From Candidatus Hydrogenedentota bacterium (lineage in GTDB: Bacteria > Hydrogenedentota > Hydrogenedentia > Hydrogenedentales > SLHB01), in NCBI GenBank assembly GCA_016209895.1, contig JACQVH010000214.1, forward strand, positions 1-54,168: a DNA stretch of 54,168 nucleotides. The letters run 5' to 3'. The notes beneath the pieces are model-generated. The model did no database searches. It worked only from the letters and a program-made list of their open reading frames with translations, and was not told the origin of the DNA. Positions 1 through 54,168 of this stretch are shown piece after piece. Both the position numbers and the translations under genes were made by a program. How positions within the stretch are numbered: position 1 is the first letter of the stretch; each line of letters begins with the position of its first letter.

Positions 1-149
1 CTGGTTTTGATGGCGATTTCCCAGAGACTCGCGATGCTCAAGAGAGCGTTGGTATCAGCACTTTCGATTAGTTGCCTAGCTGGCCCGCTAAGCCTCGGGT
101 CATCGGTTATGAACCAAAGGAAGATTTGTGTATCCAGAAGAACTTTCAT
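1..149 (-). CDS. VapC-like PIN-domain toxin, N-terminal part (cut by window edge)
   Basis: About 49 codons are readable before the window ends. The protein opens MKVLLDTQIFLWF, the typical first strand of PIN-domain ribonucleases, with the first catalytic Asp at residue 6. The segment SLWEIAIKT supplies the conserved Glu near residue 43. VapC toxins are Mg-dependent RNases that act on tRNA or rRNA. The ATG overlaps the stop of the upstream antitoxin gene by four bases, so the two are translationally coupled in antitoxin-toxin order, as is normal for the family. The C-terminal half, with the remaining acidic residues, lies outside the window, so whether the toxin is intact cannot be judged. 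Confidence 0.85.
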   Translation of the reverse strand, partial: MKVLLDTQIFLWFITDDPRLSGPARQLIESADTNALLSIASLWEIAIKT

Positions 150-373
150 TGCATGTACGCGTCGAAGTCAGGCAGGGGAGCGTCGAAATCAGCGGCGATA
201 GAGATCAATCCTTTGGCGGTTCCGGCACGACGTTTCGCTGCGGCCGGGCCGAGCCCAATCAGTTTCGCAACGGGACACTCGCCTTCGGTAATAATTACTT
301 CTTCGCCGTTCCGGACGGATTTCAGTAATTCCGGCAACTGGGCGGCGGCACGCTCAACAGTGACTTGAGTCAT
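146..373 (-). CDS. Phd/YefM-type antitoxin
   Basis: This 75-residue protein begins MTQVTVERAAAQLPELL and contains GEEVIITEGECPVAKLIGL, the N-terminal DNA-binding fold of Phd/YefM antitoxins. The C-terminal 25 residues would wrap the partner toxin. It should repress its own promoter and neutralise the PIN toxin encoded directly downstream, with which it shares an ATGA overlap. The upstream DNA (about 430-450) carries an A/T-rich element with a TATACT hexamer on the minus strand, a possible -10 box and operator, but no good -35 box is seen. Confidence 0.88.
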   Translation of the reverse strand: MTQVTVERAAAQLPELLKSVRNGEEVIITEGECPVAKLIGLGPAAAKRRAGTAKGLISIAADFDAPLPDFDAYMQ

Positions 374-519
374 AGTTCCTTTTCCCTATGCCACGCGGAA
401 ACACGAAGCAAACTTCAAAAGACTCCAAGGGTATAAGTATATCCCGTGAGGATGATTGGTTTCATCCTTGATTTGACACAGTTGACACGTTTGGCGGGTA
501 GCCGCATGATGGTGGCGCT

Positions 520-1302
520 ATGGGCGACTTGTTATCTCGAGACGAGCTGGACAACAGCTACTATCGTGTTCAGTCGGGGACGAAGACCGTGTATGTATGT
601 GGCGAAGATTCCGCCGCGATCCAGGATGCTTTACTGAGCGGGAGCAACTGCGTGCCGGTGGATGCGGGTGGTCGCGGGGCGGTCTTTCGTTTTCCGTTGA
701 CGTCGGGATATGGCATTATCCGCAAGTATCGGCGGGGCGGGTTGATGCAATCGTTTTTGCGGGATCGGTATTCGAATACCCGGCGCTTTGTGGTTGAATT
801 CCGAATACTTTCGTATCTGCGCAAGCGCGATTTTCCGGTGCCGGAGCCGCTGGGTGTGGGTTGGGAGCAACAGGGCAAGTGGTTCCGTGGGGCCATCGCG
901 ACGCGGGAGTTGGAGGCTACAGACTTGCTGGATTTTCTCGCGTCAAGCAGTCCCGGTGCCGAGTCGGTAGTTCACAATATTGGCGCCGTCATTCGGCGGA
1001 TGCACGACTTGGGTGTGGTCCACGCCGATCTTCAGACGCGCAACATCCTGATTTCGGGGAGGGAGGTGTTTCTGATTGATTTTGATAAGGCGGAACTCTG
1101 CAAAGAAGTCAGTCAGCGACGACGCCTGCAAAACCTGCTGCGGCTGCGACGTTCCCTCGAGAAGCATTTGGTTCCGTCGAAGGTGTTCGCGGCGATCTCG
1201 GCTGGTTATGGTGTCACTCGTTTTCCGATTTGGCTGGACGTCATCTATCGCATCCGGGGGCGGGTCTCCGATCTTGTGCGCGGGGTGTTCACAACGGCAT
1301 GA
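520..1302 (+). CDS. KdkA/WaaP-like lipopolysaccharide core kinase
   Basis: This 260-residue protein has a eukaryotic-like kinase fold of the LPS-core kinase family (3-deoxy-D-manno-octulosonate kinase, WaaP/RfaP). Visible motifs are a beta-3 lysine at about K69 (IIRKYRRGG), a helix-C Glu near E93, the catalytic loop HADLQTRN (H168, D170, N175) and the metal-binding Asp in FLIDFDKAE (D187). Such enzymes phosphorylate Kdo or heptose of lipid A-core at the inner membrane. An in-frame stop just upstream fixes ATG 520 as the first usable ATG. Its stop overlaps the next kinase-like gene by ATGA. The exact substrate cannot be read from sequence. Confidence 0.8.
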   Translation: MGDLLSRDELDNSYYRVQSGTKTVYVCGEDSAAIQDALLSGSNCVPVDAGGRGAVFRFPLTSGYGIIRKYRRGGLMQSFLRDRYSNTRRFVVEFRILSYLRKRDFPVPEPLGVGWEQQGKWFRGAIATRELEATDLLDFLASSSPGAESVVHNIGAVIRRMHDLGVVHADLQTRNILISGREVFLIDFDKAELCKEVSQRRRLQNLLRLRRSLEKHLVPSKVFAAISAGYGVTRFPIWLDVIYRIRGRVSDLVRGVFTTA

Positions 1303-2102
1303 AGCGGGAAACAGGAGACACCTTACTGACCATCGAACATCGGTCGGGCTACACGATTTTTCGTCACGCCGACATTGCTCTAGAACGGGTATTGGACCGT
1401 TTGGGTTCACGGGGCCAAATCCTTAAATCTTCCGTGAGATCGGAGACGCGCCGCGTGGAAAATTGGGTGATCAAAATCGGCCGGGGCGGCGGCATCTTGG
1501 GGCTGGTGAAGCGGACGTTGGTTCGAGTGCGTTGCCGTCGCGGATGGCACGCCGCGAATTTCCTACACGCGCGCGGAATCGGCGTCCCGCAACCCTATGC
1601 CTACGTGGAAGTGCGTTGTCTGGGATTCATAGTCCGCAACGCCTTTCTTTGCGAGTATCTGGATGATTGCTGTACGGTGGAGCAGTACGCTGCGCGTTTG
1701 ATGGAACGGGCGGCGTCGGACGGTGAAGTGCGCGCTTTTCTTTCCGGTCTCGCGGCGGCCATCAAGGATTTGGAAAAGGTCGGGGCGCACCACTCCGATT
1801 TGTCCGGCAAGAATATCTTTACCCGGGACGGACGTTCCTTTTATTTTATTGACCTGGATGCGATGACGCTCAATCGCCGTCATACCGACGCGATGCGGAT
1901 GCGGAACCATGTCCAGTTGTACGATTCATTTTGTGACTTGTGGGATGACCAAATTTTGCAGCCTTTTTTAGTTCAGCTATTGCCCGCGGGAAAAGACGGT
2001 GAGACCTGGATGAAGACCGTGCGCGCCAACCAGGCGCGACGTCGCGCGCGCGCGGTGGGCATTTGGAAGAAGCAAGGGCGGTCCGCCTCGCAGCAGCCAT
2101 GA
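1299..2102 (+). CDS. Second LPS-kinase-like (Kdo/WaaP family) protein
   Basis: This 267-residue kinase-fold protein follows the first kinase. ATG 1299 is chosen because it forms an ATGA overlap with the preceding stop; a longer frame from 1230 would overlap its neighbour heavily. Visible motifs are VIKIGRGGG with a candidate ATP-binding lysine near K59, the catalytic loop HHSDLSGKN (D167, N172) and FYFIDLDAM (D185). It shares the fold but little sequence with the upstream protein, so the two may act on successive positions of the same core oligosaccharide. The C-terminus is basic, which would suit attachment to the inner membrane. Confidence 0.75.
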   Translation: MKRETGDTLLTIEHRSGYTIFRHADIALERVLDRLGSRGQILKSSVRSETRRVENWVIKIGRGGGILGLVKRTLVRVRCRRGWHAANFLHARGIGVPQPYAYVEVRCLGFIVRNAFLCEYLDDCCTVEQYAARLMERAASDGEVRAFLSGLAAAIKDLEKVGAHHSDLSGKNIFTRDGRSFYFIDLDAMTLNRRHTDAMRMRNHVQLYDSFCDLWDDQILQPFLVQLLPAGKDGETWMKTVRANQARRRARAVGIWKKQGRSASQQP

Positions 2103-3178
2103 ATCAACTGTCGAGGGACACTAAGCTGCCCGAGGGTCAGGCTGAAGATATCCGGCGATTCAAGCGCCGGTATTGGACGCAAGCAGGGATCGGCAAAGAA
2201 TATCAGTACGTCGCGTACCAGGCCGACCCCATTACGCGTTCCAAGAATGTTATTGAGATTCGCCTCGTGCTGGCGAACATCCTCGGACCGCACGTACTGG
2301 ATGCCGGGGCGGGGACGGGACGCTTTGCGTGGCCGCTTGAACGCGCGGGCCACAAGGTCGTGTCGCTGGACATCTCGCGAGAAATGCTCGAACAGGGTAC
2401 GGCCTTGGCCCGCAAACGCTCTCTCACGTTTCGCGCCGTCCGGGGCGATATCGAGCGACTCCCGTTCGAGGACGGCGTTTTTGATTCCGTGGTTTCGATA
2501 ACCGTCCTGCGCCATTTTCCTAATTGGCGCGAGATTCTGAGGGAGTACGGCCGCGTCGTCCGGCCCGGGGGGCGCATCCTCTTTGACATGGGTTCGGGAG
2601 AACAGCGCGCTTATCTTGAAAAAGCGGGGGCATTGACGGACGCGAACACGAATGGTCCCATTGATCCGTTGAGTTTTGACATTGGGGTCACGCGACGCGA
2701 GCTTGTTGAGTGTGCGAAGGATTTGGGACTTCGCCTTCGGAATGATTCGCCTTACGACTTTTTCAATAGCAACCCTCTTGTGGAACGCATGTGCGGAATC
2801 CCGAAGGAGGAACTGAAGGTCCGATTGATCGGCATATTGAATAAGACCGGCGCGGTTCACCTGTACGAACTCATCACGCGCCGATTCTTGAGCGTCTTGA
2901 GTCCGGTCTTGTGTCCATCGCGGTTCATTGTGCTTGAGAATCGTCCGACTTCAATTGAGCGCGATGAATTTCCGGCAAATTGCGAAACGCCAAGTCTCGA
3001 ATCCAGGGAATGGCTCGACTTGGTTCTGAGACAGGTGTCGGGCGCGGACTTTGACGAAGTTTGCGCGGAAGTGGACTTGCTACGCAATGATCCTGAGGCA
3101 GAAGCGCTCTATCGCTTTTGTGAGACGGAATTGTTTCCGAAGATTCCGGTGGAGGCGTTTACTTGGCGAACCGATTGA
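2099..3178 (+). CDS. Class I SAM-dependent methyltransferase
   Basis: This 359-residue protein has a Rossmann-type methyltransferase core: motif I VLDAGAGTGRFAWPL (about residues 67-80), the acidic ribose-binding residue in VVSLDISREML (D91) and a post-motif region GRVVRPGGRILFDMG, all typical of Methyltransf_11 enzymes. The C-terminal 140 residues match no domain I can name. ATG 2099 gives an ATGA overlap with the kinase-like gene before it. The operon context (two LPS-kinase-like proteins) suggests methylation of a core sugar or lipid, but this is inference. Confidence 0.82.
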   Translation: MNQLSRDTKLPEGQAEDIRRFKRRYWTQAGIGKEYQYVAYQADPITRSKNVIEIRLVLANILGPHVLDAGAGTGRFAWPLERAGHKVVSLDISREMLEQGTALARKRSLTFRAVRGDIERLPFEDGVFDSVVSITVLRHFPNWREILREYGRVVRPGGRILFDMGSGEQRAYLEKAGALTDANTNGPIDPLSFDIGVTRRELVECAKDLGLRLRNDSPYDFFNSNPLVERMCGIPKEELKVRLIGILNKTGAVHLYELITRRFLSVLSPVLCPSRFIVLENRPTSIERDEFPANCETPSLESREWLDLVLRQVSGADFDEVCAEVDLLRNDPEAEALYRFCETELFPKIPVEAFTWRTD

Positions 3179-5583
3179 GCCGGTTGACGGTGAACTGTGC
3201 CGTTATTCTGGGCGCTTCGTTCCACTATTTCGCGTCAACTTCCGCGCCGGCACAGACGCCAAGAGCGAACTTGCCCGTTCCCGGTCCGGGTGTCGCCGAA
3301 ACGCCGCCTGCGGACAATCGAATCGAGCTTCATGTCTGGGGGATGAACCTTGCTGAGGTGCGCTATGGCACCTACGCCGTGGTCGCTCGTTTTGAAGAGA
3401 AGTACCCGAACGTGAAGGTCATTCTCGGACCTACCGACCGCGGCGAGGACCTTCAAAAGCTGCTCTGCGGTGTCGTCGGCAACGCGCCTCCGGATGTGTT
3501 CCGCCGCGAATCCAATCTCTTCGGCGATATCGCCGCCCGCGACATTCTTCTATCCTTGGAACCGTTCATAGAGACCGATAAGTCCCGTCCGGATGGTCTG
3601 TATGAAGTGGATTACCCGCCGGGCGTGTGGGCTTCGGGACATTACAACGACATCATGTACGCGATTCCGGAGAGTTCGAATCCGCTGGTGCTCGGCTACA
3701 ACAAGCGGTTATTTCGCGAAGCCGGTCTTGACCCCGATAGGCCGCCTCGTACCTGGGACGAGTGGATTGAGGCGACGCGCAAGCTGACGCGGGAGGGTGC
3801 GAATGGGCAGATTGATACTCTGGGCACTGCCATTCACGCTCGCGACGACCTGGCGTTCTATATCGCTCAAATCGGGGGACAAGTCTTATCGGAAGATGGG
3901 CGCACGTGTCGGTTGAATTCGCCGGAGGGTGTTCAAGCCCTGACGTTTCTGGGGCAGATGTTTGATGGCATGGGCGGCCGGCGAGCGTACAACGATTTCG
4001 TGGTAACCAATCCGGGCACGGACATCTACAATCCCTTCGCCATGGGCCGAATAGCGATGTCGGTCGAGGACGACTGGATCATCTTTCGCGCTATGCAGTA
4101 CGCGCCGGACATGGAGCTGGGGGTAGCGCCCGTACCGGCGCCGGCGGGTCGTCCAACGATTACGCAGTCGGCCACTAATGGGATGTATATGATCCCACGC
4201 AATGCACGCCACCCTAACGAGGCGTGGGACTTCGTTCGCTACATGAACTCGCCGGAATCGCAAATCATTATGCTCGATACCTTGAAAAAGCAGGCGATGC
4301 TACATGGCGGCAGACATATGTATCCGGGTTTTCGTCCGAACCGGAAGGTGCTCGAAGAATTATCCGCGCGCTTTGCCCCGCGCGAACCGCCGTTCGATAA
4401 ATGCTTCGAGACGTGCAAGCAGATTCTGGACACGCTGGTTCCCGTGACCATCAGTCCCGTGACCGCCGTGTTGCGCGATGAGATGCGCCGCGCAGTCGAG
4501 CGCGTGTCTTATCACGAAGTCTCACCACAGCAGGCGCTGAACGACGCGACGCACCGAGTCCAGGAACAATTGGCCCTATTCTATGGCCGCGAACGGGCGC
4601 CGCTCCTGGAATGGTGGTACGTTTGGCTGGCTTTCTTTGTGACGGTGTTGCTGGCGTTGGCCGTGATCGTTATCCGCACCCGGAGCGAACGCGCGTTCTC
4701 TTCGCTGCAGCGGCGCGAGAATCGTACCGGCCCGCTATTTGTGCTGCCCTGGGTTCTCGGTTTTCTGGTCTTTACGGCTGGACCGATGGTCTTTTCGTTC
4801 GCGATGAGCTTCTGCGACTACGACGTCATTCATCCGGCGCGGTGGGTAGGGATTCGGAATTACACGTCGCTGGTGTTGAAAGACCCGCTATTCACGAAGT
4901 CTCTCGCTAACACGGTGTTCATGGTGTTGGCGCTCCCCCTGGGCATGGCTACGAGCCTTTCCATCGCGCTCTTGTTGAATACCAAAGTCAGGGGTATGAG
5001 CGTGTATCGCACGATATTTTATCTTCCAGCTATCACGCCGGCGGTCGCCACGGCGGTGCTCTGGTATGCGCTGCTCAATCCCAGCGGGATTATCAACACC
5101 GCGTTGAGCGCTACGGTCTGCGGCTGGCTGGGTATCAATCCGCCCGCCTGGCTTCAAGACCCCGCTTGGTCGAAGCCGGCGCTGGTGCTGATGGGACTCT
5201 GGGGCGCGGGCGGCGGCATGATCTTGTGGCTGGCGGGGCTTCAAGGTATCCCGCAGCAACTCTACGAAGCGGCCGCGATTGATGGCGCCGGGACGTTTCG
5301 CCAGTTTCGTTCGATTACACTGCCGATGTTGACTCCCTACATCTTCTTCTCGCTCATCGTCGGCATTATCGGCGTCTTCCAGATATTCGCGCAGGCGCTG
5401 GTCTTAACGCTTGGCGGTCCGGCTGATTCCACGCTGTTTTACGTCTATTACCTGTTCAATTGCGCATTTCGTTATTTCAAGATGGGCTACGCCTCCGCCC
5501 AAGCCTGGATTCTCTTCGTCATCGTGCTCCTTCTAACGCTGATCCAATGGAAGCTCTCGAAAAGGTGGGTGCACTACGGTTAG
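3163..5583 (+). CDS. Fused sugar-binding protein and ABC permease (MalE-MalF type)
   Basis: One 806-residue chain carries two functions that are normally separate. Residues about 1-33 form a signal peptide or anchor. Residues about 45-475 are a family 1 extracellular solute-binding protein (LHVWGMN, NPLVLGYNKRLFREAGLDP, then NEAWDFVRYMNSPE). A membrane helix at about 485-505 (WYVWLAFFVTVLLALAVIVI) leads into a MalF-type permease of about six helices, with the EAA loop for ATPase docking at about 697-720 (YEAAAIDGAGTFRQFR). The start is TTG 3163: GGAGG lies seven bases upstream, and the gene overlaps the methyltransferase end. A second permease follows; no ATPase gene is present, so a shared MsmK-like ATPase elsewhere is likely. 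Confidence 0.9.
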   Translation: MANRLSRLTVNCAVILGASFHYFASTSAPAQTPRANLPVPGPGVAETPPADNRIELHVWGMNLAEVRYGTYAVVARFEEKYPNVKVILGPTDRGEDLQKLLCGVVGNAPPDVFRRESNLFGDIAARDILLSLEPFIETDKSRPDGLYEVDYPPGVWASGHYNDIMYAIPESSNPLVLGYNKRLFREAGLDPDRPPRTWDEWIEATRKLTREGANGQIDTLGTAIHARDDLAFYIAQIGGQVLSEDGRTCRLNSPEGVQALTFLGQMFDGMGGRRAYNDFVVTNPGTDIYNPFAMGRIAMSVEDDWIIFRAMQYAPDMELGVAPVPAPAGRPTITQSATNGMYMIPRNARHPNEAWDFVRYMNSPESQIIMLDTLKKQAMLHGGRHMYPGFRPNRKVLEELSARFAPREPPFDKCFETCKQILDTLVPVTISPVTAVLRDEMRRAVERVSYHEVSPQQALNDATHRVQEQLALFYGRERAPLLEWWYVWLAFFVTVLLALAVIVIRTRSERAFSSLQRRENRTGPLFVLPWVLGFLVFTAGPMVFSFAMSFCDYDVIHPARWVGIRNYTSLVLKDPLFTKSLANTVFMVLALPLGMATSLSIALLLNTKVRGMSVYRTIFYLPAITPAVATAVLWYALLNPSGIINTALSATVCGWLGINPPAWLQDPAWSKPALVLMGLWGAGGGMILWLAGLQGIPQQLYEAAAIDGAGTFRQFRSITLPMLTPYIFFSLIVGIIGVFQIFAQALVLTLGGPADSTLFYVYYLFNCAFRYFKMGYASAQAWILFVIVLLLTLIQWKLSKRWVHYG

Positions 5584-5644
5584 CAATGAGCAATGAGCAA
5601 TGAGGAGCCGATCACTGACCACTGGTCACTGACCACTACAAAAT
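5582..5644 (+). repeat. Degenerate heptamer tandem tract filling the gap between permease genes
   Basis: The tract is nine consecutive 7-bp units. It opens with AGCAATG three times and continues through AGGAGCC, GATCACT, GACCACT, GGTCACT and GACCACT to a final unit whose last two bases are the AT of the next gene's ATG. The first unit overlaps the TAG stop of the upstream gene by two bases, so the whole gap is repeat. The only purine-rich SD-like unit (AGGAGCC) lies more than 30 bases from the start codon. Confidence 0.85.
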
Positions 5645-6518
5645 GAACTGGCGCATGCGACAGAAGGTTCGGCAGACGGTACAGTATGGGTTTGCCCATG
5701 CGGTGTTGATTGCCGGCGCGGTTCTTTTCTCGATGCCGTTCCTGTGGTTGATCACCACGAGTTTCAAGGGGCCGAACGAGATTTTTGCGGTGCCGTTCCG
5801 GTGGTTGCCGGAGGTGGGCCAAAGTTGGCCCGTGGACTGGTCGAAGGCCTTCCAGAACTTCCGGAGCGCTCAGGAATTCATCCCTTTCTGGTTGTGGATT
5901 CGCAATACCTTCTACGTGACGGCGCTGGACGTGTTCTTCAACGTGATGATGAGCAGCATCGTGGCTTATGGCTTCTCGCGAGTACGATGGCGGGGCCGCG
6001 ATATTGTATTCATTTTGTTGTTGGCGACGCTGATGCTGCCGGCCCAAGTGACCATGATTCCGACGTTTCTCATCTTCAACCAACTCGGCTGGTACAACAC
6101 GCTGACGCCACTCTGGGTGGGCGCTCTCTTCGGCAACGCGTTCAGCATCTTCCTGCTGCGGCAGTTCATGATGACGATTCCGATGGAACTCGAGGACGCG
6201 GCGAAGATTGACGGCTGTGGCCATTTTCGCATTTACCGAACCATCGTGCTGCCGTTGATTAAGCCCGCGCTTGCGGTGGTGGCCGTGCAGACGTTTCAAG
6301 GGGCCTGGAACAACTTCCTCGGTCCGTATATTTACGTCAACACCAAAGACAAGATGACCATCGCTTTGGGACTGCAATGGTTCAAGAGCGAACACCTCGC
6401 AATGTACGGCGAAATGATGGCCACCTCGCTGGTGATGACGCTACCGATAATCTTTATTTTCTTCTTCTGCCAGCGGTACATGATCCAGGGAATTTCTCTG
6501 ACCGGAATCAAGGCCTAG
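5643..6518 (+). CDS. Carbohydrate ABC transporter permease (MalG type)
   Basis: This 291-residue inner-membrane protein has six hydrophobic segments and the EAA loop LEDAAKIDGCGHFRIYRTI at about residues 183-202, which contacts the ATPase subunit. The region near LLATLMLPAQVTMIPTFL is typical of MalG/UgpE-like subunits. It is the partner of the preceding SBP-permease fusion; the two would form the heterodimeric channel. The 59-base gap between them is made of a heptamer repeat tract and lacks a normally placed Shine-Dalgarno sequence, so translation may depend on coupling or be SD-independent. Confidence 0.92.
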   Translation: MNWRMRQKVRQTVQYGFAHAVLIAGAVLFSMPFLWLITTSFKGPNEIFAVPFRWLPEVGQSWPVDWSKAFQNFRSAQEFIPFWLWIRNTFYVTALDVFFNVMMSSIVAYGFSRVRWRGRDIVFILLLATLMLPAQVTMIPTFLIFNQLGWYNTLTPLWVGALFGNAFSIFLLRQFMMTIPMELEDAAKIDGCGHFRIYRTIVLPLIKPALAVVAVQTFQGAWNNFLGPYIYVNTKDKMTIALGLQWFKSEHLAMYGEMMATSLVMTLPIIFIFFFCQRYMIQGISLTGIKA

Positions 6519-6599
6519 CGGCACAATTTTGGCAGTGGACGCTGTGCGCTTGGTGGACAGGATGGACGGTCTTTCAAGCAGAATTCATGGGTCGCCTTC

Positions 6600-6608
6600 T
6601 GCTATAGT
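6600..6608 (+). promoter_or_regulatory. Extended -10 promoter candidate
   Basis: TGCTATAGT is a TGn extended -10 with five of six matches to TATAAT. It lies about 120 bases before the gene at 6729. No convincing -35 box is seen. Confidence 0.4.
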
Positions 6609-6658
6609 CTTTTCGTCGGATGATGCTTGAAACATTGTGGCACCCCTGCAACTCTCGT

Positions 6659-6686
6659 GGCACCCGCAAACGTGTTTGCGAGTGTC
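6659..6686 (+). promoter_or_regulatory. Long imperfect palindrome / RNA hairpin in leader
   Basis: Arms GGCACCCGCAAAC and GTTTGCGAGTGTC flank a GT centre. The inner 7 bp of each arm pair perfectly and both arm mismatches become G-U pairs in RNA, so a transcribed hairpin of about 12 bp with a CGTG loop is likely. It lies between the candidate promoter at 6600 and the gene at 6729. No U-tract follows, so it is not a classic terminator; a repressor operator is the alternative. Confidence 0.45.
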
Positions 6687-6728
6687 TTATGGTGCAGCAT
6701 CGGCGTGTTCATTGACGGGAGACGACCT

Positions 6729-7433
6729 ATGCCCTCACGCTTTCGATTGCCGCTAGCGGAACAACGCGGTGCGGCGTGGCATTGGATTGTATTTGGATGC
6801 GGCGGCGCGCTCTTGCTTTGTATCTTGGTCGTCTTCGCCATCGGCATTATCGTCTATTATGGGGCGCGTCACCTCGTGGAAACGTATACGGATACGAATC
6901 CGAAAACAATGCCAGTCGTGCAACTTTCACCTGAAGAGTTGGAAGGTGTGCGAACCCGGATCGAGCAGTTCAGAACGGCACTGGACAACCACCAGCCCGC
7001 GCGACCGCTCGAGCTGACGGAACGCGAAATCAACGCGTATCTTCAGAACAAATCCAGCGGTCAGCCGGGCGCTCCAGAGCTGTATGTCACTATCGTCGGC
7101 GATCAAATCCGGGGCGATATCAGCGTTCCCTTGGAGGAATTGGGGATCAAGGGACGTTATCTGAATGGCTCGGCTGGGTTGACGGCGTCTATCGTGGACG
7201 GATACCTGGATGTGCGGCTCCAATCCATCGAGGTACGCGGCAAGACCGTTCCGGAGGAAGCGATGGCCGGTCTTCAGCAGGAAAACCTTGCGCGGGAGGC
7301 AATGACCGACCCTGAGATCGCACCCTATCTGAAGCAGATAGAACGACTCGAGATTCGGGAAGGGAAACTCATCGTGGAGCCGAAGAATCGGGCTGAACCG
7401 TTGCCTGCGGAGGCGCCGGCGGATGCCGCGTAA
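6729..7433 (+). CDS. Single-pass membrane protein of unknown function
   Basis: This 234-residue protein has a short cytoplasmic N-terminus and one membrane helix (about residues 20-45, CGGALLLCILVVFAIGIIVY). An extracytoplasmic domain of about 180 residues follows, containing PLELTEREINAYLQ, a repeated beta-like pattern around GRYLNGSAGL and a C-terminal LEIREGKLIVEPK. I do not recognise the family with confidence. ATG 6729 is preferred over in-frame codons upstream because GGGAG lies seven bases before it. It probably has its own promoter at 6600, separate from the transporter genes. Confidence 0.7.
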   Translation: MPSRFRLPLAEQRGAAWHWIVFGCGGALLLCILVVFAIGIIVYYGARHLVETYTDTNPKTMPVVQLSPEELEGVRTRIEQFRTALDNHQPARPLELTEREINAYLQNKSSGQPGAPELYVTIVGDQIRGDISVPLEELGIKGRYLNGSAGLTASIVDGYLDVRLQSIEVRGKTVPEEAMAGLQQENLAREAMTDPEIAPYLKQIERLEIREGKLIVEPKNRAEPLPAEAPADAA

Positions 7434-7513
7434 TGAGCGTCGTAAAACGGAGATGATATATCCCCCTAAACACCCTCAAACTTGTCGAGGGTGTCTTCGA
7501 ACGGGAATAGCGA

Positions 7514-8344
7514 ATGCCAAGACGATTTCGACTTGCGGTAACGGCGATTGATCGCCCGGATGATAATCCGGCGGCGGTAATCGAGAGTTGTGTGGCGGCC
7601 ATTGCCGAGGCCGGCGAACGCGGCGCGGACCTGATAGTCTTGCCGGAGGAACCCGACATCATTGCGGGCGGGACTTACGGCCAGCACCGTTTGGAAGCAC
7701 ATCCGGCGTTCATTGCGTTCCGCGATCAGGCCAAGAAGTCGAAAGTCGGCGTTATCGGCACGCTGTCGGTAATCTTCGAAAACCGTCATGCGAACATGGG
7801 TTTCCTGCTGGACCGCCGCGGTGAGGTCATCGGTACGTACCGCAAGAAGCATCCCGCGCCGACGGAAGAAGCGATCATCACCAAACCGGAAGACGGCGGC
7901 GCGTTTCCCGTCTTCGATTTTGAAGGTGTTACTCTCGGAATCGCTATCTGCATGGACATCCACTTTCCGGAAATGTTCCGCATCTACGGACTGAAAGGCG
8001 CGGACCTCGTTTGTGTTCCGACGATGTATCTCGATTACACCGGCGACATGCTCGAGGCCATTGAGAAGGCACGTGCGATTGACAGCCAGATGTACTTCGC
8101 GCTTTCCCGATATATCTCGAAACCATTTCTGGCCGGGAAGAACATGGGCTATGCGAAGGTGATTGCGCCGGACGGGCGCATTATCGTTTCGACCGGGCAC
8201 CAGGACGGGGTCGCGATTGCCGAGTTCGATCCGAAGTGGCGGTTCGCGTTTTGGGGCGACGGCTACGGCGGGAATCTGCGAACGATGTTCGACACCATTC
8301 GCCACCCGGAATTTTACGGAGAGCTGACGGAGCCAAGGAAGTAG
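7514..8344 (+). CDS. Nitrilase-superfamily carbon-nitrogen hydrolase
   Basis: This 276-residue protein has the full Glu-Lys-Cys triad of the superfamily: Glu in LIVLPEEPD (about residue 45), Lys in GTYRKKHPAP (about 115) and Cys in IAICMDIHFPE (about 150). The typical substrate is an amide, N-carbamoyl compound or omega-amidic acid. It sits among sugar-transport, deacetylase and aminotransferase genes, which suggests removal of an amide group from an amino-sugar derivative or its breakdown product. That substrate is inference. Length and motif order are normal. Confidence 0.88.
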   Translation: MPRRFRLAVTAIDRPDDNPAAVIESCVAAIAEAGERGADLIVLPEEPDIIAGGTYGQHRLEAHPAFIAFRDQAKKSKVGVIGTLSVIFENRHANMGFLLDRRGEVIGTYRKKHPAPTEEAIITKPEDGGAFPVFDFEGVTLGIAICMDIHFPEMFRIYGLKGADLVCVPTMYLDYTGDMLEAIEKARAIDSQMYFALSRYISKPFLAGKNMGYAKVIAPDGRIIVSTGHQDGVAIAEFDPKWRFAFWGDGYGGNLRTMFDTIRHPEFYGELTEPRK

Positions 8345-8355
8345 TGTCGCGACTG

Positions 8356-8409
8356 ATAGGAGTAATAGGACCCGTCAGACCTGTCTGACGGGTCGGACCA
8401 GTCGGACAG
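8356..8409 (+). repeat. Degenerate nonamer tandem tract with a perfect 12-bp hairpin
   Basis: Six 9-bp units can be read. The last four follow GTCnGACnn (GTCAGACCT, GTCTGACGG, GTCGGACCA, GTCGGACAG); the first two start ATAGGA. The tract begins soon after the nitrilase stop and ends exactly before an ATG at 8410. Within it, 8369-8394 forms GACCCGTCAGAC and its exact complement around a CT centre, a strong RNA hairpin without a U-tract. Confidence 0.75.
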
Positions 8410-8442
8410 ATGGCACCTGTGGCTGAGGGAAAAGGATCTATC

Positions 8443-9207
8443 ATGACTTGGAAACATGGCAAGAAGTGGGTTTACTCGATCACTTACGATGAAGGCTGTG
8501 CTTTGTTGTTGGAACATGCGCTGCCGATCCATCGCAAGTACGGCGTCCCGGGGCATGTGGCGTTGGTGGCGTCGCAGATTGGGGTGCCGCGTAACGTGCC
8601 CGGGAGCAGCTACGACCACATGATGATCCTGTCCAAGACACAAATCCATTCGCTCGTCCAGGAAGGCTGGGGCGTGTCGTGTCACAGCATGACCCATGCG
8701 GGCGTCAACTTGAACAACGCCGAGTACGAAGTCGTCCAGGCGCGACGCGTGCTCGAAGAGACGCTGGAAATGCCGGTGACCATGTTCTGCGTGCCCGGCG
8801 ACAACAATGGCCATCCCGCCGCGTATAAGTACGCCGCCGTGGCAGGATACAAGTCCATTCTCACCATCTATGATGAGGTAAACACGAAAGACGCCGACCC
8901 GCTCTGCCTTGGGCGCGTTCCGCTGCATACGGAGTTTCCGCCGCCGTTTTTTTCCGCGTTTGATCCTTATAAGCGCATTCATCAGGCCATGGATGTCGGC
9001 GGGTGGATTGTTGATTACTGCCACTGTCCCATGCCGGACAAACCAATCCATCCGCACAAAGATTGCACAACGAAGGAACTCGAAGAACGCTTTGCCACCA
9101 TCAAGCGTATCGGCGGCGACGAGGTGTGGCTCGCAGAACCGAGTGAGGTGGTGGAATTCCTTCTCACAGAACGCGCCAAGTCCGCGGAACAGAAGACGGC
9201 AAGGTGA
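8443..9207 (+). CDS. Polysaccharide deacetylase (NodB-like) family protein
   Basis: This 254-residue protein resembles NodB-domain carbohydrate esterases: YSITYDEGC near the N-terminus supplies the motif-1 acidic residues, CHSMTHAGV (about residues 82-90) supplies the H-(S/T)-x3-H metal motif, and CVPGDNNGHP is a motif-3-like segment. Such enzymes remove N- or O-acetyl groups from glycans using a metal ion. No signal peptide is seen, so it is probably cytoplasmic, which fits processing of an imported amino sugar. AAGGAT ahead of ATG 8443 favours this start; an in-frame ATG at 8410 abuts the nonamer tract and is the alternative. Confidence 0.83.
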   Translation: MTWKHGKKWVYSITYDEGCALLLEHALPIHRKYGVPGHVALVASQIGVPRNVPGSSYDHMMILSKTQIHSLVQEGWGVSCHSMTHAGVNLNNAEYEVVQARRVLEETLEMPVTMFCVPGDNNGHPAAYKYAAVAGYKSILTIYDEVNTKDADPLCLGRVPLHTEFPPPFFSAFDPYKRIHQAMDVGGWIVDYCHCPMPDKPIHPHKDCTTKELEERFATIKRIGGDEVWLAEPSEVVEFLLTERAKSAEQKTAR

Positions 9208-9218
9208 AGGAGATAACG

Positions 9219-10466
9219 ATGCCGTTAAGTTTAGAACGAGCAAAATACGGCGCGCAGGCGCATACGGATGAAGTGGGGGCGTTGCCGACGCCGTTTCCGC
9301 GGACGATCGGGCCGAATGCCGGCCGCTACTTGCAGGAGGTGCTGGAGAGCGGTCTGACCGTGGACATGATCGGGCGCTTCGAGCGCGCATTTACCGAGGC
9401 CATGGGCGTCAAACACTGCATCGCTACTCCGGGTTGCACGCCCGCATTGGCCGTGCTGGCCGCGTCCATGCCCTGGGAACCGGGCGACGAAGTGATTGTG
9501 AGTCCGGTCACGGACTATGGAACGGTGCAAGGCCTTATCGCCGAGCGCTTCATCCCCATCTTCCCCGATACCGAACCGGGCGTGATCGACTTCAGTGCGC
9601 GGACCATCGAGCCGTGTATCACCGACCGCACACGTGCCATCCTCGCCGTGCACATGACGGGCACGATTAACGACATGGACGCCATCAACGCCTTGGCTGA
9701 AAAGCACGGTCTCTTCGTTTACGAGGATGTCTGTCAGGCGGTCTTCGGTCAATACAAAGGACGGATTGCGGGCACGCTGGCTAGGGCTGCGGGTTTCTCA
9801 TTCGATTCGGAGAAAACCATGGGTTCCGACGTCGGCGGTTGTCTCGTGACCAATGACGACGCACTGGCGGAACGCGCCCGGTTCATCGGTCAAAGCCGGG
9901 GCGCGGTGATGCAACCGCATTTCGGCCGCCTGCACTCCGTCGCCGGTTACGCGTATCGGATGCCGCTCTGCACCGCCGCGATCTGCCTGGGCCAGCTCGA
10001 AGCTATTCGCGAACAAGTGGCTCAGCGCGACCGCATGGCACGTCTGCTATCGGACTTGCTATCGAACATTCCGGGTGTCACCTCGTTGCCGATTCCCAGT
10101 TACATGGACGTGTATTCCTGCTGGATGATGGGTTTCAGTATTGACCCAGAGGCATTCCGGTGCACACCGGAGCAGTTTGCGGAGCAACTGGCTGCAGCCG
10201 GGATTCCTGGCGCGGGTCTCGGCAAGTATTACTTGATGCCGGCGGCCTTGACGTGCCTGCATGAGAAGGTGGCGAAGAGACAGTATCCATATTCGATTCC
10301 GCCGGCCTCGCGCGAATATCGGTATTCCGGCGACTGTTGTCCCAACGCGCAGCGATTCCTGGAAACCTACATCCGCTGGACGACGTTCTGCGAGAAGTAT
10401 CAGCCCGAACACTGCGAACTGGCTGCAGAAATCGTTTCGAGCGTGGCCGCGAAGAATCGAGTATAA
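9219..10466 (+). CDS. DegT/DnrJ/EryC1/StrS-family PLP aminotransferase
   Basis: This 415-residue protein has the sugar-aminotransferase fold. The PLP-binding lysine is in GFSFDSEKTMGSDVGG (the equivalent of SFHxxKxLTTGEGG), and HGLFVYEDVCQA gives the Asp that contacts the pyridine nitrogen. Family members transaminate keto-sugars to amino sugars or, in some lineages, dehydrate or oxidise them. GGAG six bases before ATG 9219 supports this start over the overlapping GTG 9204. It follows the deacetylase with an 11-base gap, and with the nitrilase suggests amino-sugar metabolism. Confidence 0.88.
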   Translation: MPLSLERAKYGAQAHTDEVGALPTPFPRTIGPNAGRYLQEVLESGLTVDMIGRFERAFTEAMGVKHCIATPGCTPALAVLAASMPWEPGDEVIVSPVTDYGTVQGLIAERFIPIFPDTEPGVIDFSARTIEPCITDRTRAILAVHMTGTINDMDAINALAEKHGLFVYEDVCQAVFGQYKGRIAGTLARAAGFSFDSEKTMGSDVGGCLVTNDDALAERARFIGQSRGAVMQPHFGRLHSVAGYAYRMPLCTAAICLGQLEAIREQVAQRDRMARLLSDLLSNIPGVTSLPIPSYMDVYSCWMMGFSIDPEAFRCTPEQFAEQLAAAGIPGAGLGKYYLMPAALTCLHEKVAKRQYPYSIPPASREYRYSGDCCPNAQRFLETYIRWTTFCEKYQPEHCELAAEIVSSVAAKNRV

Positions 10467-10474
10467 GACCATGT

Positions 10475-10615
10475 GGAGTGCGGCGGCCAAGACGCCGCTT
10501 TTGCTTGCGGCGGAGCCGCTTTACTCGCTAAGCCTGGCTTCCAGTGCGGGGTGTGGTATAACGTGCTGAGGTCGCTCCGCGCCAAGGGAAAGCGGCGTCA
10601 CGGCCGCCGCACTCC
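10475..10615. mobile_element. MITE/REP-like element with 27-bp inverted terminal repeats
   Basis: The arms 10475-10501 and 10589-10615 match as inverted repeats over 27 bp with about two mismatches. Each arm reads inward from GGAGTGCGGCGGCC to GACGCCGCTTT and can itself fold. The 87-bp centre has no coding potential but contains TGGTATAAC at 10554-10562, an extended -10 promoter reading towards the next gene. No target duplication or transposase is seen, so it may be a non-autonomous or REP-like unit. It occupies most of the 192-base gap between the aminotransferase and the glycosidase-like gene. Confidence 0.6.
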
Positions 10616-10658
10616 AAATGGTTACTCGCGGGGGAACAGAAAAAGGAAGAGAAAGACA

Positions 10659-12251
10659 ATGTATAGCGTTGCGCAGAATTGTGTGATTGAAATTCCTTTC
10701 TACTCGTCGGCGAGAAACGCTGACCCGTACAATGACGTCGAGCTTGATGTCGAGATACGGCGGCCGGATGGCAGCGTCACTCGTGTTCCCGCCTTTTGGT
10801 CGGGTGACAATGTGTGGCGATTTCGGTTCGCGGGGGACGACGTTGGGCTACACAAGTTTCAGACAATCTGTTCGAACTCGTCCGATACCGGATTACACCA
10901 GCAGGGCGGGGACGTATCCGTAAGCTTCTACGAAGGCGGGAACCGGCTGTACCGCCACGGGCGATTGCGCGTCGCGGATGACAAACGTCATTTCGTGCAG
11001 GCTGACGGCACGCCCTTTTTCTGGCTCGGCGACACTTGGTGGATGGGTCTTTGCTCGCGGTTGGATTGGCCACAAGGAGTCCGGACGCTCGCGGCCGATC
11101 GCGTAGCCAAAGGATTCAATGTGGCTCAGATCATCGCGGGACCGTATCCGGATATGGACGCTTGGGACCCGCGCGGCAAGAACGAGGCCGGGTATCCGTT
11201 CACCAAGGGTTTTCAGAGTATCAATCCGGCTTATTACGATCACGCCGACCTTAAGATCGGTTACCTCGTGTCAGTGGGCCTCATGCCTTGCATCGTGGGT
11301 ATGTGGGGATATTACCTGCCGGAGATCGGCGTCGAGAAGATCAAGCGGTTTTGGCGCTTTCTCGTCGCGCGCTACGGCGCATTTCCGGTGGTGTGGTGCA
11401 TTGCCGGTGAAGGCACGATGTCCTACTATTTGTCCAAGACGCCCAAGGAGGATTCGGCGGCGCAGAAGAAAGGTTGGACGGAAGTCATGGCCTACGTGCG
11501 CCAGATTGACGGTTACCACAACCTGGTTTGCATTCATCCGACACAATATGGCCGTGAACAGGTGGAGGACCCAAGCCTGATGGATTTCGACATGCTGCAG
11601 ACGGGTCACGGCGACTTGGAGAGCGTGCCCAACGTGGCGGAATCGGTTATCAAATCCGTGGGCCGCGAGCCGCGCATGCCCGTGGTCAACGGCGAGATTA
11701 ATTATGAAGGAATCCTGGGCCGCTGCTGGCAGAATGTACAGCGTATTTGTTTCTACACGACTGTGCTGAACGGCGCAGCGGGTCATACCTACGGCGGGAA
11801 CGGCATCTGGCAGATGAGCACTGAGGAGCAGCCGTATGGCGCGTCGCCGCACGGTCGCGGCTGGGGCAATACGCCCTGGCAGGAGGCGTATCAACTGCCC
11901 GGATCACGGCAGGTGGGCGTCGGCGCAGCGTTCATGCGACGTTTCCCGTGGTGGACCCTGGAGCGGCATCCCGAATGGGTCGAGCCCGCATGGCAGGCGA
12001 AAGACCCCTACGCGCGCACTACCGCCGGGATTCCGGGCAAGCTGCGTATCGTCTACTCTCCGAGCCTGTGGGACCCGCCGCTGGTGAAGGACATCGAGGC
12101 TTCGATCACATACGAGGCTTCGTATATTGATCCGACCAACGGTGGGCTGATTTCACTCGGCGTGGTAACGCCGGATTCGGAAGGCAAATGGCGTCCGCCG
12201 TGTCCGCCCGTGGTGCACGACTGGCTGCTGGTCATGGAGGCCAAGGCATGA
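10659..12251 (+). CDS. DUF5060 / DUF4038 (apiosidase-like) glycoside hydrolase-type protein
   Basis: This 530-residue protein has an N-terminal beta-sandwich DUF5060 domain (about residues 1-95, with VPAFWSGDNVWRFRF) and then a TIM-barrel DUF4038 domain (about 105-440) starting PFFWLGDTWW. Two Glu residues are candidate catalytic pairs: CIAGEGT (about residue 250) and VVNGEINYEG (about 347). Related GH140-like enzymes cleave apiose or other side chains of plant polysaccharides. No signal peptide is evident. ATG 10659 has GGAAG upstream; a longer reading frame would start inside the MITE-like element and is rejected. Confidence 0.85.
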   Translation: MYSVAQNCVIEIPFYSSARNADPYNDVELDVEIRRPDGSVTRVPAFWSGDNVWRFRFAGDDVGLHKFQTICSNSSDTGLHQQGGDVSVSFYEGGNRLYRHGRLRVADDKRHFVQADGTPFFWLGDTWWMGLCSRLDWPQGVRTLAADRVAKGFNVAQIIAGPYPDMDAWDPRGKNEAGYPFTKGFQSINPAYYDHADLKIGYLVSVGLMPCIVGMWGYYLPEIGVEKIKRFWRFLVARYGAFPVVWCIAGEGTMSYYLSKTPKEDSAAQKKGWTEVMAYVRQIDGYHNLVCIHPTQYGREQVEDPSLMDFDMLQTGHGDLESVPNVAESVIKSVGREPRMPVVNGEINYEGILGRCWQNVQRICFYTTVLNGAAGHTYGGNGIWQMSTEEQPYGASPHGRGWGNTPWQEAYQLPGSRQVGVGAAFMRRFPWWTLERHPEWVEPAWQAKDPYARTTAGIPGKLRIVYSPSLWDPPLVKDIEASITYEASYIDPTNGGLISLGVVTPDSEGKWRPPCPPVVHDWLLVMEAKA

Positions 12252-14839
12252 GGGGATTTGTCGTCGGCCCATTTCTACCAATCCTCGTGGTTCTTATGGG
12301 GCCGATCCGACCTATGGCTGCGCAACGCGGTGATTGGCCGGAACCGCGCGGGAATCCCCATCTCACGGCCATTCAGCCACTACCCGGGAAGATCGCTGCG
12401 GCGGCGCCCATTGCGCAGTTCGACCTCGGTCGGAGTGAGCCGGCGCTGGCGCCCGTCGTGTTACCGGGCATTGCGGGCCACGCGGGTCTGGCCGTGGTCG
12501 CCGGGGCGCTCTATTGCTTTGATACCGCGGGCAAACAGCTTTGGTTCTTGCATCCACCGGGACTGAACTTTTCGAAGATCGTCGCGCACGAGGATCTCGA
12601 CGGCGACGGCAAGACCGAGTTGTTGTTGCAGGCGGGGAGACCCACGGAGCCGTATGCGGCGGCGGTGCTGGCGAGTTTGGAAGATGGCCGCGTGCTCTGG
12701 CGATATGACGTGGAGCCGATGTCGTATGCGTGGTATCTGTACAATGGAAACTACTTGCCGGGCGTGTCGTCGCAACAGATCGTGGTTATCATGCACGCGT
12801 ACCCGCCGGACAAGGATAACGGCTACATCGCCCTGTTCGAGTATCCGGAAAAAGGCAAGCCGCCGGTCCAGAAATGGCGCTACGATTTCCACGAGTACAC
12901 GTGTTTTCCTTCTTTTCTGCAGACCGATCTTGATGGCGACGCCGTCAAAGAATTGGTCGTCGAGACGCACAGCCGGATGTGGCTATTGGACGCCGTGACC
13001 GGCAAGGTGAAACAGTTCGTAAAATGGGACGTGACTCCCGCGAACATCCGCAGCTACGGCCTCGTAAAGTTTGTGGATCTGGACGGCGACGCGCGGGAGG
13101 ATTTCCTTTGTATCGCGTCATTTGCTCAGCATCATGAGGTGCTTCTGAACCGGAACGGACAATTCGGTCTGGCTTGGAGCCATGGCTGGCCGGAGAGTGT
13201 TACAACCGGCAAAGTAGACAGTCTCTGGCCGGAACCGCCGCACGCCGACGTGGATGGCGACGGACGAATCGAGATCGTAGTGTCCATGTACAATTCACTA
13301 GGCGAAGGTGCGTGGTTGCTGCGGGTATATGACGCGGTCAGCGGCGAATTGAAATACAAAGCGCCGGGGTACGTGGCTGAATCGGTAGTCGATCTCGATA
13401 ACGACAGCAAACTGGAAATTCTGGCCAACCGCACGTCCGATCCGACGTTGGCTAGGCTGGACGGGGCCTGCATTCTGGACGTTCACGACAAGGCGATACG
13501 CGTCCGTTGGCAGGACGCGAACGCAAAGGCGATCAAGCCTGCGAAGGACGGCACTCCGCGTATTGAGCGGAACGGCACGACGTTCATCGTGAGCATGGAC
13601 GCCGAGGGTAAAGTCACCAAGCAGGAATGGTCGAAACCGAAGAAGGATCGCCCCGAATTTACGGGCATCCCACCGATAGTCGGCGCGACGATGCCGCAAG
13701 TTCTGGTATCGGACCTCATCGGCGACACGCGAAACGAGATTCTGCTTTACAGCGAACCGACGGCGCGGGTGTTGATTTTCACGGCTAATGGCCTCGAACA
13801 AGTTGCGAGTTACACGTCGTCGTCGCTGCCGGTCATTGCGGACCTGGACGGCGATGGGAACGCCGAAATGGTGTTGAGCACGGCGGCGCCGGGAATCCGG
13901 CCGGTCCTGGAGGCGCGCACCCCGAAGCTCGGCGAGCGGGTGCTGTGGCGTACGGAGTATCCGGAACCGAACCGAGCCGGATTGCCCCACGGCCGGGCCG
14001 CGTACTTGAGGACCGTGCATTTTACGGGCAAACCCACACCCGATCTATACGCGTTGATTGGCACGCCGCTGCTACGTAGCACGGCGCTCGAAGGAACGAC
14101 GGGGAGAATCCTTTGGGAGAAGGGGGAGTTCGAGGGCATCGAGCGCTACTGGGCGCCGACGGTGGACTTCGCGTCAGCCTTTGATTTTGACCAAGATGGC
14201 AAAGAGGATCTGGTCTTCACGAATCCGGACTACTACTGCGTGGCCGCAAGCGGCACGGGTGACATGCTGCTGGGCCCGGTGTTCCCACCCAAGATTTTTG
14301 ATCAACCCTCGCAAGGTCTTTACACATATCCCGCGATTTTGAAGAACAACGACCGCCTGCCGACGGTGTGTCTCGTGGATGGACATTACTTTCAGGCCGC
14401 CATGTCGCTCAAGGCGGAGCCGTATTGGTACAAGATCCCCGTCGCAGGAGAGAATCGCTCCGCCGCCGAAGGGTTTTTGCAGCTTGCGGACGGCACGTGG
14501 CTGATGGGTTTCGGGCGGCAGAACGGGAATTTCGCCTGTGTCAATGTGGCGGATGGTTCGTTGCGCTGGGAACTACCGTTGGAAGCGTCTTGTTCCGACG
14601 TGACGACCTGTGACGTTGACGGCGACAACCGCCAGGAGTTCCTTTTCGGCACGAGTCACGGAAAACTGTATGCGGTCGGCGATGGGGAAGATAAAGCGCG
14701 GGTCGTGTGGAGCGCGGATTTGGGTGCGACCGCGTCGGTCGGCGCGCCTATCCCGGCGGATGTCAACGCTGACGGCGCGAGTGAAATCGTCGTACCCGCC
14801 TCCGATGGCTACCTGTACATCTTTGGCGGGAAATCATGA
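12248..14839 (+). CDS. Secreted FG-GAP/VCBS-repeat beta-propeller protein
   Basis: This 863-residue protein starts with a signal peptide (FVVGPFLPILVVLMGP, cleavage near MAAQ). About ten calcium-binding loops of the form DxDxDG follow, for example DLDGDGKTEL, DVDGDGRIEI, DLDGDGNAEM, DFDQDGKEDL and DVNADGASEI, spaced along the chain as blades of integrin-like propellers. Such proteins bind or scaffold extracellular carbohydrates; no catalytic site is recognised. The ATG overlaps the upstream stop as ATGA, and its own stop overlaps the epimerase start the same way, so all three are one transcription unit. Confidence 0.87.
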   Translation: MRGFVVGPFLPILVVLMGPIRPMAAQRGDWPEPRGNPHLTAIQPLPGKIAAAAPIAQFDLGRSEPALAPVVLPGIAGHAGLAVVAGALYCFDTAGKQLWFLHPPGLNFSKIVAHEDLDGDGKTELLLQAGRPTEPYAAAVLASLEDGRVLWRYDVEPMSYAWYLYNGNYLPGVSSQQIVVIMHAYPPDKDNGYIALFEYPEKGKPPVQKWRYDFHEYTCFPSFLQTDLDGDAVKELVVETHSRMWLLDAVTGKVKQFVKWDVTPANIRSYGLVKFVDLDGDAREDFLCIASFAQHHEVLLNRNGQFGLAWSHGWPESVTTGKVDSLWPEPPHADVDGDGRIEIVVSMYNSLGEGAWLLRVYDAVSGELKYKAPGYVAESVVDLDNDSKLEILANRTSDPTLARLDGACILDVHDKAIRVRWQDANAKAIKPAKDGTPRIERNGTTFIVSMDAEGKVTKQEWSKPKKDRPEFTGIPPIVGATMPQVLVSDLIGDTRNEILLYSEPTARVLIFTANGLEQVASYTSSSLPVIADLDGDGNAEMVLSTAAPGIRPVLEARTPKLGERVLWRTEYPEPNRAGLPHGRAAYLRTVHFTGKPTPDLYALIGTPLLRSTALEGTTGRILWEKGEFEGIERYWAPTVDFASAFDFDQDGKEDLVFTNPDYYCVAASGTGDMLLGPVFPPKIFDQPSQGLYTYPAILKNNDRLPTVCLVDGHYFQAAMSLKAEPYWYKIPVAGENRSAAEGFLQLADGTWLMGFGRQNGNFACVNVADGSLRWELPLEASCSDVTTCDVDGDNRQEFLFGTSHGKLYAVGDGEDKARVVWSADLGATASVGAPIPADVNADGASEIVVPASDGYLYIFGGKS

Positions 14840-15783
14840 AGAGTGTCCTGATTACGGGCGCGGCCGGATTCATCGGTTCGAGCTTGGCCGACCGTCTCCT
14901 CGAACGCGGGGACCGCGTGATCGCGGTGGACGATTTCAACGCGTTCTACGATCCGCAGATAAAGCGCAAAAACATCGCCGAGGCGCTGATATATCCTAAC
15001 TATACGTTGTACGAGGCCGATATCTGCGACGAGACACGCGTCCGTGTGATCTTCGATAGCGAGAGTCCGGACGTTGTTGTACATTTGGCCGCCCGCGCCG
15101 GGGTCCGACCTTCCATCGAGGAACCAAACCTTTATCACCGCGTTAACGTCATGGGCTCGCAACACATCCTCGACGCCTGTCGCACCTTCAAGCCGACGCA
15201 CGTGGTCTTCGCGTCGAGTTCCTCGGTGTACGGCGGCTCGACACGCGTGCCCTTCATTGAAGACGATCCGGTCAGCGGTCCCATCAGCCCGTACGCGGCC
15301 ACCAAACGCATGAACGAATTGCAGGCGCACGTGTACAGTCATCTCTACGGCATGAAGGTTTCGCTGTTTCGATTCTTTACCGTGTATGGTCCTCGCCAAC
15401 GGCCCGACATGGCGATTCACAAGTTCGCGCGGTTAATTGATCAAGGTAAGCCGGTGCCCATGTTCGGCGATGGTTCGTCCCGGCGCGATTACACATACAT
15501 TGATGACGTGGTGTACGGGCTGATCCAGGCCGTGGATACACCATTCCGCTACGAGATTTTTAACTTCGGCGAGAATTCCACGACGAGTCTGAAGGATTTG
15601 ATCGCGTTGCTCGCGAAGCATTTGGGGAAAGAGCCAGTAATTGAACAACTCCCGGATCAGCCCGGCGACGTGCCGATCACCTACGCGAACATTGACAAAG
15701 CGAAGCGTCTTCTGGGCTATAATCCGCAGTTCAGCCTGGATGAAGGTATCCGCAGGTTCGTGGAATGGTACCGGGAGTTGTGA
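14836..15783 (+). CDS. UDP-glucuronate 4-epimerase-like NAD-dependent epimerase
   Basis: This 315-residue short-chain dehydrogenase/reductase has GAAGFIGS (residues 8-15) for NAD binding, the catalytic Ser region ASSSSVYGG, YAATK as the YxxxK pair, and FFTVYGPRQRPDMA, characteristic of UDP-glucuronate/UDP-galacturonate epimerases. It would interconvert UDP-GlcA and UDP-GalA in the cytoplasm for surface glycan synthesis. Coupling by ATGA to a secreted propeller gene is unusual but clear. A related UDP-hexose epimerase specificity cannot be excluded. Confidence 0.88.
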   Translation: MKSVLITGAAGFIGSSLADRLLERGDRVIAVDDFNAFYDPQIKRKNIAEALIYPNYTLYEADICDETRVRVIFDSESPDVVVHLAARAGVRPSIEEPNLYHRVNVMGSQHILDACRTFKPTHVVFASSSSVYGGSTRVPFIEDDPVSGPISPYAATKRMNELQAHVYSHLYGMKVSLFRFFTVYGPRQRPDMAIHKFARLIDQGKPVPMFGDGSSRRDYTYIDDVVYGLIQAVDTPFRYEIFNFGENSTTSLKDLIALLAKHLGKEPVIEQLPDQPGDVPITYANIDKAKRLLGYNPQFSLDEGIRRFVEWYREL

Positions 15784-15831
15784 AGACCGTCGAGGTGTGC
15801 ACATGCGTAAACGTAGAAGGGAATCGTATTC

Positions 15832-16971
15832 ATGAAATGGTCAAGGTTTGTTTTTGTGTTCGTTTTTTTGTTTGTCGGCGCAGTAGCTTTGGGTCAATCG
15901 CCGGGGCCGGTCAAGAACGTGGTTATTTATGATGAGCCGGGGCGGTTCGCCGGATGGCCGGCGAACAACGGCATCTGGTCCTGGGGCGACGAAATCGTCG
16001 TGGGATTCACCCTTGGCTACTACAAAGAAAAACCGAGCGGGCACCCGATTGACCCGGACCGGCCATCGCAACCCCGGCTTGCGCGCAGCTTGGACGGCGG
16101 CGAAACTTGGACGATTGAGTCGCCGTCGTTTCTCGACGCTGGGGGCAAGCAGGGGGATCCCATGCCGTGTCCCGGTGACATTGATTTCACCCAGCCGAAT
16201 TTTGCCTTCTGGGTACGGATGCAAGGCAGCAATCAGGGGTTCTCATATTTCTATTGGTCAAATGACCGCTGCAAGACGTGGCAGGGTCCGTATCAACTTC
16301 CGAAGTTTGAGCGCACGGGCGTCTTCTCGCGCACGGACTACATCGTGAAAGGTCCGAACGACTTGATGGCGTTTATGACAGCCGCGAAGGCCAGCGGCGG
16401 CGAAGGTTGGCCGTTCTGCGCGCAGACAACGGATGGTGGCAAGACTTGGAAACACGTCTCCTGGATTGGAAAGGAGCCCGGTCCGGGCGGTTATGCGATT
16501 ATGCCCTCAACAGTGCGCCTGTCCGACAGCGAATTGTTCACATACATCCGCTGCCGGGGTGTCAAGGAAGGCGGGGAGAAATGGTGGTGGATCGAGCCTT
16601 ACCGTTCCCTGGATAACGGACAGTCTTGGCAACTGGAGAAGGAAAACTCGATTGATAACGCCGGCAATCCGGCGCACATGATTAAGCTGAAGGATGGCAG
16701 TCTTGCTCTGACCTACGGTTATCGCCATGCGCCCTACGGTGTCCGCGCTCGAATCAGCAGCGACAGGGGAAAGACCTGGACTGGAGACATCATTTTACGG
16801 GACGACGGCGGCGAGTGGGACCTCGGATACCCCCGCGCCGCCCAGCGCGCCGACGGCAAGATTGTGACTGCCTACTACTTCAACGACACCAAACACAAGG
16901 AACGTTACATAGCGGCGACCATTTGGGATCCGGGCGCTGTGGAGAAACCTTCACTGGGCGGGTCGCAGTAG
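15832..16971 (+). CDS. Secreted sialidase-fold (BNR/Asp-box) protein
   Basis: This 379-residue protein has a hydrophobic N-terminal signal peptide ending near ALGQSPG. Asp-box motifs mark a six-bladed sialidase propeller: SLDGGETW, TTDGGKTW, SLDNGQSW and SSDRGKTW. The early arginine cluster of true neuraminidases is not obvious, so it may hydrolyse another glycoside or only bind. It lies 48 bases after the epimerase in the same direction and is the last gene of the plus-strand carbohydrate run. Confidence 0.85.
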   Translation: MKWSRFVFVFVFLFVGAVALGQSPGPVKNVVIYDEPGRFAGWPANNGIWSWGDEIVVGFTLGYYKEKPSGHPIDPDRPSQPRLARSLDGGETWTIESPSFLDAGGKQGDPMPCPGDIDFTQPNFAFWVRMQGSNQGFSYFYWSNDRCKTWQGPYQLPKFERTGVFSRTDYIVKGPNDLMAFMTAAKASGGEGWPFCAQTTDGGKTWKHVSWIGKEPGPGGYAIMPSTVRLSDSELFTYIRCRGVKEGGEKWWWIEPYRSLDNGQSWQLEKENSIDNAGNPAHMIKLKDGSLALTYGYRHAPYGVRARISSDRGKTWTGDIILRDDGGEWDLGYPRAAQRADGKIVTAYYFNDTKHKERYIAATIWDPGAVEKPSLGGSQ

Positions 16972-16993
16972 CACGACGCTGTATCGAGATACC

Positions 16994-17662
16994 TCATTGG
17001 GGCTCGGAACGACCGAGTACGGACACCTCGAAGTTTGAGATATCGGCTACGACGTTGGAGCCGATTGCCCGAAATCCAATCTTACCGGAAGCGGGCAACT
17101 CGTCAGGTAGCGCGCCGGGATCGGTGAACGACGGGCCGGGCACTCCATCCACGAAGACGGCGCAACCTGGGCCCTCCTTCTCGATACGGACGGCGTACGG
17201 ACGGTTGATCTCCCGGCATAAGTCCGGCCCTTGCGCCATCAGGTGCAGTCCGGGGTTCCTTCGCCAATTGCTCACGCCGGTGTGTTGTCCAGCGTCATCG
17301 TAGCGGCTCAGCGATACATGGTAAGAACGCATAGGGGCTTCGTTCCCGGTGTATTCTCGAAACTCGCCGCGACGCGGAGGTAAATCGCGGAGAATATCCT
17401 CACCGTGTAGGCCGCGTACGGCTACGAACGTGATAAGCAGACCGTTCTTCTGGTGAACGCGAAGGTGGAAGTTGACCGCGATCCGGTCCGGGAAGTCTTG
17501 GCGACAGAATGCCATACAACCCACACCGCCCTGTTCGCTGCCGGTACATTCCAGGCGTAACACACCCCTTTCGGAAATGTAAACCTTTCCGCCGCCTTCG
17601 AGGTACCAATGCCGTAGGTCAACGAAGGGGTCAAGGAAAATCTTTCGATTTTGAGGCTGCAT
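16994..17662 (-). CDS. DUF1961 (YesU-like) family protein
   Basis: This 222-residue concanavalin-like beta-sandwich protein has features of the DUF1961/YesU family, including a middle segment RSYHVSLSRYDDAG and a closing pattern of GKIGFRAIGSNVVADISNF typical of lectin-like jelly rolls. YesU is encoded in a Bacillus rhamnogalacturonan locus; its function is not firmly known. No signal peptide is seen. The gene converges on the sialidase-fold gene and diverges from the site-2 protease gene. A role in glycan recognition is inference from fold and neighbours. Confidence 0.78.
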   Translation of the reverse strand: MQPQNRKIFLDPFVDLRHWYLEGGGKVYISERGVLRLECTGSEQGGVGCMAFCRQDFPDRIAVNFHLRVHQKNGLLITFVAVRGLHGEDILRDLPPRRGEFREYTGNEAPMRSYHVSLSRYDDAGQHTGVSNWRRNPGLHLMAQGPDLCREINRPYAVRIEKEGPGCAVFVDGVPGPSFTDPGALPDELPASGKIGFRAIGSNVVADISNFEVSVLGRSEPQ

Positions 17663-17677
17663 CGGATATCGTCCGCT

Positions 17678-17705
17678 TTGATTGTCTCGTAGGATATCCT
17701 AGAAT
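17678..17705 (+). promoter_or_regulatory. Sigma-70-type promoter with internal palindrome
   Basis: TTGATT (17678-17683), a 16-bp spacer and TAGAAT (17700-17705) lie 40 bases before the protease gene. A perfect 10-bp palindrome AGGATATCCT (17691-17700) overlaps the spacer end and could be a repressor site. Confidence 0.5.
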
Positions 17706-17743
17706 GGATGAGTGCTGAAAACGAATGAGCGGAGTCACGTAAG

Positions 17744-18871
17744 ATGAGATGGTCCTGGCGCATCGCCCGCCTCGCGGGCATTGACGTGTACCTACATGCC
17801 ACCTTCCTGTTGTTGCTGGGGGTGTTTGTTGTTCCACCGATTCTGTACGGGGTCTTGAGGACTGGAACACCGGGCGCGCGACCTGCGGGTGACTATCTCT
17901 TAGTCGCGGCTGGGGAATTGCTGTACGTGTGCACGATCTTTGGGATCGTCGTCTTGCATGAGTTGGGCCACGCGCTGGCCGCGCGCCGATATGGCATTCG
18001 GACCCGCGACATCATACTATTGCCGATTGGCGGGGTCGCCCGCCTCGAACGGATGCCCGAAGAACCGATCCAAGAGCTCATCGTGGCGCTGGCGGGCCCA
18101 GCGGTGAACGTAGTGCTGGCGGTCATCGCATTCGCGACTCTCATCCCCGTTGCCGGGCTGGGCGCGTTGGGTGAATGGTCTTTTATCAGCGGCAGCATTT
18201 TGCAGCGGCTCTTCGTGATTAACGTAATCCTGGCTCTTTTTAACCTTCTGCCGGCGTTTCCGATGGACGGGGGCCGCGTGTTACGAGCCTTGTTGGCGAT
18301 CAAGCTCGACTATGTACAGGCCACCCATATTGCCGCGACCGTCGGCCAAGGCATGGCGTTCCTGCTCGGCTTCCTGGGTTTGGTCACGCAGCAGTACATG
18401 CTGATTTTCGTGGCGCTGTTTGTCTGGATGGGTGCTGCGGAAGAAGCCTCGGTGGTGCAGATGAAGTCGGCGCTCGGCGGCATTCCGATCAGCCGTGCCA
18501 TGATCACCGACTTCCGCACCCTTTCCGAGAATGAACCGCTCGGGAACGCCGTGGCGCATATCCTCGCCGGCTTTCAGCAGGATTTCCCGGTGCTGGAAAA
18601 TGGACAACTCGTGGGTGTATTGACCCGTAACGATCTGATGACGGGACTCACTCAGCGCGGTGCACAGACGCCGGTGGGCGAAGTCATGAAGCGCCAGTTT
18701 GCGACCGCAGACCCGTCAGAGATGCTCAATCATGTGTTCGCGCGTTTGCAGGAATGCGAATGCCATACGCTACCGGTAGTGCGCAATGGTCAACTCGTTG
18801 GCATCGTCACCATGGAGAATCTTGGGGAGTTCATGATGATCCAGTCCGCTCTGCGCAAGGTCAGAACGTGA
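17744..18871 (+). CDS. Site-2 protease family (M50) zinc metalloprotease with CBS pair
   Basis: This 375-residue inner-membrane protease has HELGHALAARR (HExxH, about residues 72-76) as the zinc site and LLPAFPMDGGR (about residues 168-178) as the second catalytic motif, within six or so membrane helices. The C-terminal third (about 250-370) holds two CBS domains with the repeated pattern of FPVLENGQLVGVLTRNDL and LPVVRNGQLVGIVTMENL. CBS domains usually sense adenine nucleotides, so proteolysis may respond to energy state. The substrate is unknown. Confidence 0.92.
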   Translation: MRWSWRIARLAGIDVYLHATFLLLLGVFVVPPILYGVLRTGTPGARPAGDYLLVAAGELLYVCTIFGIVVLHELGHALAARRYGIRTRDIILLPIGGVARLERMPEEPIQELIVALAGPAVNVVLAVIAFATLIPVAGLGALGEWSFISGSILQRLFVINVILALFNLLPAFPMDGGRVLRALLAIKLDYVQATHIAATVGQGMAFLLGFLGLVTQQYMLIFVALFVWMGAAEEASVVQMKSALGGIPISRAMITDFRTLSENEPLGNAVAHILAGFQQDFPVLENGQLVGVLTRNDLMTGLTQRGAQTPVGEVMKRQFATADPSEMLNHVFARLQECECHTLPVVRNGQLVGIVTMENLGEFMMIQSALRKVRT

Positions 18872-18899
18872 CCCATACGTTGGTCAGCGTGTTCTCAGT

Positions 18900-19133
18900 T
18901 CATCCCCGCAACTTTGAGATAAGGAAGACGATTAGGGTCAGCACCAAACTTAACAGAATTGACATCGTAATCGGGAAGTAGAATCGGAAATTCTCCCGCT
19001 CGATGCGGATATCGCCGGGAAGTTTTCCCAAGAACGGAAAGTTCAGTTGTGAACCGAAATAAAGGAAGACGCCCAATAGGGCGATAAGGATACCGGCGCC
19101 AATCAGCAGCAGTGCCAACGGTCTCAGGTCCAT
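18900..19133 (-). CDS. DUF2905 small membrane protein
   Basis: This 77-residue protein has two hydrophobic helices separated by a conserved loop, FPFLGKLPGDIRIERENF, the signature of DUF2905 proteins. It should be a small inner-membrane protein; its function is unknown. Its end converges with the site-2 protease gene 28 bases away. It starts 36 bases after the M20 amidohydrolase stop and is probably co-transcribed with it. The gap between them holds a small dyad (CCAAAG/CTTTGG at 19145-19159). Confidence 0.88.
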   Translation of the reverse strand: MDLRPLALLLIGAGILIALLGVFLYFGSQLNFPFLGKLPGDIRIERENFRFYFPITMSILLSLVLTLIVFLISKLRG

Positions 19134-19169
19134 TGTCTAACTTTCCAAAGTACCTTTGGTAGTAGATGG

Positions 19170-20348
19170 CTACGGTTGACCCAGCACACGTTCGACCAGT
19201 CCGCACAGCAGCCGCATCGCCGTCGGGATGGCGTCGTCATTGAAATTAAAGCGCGGGCTATGGAGCGGGGGAGAGGGCGCCCCTGCCGGCGGCGCGATCC
19301 CCAGGCAGATAAGTGTGCCGGGCACTTTCTGCAGATAGAACGCAAAATCCTCGGAGGCCATACAGGGTTGTTCAATCTCGACTACGTTATCCGCTCCCAG
19401 AACCTCGCGCCCGGTTTCGGCGACGAGCGCCGCCATGGCCGGATCATTGTAGAGCGCCGGATACCGCCTTTCACCGAATCCCACGGTGGCCGACGCGCGA
19501 TGTGCGCGAGCCGTGTGCTCGGCCACGCGCTGGATCGCCTCGGCCAACTTGGCGTGGATTTCGGGACGGAGGCTACGATAGGTTCCTTCCAGCAGCGCAG
19601 TCTCCGGGATGATGTTGGTCGCCATCCCCGCCTGAATGCGAGCCACGGTTACTACGCCCGCCTCCCAAGGATCAATTTCCCGACTCACGATGGACTGTAG
19701 CGCGGTCGTGATATGGGCCGAAACCAGAATCGGGTCCACCCCGGCAGCGGGATCGGCGCCATGACATCCTACCCCGCGCACTTTGATGCGAAACCAGTCC
19801 GCACCCGCCATCATCCACCCCGGCCGGATTCCGATTTTTCCGGCGGGCAACGTGGGCCAGGCATGCAACGCGAACGCAGCATCCACGTCGTCGAGTACAC
19901 CTTCCTCTACCATGAAGCGACCGCCGGCGGCCTGCTCCTCAGCGGGCTGAAACACCAGTTTGACCGCGCCCTTCAGCAAGTCTTGATGTTCCGCCAGGGC
20001 TTTTGCAACCCCGCACAAGCAAGCAGTGTGGCCATCGTGGCCGCAGGCGTGCATACGGTCCGGGATACGCGACGCGTAAGGGAGGCCGGTCTCTTCCCGG
20101 ATTTCCAGGGCGTCCATGTCCGCGCGGAGTAGGACGGTTTTGTGGCCCTCGCCGCGGATCGTGGCTACAATTCCAGTACCCTTCGCATAACCGCGTTGAT
20201 GTGGGATGCGCGCTTCGTCAAGAAATTGTGCGACCCGGTCAGACGTCCATTGTTCCTCGAAACGGATTTCAGGATGCTCGTGCAGTTCCCGGCGCAAGGC
20301 CATGATTTCCGGAACAGTTCGAGTGATGGTGTGTCTAATTTCGTCCAT
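19170..20348 (-). CDS. M20-family amidohydrolase (IAA-amino acid hydrolase / HipO type)
   Basis: This 392-residue metallo-aminoacylase carries the metal-binding region RMHACGHDGHTACL, the catalytic Glu pair in PAEEQAAGG and a C-terminal metal His in the segment before SPRFNFNDDAIP. Enzymes of this group cleave N-acyl or N-aryl amino acids, or N-acetyl-diaminopimelate, to the free amino acid. The protein is of normal length with no signal peptide, so it is cytoplasmic. The N-acyl substrate cannot be identified from sequence alone. Confidence 0.9.
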   Translation of the reverse strand: MDEIRHTITRTVPEIMALRRELHEHPEIRFEEQWTSDRVAQFLDEARIPHQRGYAKGTGIVATIRGEGHKTVLLRADMDALEIREETGLPYASRIPDRMHACGHDGHTACLCGVAKALAEHQDLLKGAVKLVFQPAEEQAAGGRFMVEEGVLDDVDAAFALHAWPTLPAGKIGIRPGWMMAGADWFRIKVRGVGCHGADPAAGVDPILVSAHITTALQSIVSREIDPWEAGVVTVARIQAGMATNIIPETALLEGTYRSLRPEIHAKLAEAIQRVAEHTARAHRASATVGFGERRYPALYNDPAMAALVAETGREVLGADNVVEIEQPCMASEDFAFYLQKVPGTLICLGIAPPAGAPSPPLHSPRFNFNDDAIPTAMRLLCGLVERVLGQP

Positions 20349-20377
20349 GAGGTCACTCTCGCGTACGATTCAAGATC

Positions 20378-20407
20378 AAAAAATGGGGGCAGACTGGAAT
20401 GTCTGCC
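20378..20407 (-). terminator. Rho-independent terminator of the LptD operon
   Basis: On the minus strand a perfect 7-bp stem, GGCAGAC/GTCTGCC with a 6-base loop (20388-20407), is followed by CCCA and a run of six T. It lies about 110 bases downstream of the LptD stop and before the M20 gene. Confidence 0.8.
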
Positions 20408-20517
20408 GCACCGGCCGTGAATAGGTTTGCAGTGCGGGAGTCTACCTTACGAGCCTGAGGTATTTCACGACTGCGGGGCCAGTGCTCCACTCCCGACCAA
20501 AGAGGCAGATAGGCGAT

Positions 20518-23500
20518 TTAGAATTTCACCTTCGTGCCCGGAAACGCCTTGATATTGAACTCGAGGCTGAAGTCCCAGCCTTCTTCACGATCGCGAAATT
20601 GGATCGCCGCTTCCCAGCAGTGGAGGTCTCGCCGCAGTTCATACTTTTGCAAATACAAATCGCCGCGTTCGAAATCATAGCGATGCTCGAAGGATACGCC
20701 CCAATGTTCGCCGAGTCGGAAGCCTAATCCGTACAAGACTTCGCGATTAAATACGCGGTCCTGCGTCTCGGTATAGGCAAAGCCGAGGCGACTACTCAGT
20801 GTTCCGCCAAGGGCCGTGTCATCGTAGTAGAGATATGTCAGGATGCGATCGTAATCGCCGTATCGGGCGTCGTACTGATAGGCGATCTCCGGGTCGTAAG
20901 GTTTGTTGCGCACGTCTTCGTAGAGTTCGAGGAAAAAGCGCTGAAGGAAGAACGGTTCGTCGAGATCATATTCTTTATTGATGCCATGATGTTCTCCGGC
21001 TAACTGGAAACCCCACCACGGACGCGGCCGCAGATCCAGTTCCACCTCATAGTCCGTCGAGCGTCGGAGCTCGTTCCAGAAGTCGTTGCCTTGATAGAAC
21101 GTCAGCCGCGCCACTTGCCATACCTCCTGAGTGTGCGCATCGCGACCGTAGAGAATATTGTCAATCTTGCTCTCCAAACGGCTGTGTCCATAGACGTTGT
21201 CATACGCGTCGAAACGCGGCGTTTCCTCCACGTCCATCGTGCTTTCCGGGCGGTAGGAATATGTTACCGAAGGAACCAGGACGTGTTTGAACGCCGCGAA
21301 ACCAAACGCGCCGGGATACGTTTTCTGCAAGCGCGTTTGCAGTGTGGTTCCCACCATACCGGCGAAGCGCGCCTCGGACGATTCGCCGCTCCTTTCGTCG
21401 GAATACCAAGAGCCTTCCACTTCCAGGAAGGGCGCGATGGTAAGCGCGGACTCGAGGTCGAGATCGTACGTAAGCCGCGCCACGTTGACGAAACGAACCG
21501 CATGGGTCCCGGCTGGTTCGCGCTCGTTATACCCGTCCACGGTGTCGAAGGTGAGATATAGGTTGTCCGTGAGTCGCCTTTCGAGGAGATGGAACGTCGC
21601 TTCCGGCAGACGCTCCGTTTCATGGACGAAACTGTTGGTGGTCTTCCGAATCGTTCCCGTTGCGATGTACTTGGGCTGGGTGTAGGTCAGATTAGCAAAC
21701 GTCCGTGGTTCGGTGCGATTGCGAAACGCGTCGTAGTGGAAATCCTTGTAGAAATCGCGATCCGACCACTGTTCGGATTGCACCAGCAGAATTGCATCGT
21801 CCCTTAACTCGTGCCGGTGATAAAGTTCAAAATACCCTCGGTCTTTAGTGGTGTACAAGGACTGGAACGATCCCTTACTACGGAACCAGGGCGACGCTGG
21901 GGTCTCCATGAAATCGTAGTCGCCTTCCACGCCCAGACCCACGCCCTCGCGCTCGGTCGGATACAGCCGCAGCCCCAGGTCAATGTCCGGCGTATAGGAG
22001 AATCGTTGCCCAATGCTCGCATAGTATCCGAGCGGATCGTTGTGTCCGGAAGCGAAATCAAAATTGAGCTTGCCGCCGGCCGAATGCGCCCACTTGGGCC
22101 AATACACTGGCGTGTCCGCTCCCCCGAGTTGTAGGCGGGCATTAGTGCCGATCACGGCTTTCCCATCTTTGACCGAAGCCTTCTTAAGACGCACGACGTA
22201 ATGAGGCGGATCGTGATCGCACGTGGTGACCCACACGTCCTCGCCGTCGAAGCTACGGGGCCCAAGCAGTCTCAGGCGGTCGGCGCCGAAGTAGTAGATG
22301 CCGGCACGTCCCTGCACCACGTCCGCCTCGCCGGTCTTCTGCGCCAAATCGTAGACCAACCGGTTCGCCGTCAGCTCCCGCGCGGGCTCGTACAGACGGA
22401 CCTGGCTCGCCTCGACGCGACCCATGGAAAGGCGGCGTTTTTCTCTCGCCTGTTCATCTTCCGTAACGCCGGCGATTTCGAGGGGGTACGGCGCTTCCGC
22501 GAGTGGCTCGACCGAGACTTTGTAATAAACTTCATCCGCATACAGCGCCGATTGATCCTGTGTAACCGTGACATTGCCCGTCGCTCGCATTTCACCCAGA
22601 TTCTCGTGATAGTAGAACGCGTCCGCTGCAAAGCGCGTATTCTCCAATTCCAACCGCACGTTGCCTTCCGCCTGCAACGGCTGGTCCCCGTAAAGTGGAT
22701 ATTGCAGTTTGTCCGCCTTGATGTTCTTCCACGGCTGTGTCCAATCGGGCGCCTGAAACCCCGGTTCCTCCGATGGTAGTTGTGGGCCTTCTTTCAAGAC
22801 GTCGGTGATGCGCTTCTGACTTCCGGGCGGGAACGGCAGGACCGAAGGCCGGCCGGGGGACGGCGCCGAGGGCTCCACCGACCCCAGGGGGACGCGCCGC
22901 AGAGGACCCCTCGCGCGTCTCGGCGTTTCCTCGGTTGGCGCCGATACCTCCTCCTTTGCTTCCTCAGGTTGCGCGGAAACGTGCTCCGGTTCAGGCGTGG
23001 AGACCGATTCGCCAGGCTTCTCGACCGCCGGTTCACCGGAGTCAGATTCAGACGGTGGCTTCGGCGTCTCTTCCGGAGTTTTCGAAGCCGCCGGGGACGG
23101 TTCGCTCGGGACTGGCGCCGGTACTACCTGTGCGACTACCTGGGTGGGCGCCAATGTTCCAGCTATCTGCCAATTACGACCCTTGGGCGAGGCCACTAGA
23201 ACGAGATCTTCGGCCGCAGCCAGTGACCAACCGGACTCCTTCAATTCGATTCGATCTTGCGAGACCCAATCGGTGCCCACTATCTCCACCGCCGTGTCGG
23301 TCAGGGCGGCGACGTGGTCATCGTACGTGGCCAGTTGCGCAGCCACGATTTGACTTTTCGCGACGATTTCTCCGGTCGTGGCGTCCAGAAGAAGGAGACC
23401 CGCCGTCGTGGCGACCACGAATCTATCGTCGGTCAGACTGCGGATAGCGCGCGGTTCTTCGGGAAGCTCGACAATCCGTTCCACTCTCTTCGCGCCCAGC

Positions 23501-24078
23501 GAGTAAACGGCGATACCCGACGGGGCCTTCCGCGCCACGACCAGCCAATGCTCGGCCGCGGATACTGCCAGTGCCACTCCGCCTGGTCCTTCTATCATTT
23601 GTCCCTCGCCGGGACGGTCCGCTGGGATAAGGGTCAGGCTGTCTGAAAAGCTGCACGCCACGACGAAACTTCCGTCGGCCAAGGCCGCAACGGCGCATGG
23701 GCCGTGACCGGTCGTCACCGTGGCGATCGAGTTGGAATCGGCGGCGCGAATGATCGAAACACTGTTGTCCAACCGGTTAACACAAGCTACCGTGGAAAAA
23801 TCCGGCGAGATGGACAAAGCCGAGGGCCCACGTTGCACCGGAATCCTGGTCAGTATTTCGCGGGTTTGAAGGTCTACTTTCCAGACCTCATTGCGGTCGT
23901 AAGCCGCCAGGTAGGCCACGGCCCGTTGCGCATCAATGACTGCATCGCGAATCTGCGCCTCGGCGGGAACGACATCGAAGGTGGCCCCCTCCGAAAGCCG
24001 AGGCATCCCCACTAGCAATAACGAAAGAACAATCCCGTAGAACAACGTCTTGCTCACGTCAGTTCCTTTGGGCTTCAA
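20518..24078 (-). CDS. lptD: Beta-propeller fused to LptD-like LPS assembly outer-membrane protein
   Basis: This 1186-residue protein has four regions. A signal peptide (about 1-32) is followed by a YncE-like propeller (about 35-310; DNSVSIIRAADSNSIATV). Next comes a Pro/Glu/Ser-rich linker (about 320-450), and then an OstA/LptA-like jelly roll (about 460-640, with YPLYGDQPLQAEGNVRLE and VTTCDHDPPHYVV) leading into a beta-barrel ending in Phe (GTKVKF), a normal outer-membrane insertion signal. LptD places LPS in the outer leaflet; usual LptD proteins lack the propeller and are about 750-900 residues. The ATG at 24078 overlaps the previous stop; GTG 24057 has the better Shine-Dalgarno (AAAGGA) and may be the true start. 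Confidence 0.87.
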   Translation of the reverse strand: MKPKGTDVSKTLFYGIVLSLLLVGMPRLSEGATFDVVPAEAQIRDAVIDAQRAVAYLAAYDRNEVWKVDLQTREILTRIPVQRGPSALSISPDFSTVACVNRLDNSVSIIRAADSNSIATVTTGHGPCAVAALADGSFVVACSFSDSLTLIPADRPGEGQMIEGPGGVALAVSAAEHWLVVARKAPSGIAVYSLGAKRVERIVELPEEPRAIRSLTDDRFVVATTAGLLLLDATTGEIVAKSQIVAAQLATYDDHVAALTDTAVEIVGTDWVSQDRIELKESGWSLAAAEDLVLVASPKGRNWQIAGTLAPTQVVAQVVPAPVPSEPSPAASKTPEETPKPPSESDSGEPAVEKPGESVSTPEPEHVSAQPEEAKEEVSAPTEETPRRARGPLRRVPLGSVEPSAPSPGRPSVLPFPPGSQKRITDVLKEGPQLPSEEPGFQAPDWTQPWKNIKADKLQYPLYGDQPLQAEGNVRLELENTRFAADAFYYHENLGEMRATGNVTVTQDQSALYADEVYYKVSVEPLAEAPYPLEIAGVTEDEQAREKRRLSMGRVEASQVRLYEPARELTANRLVYDLAQKTGEADVVQGRAGIYYFGADRLRLLGPRSFDGEDVWVTTCDHDPPHYVVRLKKASVKDGKAVIGTNARLQLGGADTPVYWPKWAHSAGGKLNFDFASGHNDPLGYYASIGQRFSYTPDIDLGLRLYPTEREGVGLGVEGDYDFMETPASPWFRSKGSFQSLYTTKDRGYFELYHRHELRDDAILLVQSEQWSDRDFYKDFHYDAFRNRTEPRTFANLTYTQPKYIATGTIRKTTNSFVHETERLPEATFHLLERRLTDNLYLTFDTVDGYNEREPAGTHAVRFVNVARLTYDLDLESALTIAPFLEVEGSWYSDERSGESSEARFAGMVGTTLQTRLQKTYPGAFGFAAFKHVLVPSVTYSYRPESTMDVEETPRFDAYDNVYGHSRLESKIDNILYGRDAHTQEVWQVARLTFYQGNDFWNELRRSTDYEVELDLRPRPWWGFQLAGEHHGINKEYDLDEPFFLQRFFLELYEDVRNKPYDPEIAYQYDARYGDYDRILTYLYYDDTALGGTLSSRLGFAYTETQDRVFNREVLYGLGFRLGEHWGVSFEHRYDFERGDLYLQKYELRRDLHCWEAAIQFRDREEGWDFSLEFNIKAFPGTKVKF

Positions 24079-24410
24079 GGAAGCATCATCCAGAATGCCG
24101 GGACACGCTTGCTTGGTTTCGGCTTTGGTTCTGTCTTCTCGGGTTTCTGTTCTTCGACGGGCGCCGGAGCCGCCTTTCTCTCGTCAGTCGGAGCAGACGT
24201 TCCCTCATCACGCGGGGCAGCCTTTCCAGTCTGTCCACCGGCTGGCTTGGCTACGGTCTCCGGTCCAGCGCTCGTAGATTTGGGACCTTCGCTCGGCGAT
24301 TGTGTCGTTGAGGCTTGCGGCGGCGCAAGCTCGGATTGGCTCACATTGCCTTTCGGGGATTGAGCCGCCAGAACCGCCATCATCAGGATCGCCGCTGCCA
24401 ATCGAAACAT
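24075..24410 (-). CDS. Small secreted proline/lysine/glutamate-rich protein
   Basis: This 111-residue protein has a signal peptide (MFRLAAAILMMAVLAAQS) and is then low-complexity, rich in Pro, Glu, Lys, Ser and Ala, with no recognisable domain. Its composition resembles the linker inside the adjacent LptD fusion. It starts immediately after the PfkB stop and ends with an ATGA overlap into the LptD gene, so it is translationally coupled to both. It may be a periplasmic spacer or partner of the LptD protein; this is inference from position only. Confidence 0.65.
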   Translation of the reverse strand: MFRLAAAILMMAVLAAQSPKGNVSQSELAPPQASTTQSPSEGPKSTSAGPETVAKPAGGQTGKAAPRDEGTSAPTDERKAAPAPVEEQKPEKTEPKPKPSKRVPAFWMMLP

Positions 24411-25343
24411 TTAGTCATTCTCCATAAAGGCCAGCGCTTGCTCTAGCGACAGTATTGCTTCCGCTCCGCCCATGACCTGTACTGTGAGACCTCCGACCGC
24501 GTTCGCCAATCGCGCACAGCGCTCCAGTGGCCAGCCGTGGATACATCCGTACAAAAAGCCCCCGCACGCGGCGTCTCCCGCCCCGGTGGTATCCATTACG
24601 CCCACCTTGTGCGCGGGGATATGATACGCTTCAGTGGCGTTCTTCGCTTAGATACCGTCCGCACCCAGTTTGACCACTACGGTTTTTACCCCGAAGGAAC
24701 GATAGAACTCCGCGATCTCATCCGGCTCTTGCTTGCCGGTGTAATGCCGCGCCTCCTCGAGACTGGACATCACGGTATCCAGATGCGGAAGGGCGTGTTC
24801 GATGTGACCAAACCAGATGCCCTTGCCATCGTATGCGGTGTCCATGGAGGTTTTTACCCCGTATTCGCGGGCGCGTTTCATGACGCGACCAATGGGCTTT
24901 CCCTCGAGACCCGGTGTAATGGCCGGACCGCCCCAATGCAACACTTTGGCTTGACGAATGAAATCGAAGTCGAGATCCTGTTCCAGGATGGCCGCATTCG
25001 CGCCGAGATGGTGTAGGAACGTGCGCTCGCCATCTTGACTGATGAGCACCACGGTAGCGCTCGTGGCGTGGTCTGATGTACGCTTGACGCGGGTCACGTC
25101 CACTTTCTGCTTGGTAAGCTCGTTCAGGATGTAATCCCCGAACCCGTCCATACCCACCTTGCCGATGAATGCGGCCTTCACGCCCAGTTGGCATAGCACA
25201 GTCGCCGTTACCCCCGCCAATCCGCCCAAATGAATCTCGAGCTTCGGCACAAGAGTCAGTTTTCCCCGGTCCGGAAAGGACTCGACGGGCCGTACCATGA
25301 CATCCGCACACACCACACCCACCGTGACGACGTCCAGTGCCAT
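24411..25343 (-). pseudogene. PfkB-family sugar/nucleoside kinase gene with in-frame TAA
   Basis: The frame encodes a ribokinase-like protein with the N-terminal GGLAGVTATVLCQLG region and a C-terminal anion-hole and catalytic Asp motif DTTGAGDAACGG. At codon 232 (24648-24650) a TAA interrupts it, between KLGADGI and AKNATEAYHIP. Both halves stay in the same frame, and the family usually has Tyr, Cys or similar at this position, so one base change (for example TAT or TAC to TAA) explains it. The catalytic Asp lies after the stop, so the truncated product should be inactive. AAGGGA six bases before ATG 25343 supports the start. A sequencing error is the main alternative. Confidence 0.85.
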
Positions 25344-25400
25344 CCACAGTCCCTTCCGAGTTCGTCTTCGCCCAAAATGTCCCAATTACGAACCGTTCGC

Positions 25401-25429
25401 AGTATAGCACCCACTCCCACGACGCGCAA
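25401..25429 (-). promoter_or_regulatory. Promoter of the PfkB-LptD operon
   Basis: On the minus strand TTGCGC (25424-25429), a 17-bp spacer and the extended -10 TGCTATACT (25401-25409) lie about 60 bases before the PfkB start codon. Confidence 0.6.
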
Positions 25430-25549
25430 TCACCTCCAAGTTTCCGGAATTCACACTCAGCGGACGTTCACTAATCTGCCGCGAACGTAGACGATTGCGC
25501 CTCCGGCACGAGCTTGTTTGATGCCGTGCCCCGAAGGTATTGTCTGGCC

Positions 25550-27082
25550 ATGGGTGACCACTCGCGGCGGGACCTGACACACGACTTGTTACTTCCCACA
25601 CTGCTTTTTGCGGCGTTGGGCGGTATGACTTGGGCAGTTCGTGGATCCTCTGGTTTTGGAGCCTCGGCCGGTTGCATCTTCGCCGGCGTGACGTTGGGAA
25701 CCGCGTGGTGGTTCATTGCGCGCCATCCCAGCGCCAAACAGTCGCGTCCCTACGCTTCGGGGTGGATTATTCTAGCAATGACGGCGGCCTTCGGCATTGC
25801 GGGAAACCAGGGGTGGATGCAGTGGCCGCATTTCTTCAACGAGCACCTGTACACCGACTACCGGAACGGAGAGTTCGTTCCTATTTCGCGTGCGTACGGT
25901 TTCATTTGGCTGTTCCTCGCCGGCATTCCGTGGGGCGGTATGGGAGCCTGCTTCCTGGCTTGGTGTGGTTCGGCGAGACGAACGTCGCCCTTGCAGTGGG
26001 TCATTCGGCTCGGCAGTGGTTTCGGTGTGGCGTACGTTTTGGGTGTGCTGATCTACAATCGCTTCCCGGACGTTTTCCTTCCCCTTCACGATAGCCTCAG
26101 GGATCAGTATCAGAATTTGGAGGCCCACCCCAATCTGAAGAAGCTCGTGCGCGACAACCAGGAAGCGATGATGCACATGGGCCTCTATCTGGGCTTTCTG
26201 GGCTACGAGATCGCGCGCCGAGAATGGAAGAATGTGACGTTGGTCGTGACGGTGGGTTTATTGAATGGGATCGGCTGGTCTTTGCTTCAGAACTGGATGT
26301 GGGCCAATCGGCTTTGGCCCGATGCACGATTCAATTTCTGGCGTTGTTGGGAAACGTCGGGCGGAATCAGCATCGGTGTCGCCTACGGTATCGCTTATTA
26401 TCTGGTGAACCGAAGGAGCTCCAATGAGCAAATCGCCGCCGAAGAATCCCGCACACCGGCCGGGCCGCCGGGTCTGAGTTGGCTGGGGGCCTATCTCGTA
26501 TCTGTCGTGCTTCTTGGTAGCATCGTACCAGAGGTCATGCCCGTGTGGGGTGCCGTCGCATACACGCTGGTAGCGGCAGGTTTTGGAATCGGGTATTACT
26601 TGACAGCGCAGAAGGAATTCCGCGTGACCGGGCCGCTTTGGTCCGTTCACGGCCCGGTTTTCGAGCGGTGGGGCGCCTATGCGGGCCTGATCCTGGGACT
26701 CGGCCTATCCATCAAGAACGGCTTGCGAGGTTGGGCCAACATTTATCATCAGGGGGCAGCGGAATGGGACGCCGCCCTCTGGCCCTACATGGGGCCGTTG
26801 TTGTTCATCGCGTTGACGTTCGCGGCCCTGTGGGTTCTGCTTCGACCCTTTCCGCGAAGTGCCGAAGACGACCCAATTCCCCACGCCTACGGGCTGCTCT
26901 GGCTGGTCCTGATCGTACAGAATGTCATCGCACAATTGGTAACGGGACCCCCGACGAACTGGAGCGAAGTGGCATTCAACATTTACTATGTGCTCCTCTT
27001 CCTCATCTCCGCCGTCATCGTTCAACACTATCAGTTCGTGAAAACGCTTGGTTCCTCCGCGGCGAAAAACCCAATGCAGTGA
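25550..27082 (+). CDS. Polytopic inner-membrane protein of unknown function
   Basis: This 510-residue protein has about twelve hydrophobic segments and little else. It contains repeated Gly-rich helices (LFAALGGMTWAVRGSSGFG) and conserved-looking Trp/Asn-rich loops such as NQGWMQWPHFFNEHLY. No transporter signature is recognised. ATG 25550 is preferred to 25514 because the extra twelve residues do not look like part of a membrane protein. It is transcribed divergently from the PfkB-LptD operon. Function unknown. Confidence 0.75.
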   Translation: MGDHSRRDLTHDLLLPTLLFAALGGMTWAVRGSSGFGASAGCIFAGVTLGTAWWFIARHPSAKQSRPYASGWIILAMTAAFGIAGNQGWMQWPHFFNEHLYTDYRNGEFVPISRAYGFIWLFLAGIPWGGMGACFLAWCGSARRTSPLQWVIRLGSGFGVAYVLGVLIYNRFPDVFLPLHDSLRDQYQNLEAHPNLKKLVRDNQEAMMHMGLYLGFLGYEIARREWKNVTLVVTVGLLNGIGWSLLQNWMWANRLWPDARFNFWRCWETSGGISIGVAYGIAYYLVNRRSSNEQIAAEESRTPAGPPGLSWLGAYLVSVVLLGSIVPEVMPVWGAVAYTLVAAGFGIGYYLTAQKEFRVTGPLWSVHGPVFERWGAYAGLILGLGLSIKNGLRGWANIYHQGAAEWDAALWPYMGPLLFIALTFAALWVLLRPFPRSAEDDPIPHAYGLLWLVLIVQNVIAQLVTGPPTNWSEVAFNIYYVLLFLISAVIVQHYQFVKTLGSSAAKNPMQ

Positions 27083-27174
27083 AACGACCCGCGAGAATAG
27101 CCGCCACCCGTCGTGTGTTCCTTATCCGAAGCTAAGTGAGATTGTTGCTGTTTAGACACTCTGGGTTCTATTCA

Positions 27175-27186
27175 ACTCCATGGAGT
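27175..27186 (+). promoter_or_regulatory. Perfect 12-bp palindrome covering the ribosome binding site
   Basis: ACTCCATGGAGT is self-complementary and contains the GGAG Shine-Dalgarno of the gene starting at 27194 (8-base spacing). It could act as an operator or, as RNA, hide the ribosome binding site. Confidence 0.4.
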
Positions 27187-27193
27187 CTTGCCA

Positions 27194-28039
27194 ATGATGA
27201 CAACTGTAGCGACCGTAATTGCCTTTAGTATGCTGGCCGCGGAATCGAAAGGCACGCTGAAAGTCGGCGATGAAACGATTCCGTTGACGCATGTCTACGC
27301 GCTCCAGCGCGACAATGAGGAAGGGGCGTTGGATGCGCCGGAACTGCGGCTGCTGTTTGCCGATCGGGAAATCGCGTTGACGCTCCTGGAACCTCCGGTA
27401 CTTTCCCGGCTCGATGCGATGGCCCGGGAAAAGAAACTCCAGGGCGTGTTGCTTCGTTTCGATCCGAAGCAGTCGCCCCGTGAGGTCCATGGCACGGTGT
27501 ACCACGCCCCGGCTAACCCGCAGGAATCCATGGCGTTCTTTACGCTCTCGGGGGAGGAAGCGGGGTTCAAGAGTCTGGAAGTAAATGAGGGTAAGATTAG
27601 CGGCGACGCGGTATATGAGGAGGGCGAAGCTGGCTCCGAATCGGACGTTCCCAAGTTTTCGTACCGGGTGACATTTACGGCGCCGGTTCAAAAACCTACG
27701 CCGCTTTCCGCCTCGCTAAAGGGTGCTGAGGCGGTCAAGAGTCCACAGGCACAAGCGTACTTGGCCTACCAGGATGCCGTGCGAAAGGTGGATTTCCAGG
27801 CGGCGAAGGCGTCGAGCACGGCAGAGAAATTCAAGGCGTTGGAAGAGTTTGTTCAACTGGTGGGCAAGGACGCCTTCGCGGAACAAGCCAAGCAGTTCGT
27901 TCCCGAACGAGCCATTCAAGAAAAACGGATCACGGGAGTCTACGTTCGCGGCACGAACGCGACGCTCATCGTGAAAGACGAGACCGGGATGCAAATCGTC
28001 ACTTTGGTGGAAGACGGCGGGACTTGGAAGGCAGACTGA
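27194..28039 (+). CDS. Secreted or periplasmic protein of unknown function
   Basis: This 281-residue protein opens with a short hydrophobic stretch (MMTTVATVIAFSMLAAES) that may be a signal peptide. A beta-rich N-terminal half follows (GTLKVGDETIPLTHVYALQ). The C-terminal half has a helical part (DAVRKVDFQAAKAS) and ends with a strand pattern (GVYVRGTNATLIVKDE). The N-terminal motif resembles small proteins with metal-related or lipocalin-like beta sheets, but I cannot name a family. ATG 27194 has GGAG eight bases upstream. It stands alone between a membrane protein and a toxin-antitoxin pair. Confidence 0.7.
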   Translation: MMTTVATVIAFSMLAAESKGTLKVGDETIPLTHVYALQRDNEEGALDAPELRLLFADREIALTLLEPPVLSRLDAMAREKKLQGVLLRFDPKQSPREVHGTVYHAPANPQESMAFFTLSGEEAGFKSLEVNEGKISGDAVYEEGEAGSESDVPKFSYRVTFTAPVQKPTPLSASLKGAEAVKSPQAQAYLAYQDAVRKVDFQAAKASSTAEKFKALEEFVQLVGKDAFAEQAKQFVPERAIQEKRITGVYVRGTNATLIVKDETGMQIVTLVEDGGTWKAD

Positions 28040-28091
28040 TTCTCCGTTGCCGATCGTGTGAAGTCGGCGTAATAGCTGGCCATTCATCTTG

Positions 28092-28100
28092 TGGTAGAAT
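28092..28100 (+). promoter_or_regulatory. Extended -10 promoter of the PemK-type module
   Basis: TGGTAGAAT is a TGn extended -10 with five of six TATAAT matches, 30 bases before the antitoxin start codon. No clear -35 is seen. Confidence 0.5.
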
Positions 28101-28129
28101 GATGTTCCAAGAACGAAAAGGACGTGAGT

Positions 28130-28357
28130 ATGATCCAGACACTTGAGGCCGTAATAGACCAAGCGGGAAATCTACGCCTTCTTCAACCCGTCGCACTACC
28201 TTCCATGCGTCGCGCTCTCGTCACCATCCTCGACGACGAGCCAGAACCGAGCGTGCTTGAAACGGTAATGATGAGTGAACCAGCATTAGCGTTGGATTGG
28301 AACAACCCGGAAGAGGATGCGGCATGGTCTCACCTGGACCGGCTTCCGTCGTTGTAG
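28130..28357 (+). CDS. Antitoxin of a PemK/MazF-type module
   Basis: This 75-residue protein begins MIQTLEAVIDQAGNLRLLQP, an AbrB/swapped-hairpin-like N-terminus common in small antitoxins. It ends in an acidic, Trp-containing tail (DWNNPEEDAAWSHLD) of the kind that occupies the toxin's active groove. The toxin gene overlaps its 3' end by 34 bases. ATG 28130 has GGA seven bases upstream; GTG 28124 in the same frame is the alternative. Confidence 0.82.
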   Translation: MIQTLEAVIDQAGNLRLLQPVALPSMRRALVTILDDEPEPSVLETVMMSEPALALDWNNPEEDAAWSHLDRLPSL

Positions 28358-28668
28358 TCGAGTTTCCATTCTCCGACCTCTCAGGCGCCAAGCTGCGTCC
28401 CGCAGTGGTCCTTTCGAGTGCAGGCCGCGGCGATTGGATACTCTGCCCGATCACCAGCAATCCGTATAGTGATCCCCAGGCGGTAAAGCTAACGCCAGCG
28501 ACGCTCAGGGCCGGTGCTTTGGCCGATATCAGCTTTGCTCGGCCCACCAAGTTATTTACCGCGCACGAAAGTCTGATGACCAAGCGCGTCGCTATTCTCA
28601 GCAACGAGATTTTCAAGGAGATCCTGCAAACCACGATCGGTGTACTGCAAAAGGCCATGCCCGACTAG
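28324..28668 (+). CDS. PemK/MazF-family endoribonuclease toxin
   Basis: This 114-residue protein has the PemK/MazF fold: VVVVEFPFSDLSGAKLRPAV includes the conserved K/R-RPAVVLS element, CPITSNPYSD is the S/T loop, and ADISFARPTKLFTAHESL matches the substrate-binding strand. These toxins cut mRNA at short motifs. ATG 28324 gives the usual short N-terminus before the first strand and overlaps the antitoxin gene, consistent with coupled translation. Confidence 0.85.
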   Translation: MVSPGPASVVVVEFPFSDLSGAKLRPAVVLSSAGRGDWILCPITSNPYSDPQAVKLTPATLRAGALADISFARPTKLFTAHESLMTKRVAILSNEIFKEILQTTIGVLQKAMPD

Positions 28669-28764
28669 GGCCTGACGCGATTCCGCGGGGCTGCGTTGCC
28701 TACAACGAACAAACTTGCGACACTTTTGGCACGCGCTCCAGGGTGAATCGTCTTCCCGATAAGT

Positions 28765-29754
28765 TCATGACGCGGCCTTGTCACAGTACTCCGTCAGCAG
28801 CTTCAGATACGTCCGGTACTCGCTCAAAGAGACTCCCGGCGGCGTCTGATGGTCCACTCCCGGAATGTAGCCACCTTGCCGCATCACCGGAAGAATCCGC
28901 TCGAACTCCCTTCGCAACGCATCCTCGCCATTCGTCATAATCATCTTGTCATATCCGCCGATGATTCGCAGCCGAGGATACTCCCGGCGCAGAGCCACGA
29001 TGTCGCAGCCGGCTTGCCGTTCCATGGGCAGGAAGCCGTCTATCCCGACTTCCGCAAACCAGGGAACCAGGTCCTCTGTTCGGCCGTCCGTATCAATGAA
29101 GGGAATGATGCCGTAGCCGTGCAGCTTGGGGACGATTTGTCGGTAATACGGCGCCATGAATTCATCAAAAAGGGCTTTCGAGACCATTGGACCGTTGTGA
29201 TACGACATGTCCTCGGCGAAGGTCATGAAATCGGGCCGGCACACGGCGCACAGCACGTCCAACATCCGCACGAGGAAATCCAAAAGGTCCTGGTTCATGG
29301 CATGGACGGTTTCTGGCCGTTCGTAAAACGCAGTCAGGTGGTTTTCGATGCCGAGCAGCGTTCGCGGGTACCAGAAGAAACCCTCCAGTGTGACCCAGAC
29401 CACCATGTTTCCTGCGGCCTGCCGGTTGGCGTATTCCCGCGCGCGTTGGACGTCAATGGCTTCGGGGTAGAGGTGCTCCTTAATGCCTTCGTACTCGGCA
29501 AGCGAGGTGACGATTCCGCGACCGTGGGCGGGCGCGGACGGCAGCGTCGCTTTGCGGGGAGAAATCCAAAGTTGACGATAGCAGTCTTGGCCGAAATACT
29601 CCCGGATTTCACCGGCGTCAACCAGATGCGCGGGAAGGCCTTCGTTTCGCCACCGCGCGATCGTCTTGTCCCACCAGGTCGCCCACTCGAGGATCGGCAG
29701 CCGGTCCACCGGCTCGAAGTTCATCAAATACTGAAACCGCTCCCGTGCCGTCAT
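28765..29754 (-). CDS. UroD-family protein (methylcobamide methyltransferase-like), DTDG type
   Basis: This 329-residue TIM-barrel protein is of the uroporphyrinogen decarboxylase family, starting TARERFQYLMNFEPVDRLP, the family's usual opening. Members in corrinoid clusters (MtaA, CmuA) transfer methyl groups using a Zn-binding HxC motif. Here that position reads FIDTDGR, so both the His and Cys are replaced. It is the last gene of the methyl-transfer operon, 90 bases after MtaB. Its chemistry may therefore differ from MtaA; true heme-pathway UroD is unlikely given the cluster. Confidence 0.82.
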   Translation of the reverse strand: MTARERFQYLMNFEPVDRLPILEWATWWDKTIARWRNEGLPAHLVDAGEIREYFGQDCYRQLWISPRKATLPSAPAHGRGIVTSLAEYEGIKEHLYPEAIDVQRAREYANRQAAGNMVVWVTLEGFFWYPRTLLGIENHLTAFYERPETVHAMNQDLLDFLVRMLDVLCAVCRPDFMTFAEDMSYHNGPMVSKALFDEFMAPYYRQIVPKLHGYGIIPFIDTDGRTEDLVPWFAEVGIDGFLPMERQAGCDIVALRREYPRLRIIGGYDKMIMTNGEDALRREFERILPVMRQGGYIPGVDHQTPPGVSLSEYRTYLKLLTEYCDKAAS

Positions 29755-29844
29755 CGCCACCCGTTTCGTATCCCGTCCCAACACTCTATCGTCCGACCGG
29801 ACCCGACAAGAAGATTTCTCTCTTCACTTCCCAATCCGCAATTG

Positions 29845-31212
29845 TCACAGGCCGTACTCGATGGGCACGAAGTCGTTGCCGTACACTGACGTATAGTGGT
29901 CGGCCACATTGTCCCCAAGCTGTTCAAACTCGTCGAGGCCACTCTTAATCATGTCCACCCACGGCAGCTCCAATGGCGGTATTTCCAGTGCCGCTTCCTG
30001 CAACGCCTCTTCGATAATGCTTATTGCTTCGCGGGCGGCCAGATAGGCCCGCGTCGTGTAGTCCTCGGAGGCTACAATGGCTTTGGCGATCCGGACGCAC
30101 GATGTCGGCGCTAACACCAGGGCCTCCGCGCTCGTGTGTATGTCGGACTCAGCCAGGAGATTTCGGAGGGTCAGCGTCTGGCCGCTTTGCAGCGCACGAT
30201 TCATCAGCTTGCAGTCGTACCAGAGTTGTTCGAGCATCACCTCCGGCGTGAATCCGCCGAACAGTTGCGCGTAGGGTACCGATTCGTTGCTCCATAGGTC
30301 GCAACAGCACATCGCTACGTTGCCGATGTGGCTCGAGTGCGCGCAGGCCGCCGCCTTGCCTTCCATCGAAATCGGGATGCCGGCAATGGCTTTGAGGATG
30401 GGCCCTTCGTACGCACAGTCCTTGTCCGGTCCGGTTGCTCCGCATTCCAAGGCCACCAGCGAACGGGCGGCGCCGACCGCCCGCACCGTGGCCGCAAAAA
30501 CACTCGGTATCATCTTTCGGCGGGCAAGCTGCATGGCGGTATTGGCAGACCCACAGGCCGCGTCGCCGCCGGCGATCTTGTTGTGCCGGTCCGCGATCTC
30601 GACAATCCGTTTCCAGAGGAAGGCCATGTCGTTGCTGGCGAGCAATCCTACGGCGAAAAGCACGCCACCCGGATCGCATTGCAGGATGGCCTGGTCGGAT
30701 ATCTCCTTGGCCCCGGTGCTTTCGATGGAGAGAATGTCAGAGTACGGCGCGCAGCGTTCGAAGGTCTCGAAGACCAGTTCGGTCTCATTACTGGTACGAT
30801 TGCGCGGCGGTCGGACGCGGTCGCGGATGTCGGCCACCGTAGTGCGTAGCGCGCTGTGCACGCCTTTGTGCTCGTATTCCGTCATGACTTGCCGCGTCGC
30901 CTCGATGACGCGCGCGCCCCAGTCCGGGTGTAAGGTGAGTTCGAAGACCAACTCGATCTCGACGACCAGGGCCGCGATACCCAGTTCCAGGGCCCGTTGC
31001 AGGGTTCCTCTCGCCATGCGACGGTATTGTTCGACGATGTCGTCTATCGTGCGTTCACTGACTTCGGTAGCGTGGGGAAGTATGTAATTGATTTCCGGGT
31101 AGGTTTCGCCGCCACCGACGACGATTCTGGGAGTCACGCGAACCGGATAAGGGCATTCCCCGAAAACAAGCTGATTGGGATCATTGATGGCCAGCGATAT
31201 GTAGGGCTTCAT
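29845..31212 (-). CDS. mtaB: MtaB-type methanol:corrinoid methyltransferase
   Basis: This 455-residue protein is full-length for the MtaB family. Characteristic segments are GGDAACGSANTAMQLA, ALECGATGPDKDCAYEGP and AIAGIPISMEGKAAACAHS. Glu164, Cys220 and Cys266 fall at or near the Glu-Cys-Cys zinc-ligand positions of the Methanosarcina enzyme. MtaB activates methanol on zinc and methylates the cob(I)amide of a MtaC-type corrinoid protein, which the operon also encodes. A related alcohol or methoxy donor is possible. ATG 31212 is preferred; an in-frame GTG lies one codon upstream. Confidence 0.9.
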   Translation of the reverse strand: MKPYISLAINDPNQLVFGECPYPVRVTPRIVVGGGETYPEINYILPHATEVSERTIDDIVEQYRRMARGTLQRALELGIAALVVEIELVFELTLHPDWGARVIEATRQVMTEYEHKGVHSALRTTVADIRDRVRPPRNRTSNETELVFETFERCAPYSDILSIESTGAKEISDQAILQCDPGGVLFAVGLLASNDMAFLWKRIVEIADRHNKIAGGDAACGSANTAMQLARRKMIPSVFAATVRAVGAARSLVALECGATGPDKDCAYEGPILKAIAGIPISMEGKAAACAHSSHIGNVAMCCCDLWSNESVPYAQLFGGFTPEVMLEQLWYDCKLMNRALQSGQTLTLRNLLAESDIHTSAEALVLAPTSCVRIAKAIVASEDYTTRAYLAAREAISIIEEALQEAALEIPPLELPWVDMIKSGLDEFEQLGDNVADHYTSVYGNDFVPIEYGL

Positions 31213-31236
31213 CACTACTCTCTATGAAATGGGAAG

Positions 31237-32127
31237 TCATGCGCGTCTCCCGGCCGTCGCCGCAGCGATCGCACGAATATGATCGGGGCCGGAACCACAG
31301 CACGCGCCGAGGAAACCCGCGCCGGATGCCATTAATTCCGGCACAAACCTGGCGAAGGTTTCGGGCGTCTCGGAATACGTGTCTAGGCCGTTCTTGACCA
31401 CCGGATGACCCGCGTTGGGCTGAACAAGTATAGGTGTGTTGGGGGCGGCTTGGCGGAGTTCGCGAACGATGGGCGGCATTTCCCCGGGCCCCAAGCTGCA
31501 ATTGACACCGATGATATCCGCCCCCGCGGCAAGTGCCGCCTCGGCCATACTGGCTGGCGCTACGCCCATCATGGTGTGGTACCGGCCACCCATTTGGCGG
31601 TCATACGTAAAGGTACAAATTACTTCGAGGGGGGTGTTCTCCTTTGCGGCGCGGATCGCGATGGTCGCCTCGTCCAATGCGGTCATGGTTTCTATCAGGC
31701 AGGCATCGGCTCCACCATCTGCCAAAGCCAATGATTGCCCCTTGAACGCTTCGTACAGTTCTTCCTCGGTTACGTCGCCCATCATCAGGATTTTGCCCGT
31801 GGGGCCAATCGATCCCATCACAAAGCGGTTCGGACCGGCGGCCTCCCGCGAGATGGCGGCCGCCGCGCGGTTCAATTCATGGACGCGGTCGGACAGTCCG
31901 TAATGCGCCAGCTTGAACGCGGAACCCCCGAAGCTGTTAGTCGAGATCGCGTCGGAACCCGCTTCGACGTAGCTCCGAGCAATCTCCAATACCGCCTCGC
32001 GATGCTCGACATTCCAGAGTTCGGGGCACTCGCCGGGGCGCAGCCCCTTGCGAATGAGAAAGGTCCCCCACGCGCCATCCGAAATGAGGACTCGGCCACC
32101 GGTCAATGTTTGTGTAATGCGTTTCAT
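31237..32127 (-). CDS. Homocysteine S-methyltransferase family protein
   Basis: This 296-residue TIM-barrel enzyme is equivalent to the N-terminal module of MetH or to betaine-homocysteine methyltransferase. The three zinc cysteines are visible: GVNCSLGP (about 207) and GACCGSGP (about 279-280). It starts GRVLISDGAWGTFL, the family's usual first strand. It would transfer a methyl group to homocysteine. Next to a separate corrinoid protein it behaves like the first half of a split cobalamin-dependent methionine synthase, without the folate domain. A TTG two codons upstream has better Shine-Dalgarno spacing and may be the start. Confidence 0.88.
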   Translation of the reverse strand: MKRITQTLTGGRVLISDGAWGTFLIRKGLRPGECPELWNVEHREAVLEIARSYVEAGSDAISTNSFGGSAFKLAHYGLSDRVHELNRAAAAISREAAGPNRFVMGSIGPTGKILMMGDVTEEELYEAFKGQSLALADGGADACLIETMTALDEATIAIRAAKENTPLEVICTFTYDRQMGGRYHTMMGVAPASMAEAALAAGADIIGVNCSLGPGEMPPIVRELRQAAPNTPILVQPNAGHPVVKNGLDTYSETPETFARFVPELMASGAGFLGACCGSGPDHIRAIAAATAGRRA

Positions 32128-32191
32128 AAACAACGGTTTCCCTTCCGGGCGCGCAATCCCTTGCGGTCTTCGTGCCGGGACTCTTTGATCG

Positions 32192-32219
32192 CCGGCAGCT
32201 ACCCAACGGACACTGCCGG
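32192..32219 (-). promoter_or_regulatory. Intercistronic hairpin in the methyl-transfer operon
   Basis: CCGGCAG and CTGCCGG form a 7-bp stem with a 14-base loop in the 107-base gap between the corrinoid and homocysteine methyltransferase genes. No U-tract follows, so mRNA processing or stability is more likely than termination. Confidence 0.4.
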
Positions 32220-32234
32220 AAAGGACGCAGATGC

Positions 32235-32909
32235 CTAGTTTCTCGAGTGGCGGTCGGTGAGGTAGTTGAGCGCCCCTTGAGGATCAGGCGAATACGCGTC
32301 CGCGCCGATCTTCTTAGCGAACTCATTCGTCAACGGTGCGCCACCAACCAGAACCGTCGCCTTTGCGTCATGTTGTTTGAGCAGTTTGACCGTCTTCTCC
32401 ATGTTGACCATGGTGGTGGTCAAAAGCGCGCTCAGGCCGACGACACTACCCGGATTCTGCTTGAGCGCCTCCAGGAACTTCTCGGCCGATACGTCTACGC
32501 CGAGGTCCACGACCTTCCAGCCGCCGCCTTCCATGACCATGCCGACCAGATTCTTGCCAATGTCGTGAAGGTCGCCTTGCACGGTGCCCAGAATGAAGGT
32601 GCCCTTATGCTTGGCCTGACCGGATTCGAAGAACGGCTTCAGATGCTTCATTGCGGCCGTCATCGCCTTGGCCGACATGAGCAGGTCGGGAACGAATACC
32701 TTGTTCTCGCTGAACTTCTGTCCGACGTTGCCCATGCCGATGATGAGCGCCCTTTCGAGAATGTCGGTGGCCGGAACACCCGCGCCCAACGCCTTCGACA
32801 CCAGTTCATCGGCGCCGTCCTGTCCGCGCATGTCGGGCGGATAGGGAGATTTGCCGTTGACTTTGCCACGTTCGATACACACCGTGATTTGTTCCAAGAG
32901 ATCCTGCAT
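32235..32909 (-). CDS. Corrinoid (B12-binding) protein, MtaC/MetH-cap type
   Basis: This 224-residue methyl-carrier protein has an N-terminal helical cap (about 1-95, with AGVPATDILERALIIGM) and a B12-binding Rossmann domain whose lower-ligand motif is GDLHDIGKN (the DxHxxG His near residue 117). Further family motifs are GLSALLTTTM and VLVGGAPLT. The cobalt is methylated by MtaB and demethylated by an acceptor enzyme. ATG 32909 has a perfect GGAGGAGG upstream, the strongest ribosome site of the operon. The gene lies between a UroD-family gene and the homocysteine methyltransferase. Confidence 0.92.
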   Translation of the reverse strand: MQDLLEQITVCIERGKVNGKSPYPPDMRGQDGADELVSKALGAGVPATDILERALIIGMGNVGQKFSENKVFVPDLLMSAKAMTAAMKHLKPFFESGQAKHKGTFILGTVQGDLHDIGKNLVGMVMEGGGWKVVDLGVDVSAEKFLEALKQNPGSVVGLSALLTTTMVNMEKTVKLLKQHDAKATVLVGGAPLTNEFAKKIGADAYSPDPQGALNYLTDRHSRN

Positions 32910-32938
32910 TGTTTCCTCCTCCTCTAATCCCAAGTCTG

Positions 32939-34021
32939 CTAATAGTTGCCTAACTCAAGACCTTTTTCAATAAAATACCTGTAGCTGTTGTATTGCACCT
33001 GGTCGGGGATCGAATGGTCCGAGTGCAAGACGTATCCGAAATTATTCTTGACTACGGGAATCTTCAAGAGCAACTCTTCGTCAATCCGGCGGCGGTCGTT
33101 CGAGTATAAGACCCGCACGTCAATGCCGCCCATGAAGGAGAGTCGGTCGCCGTAATCCTGGTAAAGTTGAAGGAGGTCCATACCGGCCTTGACCTCGATC
33201 ACTTGCAAGCAATCAATCCCGGCTTCGATCATTCCGGGTACCAACGGCGCCACCATGCCGCACGAATGCATAATCACCGGCAGACCTCGGTCCTTCGCGT
33301 AGCCGACGGTCTTTTTGTGGGCGGGCTGTATAATCTCGCGGTACATGTCCAGCGAGATGAAGGGCCGGCCCTTGAAACCCATGTCTTCGTAGTACCAGAT
33401 GCCGTCCGGATAGCCCTCTTGCCCGAACAGGATTTCCATCAAGTCCACGAGGAGATTGGCATAGGTGTTGACCATGTCTTTGACCCAGTCCGGGTCCACG
33501 GCCATACCCATGAGCATGTACTCGTGTCCGCAGACGGGGTGCATTAATTCGAAGACGTTGATGCCGCACCACGCGAAAAAGCGCCCGCGCTCGGCAGCGC
33601 GCTTCTTAACGTTGCGGTAGTTCTCGAAGTTGATTCGCTTCGGGTCCGGGGTCAAGTGCGGCTTAATGTGCTCTTCCCAGGCGCCGCGGTCCTTGACGAG
33701 GAAATCTACGTGTTCCGGCGTCGTGTCGTGCAGTTTGTGCCGGCGCAATACGGCTCCATTACCGTCGCGAGCCAGGATGGTCTCGTCCGTCTCTTCGATG
33801 ACCTCGGGCTGAAAGTCTAACCGTGCCACGAGGTTGAGCGCGCCGCACTCCTGGATATCAAACGGGAAATGGTCTTCGAATGGTTCATCCTTGCCGAGAT
33901 GACCTTCACCCGACCATTTCTTGTGGGTGTCGCCCCAGAAATGCTCATAGAGACCGATGCGGTCCACCGGTTTGCGCTTCAGGATATTGTGGATTCGTTC
34001 TATCCCCGTCAGGGTTCCCAC
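32939..34021 (-). CDS. UroD-family protein with intact HxC zinc motif (MtaA-like)
   Basis: This 360-residue UroD-fold protein is the only one of the four paralogs here that keeps an MtaA/CmuA-like zinc site: VIMHSCGMVAPLV (His and Cys in HSC) with a further Cys in GIDCLQV. Such enzymes move a methyl group from a methylcob(III)amide to a thiol. It lies directly upstream of the corrinoid protein gene, so it is the best candidate for the second methyltransferase. The start is GTG 34021 with AAGGA seven bases upstream. Confidence 0.85.
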   Translation of the reverse strand: MGTLTGIERIHNILKRKPVDRIGLYEHFWGDTHKKWSGEGHLGKDEPFEDHFPFDIQECGALNLVARLDFQPEVIEETDETILARDGNGAVLRRHKLHDTTPEHVDFLVKDRGAWEEHIKPHLTPDPKRINFENYRNVKKRAAERGRFFAWCGINVFELMHPVCGHEYMLMGMAVDPDWVKDMVNTYANLLVDLMEILFGQEGYPDGIWYYEDMGFKGRPFISLDMYREIIQPAHKKTVGYAKDRGLPVIMHSCGMVAPLVPGMIEAGIDCLQVIEVKAGMDLLQLYQDYGDRLSFMGGIDVRVLYSNDRRRIDEELLLKIPVVKNNFGYVLHSDHSIPDQVQYNSYRYFIEKGLELGNY

Positions 34022-34045
34022 GTCATCGTCCTTTTGTAGGCACGT

Positions 34046-35227
34046 CTAGTATTTTGGTTCTCCGCCAACGTTGAACAGCTCCCGTTTGCGGTCCAGATAA
34101 TAAAGGTAATTTTTGAGCGGAATATCCGCCGGCACACGATGGTCCATCGTCGGGATGAAGCCCCCTTGCTCGACATAAGGTAGTAGGCGCTGCAGTTCCT
34201 TGTCAATCAGTTCTTTCGAGTCGGAAAGCTTGCGCTTATCCACCCCGCCCCAGAGCCGGACGCGCTTGCCATATTTGTCTCGAAGGTGACACGGGTCGGA
34301 ACCGGCATGGACTTCGACGGGGAACATAGTATTCAGGCCATTCTCAAGAAACGTATCCGTAATCGGATTAATATTGCCGTCGGTGTCGGTGGTATAGACG
34401 CAGCAGCCATGCCTCACGAGTACGTCGGAAATCCGGCGATACCACGGCCCGACCACCTCGCGGAAAAACTCCGGGGGGACAATGGGTCCTTGGTTGAAGC
34501 AGATGTCTTCCCACCCCATTGCGAAGTCCACCTGAATATGCGGAAGGGCTTGTTCGAGCATGGTGATAATGCAATGGCCGAACGTGTTGATGATCTCGAT
34601 CAGCAGGTCCGGGTCCTCATAGGGCATGGTGGCAATGCGCTCGAAGCCGATGAGGTTGCGCGGGATGCCGACTAGGCTGCCTCCGAAAATCCCGACGGGA
34701 CCAGTGCTGTTCCGCAATTCGGCCACTGATTTCTCGAAATTCTTCCACCGCTCCGGTGCGGCGGGGTCTAGCACGGCCTTGAAGGGTTCCCACGTTTCGC
34801 GGTCCTTAATCGGATAGTCGAGATAGTGGGGGATGGACTGGTGGCCATGTTTGTTGACCTCCGCGACCACACCGAGCTCGTCGCGGTAAACGCGCCGTTC
34901 CTCGTTCTCTTCCAAGACCTCGTGCTTGAAGAGCGGCAAGGGATTAGCGTGCAGATTGACCATGGCCCAATTCTCGATCCCGAAGTAGTCGTACGCGCTG
35001 GCCTCATCCGTGACCGATTCCGGAAGACCCTGTTCGCGCCATACCTCGAGCGTCTTGGACCAGTAACCAAACTCCAAATTCGGCCGTAGCGGCACGTCTT
35101 GGTAGAACATCGTGCGACGAAACCGCTCTTTGAGTGTGAAAGTACTACTGTCTCTGGACTGCCGGTCCTCCAGTTTCGGTTTCTTCTGGAGCCACTGGTC
35201 AATCTCGTCGATCTCTTCAAGATTCAT
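34046..35227 (-). CDS. UroD-family protein, DTDG type, first gene of the operon
   Basis: This 393-residue UroD-fold protein has extra N-terminal residues (EEIDEIDQWLQKKPKLEDR) before the family opening LKERFRRTMFYQDVPLRP. At the HxC position it reads YTTDTDGNINP, lacking both zinc ligands, like the last gene of the operon. The two DTDG proteins may act on something other than a thiol acceptor, or be structural. ATG 35227 is preceded by AGGA at usable spacing; a longer frame would run into the leader structure. Confidence 0.8.
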   Translation of the reverse strand: MNLEEIDEIDQWLQKKPKLEDRQSRDSSTFTLKERFRRTMFYQDVPLRPNLEFGYWSKTLEVWREQGLPESVTDEASAYDYFGIENWAMVNLHANPLPLFKHEVLEENEERRVYRDELGVVAEVNKHGHQSIPHYLDYPIKDRETWEPFKAVLDPAAPERWKNFEKSVAELRNSTGPVGIFGGSLVGIPRNLIGFERIATMPYEDPDLLIEIINTFGHCIITMLEQALPHIQVDFAMGWEDICFNQGPIVPPEFFREVVGPWYRRISDVLVRHGCCVYTTDTDGNINPITDTFLENGLNTMFPVEVHAGSDPCHLRDKYGKRVRLWGGVDKRKLSDSKELIDKELQRLLPYVEQGGFIPTMDHRVPADIPLKNYLYYLDRKRELFNVGGEPKY

Positions 35228-35264
35228 GCACTCCGTCCTTTGATCCTCCAGATTACCCCGTCTA

Positions 35265-35358
35265 CTGCTACCAAAGGGGGCGGACATACCCCAGTCCGCC
35301 CCTAGGTGAAAGCCAAGCGCAACCCACCGCCGCAAACGAGTGCCTTCTTAGGTAGCAG
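35265..35358 (-). promoter_or_regulatory. Structured 5' leader of the methyl-transfer operon
   Basis: An outer 8-bp stem (CTGCTACC at 35265-35272 with GGTAGCAG at 35351-35358) encloses a perfect 9-bp hairpin (GGGGCGGAC/GTCCGCCCC, 35277-35302). The structure ends about 38 bases before the first start codon. The conserved cobalamin-riboswitch box (GCCACTG) is not found. It may be a cis-regulatory RNA of unknown class. Confidence 0.45.
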
Positions 35359-35526
35359 ACAAGAACAACATCCGTGCCAAGCGATGGATCGGGAATGCTC
35401 GCTCGTAAGTGCCTAATATACAATAAGTTAGATGTGGAAGCCCTGCCTTAATGCGCCAGCATTGAACGCTTTCCTACTTGTTTTGAGCATTTATGTCCTT
35501 GACAGAAGTGTTTTCTTCACGTACCA

Positions 35527-35547
35527 AGTGCCGAGTACCGAGTCCAA
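35527..35547 (+). repeat. Short heptamer run (AGTGCCG-type)
   Basis: Three units AGTGCCG, AGTACCG and AGTCCAA lie in the divergent region. AGTGCCG is also the first unit of the long tract at 52269, linking the loci. Confidence 0.55.
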
Positions 35548-35662
35548 GAAACCGCATGCCCCCCGGCTCACTCCCTGTACGCTGAACCCGAACCCCGAGT
35601 GCCGATTGCACAGTGCGCGAACGTTATGCCAAAATTGAATCACACACAGGATCGAGGTAACC

Positions 35663-36121
35663 GTGACTCTCCAGCAGATTGAGCAGGCCGTTGCCAGTTT
35701 ATCGCTGATGCTGACGTTGGCAGACCATGTTAAAGAACGGGTCGTCGCGGCCTTCAAAGAAGTTTCGCAGCTTAAGGAATTGAAGCCAGGTGACGGACTA
35801 TTCGCCGAAGGTGATAGCGATTCGGACGAGGGCTATATTCTGCTCAGCGGCTCGGTGAAGGTGGAAACCGCGGACGGCTTCTCAACACAGGTCTTCCCGC
35901 CGGAATTGCTGGGAGAGATGAAGCAGTTCCACTTCGGGGGTTCCGCCGAGCGCATGGCCGACGTATCCGTGATCGAACCCTCAGAAGTTCTCCAGTTTAG
36001 TTGGGCCCGACTGCACGCCTCGCTGAGCGAGCGGCTTGATGCTAATGCCCTCGCGGAATTTGAAAACGCCCTTCAAAGCTACGCCTGGATGCATTTCCTC
36101 GAACAGGAGGACGAGGGGTAG
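35663..36121 (+). CDS. Cyclic-nucleotide-binding-fold protein (Crp-like sensor domain only)
   Basis: This 152-residue protein has a cNMP-binding jelly roll (GDGLFAEGDSDSDEGYILLS, then the short helix GSAERMADVSVIEP) but no DNA-binding domain. It has no full cAMP-binding PBC arginine motif, so it may sense something else or serve as a protein-interaction domain. GTG 35663 has GAGG five bases upstream. It converges on a MazF-type module. A second single-domain protein of this kind is in the hydrogenase operon (43569). Confidence 0.75.
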   Translation: MTLQQIEQAVASLSLMLTLADHVKERVVAAFKEVSQLKELKPGDGLFAEGDSDSDEGYILLSGSVKVETADGFSTQVFPPELLGEMKQFHFGGSAERMADVSVIEPSEVLQFSWARLHASLSERLDANALAEFENALQSYAWMHFLEQEDEG

Positions 36122-36162
36122 GAGGGCATTGACGATCCCTTGGGCGGGAATGTTCACCGGAG

Positions 36163-36531
36163 TCAGATACGGATTAGTCCAGTGGCTACCGCGAGCGCGT
36201 CCTTGACCTTCTTCATGGTCTCTGCTCGTATCTGACCACACGCACCAATGATGCGTCGTTTGTCTATCGCCCGCAATTGCATCAGCAGCACTTTTGAACG
36301 GCGCTTCAGTCCACCTTCGCCTGCTTCAATTAAGGCTTCAAATGGATATACCCGATCTACCTTCTGTGTAGTGCATGCGGCCACGAGGATCACCGGGGAG
36401 TTTTCGTTGATTAGGTCAGGCGAGATTACTAACACGGGGCGCTCGCCAACCTGTTCCGAGCCTTCGACTGGCCCTAGGCGAACGCGGACTATCTCACCGC
36501 GTCTTGGACTTTGAGCGGGGTGCCATCGCAT
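36163..36531 (-). CDS. MazF-family endoribonuclease toxin
   Basis: This 122-residue protein has MazF features: RRGEIVRVRLGPVEGSEQ near the N-terminus, GERPVLVISPDLINE, a central VAACTTQ strand and KVLLMQLRAIDKRRI, the typical position of the S/T-RNA binding strand. MazF cuts mRNA. It overlaps the antitoxin gene by 38 bases, consistent with coupling. It ends 41 bases from the convergent cNMP-fold gene. Confidence 0.87.
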   Translation of the reverse strand: MRWHPAQSPRRGEIVRVRLGPVEGSEQVGERPVLVISPDLINENSPVILVAACTTQKVDRVYPFEALIEAGEGGLKRRSKVLLMQLRAIDKRRIIGACGQIRAETMKKVKDALAVATGLIRI

Positions 36532-36763
36532 ACGCGGCTTCTTCCTCCAGGGGATGGAAATCCTGTTCCAAGTCCGTGTAGATTTCCGCCATTTCGCGGC
36601 AGCCCTCTATGATCCCCCGAGCCAATTCTGACCGGCGTAGTTCTTCGAGCCAACCGTGCATCAGTTGTGCCAGGACCGCGCTCCGTTTACCGGGTGGGAC
36701 TCTCGCCTCGAACCGCTCCACGGTGGCCACGGGCAGTGCGTACGTCTTTTTGACGACCGGCAT
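36494..36763 (-). CDS. MazE-like antitoxin of the MazF module
   Basis: This 89-residue protein begins PVVKKTYALPVATVERFEAR, a short ribbon-helix-helix-like segment, and has an acidic C-terminal part (DLEQDFHPLEEEAA) suited to blocking the toxin. It is encoded directly before MazF. ATG 36763 follows GGA at five bases. The extended -10 promoter at 36801 is placed correctly to drive both genes. Confidence 0.75.
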   Translation of the reverse strand: MPVVKKTYALPVATVERFEARVPPGKRSAVLAQLMHGWLEELRRSELARGIIEGCREMAEIYTDLEQDFHPLEEEAAYAMAPRSKSKTR

Positions 36764-36789
36764 CGGTATCCGTCCCTTCTCCGTATAGA

Positions 36790-37014
36790 ATGACAATCCA
36801 ATTATACCATAACATATGGCAATACCAGCATTCCTCCATTGCCCCATGGCCGCGGTATCTGCTCAGGTGCGGCTGTTGCGACAACAGAATCGAGATTTAC
36901 TACGCGGACGACGGCCTTGAAATCGGAGGTGTGAACGGCACCCTCGAGGACTGGCGCGAGATACTCCTGCCCCTGCTCCGCACGCGGAAGAACAAGCGGA
37001 ACCGATGTGGCTAA
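36790..37014 (+). CDS. Small Cys-rich protein of unknown function
   Basis: This 74-residue frame ends with a coherent domain: RCGCCDNRIEIYYADDGL, then EIGGVNGTLEDWREILLPLL. The CxCC start resembles a half zinc ribbon, and similar small proteins occur in many environmental bacteria as far as I recall. The first 25 residues overlap the antitoxin promoter and look non-protein-like, so the real start may be downstream, perhaps CTG 36859. Coding status is plausible, not certain. Confidence 0.5.
   Translation: MTIQLYHNIWQYQHSSIAPWPRYLLRCGCCDNRIEIYYADDGLEIGGVNGTLEDWREILLPLLRTRKNKRNRCG
36801..36809 (-). promoter_or_regulatory. Extended -10 promoter of the MazEF-like module
   Basis: On the minus strand TGGTATAAT is a perfect TATAAT with a TGn extension, 38 bases before the antitoxin ATG. 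Confidence 0.6.
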
Positions 37015-37229
37015 ACGCGTGCCGCTTAAGAAAAATCTTCTACACCTACACCCGGACGTACTTCTCGAGGACGACAATGAGGAACAGGGTGATTCCGTGT
37101 CGGTGATGCCGACATCGCCCCAGTGTGACCTCCTGTCCTCGATTTGATTCACCTTCCGAATCTCTGTTATAGGTCCGGCGAAGGTGGGGTCCTTTTTTCC
37201 CGCTAAAGCAAAAATGGGGAGGTACACGA

Positions 37230-37856
37230 ATGAAACGCATCAGCAAGAGCCAAGTGTCGTTGGTGGTGGTGGGAATCCTGGCGGTTGCATTGTTCTACCG
37301 CGCTACCGCCGTTTCCGCCCAGCCCAAAGCCGCAACTACGAGGCTCCAGAAGTGGGTCTATGGACCGACATATGCGGAGCCGCACATTCAGACCGAAATG
37401 GATATAGTCGAAAACAATTCGGGCGGGACAGTTAATACGCACACGGTCTATGAATGGGAGGTGATAAACACGCCCGGCATCGATGTCGATCGAGTGGCCT
37501 CTTTTTCCGTCTGGCAAGATGTTCCCGCGAATCAGCCATCCTACCAATCGTATTTTCCCTCTGGGGCCTATCGCCAAGTACCGTCAGAAATGGTTGCACT
37601 TGGCCGAAGCGGCGAGGGCGACGAAAAAGCCTACGTCCTTGTCTCCGAGACCGTCACCGCGACAACTACCGTGTGCGCCTACGGGACCTGCGTAACTCAA
37701 ACCGTTGGGCCTATCGAGGCGGTTGTGAACACGCCTCCGTTCACTGTGGTTGCCGTCGTGGCTGTTCTCCAGGACGCCAGCGACGTGAACGAGGATGGGA
37801 TGACAGATGCGGTGGACGTTCAAAGCGTAATCAATGGGGCTTTGGGCATTCCCTGA
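37230..37856 (+). CDS. Secreted protein with one dockerin-like calcium loop
   Basis: This 208-residue protein has a signal peptide (SLVVVGILAVALFYRATA, cleavage near AVSAQ). A middle region matches no domain I recognise. The C-terminus has one dockerin-type EF-hand segment, DVNEDGMTDAVDVQ followed by SVINGALG, at about residues 184-206. Two such segments make a full dockerin; one is typical of surface-sorting or cell-envelope tails seen in several uncultured phyla. A weak promoter (TTGATT, 18 bp, TATAGG at 37144-37173) precedes it. Confidence 0.75.
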   Translation: MKRISKSQVSLVVVGILAVALFYRATAVSAQPKAATTRLQKWVYGPTYAEPHIQTEMDIVENNSGGTVNTHTVYEWEVINTPGIDVDRVASFSVWQDVPANQPSYQSYFPSGAYRQVPSEMVALGRSGEGDEKAYVLVSETVTATTTVCAYGTCVTQTVGPIEAVVNTPPFTVVAVVAVLQDASDVNEDGMTDAVDVQSVINGALGIP

Positions 37857-37947
37857 GGTGGGAGCGCCTCATAGGACGCGAAACGAGGTTGCGCGGCCGC
37901 CCCCTTTGGACCTGTGGCCGTCGCCTCTAACCGTGGGAGTGAAGGAT

Positions 37948-40356
37948 ATGCAATTTGGAATGCCCTGGAAGCTGGGGTGCTTAGTGGGCGGGACTATCGG
38001 CGCCGTCGTTGCGTTGTTGTGTCAACTTGTGCCTCCTTACAACGTGTTGGGTCATGAGTTCACAACAGCGTTTTGCTTCGTGTCCGGACCGGTGTTGTAT
38101 GGCTTCGCGGGTCTATTCTGGCGGCGGGTGGTGCGCGCCACAGATGGCGCCGGGCACAACGAACAGTTGCACGCAGTTCTACTGGTGATGACGGTTTTCG
38201 GTCTGGTGATGGCGTTTGCCGCCTTAGTCGTGATGGGGCTGTTCAACGAGTTCAGACACCATTGTTACTTTGGACGGGGTATGCTCTTCTTCTGGGTCAC
38301 ATGGCTGCCTTTGGCCGTATTGATGTCCGTACTTGGGATTTGGACCAGCGATAGAAAGTGGGGCTGGTTTCGGCGCCCAGCCTTTCTTGCAGCGGTGATT
38401 TTTACCTCCTTCGTACACGATTGGCTCCAGGTCGAGTCGGGGGTTCGTCCAGTTGACCTCCTTATCGGTGTCCCGCTTGGGTTCGACCAACGTGCCGATA
38501 TTTACCCACCTTACATTCATCTCTACCAGCGACTGTGGATTCTACTCTTGGCGGGTGCTCTGTGGTTTACCATGGGCTGGCGTCGTTCACTGGTGGAAGC
38601 CAGCGACACACAGTGCATTCTGCGGATTTCCAAATGGACCGCGCTGATATTGTGGGGCTTGGTGGCATTGTATGGTGGAAGCATCCGAAGCTACGGCGGA
38701 ATTGGCTGGGGATACGGGAAACTCCACGGCACATTGTCCGAAGTTCACGAAAGCGAACATTTCATATTCCGCTATGCCCCGAACGGCGATGCCTCGGATT
38801 CACTCGCACCTATTGAGCGTTATGCTGAATGGAACTGGAAGCGTCTCATGGATACGTTGGGGATTCGGCCTGAAGGCAAGGTGCTTGTGAATCTGATGGA
38901 CAACTCGATAATTGTCAAGGAGTTGACAGGAGGGACAGCAGCGAGCGCGGCGCCGTGGGTGATTATGTTGCCCCTGGATAGCGCTCTGAGCGAGACCATG
39001 TATCACGAACTCGCGCATGCCTTGGATAGCCGGAGCGCACGCGAACACTTGAGCAAGACGCAGGCGTTCATGGAGAAACTAGGACGGCTTAAGTCCATAA
39101 TGACTTTCGAGATGATTTTCTATCGGGGCAGATTCGAAGGTATGGCGCAGGCCTTTAGCGGTGAGTACGCAGCTCTACCCGAAGCCCATCGAATTCAAGC
39201 CGTGGCACTAGCCGAGGGCAGATTGCCTCGTGCATGGGAGTTCATGGGGTTTGACGGGTTCCGGCGAATACGCGAGCACAACGCATACGAAATGGCCGGT
39301 TCGTTTATGGGGTTCTTGATTCTCGAGTACGGCATGGACAAGATGATTCAACTGTTGAATTCCACCCAGGACTATCAAGGCGTATACGGACAGGACTGGA
39401 AAAACCTTGATGGAAAGTGGCGCGATTTTCTCTCGAAGATTCCCGTGCCGGAAGAAAAGCGGACTCAGGCCTTGGAAAACTTCGACGTACGCGCGGCGGG
39501 AGGCTTCAACACGTCTTGCTGCCCAAAACTCGGTACCTGGGACCGACCACGGGAAGAATCAGCCGAGGACCGAGCGTCGCGCCTGTGGAGGTCAGGCGAT
39601 TCCGCTGGCGCCCTCGCAATGTACGAGCAGCTTTTTACGGAAACAGCGGAACCCCACCACCGTTTTCAAGCGGCGCAGATACTGCGCAGTATAGGCGACT
39701 ATCAGGCGGCGCTAGAGTTACTCGATGCACTACAGACCGGGCAGGGAGTCACTAGCGCCGACCGTCTCAAGTATGCGCGAGAACAGCGCCTGTGTCTCAT
39801 GCACTTGCGGGATTGGGAACGACTATACGCCTTACTGGACAATTGGCAAGCGCTGGAAGCCGAACCAGGCCAGGACACGCGACGCATCCACGAAGCGTTG
39901 CGAAACGAATCGTACCGGGACGCGGTGGCGGTCATGCTTACGACGGACGACGGATACCTTCGCCGCAAGGCCGCCGAAGACTTGGCTAACCGTTTTCCCG
40001 ATGACGATACGATTGCTTACTTCTTTCTCACCCGTGTGAGTGCACGCCTTTATCCGGGGTGGAGAGCAAATGCCATCGGTCCCGTCCAACGTGCGCAACT
40101 CGAAGAGTTATTGCTCTTGGCGAGTGCACGCCGAGAGGCGATGGAACAACTTGCACAAAACCTGCAACTTTTCGCAACCCGCGCCATCTCGACTCGGGAG
40201 TTCGAGCTCGCGGAACGCATCGTCGAACTAATTCGTGATGGCAGCACCGACCCAATTCAACTACATTGGGCTCAAGTGACCCTTGCACGGATAACATTTG
40301 AGCGGGAATACGCGTTGGCGCATCAAACGGCAAGTCTGGCCCCTAATCTCAGGTAA
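37948..40356 (+). CDS. Seven-TM membrane protein with gluzincin metallopeptidase domain and helical repeats
   Basis: This protein of about 802 residues has an N-terminal membrane part (about 1-265, roughly seven helices). Residues about 270-500 form a peptidase-MA-like domain with a zinc motif MYHELAHALDSRS (HExxH) and a downstream Glu-rich helix (RFEGMAQAFSGEYAALPE). The C-terminal 270 residues (about 530-802) are helical and TPR-like (SAGALAMYEQLFTETAEPHH). It probably degrades or processes substrates outside the inner membrane. The start is uncertain: ATG 37948 or 37960 fits the first membrane helix. Confidence 0.72.
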   Translation: MQFGMPWKLGCLVGGTIGAVVALLCQLVPPYNVLGHEFTTAFCFVSGPVLYGFAGLFWRRVVRATDGAGHNEQLHAVLLVMTVFGLVMAFAALVVMGLFNEFRHHCYFGRGMLFFWVTWLPLAVLMSVLGIWTSDRKWGWFRRPAFLAAVIFTSFVHDWLQVESGVRPVDLLIGVPLGFDQRADIYPPYIHLYQRLWILLLAGALWFTMGWRRSLVEASDTQCILRISKWTALILWGLVALYGGSIRSYGGIGWGYGKLHGTLSEVHESEHFIFRYAPNGDASDSLAPIERYAEWNWKRLMDTLGIRPEGKVLVNLMDNSIIVKELTGGTAASAAPWVIMLPLDSALSETMYHELAHALDSRSAREHLSKTQAFMEKLGRLKSIMTFEMIFYRGRFEGMAQAFSGEYAALPEAHRIQAVALAEGRLPRAWEFMGFDGFRRIREHNAYEMAGSFMGFLILEYGMDKMIQLLNSTQDYQGVYGQDWKNLDGKWRDFLSKIPVPEEKRTQALENFDVRAAGGFNTSCCPKLGTWDRPREESAEDRASRLWRSGDSAGALAMYEQLFTETAEPHHRFQAAQILRSIGDYQAALELLDALQTGQGVTSADRLKYAREQRLCLMHLRDWERLYALLDNWQALEAEPGQDTRRIHEALRNESYRDAVAVMLTTDDGYLRRKAAEDLANRFPDDDTIAYFFLTRVSARLYPGWRANAIGPVQRAQLEELLLLASARREAMEQLAQNLQLFATRAISTREFELAERIVELIRDGSTDPIQLHWAQVTLARITFEREYALAHQTASLAPNLR

Positions 40357-40487
40357 TCAGTTCTGACTTATAACTATCCCAAACGGCTCTCAGCAGGAGC
40401 GAATGATCGCTGCGGAGGATAAGCTGAGTTGCCAATGCCGTCAGTATACGCAGTATTGTGGTTATTCTGGGGGTGCCCGCTCGGATG

Positions 40488-40496
40488 TGCTATAAT
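40488..40496 (+). promoter_or_regulatory. Extended -10 promoter
   Basis: TGCTATAAT is a perfect TATAAT with a TGn extension. It lies 29 bases before the small membrane protein gene and just ahead of a strong AAGGAGG ribosome site. Confidence 0.65.
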
Positions 40497-40524
40497 GTAG
40501 CCCTCTGGGAAGGAGGGGGAAACC

Positions 40525-40881
40525 ATGCGCGTTTTTGTAATTATTGCCGTAAGTGTAATGACGATCTTCCTCCTGTCCGGATTGGTCACCGCATATCTCG
40601 AGTCACACGGGGTGAACACGAACCCCGAGGGCTCGTCGCTGGCGGAGACGGTGACCAAGATTGTCGCGTTTGCACTGTTTCTCCTGCTGGGCTTCTCGAT
40701 GGTTCCGATCTTTCTACGGCTGTTTATCCGAGGCCAGACCAAAATCGGCAACGGAGACTTGTGGCCCATCAAGCTGTTACGGGAAAATGAGGTGAGAGCT
40801 CGGGTGGCGATCTGGCTCGTCTTCGCCTTGGGATTCCTTATGGCCCTGCCCGCCATGATCGCCGACGGCTTCTTCGAATAG
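40525..40881 (+). CDS. Small three-helix membrane protein
   Basis: This 118-residue protein has three hydrophobic helices (FVIIAVSVMTIFLLSGLVTA; IVAFALFLLLGFSMVPIFL; VAIWLVFALGFLMALPAMIA) and a short basic loop between the second and third. No family is recognised. The promoter (40488) and AAGGAGG make it a well-expressed gene candidate. The downstream UroD-family gene follows after 83 bases and may be co-transcribed. Confidence 0.72.
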   Translation: MRVFVIIAVSVMTIFLLSGLVTAYLESHGVNTNPEGSSLAETVTKIVAFALFLLLGFSMVPIFLRLFIRGQTKIGNGDLWPIKLLRENEVRARVAIWLVFALGFLMALPAMIADGFFE

Positions 40882-40964
40882 TGTTCCTGCACGGGGGCCG
40901 TTTGCATTCTCAGTATTCACTCTCTACCCTTTGAGTCACTTTTCTAATGCATGAAAGGATAACT

Positions 40965-42014
40965 ATGACTTCACGTGAACGGGTGAAGCGAACTTTGGAT
41001 TTTCAGTATCCCGATCGGGCGCCGCGGGATTTGTGGGCTTTGGCGGGCGTCGGGATGCTGCGAAAGGCCGAGCTTGAGGAGGTTCAGCAGCGGTTTCCGT
41101 CGGATTTCTGCGGGCCGCGGGTCCGGTACGGGACGTCGAAGCGGGCGCGGGGTACGCCGGCAGAGGTCGGCGAATACGTTGACGAGTGGGGCTGCGTTTG
41201 GAACGTGGCCGAAATCGGTGTGTGCGGGGAAGTGAAACAGCCGCCACTCGAGGATTGGAGCGCCCTGGCCCATTTCACGCCGCCATGGGAAATCCTGAAC
41301 GAGGCCGACTTCAGCCAGACCAACGAGTCCTGCGCGAAGACCGACAAGTTCGTCAAAGCCGGCACCGGCGTGCGGCCATTCGAGCGGATGCAGTTTCTGC
41401 GCGGGTCCGAGAATCTGTTCCTGGACCTCGCCTACTTGCCGAAAGAACTCTTGCTGTTGCGCGACATGGTGCACGAGTATTTTGTCCGCGAATTGGAACT
41501 GTGGGTGAAGACCGACGTCGAGGCGATTGGTTTCATGGACGACTGGGGCGCCCAGAGCAGCCTGCTGATTTCGCCGGACCTGTGGCGGCAGATATATAAG
41601 CCCTTGTATGCCGATTATTGCAGTATGATCAAGAAGGCGGGGAAATACGTCTTCTTCCATTCCGATGGCCACATTCGCGCAATCATTCCGGACCTCATCG
41701 AGATTGGCGTAGATGCCATGAATTCGCAATTGTTTTGCATGGACATCGAGGAGATCGGCCGCAGTTTCAAAGGAAAGATCACCTTCTGGGGCGAGATTTG
41801 CCGCCAACGTCTCCTGCCATTCGGGACCGTGGACGAAGTGCGCGCAGCGGTGCGCCGCGTCCGTCGGGCGTTGGATGAGGGCAAGGGCGGGGTCATTGCT
41901 CAATGCGAATGGGGCATCCGCGACCCCAAGGAGAACATCGAAGCCGTCTTCGAAACTTGGTCGGAAGACCACCCAGCATCTGTGACCGCGCGACTATCCA
42001 CCACCACCTCGTAA
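40965..42014 (+). CDS. UroD-family protein, HSDG type (fourth paralog)
   Basis: This 349-residue UroD-fold protein opens TSRERVKRTLDFQYPDRAP. At the zinc position it reads FFHSDGHIRAI: the His remains but the Cys is Asp, intermediate between the MtaA-like and DTDG paralogs in the minus-strand operon. It lies outside that operon, on the other strand. AAGGA five bases before ATG 40965 fixes the start. The stop codon sits in the loop of a small hairpin that begins a repeat-rich region. It may serve the same methyl-transfer system or be independent. Confidence 0.82.
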   Translation: MTSRERVKRTLDFQYPDRAPRDLWALAGVGMLRKAELEEVQQRFPSDFCGPRVRYGTSKRARGTPAEVGEYVDEWGCVWNVAEIGVCGEVKQPPLEDWSALAHFTPPWEILNEADFSQTNESCAKTDKFVKAGTGVRPFERMQFLRGSENLFLDLAYLPKELLLLRDMVHEYFVRELELWVKTDVEAIGFMDDWGAQSSLLISPDLWRQIYKPLYADYCSMIKKAGKYVFFHSDGHIRAIIPDLIEIGVDAMNSQLFCMDIEEIGRSFKGKITFWGEICRQRLLPFGTVDEVRAAVRRVRRALDEGKGGVIAQCEWGIRDPKENIEAVFETWSEDHPASVTARLSTTTS

Positions 42015-42082
42015 TCGAGGTTCGTAATCGTACTTGAGGTTCGTGCTCGTGATCGCAATCGGAGACTCGTAATCGAGTCTCC
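42007..42082 (+). repeat. CG-phased short repeat tract with two TAAT-loop hairpins
   Basis: CG dinucleotides recur mostly every 6 bp (units like CGTAAT, CGTGAT, CGCAAT). Two hairpins share a TAAT loop: CCTCG/CGAGG at 42007-42020, whose loop holds the UroD stop codon, and GGAGACTCG/CGAGTCTCC at 42061-42082. The second is a plausible transcription or processing signal, without a U-tract. Confidence 0.55.
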
Positions 42083-42433
42083 GGGTCTGGATCGAAAGTA
42101 TCCCGATTCGGAAACTAGGGCTACCCTGTCGGCGCCATCGTGATTCCGTGCCTTCCCACTTTCAATCCTGACAACTTGAGTCGCAATTGGCGTCATTTCG
42201 TCAGCAGGACACTATTGTTAAGGACAACTTCGTTCAACGCTGCCAAGGAAGGTCCTTCTTCTAACTTATCCAAGGGATCGAGTGCGATGTAAGGATTTGT
42301 AATAAAAGAGGTTGCAATCCACCATAAGTTGTCTGTCGTTCATGGCATACTCTTTGCGCCCTTCAAGGTGTGGCTCGACGGGGGAACGACCGAGTCACGT
42401 GAAGTTCATCGTGTGAGGGGGAGAGTTAACCAT
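42015..42433. other. 419-bp gene-free region upstream of the hydrogenase operon
   Basis: It contains the CG-phased repeat tract at its start, about 230 bases with nothing recognisable, and a sigma-54-type promoter (42343) before the first hydrogenase gene. Confidence 0.6.
42343..42358 (+). promoter_or_regulatory. Sigma-54-type -24/-12 promoter of the hydrogenase operon
   Basis: TGGCAT, an A, four bases and TTGCG match the consensus TGGCACR-N4-TTGCW except for two positions. The invariant GG (42344-42345) and GC (42356-42357) have the required spacing. It lies about 75 bases before the first hydrogenase start codon. The enhancer and its activator have not been identified here. Confidence 0.6.
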
Positions 42434-43582
42434 ATGTTTGTTCTGCGCCACGCGAGACTTGACGACCTCTTGGACGCCTTGAAACGTCGGGGCTTTACCT
42501 TGGTGGGACCCGTAGTGCGTGACGGCGCCATCGTCTACGATGTCATCGCTTCTTCGTCCGACCTCCCCATCGGCTACACCCACCAACAGGACGCCGGGTC
42601 TTATCATCTCATCGAGGCGCACGACGGGGCGTTTTTCGGATACACCGTGGGGCCGCATTCCTGGAAGCAATATCTTAATCCGCCGCGGACGCGGCTGTGG
42701 AAGGCCAAGGGGAGCGCGAACGGGTTCGAGATCGTTCAGGAGAATGCGAATGTTCCGCGATATGCGTTTATTGGTGTACGCGCGTGTGAGCTGAATGCCA
42801 TCGCGATCTTGGACCGGGTGTTTTTGCAGGGTTCTGCAGTGGATTTCGAGTATCGGCGCCGTCGTGAACACGCGTTTATTTTGGCTGTGGACTGCACCCG
42901 GCCGGGCGGCACGTGCTTCTGCGCGTCCATGAATGCCGGCCCGCAGGCGCGCTCGGGGTTCGACTTGGCGCTGACCGAAGTTTTCGATAACGGGGAACAT
43001 TATTTTACCGTCGTCTGCGGTTCGGAACGAGGCGACGAGGTCCTCGGAGAACTTTGTTTGGAAGAGGCGTCGGAACCCGAAAGGCAGGCCGCGAAACACT
43101 CCATCGAAGAAGCCGGGCGTCACATGGGCCGGAAGATGGAAACTGCGGGCCTGGCCGAACTGCTGGCGAGTCGGGTCGAGCATCCGCACTGGGAAGTGGT
43201 GGCGAAGCGCTGTCTGACCTGCGGCAACTGCACTTTGGTTTGCCCGACGTGCTTCTGCTCGAACGTCGAAGACGTGACCGACCTCGCCGGTGCGTTTGCG
43301 GAACGGTGGCGGACCTGGGACTCATGCTTTACCTTGGATTACTCATACATCCACGGCGGAAACGTGCGAAAGACGGCGGTCTCCCGGTATCGTCAATGGC
43401 TGACCCACAAGCTGTCTTCCTGGCACAGCCAGTTCGAAATGTCGGGGTGTGTGGGTTGCGGACGCTGCATCACGTGGTGTCCGGTGGGAATTGATTTGAC
43501 GGAGGAAGTGCGCGTGCTTCGCGACGGCGCCACAGCGGTAACTATAGGGACAGAGAAGGGAGTACCGGATGCAAAACATTGA
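42434..43582 (+). CDS. hydB: Group 3b [NiFe] hydrogenase beta subunit (4Fe-4S, AsrA-like)
   Basis: This 382-residue iron-sulfur subunit belongs to the NADP-linked bidirectional (sulf)hydrogenase. Two 4Fe-4S motifs are visible: CLTCGNCTLVCPTC (about residues 260-273) and CVGCGRCITWCPVG (about 338-351). The N-terminal part resembles anaerobic sulfite reductase subunit A. It passes electrons between the small subunit and the flavin subunit. ATG 42434 has GGGAG ten bases upstream. Its end overlaps the next gene by 14 bases. Confidence 0.88.
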   Translation: MFVLRHARLDDLLDALKRRGFTLVGPVVRDGAIVYDVIASSSDLPIGYTHQQDAGSYHLIEAHDGAFFGYTVGPHSWKQYLNPPRTRLWKAKGSANGFEIVQENANVPRYAFIGVRACELNAIAILDRVFLQGSAVDFEYRRRREHAFILAVDCTRPGGTCFCASMNAGPQARSGFDLALTEVFDNGEHYFTVVCGSERGDEVLGELCLEEASEPERQAAKHSIEEAGRHMGRKMETAGLAELLASRVEHPHWEVVAKRCLTCGNCTLVCPTCFCSNVEDVTDLAGAFAERWRTWDSCFTLDYSYIHGGNVRKTAVSRYRQWLTHKLSSWHSQFEMSGCVGCGRCITWCPVGIDLTEEVRVLRDGATAVTIGTEKGVPDAKH

Positions 43583-44030
43583 CCAAATCCTGGCAGACCA
43601 TCCGTTCATGAAGGGACTGGACGCCTTTCATATCGCCCAATTGGCGGAAATGGCGAGTACGGCAACGTTCAGCGCCAGCCAGTACATTTTTCGTTCCGGC
43701 GATTTCGCGGACCGCTGTTATCTGCTTCGACAAGGGCACGTCGCGGTCGAAATTTTCGATGCCCGCCGGGGTCCCATCATTGTCGAGACCATCGGCGAGC
43801 CGAACGTCATCGGTTGGTCGTGGCTGGTCGAACCTTATAATTGGTGCTTTGACGCGCGGGCCGTCGAATTAACACGCGCCGTGGTTCTCGACGCGGCGCA
43901 ACTGCGCAACGCCTGCGAGAACGATCACCGGTTCGGCTTCGAAATCCTGAAACGGTTCACGCAAGTATTCGCGCAACGCCTGCACGCGGCGCGCTTTCAG
44001 TTGCTGGACGTGTACGGCGCCAACGGCTGA
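43569..44030 (+). CDS. Cyclic-nucleotide-binding-fold protein in the hydrogenase operon
   Basis: This 153-residue single-domain cNMP-fold protein begins with IDQILADHPFMKGLDAFHI, the usual helical lead-in, and contains CYLLRQGHVAVEIFDA of the jelly roll. No DNA-binding domain is present. It starts inside the end of hydB (GGAG six bases before the ATG) and lies before hydG, a position known for such proteins in group 3b operons. It may modulate the complex by binding a nucleotide; the ligand is not evident. Confidence 0.82.
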   Translation: MQNIDQILADHPFMKGLDAFHIAQLAEMASTATFSASQYIFRSGDFADRCYLLRQGHVAVEIFDARRGPIIVETIGEPNVIGWSWLVEPYNWCFDARAVELTRAVVLDAAQLRNACENDHRFGFEILKRFTQVFAQRLHAARFQLLDVYGANG

Positions 44031-44043
44031 GGGGTGATGATTC

Positions 44044-44883
44044 ATGATTGCCGTGGCTACCGACCCGATGGTCCCGCAACCGTTTCGTATCCACAAGACG
44101 AAGCCGGAGAACGCGGACACGTTCACGTTCGAGCTGGCGCCGGTTAACGGCGCGAAACGATCAGCGTTCCAGCCGGGTCAGTTCAACATGCTGTACGTAT
44201 ACGGCGTGGGCGAGGTGGCTATCTCGATCAGCGGCGACCCCGCGAACCCTAACACCTTGGTTCACACCACACGCGCCGTGGGAACAGTTACGAAGCGTAT
44301 GAAAAAGCTCAAAGGGGGCGCGGTGCTCGGCGTCCGGGGGCCATTCGGCACCTATTGGCCGCTCAAGGAGGCGGAAGGTAACGATATTCTGATTGTGACC
44401 GGCGGCATCGGGCTGGCCCCGCTACGGCCCGCGCTGTACTACGTGCTGGCCAACCGGACGCAATACGGACGCGTGGTGCTGTTGTATGGGGCGCGCACGC
44501 CGGGGGATATCCTGTACCGACGGGAACTCGAGTCCTGGCGGGGGAAGCTCGACCTCGAGGTTCACGTTACCGTAGACCGCGCCACCGGCACCTGGCGCGG
44601 GAACGTGGGGGTCGTCACGTCGCTCATCAATCGGGCCCCTTTTGATCCCGAAAACACGGTGGCGTTGGTCTGCGGGCCCGAAGTCATGATGCAGTTTACG
44701 ATGCAGGAATTGGAGAAGAAGGGAGTACCCGCGGACCACGTGTTTCTGTCCATGGAACGAAATATGAAGTGCGCCCTGGGATTCTGCGGGCACTGTCAAT
44801 GGGGTCCCAAGTTTGTTTGCAGAGACGGTCCGGTGTTCCGCTACGACTTGGTTGAGGACCTATTGACGCGCCGGGGGATTTAA
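44044..44883 (+). CDS. hydG: Group 3b hydrogenase gamma subunit (FAD/NAD(P)-binding, 2Fe-2S)
   Basis: This 279-residue ferredoxin-reductase-like protein has an FAD-binding barrel ([20 protein letters not shown]) and an NAD(P)-binding Rossmann half ([19 protein letters not shown]). The C-terminal 2Fe-2S Cys cluster is in [17 protein letters not shown] (about residues 245-261). It exchanges electrons with NADP(H). It is similar to anaerobic sulfite reductase subunit B. Confidence 0.92.
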
Positions 44884-44884
44884 G

Positions 44885-45664
44885 ATGCGGGACAAATCCA
44901 AGCCGAAACTGGCGGTGTGGAAGTTCTCTTCATGCGACGGATGCCAATTGAGTCTGCTCGATTGCGAAGATGAACTACTGGACCTCGCGTCCAAAATCGA
45001 GATTGCCAACTTCCCGGAAGCGTCCCGCGCCGTGGTGAAAGGGCCCTACGAATTGTCCCTGGTGGAAGGATCGATCAGTACCCCGCACGACGCGCAGCGC
45101 ATCCAGGAGGTGCGGCGTCAATCCAAGTTTCTGGTTACCATCGGCGCGTGCGCCACGGCCGGCGGGATTCAAGCTTTGCGCAATTTTGCCGACGTGGCGG
45201 AGTTTGCCCGGTACGTATATGCCGCGCCGCAATACATTGAGACGCTCAGTAACTCGACGCCCATTGCCTACCATGTGTTTGTAGACTTCGAACTGCGGGG
45301 TTGTCCCATCAACAAGGCGCAACTAGTGGAAGTGATCGGCGCGTTCCTGAACAACCGGCGTCCCAATGTTCCGCACTACAGCGTCTGCATGGAATGCAAG
45401 CGCCGGGGAACAATTTGCGTAATGGTGGCGCAGGGCATCCCGTGCTTGGGTCCGGTGACGCACGCCGGCTGCGGCGCGCTTTGTCCCGCCTATCGTCGAG
45501 GCTGCTACGGGTGTTTCGGACCCATGGAAACGCCCAACACGGTGGCGCTGAGCAGTCGCTGGAAGGAATTGGGCGCGGCCAATGCGGACCTGGTACGGGC
45601 CTATCGAACGTTCAATGCCTTTTCGGAGGTATTCCGGAAAGAGAGCGTCGCCCATGAGCGGTAA
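44885..45664 (+). CDS. hydD: Group 3b [NiFe] hydrogenase small (delta) subunit
   Basis: This 259-residue protein has the proximal cluster cysteines in [13 protein letters not shown] (about residues 16-28) and [12 protein letters not shown], with further clusters from [14 protein letters not shown] and [18 protein letters not shown]. It relays electrons from the active site to HydB/HydG. GGGGG precedes the ATG at seven bases. The gene overlaps the large subunit by 11 bases. Confidence 0.92.
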
Positions 45665-46973
45665 CCGGAAGAACCACCGAGCGAACCAATCCCGCACGAT
45701 CAAAGTGGACTACTTGGCCCGGGTCGAGGGCGAGGGTGCGCTATATGTACGGGTGCGGAACGGACAACTTCAAGACGTGAAGCTCAAGATATTTGAGCCG
45801 CCGCGTTTTTTTGAGGCGTTGCTGCGCGGGCGCCGGTTTACCGAAGCTCCGGATATCACCGCGCGCATCTGCGGCATTTGCCCGATTGCCTATCTGAACT
45901 GTTCGATCCATGCCATGGAAGATGCTTGCGGCGTCAAGATCAACGGCCCCATCCGCGAACTGCGGCGACTGATCTATTGCGGCGAATGGATCGAAAGCCA
46001 CGTCCTGCATGTGGCCATGCTGCATGCGCCCGATTTTCTCGGCTACGACGATGCCATCCGGATGGCCAAGGATCATACCGAGATTGTCCAGGCTGCGCTG
46101 CGGCTGAAGAAGGTCGGAAATGAGATCGTGCGGGTCGTCGGCGGACGGGAAATTCACCCGGTGAACATGCGTGTCGGTGGGTTCTATCGCGCGCCGCGGA
46201 AGTTTGAATTGACGGCGCTGGCCGAGGATCTGAAATGGGCGCGGGACACCGCGATCGAATTGATTCGCTGGACCGCCGGCTTGTCGTTCCCGGATTTGGA
46301 ACGTGACTATGAATTCGTGACGCTGCGGCACGCTGAAGAGTATCCGCTGAACGAAGGCCGACTGGTGTCCAACAAAGGGCTCGACATACCGGTTTCCGAT
46401 TTCTATTCGACGTTCGTCGAAGAGCAGGTTCAACACTCGCATGCCCTGCACTCAACGGTGCGGAATCGTGGCACGTATCTTGTGGGCCCGCTGGCCCGGT
46501 ATAGCTTGAATTTTGATCACTTGACGCCCTTAGCTCAGGAAACCGCGCTCTCGGTCGGGCTGGACAAGGTGTGTCGCAATCCATTCCAAAGCATTATCGT
46601 ACGCAGCGTGGAGACATTGTACGCGTGCGAAGAGGCGCTGCGGATCATCGAAGCGTATGAAGAGCCGGACCGTCCGTATGTGGAAATCGCCCCACAAGCA
46701 GGACGGGGTTACGGCTGCACCGAAGCGCCCAGGGGTACTTTGTTCCACACCTATCGCATTGACGAGCAAGGAATCATCCTTGACGCGCGGATTGTGCCGC
46801 CTACCGCGCAGAATCAGAAAACCATCGAGGCGGACCTCCGGGAATTCGTTCCCAAGCACCTCGATTTGTCTACGGACGAGTTGACGTGGAAATGCGAACA
46901 AGCCGTACGCAATTACGACCCGTGCATATCGTGCGCCACTCATTTTCTAAAGCTGGAGTTGGACCGTGAGTAA
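45654..46973 (+). CDS. hydA: Group 3b [NiFe] hydrogenase large (alpha) subunit
   Basis: This 439-residue catalytic subunit has the early motif [13 protein letters not shown]. The first pair of Ni-Fe ligand cysteines is in RICGICP (C73, C76) and the second in DPCISCATH (C424, C427). The tail of nine residues after H430 is the probable removable extension, cut by the protease encoded next. ATG 45654, inside the end of the small-subunit gene, is chosen over a longer frame. The enzyme makes or consumes H2 in the cytoplasm, coupled to NADP(H). Confidence 0.93.
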
Positions 46974-47499
46974 CGAGATGAAACAATCTATTGCTCCTCG
47001 GACCTACTCGCCTATTCTGGTCATCGGCGTCGGGAATCGGGTGCGTCAGGATGACGCCGCCGGTCTCGTCCTAGCCGAATACATTCGGCGGAGAAATATC
47101 CCGGGAGTTTGTGTCGTCGAACACAATGGAGAGGGCACTTCCCTGATGGATACGTGGCGGGGCGCGCACGCGGTGATCGTTTGCGACGCGGTCCGTTCAG
47201 GAGACCTGCCGGGTACGGCGTACCGCCTGGACGTAAGCGAAACTCGTGTTTCGCGCGGTTTCTTTCGTTACTCCTCGCATTCGTTCGGCGTCGCCGAGGC
47301 GGTACAACTCGCCCAGTTTCTGGGCGATCTCCCGCCTTACTTTGTAATATTCGGAATTGAAGGAAAGGAATTCGGCTACGGCGTATCTCTTTCCGAGGAA
47401 GTAGCCGACGCCGTCGAGGAAGTGGCAGGGCGTATCACAGCCGAGATTGAAGCGATAAGATCGCGGTCCGAGTTCCAAGGAGCCTCGACGGCGGCTTGA
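46966..47499 (+). CDS. Hydrogenase maturation protease (HyaD/FrxA-like)
   Basis: This 177-residue endopeptidase has the nickel-sensing acidic motif in [16 protein letters not shown] and a second acidic cluster at CDAVRSGD. It would remove the C-terminal extension of HydA after nickel insertion. GTG 46966 overlaps the HydA stop and has GGAG seven bases upstream; ATG 46978 is a weaker alternative. Confidence 0.87.
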
Positions 47500-47535
47500 G
47501 GGCACGTGGACGATGGAATCACAGGTGGTGGCGAA

Positions 47536-47889
47536 ATGCACGAATTCAGCATTGCAGAGGCGGTACTAAGAAGCGCTATCGACGTCGCCGAGGCGCACGG
47601 ACGCCATCCCGTGAAGGCGGTTCGCGTGCAGATTGGCCGGATGCGCCAGATTGTGCCGGATGCTCTGGCATTTGCATATGAAGCGCTGTCGGCCGACACC
47701 ATGGCGGCCGGTTCCCGTCTTGATTGCGTGGAAATCCCGCTTCAGGTCCGGTGCCGCGAATGTCAGTGTGTCTTCGAGCCGGACGAGGTTTTCTGGACTT
47801 GCCCCGGTTGCAGTTCGTTGGAAGGTGACGTCATCGCGGGCGAAGAACTGATTCTGGAAAGTGTCGTGCTTGAAGACGGCGAAGGGTAG
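47536..47889 (+). CDS. hypA: Hydrogenase nickel insertion protein HypA
   Basis: This 117-residue protein begins MHEFSIAEAVL; His2 is the nickel ligand. The zinc ribbon is seen as CRECQC (about residues 76-81) and CPGC (about residues 92-95). It delivers nickel to the large subunit together with HypB. Confidence 0.93.
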   Translation: MHEFSIAEAVLRSAIDVAEAHGRHPVKAVRVQIGRMRQIVPDALAFAYEALSADTMAAGSRLDCVEIPLQVRCRECQCVFEPDEVFWTCPGCSSLEGDVIAGEELILESVVLEDGEG

Positions 47890-47922
47890 TTCGCATCGCG
47901 GGTTGTTCAGGAGAATGGCTCC

Positions 47923-48573
47923 GTGGAAATTCACGTAGTTCAGAAAATTCTAAAGGCCAACGACGAGATTGGTCAGACGCTGCGAGAACGTTTTCACGCG
48001 GCGGGGACTACCACGATCAACTTGATGAGCGCTCCCGGCTCCGGGAAGACCTCTCTCCTCGAGGCTACCATTCGCAGCTTGGGGCTGGAGCTCCGGATTG
48101 CGGTGGTGGAGGGCGACCCGGATACGACACGTGACGCCGAACGCATCGCGCCCCTGGGAGTGCCGGTTACACAGATCAACACGGCGGGCGGCTGTCACCT
48201 TGAAGCGCACCTCGTTCAACGTGCCATAGCCGGTTTTGATCTCGAGAGCCTTGACCTGCTTTTTATCGAGAACGTAGGTAACTTGGTCTGTCCGGCGGAG
48301 TTTGATCTCGGCGAGACGAAACGCGTCGCGTTGATGAGCGTCCCGGAAGGGCACGATAAACCAGCCAAATACTCCAAGTTGTTCCGCAAGGTAGACCTGG
48401 TTGTCCTGAATAAGGTGGATTTGCTGCCGTACGTGGATTTTGATTTGGGTCAATTGCGGTGTGACCTTGCGAAACTTAATCCGAGTCTCCGGCTGATTCA
48501 GGTTTCGTGCCGAACCGGCGAAGGTCTCCCGGAGTGGTATCAGTGGCTCTGCGATCTGGTCAGTGGACCGTGA
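47923..48573 (+). CDS. hypB: Hydrogenase nickel incorporation GTPase HypB
   Basis: This 216-residue GTPase has Walker A SAPGSGKTSLL, the switch-like GDPDTTRDAERI and NTAGGCHLEAHL, and the G4-type motif LNKVDLL. It lacks the N-terminal CxxCGC metal motif and His-rich tail found in some HypB proteins, so nickel storage is unlikely, but the G-domain metal site Cys/His (GGCHLEAH) is present. GTG 47923 follows AGGAG. Confidence 0.92.
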   Translation: MEIHVVQKILKANDEIGQTLRERFHAAGTTTINLMSAPGSGKTSLLEATIRSLGLELRIAVVEGDPDTTRDAERIAPLGVPVTQINTAGGCHLEAHLVQRAIAGFDLESLDLLFIENVGNLVCPAEFDLGETKRVALMSVPEGHDKPAKYSKLFRKVDLVVLNKVDLLPYVDFDLGQLRCDLAKLNPSLRLIQVSCRTGEGLPEWYQWLCDLVSGP

Positions 48574-48594
48574 TGGGTCAGAAGCCCGCGAAGG

Positions 48595-50946
48595 ATGAGC
48601 CATATCATGAAAACGCGCGAGGCAGTGCCAAAGCGAATCGAGCCGGCCGGCTACAACCGCGCGCGCGCGGTCGTTACGATTCACGGCGCGGTGCAAGGTA
48701 TAGGTTTCCGTCCGTTCATTTATCGCTTGGCAATTGAGATGGGGATCTCCGGGTCCGTCAGCAATACGCCGCAGGGCGTCTTGATTGACGCCGAGGCGAC
48801 GCCGGAGCTGCTCGAGCGGTTTGTCCGCCGTGTTCAGCAGGAGCGGCCCCCGTTGTCGAGTATCCAGCATCTCGAAGTTGTCCGGGACGAAGTCGCGGAT
48901 TACCAAACCTTTCAAATCCGCCACAGCACGGACCGCGGCGTTAAGACGGTTCAAGTGATGCCGGATATTGCCACGTGCCAGGAGTGTGTGCGCGAATTGT
49001 TCGATCCGGCCAATCGTCGCTATCGCTATCCTTTCATGAACTGCACGCATTGTGGCCCACGCTTCTCCATTATCGAATCCATTCCCTATGACCGGCCAAA
49101 CACGAGCATGAAGCAATTCGAGATGTGCGACGCCTGTCTCGCCGAATATGAAGATCCGACCGACCGGCGCTTCCACGCACAGCCCAACGCGTGTCCGAAG
49201 TGCGGGCCGAACGTCGAATGGTGGGACACCGATGGGAAGTTACTTGCGAGTCATAACGATGCGATTGGCGCCGCTACGGACGCCGTGCGGCAGGGAAAGA
49301 TTGTTGCACTCAAGGGGTTGGGCGGATTTCATTTGTTGGTGGACGCTCGAAATGATGGCGCGGTGCGTCGTCTACGCGAACGAAAGCAGCGTGAAGAGAA
49401 GCCCTTGGCCCTCATGTTTCCCCACGTCGCAGAAATTCGCGAGGCATGTGTGCTTACGGAATTGGAAGAGCGGCTCTTGACGTCGCCGGAAGCGCCGATC
49501 GTACTGCTGCGAAGTAGAGGCACGAACGTCGCGCACTCCGTCGCGCCTGGAAATCCGTATCTCGGCGCGATGCTCCCATACACGCCGCTGCACCATTTGC
49601 TGATGCGCGAGATTGGGTTTCCCGTGGTCGCGACTAGCGGCAACCTTTCCGATGAGCCGATCTGCACCGACGAGCACGAGGCCCTTACTCGTTTGCATGG
49701 CATTGCCGACGGTTTCCTGGTCCACAATCGGCCGATCGTGCGGCACATGGACGATTCCGTGGTGCGCGTGGTAGCCGGGCGCGAGTTGGTACTGCGTCGT
49801 GCCCGCGGATACGCGCCCCTGCCGGTTCAACTCGGCGAGACTGCCGAACCCATCCTCGCTGTGGGCGCGCACCTCAAGAACACCATCGCGATCACCGCGG
49901 GCCGCAATGCGTTTATCAGCCAACATATCGGCGACCTGGAAACGGTTCAGGCCCACGGGGCGTTTGAACACGCGGGCCGCAGCCTGCGGCAACTCTACGA
50001 AGCGCACCCCGAATGCGTGGCCTGTGACATGCATCCCGACTATCTGTCCACGGAATTCGCCAGAAGGCTTGGCGTCGAAGTGTTGGAAGTCCAGCATCAC
50101 TTTGCCCACGTCGGTGCGTGTATGGCCGAACACGGCCTGTCCGGTCCCGTGCTTGGCGTCTCGTGGGACGGCGCTGGTTACGGGCCGGATGGGACGGTCT
50201 GGGGAGGCGAGTTTCTGCGCGCCACGCTCACTGACTTTCAACGAGTGGCACACTTTCTAGATTTTCCCCTGCCCGGAGGGGATAAAGCCGCGCGGGCGCC
50301 GTTCCGCAGCGCACTCGGGCTGCTCTACGAACTCTACGGCGACGAGCTGTTTCAATTGAAGAATCTCGCGCCGGTCGCAGCGCTGATTCCACGGGAGCGC
50401 GCGGTGTTTTCCCGTATGCTTTTGCTTGGCGTGAATACCCCGCGCTGCTCGAGTGCCGGGCGGATTTTCGACGCTGTGGCGGCGCTGGTCGGACTTCGTC
50501 AGCGGGCCGCATTTGAGGGACAGGCCGCGATGGAACTGGAATTCGCGTGTGATGGCGTGGCGTGCGAGGAATCATATCCGGTGGCGCTGGGCGGGAAGTC
50601 TCAGCCGTTTCATCTCGATTGGCGCCGGATGCTGGTGGGTATCCTTCACGATTTGACCGATGGTATCGGCGTACCTCAAATATCCGCCAAGTTTCACAAT
50701 ACCTTGGTGGACGCGATTCTCGAGGTAGCGCGGCGAGTCGGTGAACCGCGGGTAGTCCTCAGCGGCGGATGCTTCCAGAACCGCCGCCTGACCGAGCGCG
50801 CGGTGCAGCGGCTCAAGCTGGCGGGCTTCATTCCGTATTACCACCACCGTGTGCCACCGAACGATGGCGGCATCGCGCTGGGACAAGCCGCCATCGCGGC
50901 CGCTCGTCTGAATTCAAGAGCAAAGGTAAGCGTGTTATGTGCCTAG
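48595..50946 (+). CDS. hypF: Carbamoyltransferase HypF
   Basis: This 783-residue protein makes the cyanide ligands with HypE. Its N-terminal acylphosphatase domain has HGAVQGIGFRPFIYR. Two zinc-finger segments are visible (CQECVRELFDP and NCTHCGPRFS; CDACLAEYEDP and CPKCGP), followed by a YrdC-like domain and a Kae1-like carbamoyltransferase domain with QHHFAHVGACMAEHG. ATG 48607 has more normal spacing from AAGGA than 48595, so the start is uncertain by four codons. Confidence 0.93.
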   Translation: MSHIMKTREAVPKRIEPAGYNRARAVVTIHGAVQGIGFRPFIYRLAIEMGISGSVSNTPQGVLIDAEATPELLERFVRRVQQERPPLSSIQHLEVVRDEVADYQTFQIRHSTDRGVKTVQVMPDIATCQECVRELFDPANRRYRYPFMNCTHCGPRFSIIESIPYDRPNTSMKQFEMCDACLAEYEDPTDRRFHAQPNACPKCGPNVEWWDTDGKLLASHNDAIGAATDAVRQGKIVALKGLGGFHLLVDARNDGAVRRLRERKQREEKPLALMFPHVAEIREACVLTELEERLLTSPEAPIVLLRSRGTNVAHSVAPGNPYLGAMLPYTPLHHLLMREIGFPVVATSGNLSDEPICTDEHEALTRLHGIADGFLVHNRPIVRHMDDSVVRVVAGRELVLRRARGYAPLPVQLGETAEPILAVGAHLKNTIAITAGRNAFISQHIGDLETVQAHGAFEHAGRSLRQLYEAHPECVACDMHPDYLSTEFARRLGVEVLEVQHHFAHVGACMAEHGLSGPVLGVSWDGAGYGPDGTVWGGEFLRATLTDFQRVAHFLDFPLPGGDKAARAPFRSALGLLYELYGDELFQLKNLAPVAALIPRERAVFSRMLLLGVNTPRCSSAGRIFDAVAALVGLRQRAAFEGQAAMELEFACDGVACEESYPVALGGKSQPFHLDWRRMLVGILHDLTDGIGVPQISAKFHNTLVDAILEVARRVGEPRVVLSGGCFQNRRLTERAVQRLKLAGFIPYYHHRVPPNDGGIALGQAAIAAARLNSRAKVSVLCA

Positions 50947-51191
50947 CGATTCCGGGAGAAATCGTCAGCGTTGACGAAAACGAATCCTTTCTTCGGCAAG
51001 GCCAGGTCAGTTTTGGTGGAATTCTCAAGACGGTGTCCCTGGCGCTGGTGCCGGAGGCTCGCGTCGGACAATACGTGCTCATCCACGCCGGTGTGGCCAT
51101 CCATATCGTGGACGAGGTCGAGGCCCAGAAAGTCTTCGAATGTCTGAGGGAATTGGGCGAACTGGAAGCATCGGAGCGACGCAGTCCGTGA
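50937..51191 (+). CDS. hypC: Hydrogenase assembly chaperone HypC
   Basis: This 84-residue protein starts MCLAIPGEI, with the Cys2 that binds iron and HypD, and contains [13 protein letters not shown], typical of the family. It overlaps hypF by ten bases and its stop overlaps the GTG of hypD (GTGA). Confidence 0.94.
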
Positions 51192-52312
51192 AGTATCTCG
51201 ATGAATACCGCGACGGCGCGGCCGCACGACAGTTCGCAGATGCCATCCGCCGTTGCGTGACGCGACCTTGGACCATCATGGAAATCTGTGGTGGACAAAC
51301 CCACGCGATCGTGAAGTTCGGCATTGATCAGTTGCTTCCCCCGCAGATGACGTTGGTCCACGGCCCCGGGTGTCCGGTCTGTGTTACTCCCCTCGAACTC
51401 GTTGACGCGGCCGTCACGCTGGCGCGTCGGCCGGAAGTGATCTTCTGCTCCTTTGGAGACATGTTGCGCGTACCGGGAACTGATTCGGACCTGTTGGCCG
51501 TGAAGGCCGAAGGCGGCGACGTTCGGACCGTGTACTCGCCGCTCGACGCCGTCAAGTTTGCGCGCGAGAATCCTCGTCGGGAAATAGTCTTCTTCGCGGT
51601 CGGTTTCGAAACCACCGCGCCCGCGAACGCCCTCGCCGTGTATCACGCCCAACAAGAAGGTATCGCCAATTTCTCCATCCTTTGCTCTCACGTATTGGTC
51701 CCGCCCGCCATCGAGGCGATCCTCTCGTCTCCGCAAAATCGGGTCCAGGGCTTCCTGGCAGCGGGCCACGTTTGTACCGTGATGGGCTTTCGCGAATACG
51801 AGCCGCTCGCGCAAAAGTATCGTATCCCCATCGTGGTTACTGGATTCGAACCACTCGACATCCTGCACGGCATCTATCTTTGTGTGAGGCAACTCGAAGA
51901 AGGCCGTGCCGAAGTCGAGAATCAATACGCGCGTTCTGTCTCGCGCTGCGGTAATCGGAGCGCGCAGCGGTTGATGGAGGCCATTTTCCAAGTGGTGAAC
52001 CGCAAGTGGCGTGGAATCGGCGAGATTCCCCACAGCGGCCTCGGGCTGCGTTCCCAATTTCGGGAGTTTGATGCGGCGCGGCGGTTCGAGCTCGCAGATT
52101 ACACCGTGGACGAGCCTGCCGAGTGCATCGGCGGGCTGATCCTCCAAGGCGTGAAAAAGCCGTATGAATGTTCTGCGTTTGCGACACGGTGCACGCCGGA
52201 TCACCCGTTCGGCGCGCCGATGGTGTCCTCCGAAGGCGCCTGCGCGGCTTATTATCGTTACCGGAGAAAGTGCCGAGTAACGAGCGATGAGCAACGAGTA
52301 ACTGACAACTAA
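51188..52312 (+). CDS. hypD: Hydrogenase maturation protein HypD
   Basis: This 374-residue iron-sulfur scaffold for Fe(CN)2CO assembly has its cysteines in [17 protein letters not shown] and [10 protein letters not shown], with a further Cys in [11 protein letters not shown] 51188 overlaps the HypC stop. The last 13 residues ([13 protein letters not shown]) and the stop codon are encoded by the heptamer repeat tract, so the gene's 3' end appears to have been captured by or extended into the repeat. Confidence 0.93.
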
Positions 52313-52352
52313 CAACTAGCAACTAAGAACTAACAACTAGCAACCAACAAAT
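52269..52352 (+). repeat. Twelve-unit heptamer tract joining hypD and hypE
   Basis: Twelve consecutive 7-bp units run from AGTGCCG and AGTAACG through AGCAACG, GACAACT, AACAACT and AGCAACT to AACAAAT, whose last two bases begin the hypE ATG. It therefore codes for the end of HypD, includes the stop codon, and fills the whole gap. Units drift from G-rich to A/C-rich along the tract. There is no Shine-Dalgarno sequence before hypE. Confidence 0.9.
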
Positions 52353-53406
52353 GGAACAGCGCCCTGAAATGAGTGTTAGCTGCCCCGTCGCCCTGCGCAG
52401 GTACGCCAACATTGTCCTTGCGCACGGCGGCGGTGGAACCCTCATGCACGAACTACTGCAAGAGACTTTTCTTTCGGCATTTCATAATCCTGTGCTGGAC
52501 CAACGTCACGATTCCGCGCTCTTGGACATCGCCGGTGTTAAACTCGCCTTTACGACGGATTCCTACGTGGTGCACCCGCTGGTCTTTCCGGGAGGTGATA
52601 TCGGAAGTTTGGCCGTGCATGGCACGATCAACGATCTCGCCATGCTTGGGGCGCGGCCGCGGTATCTGAGCGCCGGCTTTATCCTCGAGGAAGGTTTGCC
52701 GGTGGATACGTTGAATGCCGTCGTGGTGTCCATGCAGCACGCGGCCGAACGGTGCGGAGTGCAGATCGCAACCGGGGACACCAAAGTTGTCGAGCGAGGT
52801 AAAGGTGACGGAGTCTTCATTAATACCACCGGAATCGGTCAGATCGAGCATTCTCTCGAGATAGGTCCCCGACAAGTGAAGGCCGGCGATGCTATCCTCA
52901 TTAACGGGGACATCGGACGACATGGCATTGCCATCATCGCGGTCCGCCAAGGTCTCGAGTTCGAGACTACCATTGAGAGCGATTCCGCACCCGTGGCCGG
53001 CTTGGTTCGGTCGCTCATCGAAGCCGGCATCGAGATTCATTGCCTGCGCGACCTCACGCGGGGCGGCCTCGCCAGCGCCGCAAACGAGATCGCCGAGGCG
53101 GCACGGTTGGAGATTCGTATTGACGAGACGGCCGTACCCGTGCGTGAGGACGTGCGGGGCGCCTGTGAAATGCTCGGATTTGATCCTTTATACGTGGCCA
53201 ATGAGGGGCGTTTCATCGCATTCACACCGGCCCGTGACGTTTCACGCGCGCTAGACATCCTGCACTCCGACCCGCTGGGTGCCGGCGCGAGTCAGATCGG
53301 CGAGGTGGCAACCAATGAGACACCGTTAGTTACGTTAAAGAGCCGGATCGGTGCGGCCCGCATCCTCGACATGCTCTCCGGCGAACAATTGCCCCGAATC
53401 TGCTGA
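52351..53406 (+). CDS. hypE: Hydrogenase maturation protein HypE
   Basis: This 351-residue dehydratase converts HypF-delivered carbamoyl into cyanide on its own C-terminal Cys. It ends PRIC, as required, and carries [15 protein letters not shown] near the start and [15 protein letters not shown], typical of HypE/ThiL/PurM proteins. It begins immediately after the heptamer tract. ATG 52369 in frame is an alternative; neither has a normal ribosome site. Confidence 0.93.
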
Positions 53407-53581
53407 TTGCATGCCCACGCCCTCCCCACACTGTCATGCTGAGCGTATACCTACTTCATCGGCGCCAATTTGAGCGAAAGCGGCTTTCCTTGGTAAAGTA
53501 TACTCCAATTCTTGCCTGGCGGGTGAGGATTTTCTTCCACATCAGTCCCATAATCTGACACTTTTACCACGGAGAGAACTC
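53407..53581. other. Gap between hypE and the sulfate adenylyltransferase gene
   Basis: It contains a TATACT hexamer near 53500 without a convincing -35 box, and GGAGAG eight bases before the next ATG. No terminator or ORF is recognised. Confidence 0.4.
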
Positions 53582-54168
53582 ATGCCAATTGCACCACACG
53601 GCGGGCAACTCATAGACCGATTGTTGATCGGCCCGGCCCTGGAAGCAGCACGCGCGAAAGCCGCCCGCTTGCCGAAGATCACGGTGAACACCTACACGGC
53701 GTTCGACATTGACGGCATTGCGAAGGGCATGTTCAGCCCGTTGACCGGCTTCATGACCGAGGCGGAAACGCGGAGTGTGCTCGATGCCATGCACCTCCGG
53801 AAAGGGATTCCCTGGACCATTCCGATTCTGTTGGCGGTGGACCGGAAGACCGCCGATGGCCTCGATACCGGAGGCGAAGTCGCCATCGAGGATGACCGGG
53901 GGGACTTGGTCGCGATTTTGAATCTCTCTGAGAAGTTTTCGATGGACCACCAGGAAATCGCCGCCTTGGTGTATCGCACGACCGATCCCGCGCATCCGGG
54001 CGTGGCGTATACGCTGGGCCTCGGCGAAGTGTTTCTGGCCGGCGATATAGACGTCTTGAAAGCGCGCGAGATTGAATTTCAGGAGTATAATCTGACGCCG
54101 AAGCAGACCCGCGCGACCTACAATGAACGCCGTTGGAAGCGGATCGTGGCGTTCCAGACCCGCAACCC
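53582..54168 (+). CDS. sat: Sulfate adenylyltransferase (ATP sulfurylase), N-terminal part
   Basis: About 195 residues are present before the window ends. The chain opens PIAPHGGQLIDRLL, then GMFSPLTGFMTEAETRSV, and reaches TPKQTRATYNERRWKRIVA before VAFQTRN, the ATP-binding motif of Sat. It activates sulfate to APS (or runs in reverse). The gene has its own GGAGAG site and lies 175 bases after hypE. The partner genes that would distinguish assimilation from dissimilatory sulfur metabolism lie outside the window. Confidence 0.93.
   Translation, partial: MPIAPHGGQLIDRLLIGPALEAARAKAARLPKITVNTYTAFDIDGIAKGMFSPLTGFMTEAETRSVLDAMHLRKGIPWTIPILLAVDRKTADGLDTGGEVAIEDDRGDLVAILNLSEKFSMDHQEIAALVYRTTDPAHPGVAYTLGLGEVFLAGDIDVLKAREIEFQEYNLTPKQTRATYNERRWKRIVAFQTRN

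Follow-up and report, generated by a model that had tools for sequence, protein, structure and literature searches.

The heptamer array between the two transporter genes

We considered as the window the whole stretch of DNA analysed, 54,168 nt in length, which is contig 175 of the 312 contigs of the 5.34 Mb host genome; the genes and arrays described at its two array-bearing junctions are on the forward strand. A gene encoding a fusion of a solute-binding protein with an ABC permease (3343..5583; Pfam SBP_bac_1 and BPD_transp_1) is followed by a further ABC permease gene (5643..6518; Pfam BPD_transp_1), whose relatives are 70-74% identical. Among named relatives, those closest to the permease are Candidatus Hydrogenedentota, together with a single contig filed under KSB1, and the host groups with Candidatus Hydrogenedentota. 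As to the fused gene, open frames of similar length are seen in many relatives.

The upstream gene ends at the stop codon TAG 5581-5583 and the downstream one begins at ATG 5643-5645, with an intergenic gap of 59 nt (the sequence of 5581-5645 is tAGCAATGAGCAATGAGCAATGAGGAGCCGATCACTGACCACTGGTCACTGACCACTACAAAATG). The heptamer array at 5582-5644 is real, and its AGCAATG and CACTGAC arms have a common 7-bp register. The first arm (5582..5604, family A) consists of AGCAATG units, G-rich in sense, running from the stop codon onward: the AG of the TAG represents the first two bases of the first unit, and Tandem Repeats Finder gave 3.3 copies of AGCAATG at 100%. The second arm (5613..5637, family D) consists of CACTGAC/GGTCACT units, C-rich in sense, for which the same program gave 3.6 copies of CACTGAC at 77%; its G-rich strand is directed back into the gap (inward-facing architecture). 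Transitional bases (5605..5612) join the two unit families, and a non-repeat ACAAA (5638..5642) lies immediately 5′ of the ATG.

The first-pass annotation had described this tract as nine units running from inside the stop codon to the AT of the next ATG. Its starting point was confirmed, the repeat beginning at 5582 within TAG 5581-5583. The number of units was not, given that AGGAGCC and GATCACT are transitional and that the ninth heptamer, ACAAAAT, resembles no other unit; as ACAAAAT is not a repeat copy, the start-codon end of 5582-5644 is not a repeat boundary.

The second array at hypD

The other array of the window (52269..52350) is made of AGTGCCG/AGTAACG/AGCAACG units and then of AACTAAC/AACTAGC units (families B, A and E), and the tract 52269-52352 ends in AACCAACAAATG. 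Upstream of it is hypD (51140..52312), with the Pfam HypD domain at residues 29-375 (profile positions 3-351 of 351). Residue 375, the last of the conserved domain, corresponds to nt 52264. The array starts just past it, at 52269, still within the hypD ORF, of which 44 bp are left up to and including the current stop codon. This in-frame stop (TAA 52310-52312) lies within the array. Relatives of HypD end 0 to about 16 residues past AYYRYRR or its equivalent; in the host, both the C-terminal tail (52265-52312) and the stop are now array-encoded. The gene 3′ of the array (52351..53406) belongs to the AIR synthase-related (AIRS) family (Pfam AIRS and AIRS_C), and by context, i.e. from its position after hypD, we named it hypE.

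Stop-to-start filling, which the first-pass annotation took to suggest a defined mechanism, does not extend to 52269-52352, which begins within an ORF and not at a stop. The phase that this tract shares with the permease tract relative to the downstream ATG had been noted as well; we judged it a 1-in-7 coincidence and rejected an ATG phase, because the unit register relative to the next start was flat over 22 array/start pairs (3, 3, 3, 5, 4, 1 and 3).

Abundance of heptamer arrays in the host genome

We sampled 1.47 Mb of the host genome, about a quarter of it, and counted as unbiased the 1.27 Mb that were not chosen for arrays, consisting mostly of the initial 20 kb of each of contigs 1 to 79, plus extensions of some long contigs. 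Genes were called by our own simple script, and start codons in particular are approximate.

An autocorrelation scan of the unbiased 1.27 Mb, a check proposed in the first-pass annotation, found period 7 to be strongly over-represented, with 131 arrays (about 100 per million bases), 120 of which were mostly outside genes although 84% of the sequence is coding. At other periods there were 2 segments at lag 5, 11 at lag 6 (10 of them in genes), 2 at lag 8 and 35 at lag 9, while lag 14 repeated the period-7 signal. Markov-randomised intergenic DNA gave 0, 0, 1, 0 and 0 lag-7 segments, against 116 observed. For the relatives, 3 period-7 arrays were found in 261 kb from 20 of them. The family A pattern GAGCAAYGAGCAAYGAG, with at most 1 mismatch, had 229 matches in the host genome and at most one match in each of 67 other genomes of the phylum; an exact family A match was present in 7 of 400 Chloroflexota genomes.

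Some arrays placed in the same way were observed in other genomes. In the relative G031, of the same order, the region L233 12348-13127 has heptamer arrays, one in sense at a stop and one in antisense before a start. In the Chloroflexota contig L246, an array at 1535-1618 has a stop codon at its beginning and an ATG a short distance beyond its end; its left part is G-rich and its right part C-rich.

Repeats of other lengths were also seen in the window. A period-9 array (GGACCAGTC, 4.4 copies) is located at 8368-8407, 24 nt past the stop of the gene 7592-8344, and period-9 arrays are also over-represented between genes (25 at lag 9 vs 2 at lag 8). A 19-bp repeat (2.5 copies) at 42008-42055 overlaps the stop of the gene 40965-42014.

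Unit families and array architecture

A dozen or so unit families were defined by eye, and the strand counts based on families depend on them. The consensus sequences of the first five are GAGCAAY (A), GAGTNCC (B), YRGAAAC (C), TGAYCAC (D) and TARCAAC (E), and several families recur at many loci. At stops, the two strands were counted 8:0 for family A, which lies in sense, 9:0 for B, 0:7 for C, 6:1 for G, 5:0 for I and 3:6 for D. In the gaps with two measurable arms, 18 were inward-facing, 1 was outward-facing and 21 had both arms in the same direction. Along composites the families follow the order A, B, C, then D or E (27:0 by mean position), with A before B in 48 A/B junctions and after it in 14 genome-wide; the order is a strong bias, not a law, and where it puts A and B ahead of C and D it restates the inward facing. 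The gaps with inverted arms were rejected as MITEs, four of them compared by eye having unlike cores. As a separate observation, family A arrays at L163 60-220 alternate with a repeated near-palindromic spacer, TCCCGCGCCGCGCGGGA.

The many families, the fixed strand at stops, the biased order (A, B, then C, D) and the inward composites could be read as the product of a dedicated directional process that writes arrays outward from gene ends, with an enzyme or a replication intermediate copying units with polarity. We consider such a process improbable.

Position of the arrays relative to stop and start codons

As a boundary control, each array was placed at random within its own gap. An array overlapped the stop or lay <= 5 nt from it at 42% of gene 3′ ends, against 17% predicted by random placement, while 3% of gene 5′ ends were contacted, against 13% predicted. 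In the orientation test the strand of each array was set by G > C alone, without positional information. When the stop was on the G-rich 5′ side, 37 of 61 arrays, counting overlaps, started no more than 5 nt beyond it (median +2), whereas 8 of 52 were in contact when the stop was on the 3′ side of the G-rich strand (Fisher test, p 9e-7). For start codons there was no excess of contact within 5 nt on either of the two sides in the same orientation test (1/56 and 3/65), and the comparison between stops and starts (37/61 vs 1/56) gave p 6e-13. A split-half test, in which one half of the contigs served to learn the strands and the other half to apply them, gave the same stop-side picture. In the period-9 control, with too few arrays for a judgement, 2 of 5 were at a stop lying on their G-rich 5′ side and 0 of 29 elsewhere within 15 nt.

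The link of the arrays is with stop codons, in one orientation, and not with start codons. The expectation that array ends respect gene boundaries was borne out for stops, more strictly than had been supposed, with the G-rich strand in sense, and failed for starts, at which neither contact nor phase was found. Filling of the gap above 80% was seen in 4 of 66 co-directional cases.

In co-directional gaps, G-rich sense arrays prevailed at the stop (34:7), and near divergent genes the G-rich strand pointed away from the gene (4:1). Transcription-linked expansion, in which ribosome-free, G-rich nascent RNA past the stop would form R-loops that drive slippage and growth in sense, would account for both the stop edge and the G-richness in sense, and array density was indeed lowest in divergent gaps (about 0.37 per kb, vs 0.65 in co-directional and 0.58 in convergent ones). 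We nevertheless regard it as very improbable, given that co-directional arrays were mostly antisense both at <= 60 nt from the start (10:2) and in mid-gap (22:12).

Another reading is that the contact with stops is trivial: units like ATGAGCA and GTGACCA hold stops in all frames and would define the end of any gene that they touch. Family A does place TGA in frame, 25 of the 61 stop-side arrays overlap the stop and part of these may merely supply it, and the same constraint has been described for TAACTGA repeats (PMC4679880). However, the stop of the upstream permease is ancestral, as described below, and 7 of the 12 arrays starting 0-5 nt after a stop contain no stop trinucleotide in any frame, hence the lock on stops is not merely due to array-supplied stops, which we rejected as the full cause. 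The orientation of the stop-free families I and C would be left unexplained as well. Stop supply alone is insufficient on present data, and we hold this reading to be doubtful.

Tests of function and mobility

RNA folding of the two tracts of the window gave z values of -0.20 and +1.68. For 51 stop-adjacent arrays the mean folding z was -0.27, vs -0.48 in array-free 3′ flanks, with no excess of structure; a role as RNA hairpin or terminator was therefore rejected, folding being no stronger than in the control 3′ flanks. No Rfam family matched within the window, and a plasmid BLAST search found no match. The host genome has 5 Y1 transposases (Y1_Tnp), vs 0-13 in relatives, with no enrichment, and 2 reverse transcriptases, a number within the range of the relatives, so that a mobile element with its own enzyme is unsupported.

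A selected function of the arrays at 3′ ends is possible. The arrays could be functional elements of the mRNA 3′ end, kept by selection, whose G-rich heptads bind a protein or block 3′ exonucleases or read-through. Such a role would agree with arrays that are in sense and touch the stop, and with the finding that in Xanthomonas the starts or stops of transcripts were more frequent at G4-capable heptamers than at control repeats (PMC4692102). On the other hand, a dozen or so unlike families behave alike and a single binder would not be expected to read all of them, folding does not exceed that of controls, a corresponding antisense pattern exists at starts, and the array is missing from three orthologous permease operons. 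On balance, we consider this explanation unlikely, though deserving some weight.

Origin of the array at the permease junction

Heptamers were absent from the permease junction of three orthologous operons (L021, L022 and L023). The upstream permease of the orthologs ends in KKWVHY[GDE]*, and the stop in the window is aligned to the same residue. Specifically, in L021 the sequence is KKWVHYD*, with a TAG stop and a plausible GTG start 11 nt on; in L022 it is KKWVHYG*, with a TAA stop and an ATG start 6 nt on; in L023 it is KKWVHYE*, followed by a junction without heptamers. The length of the gap in orthologs (about 6-11 nt) was taken from L021 and L022 only, in which the next starts are clearly readable. 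In further permease relatives the stop is at or near this position, and the 85 nt examined contain no heptamers.

Judging from these alignments, the 59-nt stop-to-start fill is best read as a lineage-specific gain of an array of about 60 bp, with the ancestral stop unchanged; the exact fill at 5582-5644 would then be due to insertion of the array into an ancestral gap of few bases. The comparison with related genomes at the same gap hence favours gain, with three operons lacking heptamers and the same stop residue, at one junction only, which is the one clear case of an array gain dated by orthologs.

The first-pass annotation had seen in the exact fill a boundary device that shapes the mRNA or promotes ribosome re-initiation. 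The permease tract does fill its gap; however, few other gaps are filled, starts show neither contact nor phase, and the next plausible start is closer in two relatives (about 6-11 nt) than in the window. Moreover, folding is not above that of controls and one of the two tracts of the window has no stop at its beginning. Re-initiation therefore appears extremely unlikely as an explanation.

Comparison with known repeats

The host arrays extend a class of repeats known from Xanthomonas, cyanobacteria and giant sulfur bacteria. The STRR heptamers of heterocystous cyanobacteria, named in the first-pass annotation, comprise several degenerate families in intergenic DNA, a feature in which the host arrays may be likened to them. 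REP/BIME are palindromic hairpins associated with Y1 transposases, with inward-facing repeats beyond stop codons. The host arrays are likewise inward-facing and beyond stop codons but, unlike REP/BIME, they fold no more than controls and are not accompanied by an enrichment of Y1_Tnp. The over-abundance of heptamers in bacterial gaps has been noted repeatedly, to our knowledge with no demonstrated mechanism.

The GGGAATC and GGGGA(C/T)T heptamers of Xanthomonas and Nostoc are near or overlapping stops in sense and before starts in antisense (Rehm et al. 2015, PMC4692102). They were not found with mobile elements and form one G4-capable family in which four units are preferred, and the same paper cites a proposal that the abundance of heptamers mirrors the stretch of DNA that the polymerase holds (PMC4692102). 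Like these repeats, the host arrays are degenerate, intergenic, over-represented outside genes, of period exactly 7, few between divergent genes, in sense at stops and in antisense near starts (10:2 in co-directional gaps). Unlike them, the host arrays fall into about a dozen families, most of which lack runs of three G, with composites in a biased family order and contact with the stop at a median of +2 nt. The arrays of the window do not have the G4-type consensus GGGNATC, their units lacking a G3 run; elsewhere in the host genome G3 runs occur in family K (GGGTTTC) and in some C units (CAGGGAC).

TAACTGA direct repeats occur in Beggiatoaceae, cyanobacteria and Bacteroidetes, and are intergenic and patchy (MacGregor 2015, PMC4679880). 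In the main genome, the majority of the sets terminate one to several nt short of a start codon, and the stops that the unit carries in three frames limit placement, some sets overlapping upstream stops (PMC4679880). The host arrays are similarly intergenic and patchy in distribution, some of them over upstream stops, and family D and E units resemble TAACTGA; no tandem TAACTGA was found among the host arrays listed, with related units (TGACCAC, TAACAAC) only. Unlike the TAACTGA sets, the host arrays do not contact starts. The placement rule of the host matches that of PMC4692102 and departs from that of PMC4679880. The boundary rule had been considered not previously known, whereas stop-proximal sense heptamers are in the first of these papers and start-proximal ones in the second.

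Proposed explanation of the arrays

We consider it somewhat more probable than its negation that the arrays are proliferating heptamer repeats that grow directionally and are bounded by selection at gene edges. Copying between loci would generate them, together with replication slippage and point mutation, and their growth, or their displacement of the flanking DNA, would be one-directional with respect to the G-rich strand; we infer this direction from the positions at which arrays end, i.e. from end states. We know of no process that makes an array grow or erode its flanks in one direction. Selection would halt growth at the first base that matters. At gene 3′ ends this limit would be the stop codon, past which nothing is needed; before genes it would be some 20-60 nt short of the start, the leader and the ribosome-binding site being needed. 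A leader acting as the bounding element would fit the greater distances of arrays from starts. At the permease junction, an inward-facing array would have been inserted where the ancestral spacer was only few bases long, and an exact fill arising in this way needs no mechanism that reads boundaries and no role in re-initiation.

The diversity of families within one genome separates the sequence of the unit from the placement of the array: in arrays of any unit, the G-rich strand tends to begin at the stop and to point into the gap. This makes the origin of the arrays testable by comparing strains, and is a caution against reading repeats that run from stop to start as translational devices.

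Follow-up and report, generated by a model that had tools for sequence, protein, structure and literature searches.

A modular corrinoid methyltransferase operon of Candidatus Hydrogenedentota with a probable outlet to methionine

A metagenome-assembled genome of Candidatus Hydrogenedentota contains a minus-strand operon of six genes, U1-U2-CorP-HMT-MtaB-U3 (positions 35227 to 28765), within the 54,168-nucleotide stretch of DNA that we analyzed as a whole (the window). We propose, with a probability of roughly two in three, that this operon encodes a modular corrinoid methyltransferase with methionine as its outlet, in which MtaB and UroD-family proteins would act as donor enzymes and which would operate alongside MetH. 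As judged from sequence, its most likely function is that of a methanol or O-methyl compound:homocysteine methyltransferase working through a shared corrinoid protein.

Pfam and NCBIfam profiles, used for family assignment, confirm an earlier note on this DNA that had described an operon combining MtaB, a corrinoid protein, a homocysteine methyltransferase and UroD proteins. The boundaries given there were exact at both ends: U3 ends at 28765, and U1 starts at 35227 with a conserved ATG that follows a GGAG-like ribosome site. Each of the six ORFs is open and runs in the same direction, with close spacing of 24, 5, 101, 21 and 60 bp in gene order, and the corrinoid protein, MtaB and HMT all retain their catalytic motifs. 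As the gene order is kept in relatives across several genera, the operon is not an accident of assembly. The source genome belongs to the family that we designate f1. Searches for riboswitches and other Rfam RNAs near the operon were negative in the window, and a tRNA was all that they gave in eight relatives; promoter and terminator scans yielded nothing above chance.

HMT (31237–32133, minus strand) is a stand-alone homocysteine S-methyltransferase (S-methyl_trans, PF02574, 231 bits) of the MetH N-terminal type, with zinc ligands C212, C278 and C279 that are invariant in our alignment. Its best solved relative is T. maritima MetH (1q7m, 178 bits), ahead of BHMT (73 bits) and MmuM (41 bits), and this closeness to MetH counts for the proposed function. 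Could HMT instead need no partner, share the operon by chance and methylate homocysteine directly from betaine, DMSP or S-methylmethionine? An NCBIfam betaine-homocysteine model ranks second for HMT, and Bmt of Phaeobacter inhibens, which belongs to the Pfam family of HMT and is part of a split MetH, can also take methyl groups straight from betaine and DMSP in vitro (PMC12366255). However, given the MetH-like scores and the pairing of HMT with CorP and a B12 activation-domain protein across several phyla, we regard this explanation as very improbable.

The corrinoid (B12) protein, CorP (32235–32933, minus strand), contains B12-binding_2 and B12-binding domains (PF02607 and PF02310) and a DxHDIG motif that is invariant in the alignment. 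Its NCBIfam scores are 189 bits for MtgC_2, 170 for pyl_corrinoid and 111 for MtaC, all below the cut-offs of those models, and its nearest solved structures are 1y80 and 7xcn. MtaB (29845–31215, minus strand) belongs to the methanol-cobalamin methyltransferase family (PF12176, 496 bits; E = 6.5e-90 against 2i2x_A). Its residues E165, C221 and C267, the zinc ligands of M. barkeri MtaB, are invariant over 15 sequences. The branch leading to the Hydrogenedentota clade in the MtaB tree is long (1.03), so that these proteins may act on a substrate other than methanol.

The other operon genes encode members of the UroD superfamily (PF01208). U1 (34046–35227, minus strand; 39.6 bits) and U3 (28765–29784, minus strand; 54.8 bits) are without the HxC zinc motif (TDTDGN ... 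MDHRVP and IDTDGR ... VDHQTP, respectively), and both are candidate O-demethylases, U1 on the donor side. U2 (32939–34021, minus strand; 49 bits) is of the UroD/MtaA superfamily, matches MtaA/CmuA weakly and is 67–77% identical to the copies in relatives; H252-x-C254 is invariant, and S-D-H stands in place of the third cysteine. Comparison with the PDB by phmmer gave no match for U1 or U2. The AlphaFold model of U2 (pLDDT 86) has UroD and MtaA (4ay8) as its best PDB folds, and that of U1 (pLDDT 63) was unusable. U1 orthologues occupy the equivalent position in relatives; a counterpart of U3, 65% identical and 3′ of HMT, occurs in one relative (L143:8209-9219). A further member, U4 (40947–42014, plus strand; 44.5 bits), lies 5.6 kb from the operon here and is found divergently beside U1/U2/CorP in G045, G047–G049, G051, G052 and G054. 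Motif comparison shows that U1, U2, U3 and U4 all lack the third cysteine. Elsewhere, about 29 O-type UroD enzymes are dispersed through the genome, together with a single thiol-type protein, C102:28543, that has a His-Cys-Cys site.

If methyl groups enter through MtaB and the UroD proteins, what accepts them? The earlier note had proposed a folate-independent methionine synthase, and had named a full MetH and a THF- or CoM-specific partner as findings that would speak against it. The first of these is present: the genome holds a complete five-domain MetH as well as MetF, so the operon would be an additional, parallel route, and a reading in which the genome is without MetH was rejected. A second methionine synthase looks redundant beside them. 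The partner is absent from the operon and the remaining assembly, whether specific for folate or for CoM. PF00809 is carried only by FolP and the fused MetH, and the assembly therefore contains no free methyl-folate partner. The proposal thus stands as regards HMT, CorP and a donor enzyme with no free partner, and is weakened by the full MetH and MetF.

Two RACo-type reactivases are encoded in the genome, where the earlier note had advised looking for one. Both would act in trans, from contigs other than that of the operon (C37 and C291), and no Ram/RACE gene lies within the operon. The C37 protein was rejected as a dedicated reactivase since it belongs to a CODH/ACS operon, which leaves C291. 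A 361-aa protein of the same CODH/ACS operon was considered as a candidate core-MetE/MesB, but it matches a MetE-type model weakly (20 bits). Given a MetH-type HMT, a free CorP, a donor enzyme, a RACo and no free partner, the operon is best read as a folate-independent methionine synthase.

A survey of 57 CorP loci of the phylum Hydrogenedentota places HMT near CorP in 23 (and on the opposite strand in one more), U2 in 24 and a PF02965 activation-domain protein in 11. In many relatives this stand-alone MetH activation domain is 3′ of CorP, and CorP, HMT and the PF02965 protein then amount to a MetH in pieces without the folate module. MtaB is beside CorP at only eight loci, confined to part of one family, and two MtaB operons (G049 and G057) keep U1-U2-CorP-MtaB with no HMT. 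The idea that MtaB is the core of the system was therefore not borne out: what is conserved is UroD-CorP-HMT(-activation domain), and MtaB is an accessory donor module. The neighborhood in G047/G048 is HMT-RACo-U4-CorP, and many CorP loci of family f3 are without HMT.

Similar arrangements occur in other phyla. A CorP-UroD-HMT-ActP cassette, ActP being an activation-domain protein, recurs in Bacteroidota; one Bacteroidales genome has MtaB-CorP-HMT-ActP contiguously, and two Armatimonadota have MtaB-CorP-U2-like-U1-like-HMT-U4-like-RACo. Draconibacterium aestuarii, a cultured member of the Bacteroidota, has MtaB and CorP together with the free HMT. Adjacency of MtaB and HMT requires at least four changes on the MtaB tree. 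Among 49 other genomes, all with MtaB, 33 encode a free-standing HMT (23 above 420 bits). Five lack any HMT match; all are acetogen-type Bacillota, and three of them have a pterin methyltransferase beside MtaB.

These comparisons bear on two other acceptors. One possibility is a demethylation route that ends in folate, in which MtaB/UroD proteins pass methyl groups through CorP to THF, by MetH in reverse or by an unrecognized enzyme, for C1 oxidation, with HMT a passenger or minor tap. Described bacterial systems of this kind usually deliver to THF (PMC10418091), acetogen MtaB loci (L224, L258 and L262) carry a pterin methyltransferase, and G049 and G057 dispense with HMT in the operon. However, a free pterin-binding methyltransferase is missing from this genome, where PF00809 is confined to FolP and MetH, and from most relatives, and HMT and the PF02965 protein recur as neighbors of CorP; we consider this route unlikely. 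The main acceptor could also be another thiol, reached through U2 or C102:28543, with HMT taking part of the flow. No other gene is linked to CorP as tightly as U2, which is often found there without HMT, and C102:28543 resembles the thiol methyltransferases of the superfamily, which have a His-Cys-Cys site (PMC10418091). Yet the same work assigns a carboxylate in place of the third cysteine to the O-type pattern, which U2 follows, and C102:28543 is unlinked to the operon, with no corrinoid gene nearby, so that this alternative appears distinctly improbable. The comparative data favor homocysteine as the acceptor.

From these data we infer the direction of methyl flow, the homocysteine acceptor and the identity of the donors, as follows. 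The corrinoid of CorP, in the Co(I) state, would receive methyl groups from methanol or a methoxy compound through MtaB, and from methoxy donors through the O-type proteins U1, U3 and probably U2. HMT would then transfer the methyl group to zinc-bound homocysteine, as does the N-terminal module of MetH. CorP and HMT would thus correspond to two MetH modules, with exchangeable donor enzymes replacing the folate module. CorP oxidized to the Co(II) state would be re-reduced in trans by the C291 reactivase or, in relatives, by the stand-alone MetH-like activation-domain protein. Such a route would run in parallel with the ordinary MetH. Sugar-locus contexts in Bacteroidota point to O-methyl sugars at least as much as to methanol.

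None of the open literature that we searched describes the operon, which is related to known corrinoid methyltransferase and split-MetH systems. The MtaABC methanol methyltransferase has CoM as its acceptor in methanogens and THF in acetogens. Here too, an MtaB with conserved zinc ligands is beside a corrinoid protein, but a PF02574 enzyme replaces the His-Cys-Cys MtaA or pterin methyltransferase, and CorP is not of the MtaC type, resembling MtgC/pyl_corrinoid more closely. In the three-part MetH of P. inhibens, a free HMT and a free CorP yield methionine, as determined by genetics, and a free pterin module supplies the methyl group from methyl-THF (PMC5764234). Our operon shares the free PF02574 module with its three zinc-binding cysteines, a free MtbC/MtgC-like corrinoid protein with PF02607 and PF02310 domains, and RACo/RamA-type reactivation in trans; here the genes of the corrinoid protein and the homocysteine module are linked. 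It differs in that MtaB/UroD proteins stand in for the free PF00809 pterin module, which neither the operon nor the rest of the assembly contains, and in that the host also has a complete MetH. In Ruegeria pomeroyi, an aerobic alphaproteobacterium, a single corrinoid protein likewise serves demethylation and methionine synthesis, again on genetic evidence, but MtgBCDE has an MttB-family donor enzyme for glycine betaine and MtgD as folate hub (PMC12478193), whereas the donors here are MtaB and UroD proteins and MtgD is absent. MesA–MesD and core-MetE also make methionine independently of folate, MesA–C from a methyl-corrinoid protein; they are MetE-fold enzymes (COG0620) for which MtrA or CoFeSP is the presumed methyl supplier (PMC7857596, PMC7005905), whereas HMT has the MetH fold (PF02574) and a corrinoid protein of the methylotrophy type as its neighbor. 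Type I mlp clusters combine several UroD-superfamily proteins with a corrinoid protein and no folate methylase, but they include a Ram/RACE gene, and the Mlps, with His-Cys-Cys sites, are >25% identical to CoM methyltransferases (PMC10418091). The UroD proteins of our operon are O-type and remote, with no site of the Mlp2/Mlp3 kind, and MtaB and HMT are added.

More tentatively, CorP could be a phylum-wide hub, charged by the approximately 29 O-type UroD enzymes and MtaB, with folate-free methionine as its main outlet. It is also conceivable, if somewhat speculative, that such a hub passes O-methyl groups of environmental glycans and methanol directly into methionine and SAM. As the host has CODH/ACS genes and AcsE was not found in its assembly, the methyl pool of the hub might also feed acetyl-CoA.

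If our reading is correct, the operon would represent a methionine synthase of the MetH type that draws on methanol or methoxy compounds for its methyl group, without recourse to folate, and that occurs across Hydrogenedentota, Bacteroidota and Armatimonadota. Such a system would explain why methanol methyltransferases outside acetogens are accompanied by free HMT and B12 activation-domain proteins, and would give the large and functionally unassigned UroD-family expansions in such genomes a testable function. Glycan demethylation would be tied to the supply of amino acids and SAM, and methyl groups from the environment would reach an essential amino acid by a route not recognized before.

Six genes in a single direction occupy the minus strand from 35227 to 28765, in the order U1-U2-CorP-HMT-MtaB-U3, separated by intergenic gaps of 24, 5, 101, 21 and 60 bp. 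Gene order and Pfam and NCBIfam assignments bear out the earlier note's proposal that this operon combines an MtaB, a corrinoid protein, a homocysteine methyltransferase and UroD-family proteins. MtaB (methanol-cobalamin methyltransferase family, 496 bits), HMT (stand-alone homocysteine S-methyltransferase, 231 bits) and the corrinoid protein CorP are clearly assigned in both databases, and U1, U2 and U3 exceed the Pfam cut-off for the UroD superfamily while lying far from every named subfamily. Facing the operon at its 3′ end is a convergent gene for a PemK/MazF-like toxin (28297-28668, plus strand). The window corresponds to contig 175 in a MAG of 5.34 Mb with a completeness of 93.8%, and our whole reading of the operon rests on MAG sequence evidence.

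The catalytic residues of the central enzymes are kept. In MtaB, E165, C221 and C267 line up with the zinc ligands of Methanosarcina barkeri MtaB (2i2x), CorP retains its DxHDIG motif, and C212, C278 and C279 of HMT correspond to the zinc-binding cysteines of MetH and BHMT. The closest solved relative of HMT is Thermotoga maritima MetH (178 bits, versus 73 for BHMT and 41 for MmuM). U2 is predicted to form a UroD-fold barrel (pLDDT 86; top PDB folds UroD and MtaA 4ay8) with an invariant H252-x-C254 and Ser-Asp-His at the position of the third MtaA cysteine, and U1 and U3 have Asp where His and Cys would be. Within the UroD superfamily, His-Cys-Cys marks S/Se-methyltransferases, and replacement of Cys by a carboxylate or non-ligand marks O-methyltransferases (Kountz and Balskus, PMC10418091). 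Applied to our alignment, this rule suggests that U1–U3, together with U4 (40947..42014, plus strand, outside the operon), would be donor-side O-type enzymes and that, among the operon's proteins, HMT alone would methylate a thiol. In the mechanism that we propose, the Co(I) form of CorP would receive a methyl group from a donor-OCH3 through MtaB or one of the UroD enzymes, HMT would pass it to homocysteine, yielding methionine and Co(I)-CorP, and accidental Co(II) would be re-reduced by the corrinoid reactivase RACo or an activation protein.

How does this route fit with the rest of the genome? The check for MetH and methyl-folate enzymes that the earlier note proposed gave a mixed result: the genome encodes MetF and a complete MetH (L081:1180-4836; 1218 aa, five of five Pfam domains), but since PF00809 is confined to FolP and MetH, the assembly lacks a free folate methyltransferase of the AcsE, MtvA or MtgA type. 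MtaB is present once, as is a free corrinoid protein apart from MetH. The search for a reactivase, also suggested by the earlier note, yielded two of the RACo type. One sits in a CODH/ACS operon (contig C37, ~33-45 kb; L265:5219-13744 and L082:1848-9104) that encodes CooC, CooS, an AcsB-AcsD fusion and AcsC, gene names being read from translations; AcsE is missing from this operon and from the whole assembly. The same operon encodes a 361-aa, weakly MetE-like protein. The other RACo, on contig C291, is a candidate reactivase that is free to serve CorP. The 31 UroD-superfamily proteins, at 31 places, include one HemE-like protein and one with His-Cys-Cys (C102:28543), and the zinc site is O-type or degenerate in about 29.

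Within the phylum, the conserved unit is UroD-CorP-HMT, not MtaB. MtaB occurs in 21 of 68 genomes, frequently as an orphan gene, and CorP is far more widespread. Within 6.5 kb of 57 CorP loci, we found U2 at least 24 times, HMT at least 23 times (plus one on the opposite strand), U1 at least 11 times and MtaB at least 8 times, the MtaB loci all belonging to one family; these are lower bounds, since contig ends cut off many loci. At 11 of the 57 loci, the gene after CorP encodes a 220–300-aa protein matching PF02965, the MetH activation domain. Together with HMT, CorP and this activation domain therefore amount to a MetH split into separate proteins, with the folate module missing. HMT adjoins RACo, U4 and CorP in two genomes (G047 and G048) and is absent from the MtaB operons of two others (G049 and G057). 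Orphan MtaBs without a nearby corrinoid gene (L067, L068, L072, L074, L061-L066) form two separate clades, 64–69% and 42–44% identical to the window MtaB. Three genomes (G061, G062 and G059; loci L178, L179 and L180) carry a second corrinoid protein, ~43% identical to CorP, and a free pterin methyltransferase, which in G061 lies on the same contig; this second protein probably belongs to a conventional folate-directed demethylase.

The association extends to other phyla. A search of genome contigs for MtaB returned 80 loci, among them a contiguous MtaB-CorP-HMT-ActP in Bacteroidales bin82 (ActP being a stand-alone PF02965 protein) and, in each of two further genomes, one from an uncultured Armatimonadetes and one from a Fimbriimonas, a single cluster that unites MtaB, CorP and HMT with RACo and several proteins of the UroD superfamily. 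Acetogen-type Bacillota (L224, L258 and L262) instead pair CorP-MtaB with a pterin methyltransferase. Among 49 genomes picked by the MtaB search only, 23 encode a free-standing HMT scoring >420 bits to the Hydrogenedentota profile, a further 10 encode one at 240–325 bits, and 5, these being Bacillota, have no HMT match. Around 30 of these HMTs, a PF02965 protein is near in 13 loci and CorP in 7; two loci (L301 and L309) read CorP-UroD-HMT-ActP. Identity to the window HMT is 56–58% for Bacteroidota and Spirochaetota and 43% for Armatimonadota, and 37% for the corresponding module of the window genome's own MetH. In the MtaB tree, operon MtaBs of Hydrogenedentota and some orphans form one supported clade on a long branch. 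HMT adjacency changes at least four times on this tree, so the MtaB-HMT association has been gained or lost repeatedly. At L311:7714-9333 and L313:8071-9690, a 539-aa MtaA-like UroD protein lies between CorP and HMT; that of L311 has thioredoxin-like domains at its C-terminal end.

What is the methyl donor? The presence of MtaB suggests methanol. Two Bacteroidia loci (L246:8995-18717 and L213:8995-18354) combine MtaB, UroD, HMT or CorP and a PF02965 protein with GH31, GH141, rhamnose mutarotase (RhaM), RhaT and a sodium:solute symporter (SSF), making them candidate methylated-glycan utilization loci. Rhamnogalacturonan II, a substrate of GH141 enzymes, contains O-methyl sugars. At L309, a GH120-type protein adjoins CorP-UroD-HMT-ActP. 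These sugar-gene settings suggest that the methyl group is glycan-derived, either from O-methyl sugars or as methanol from methyl esters. In the window genome, too, several UroD genes have neighbours that resemble glycosidases, sulfatases or sugar transporters, a suggestive link to glycans.

Our search of the open-access literature found no description of this cassette. Genetic evidence from Phaeobacter inhibens indicates that a free HMT and a free corrinoid protein make methionine (PMC5764234), and in Ruegeria pomeroyi one corrinoid protein is common to methionine synthesis and betaine demethylation (PMC12478193). However, both systems use a free pterin protein, and none was found in the window genome. 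The MesA-D synthases (PMC7857596) are folate independent, as is the proposed route, but are of the MetE type. The proposed route does overlap in function with the complete MetH; transferring methyl groups directly may save folate, or may be of use at times when methoxy compounds are abundant.
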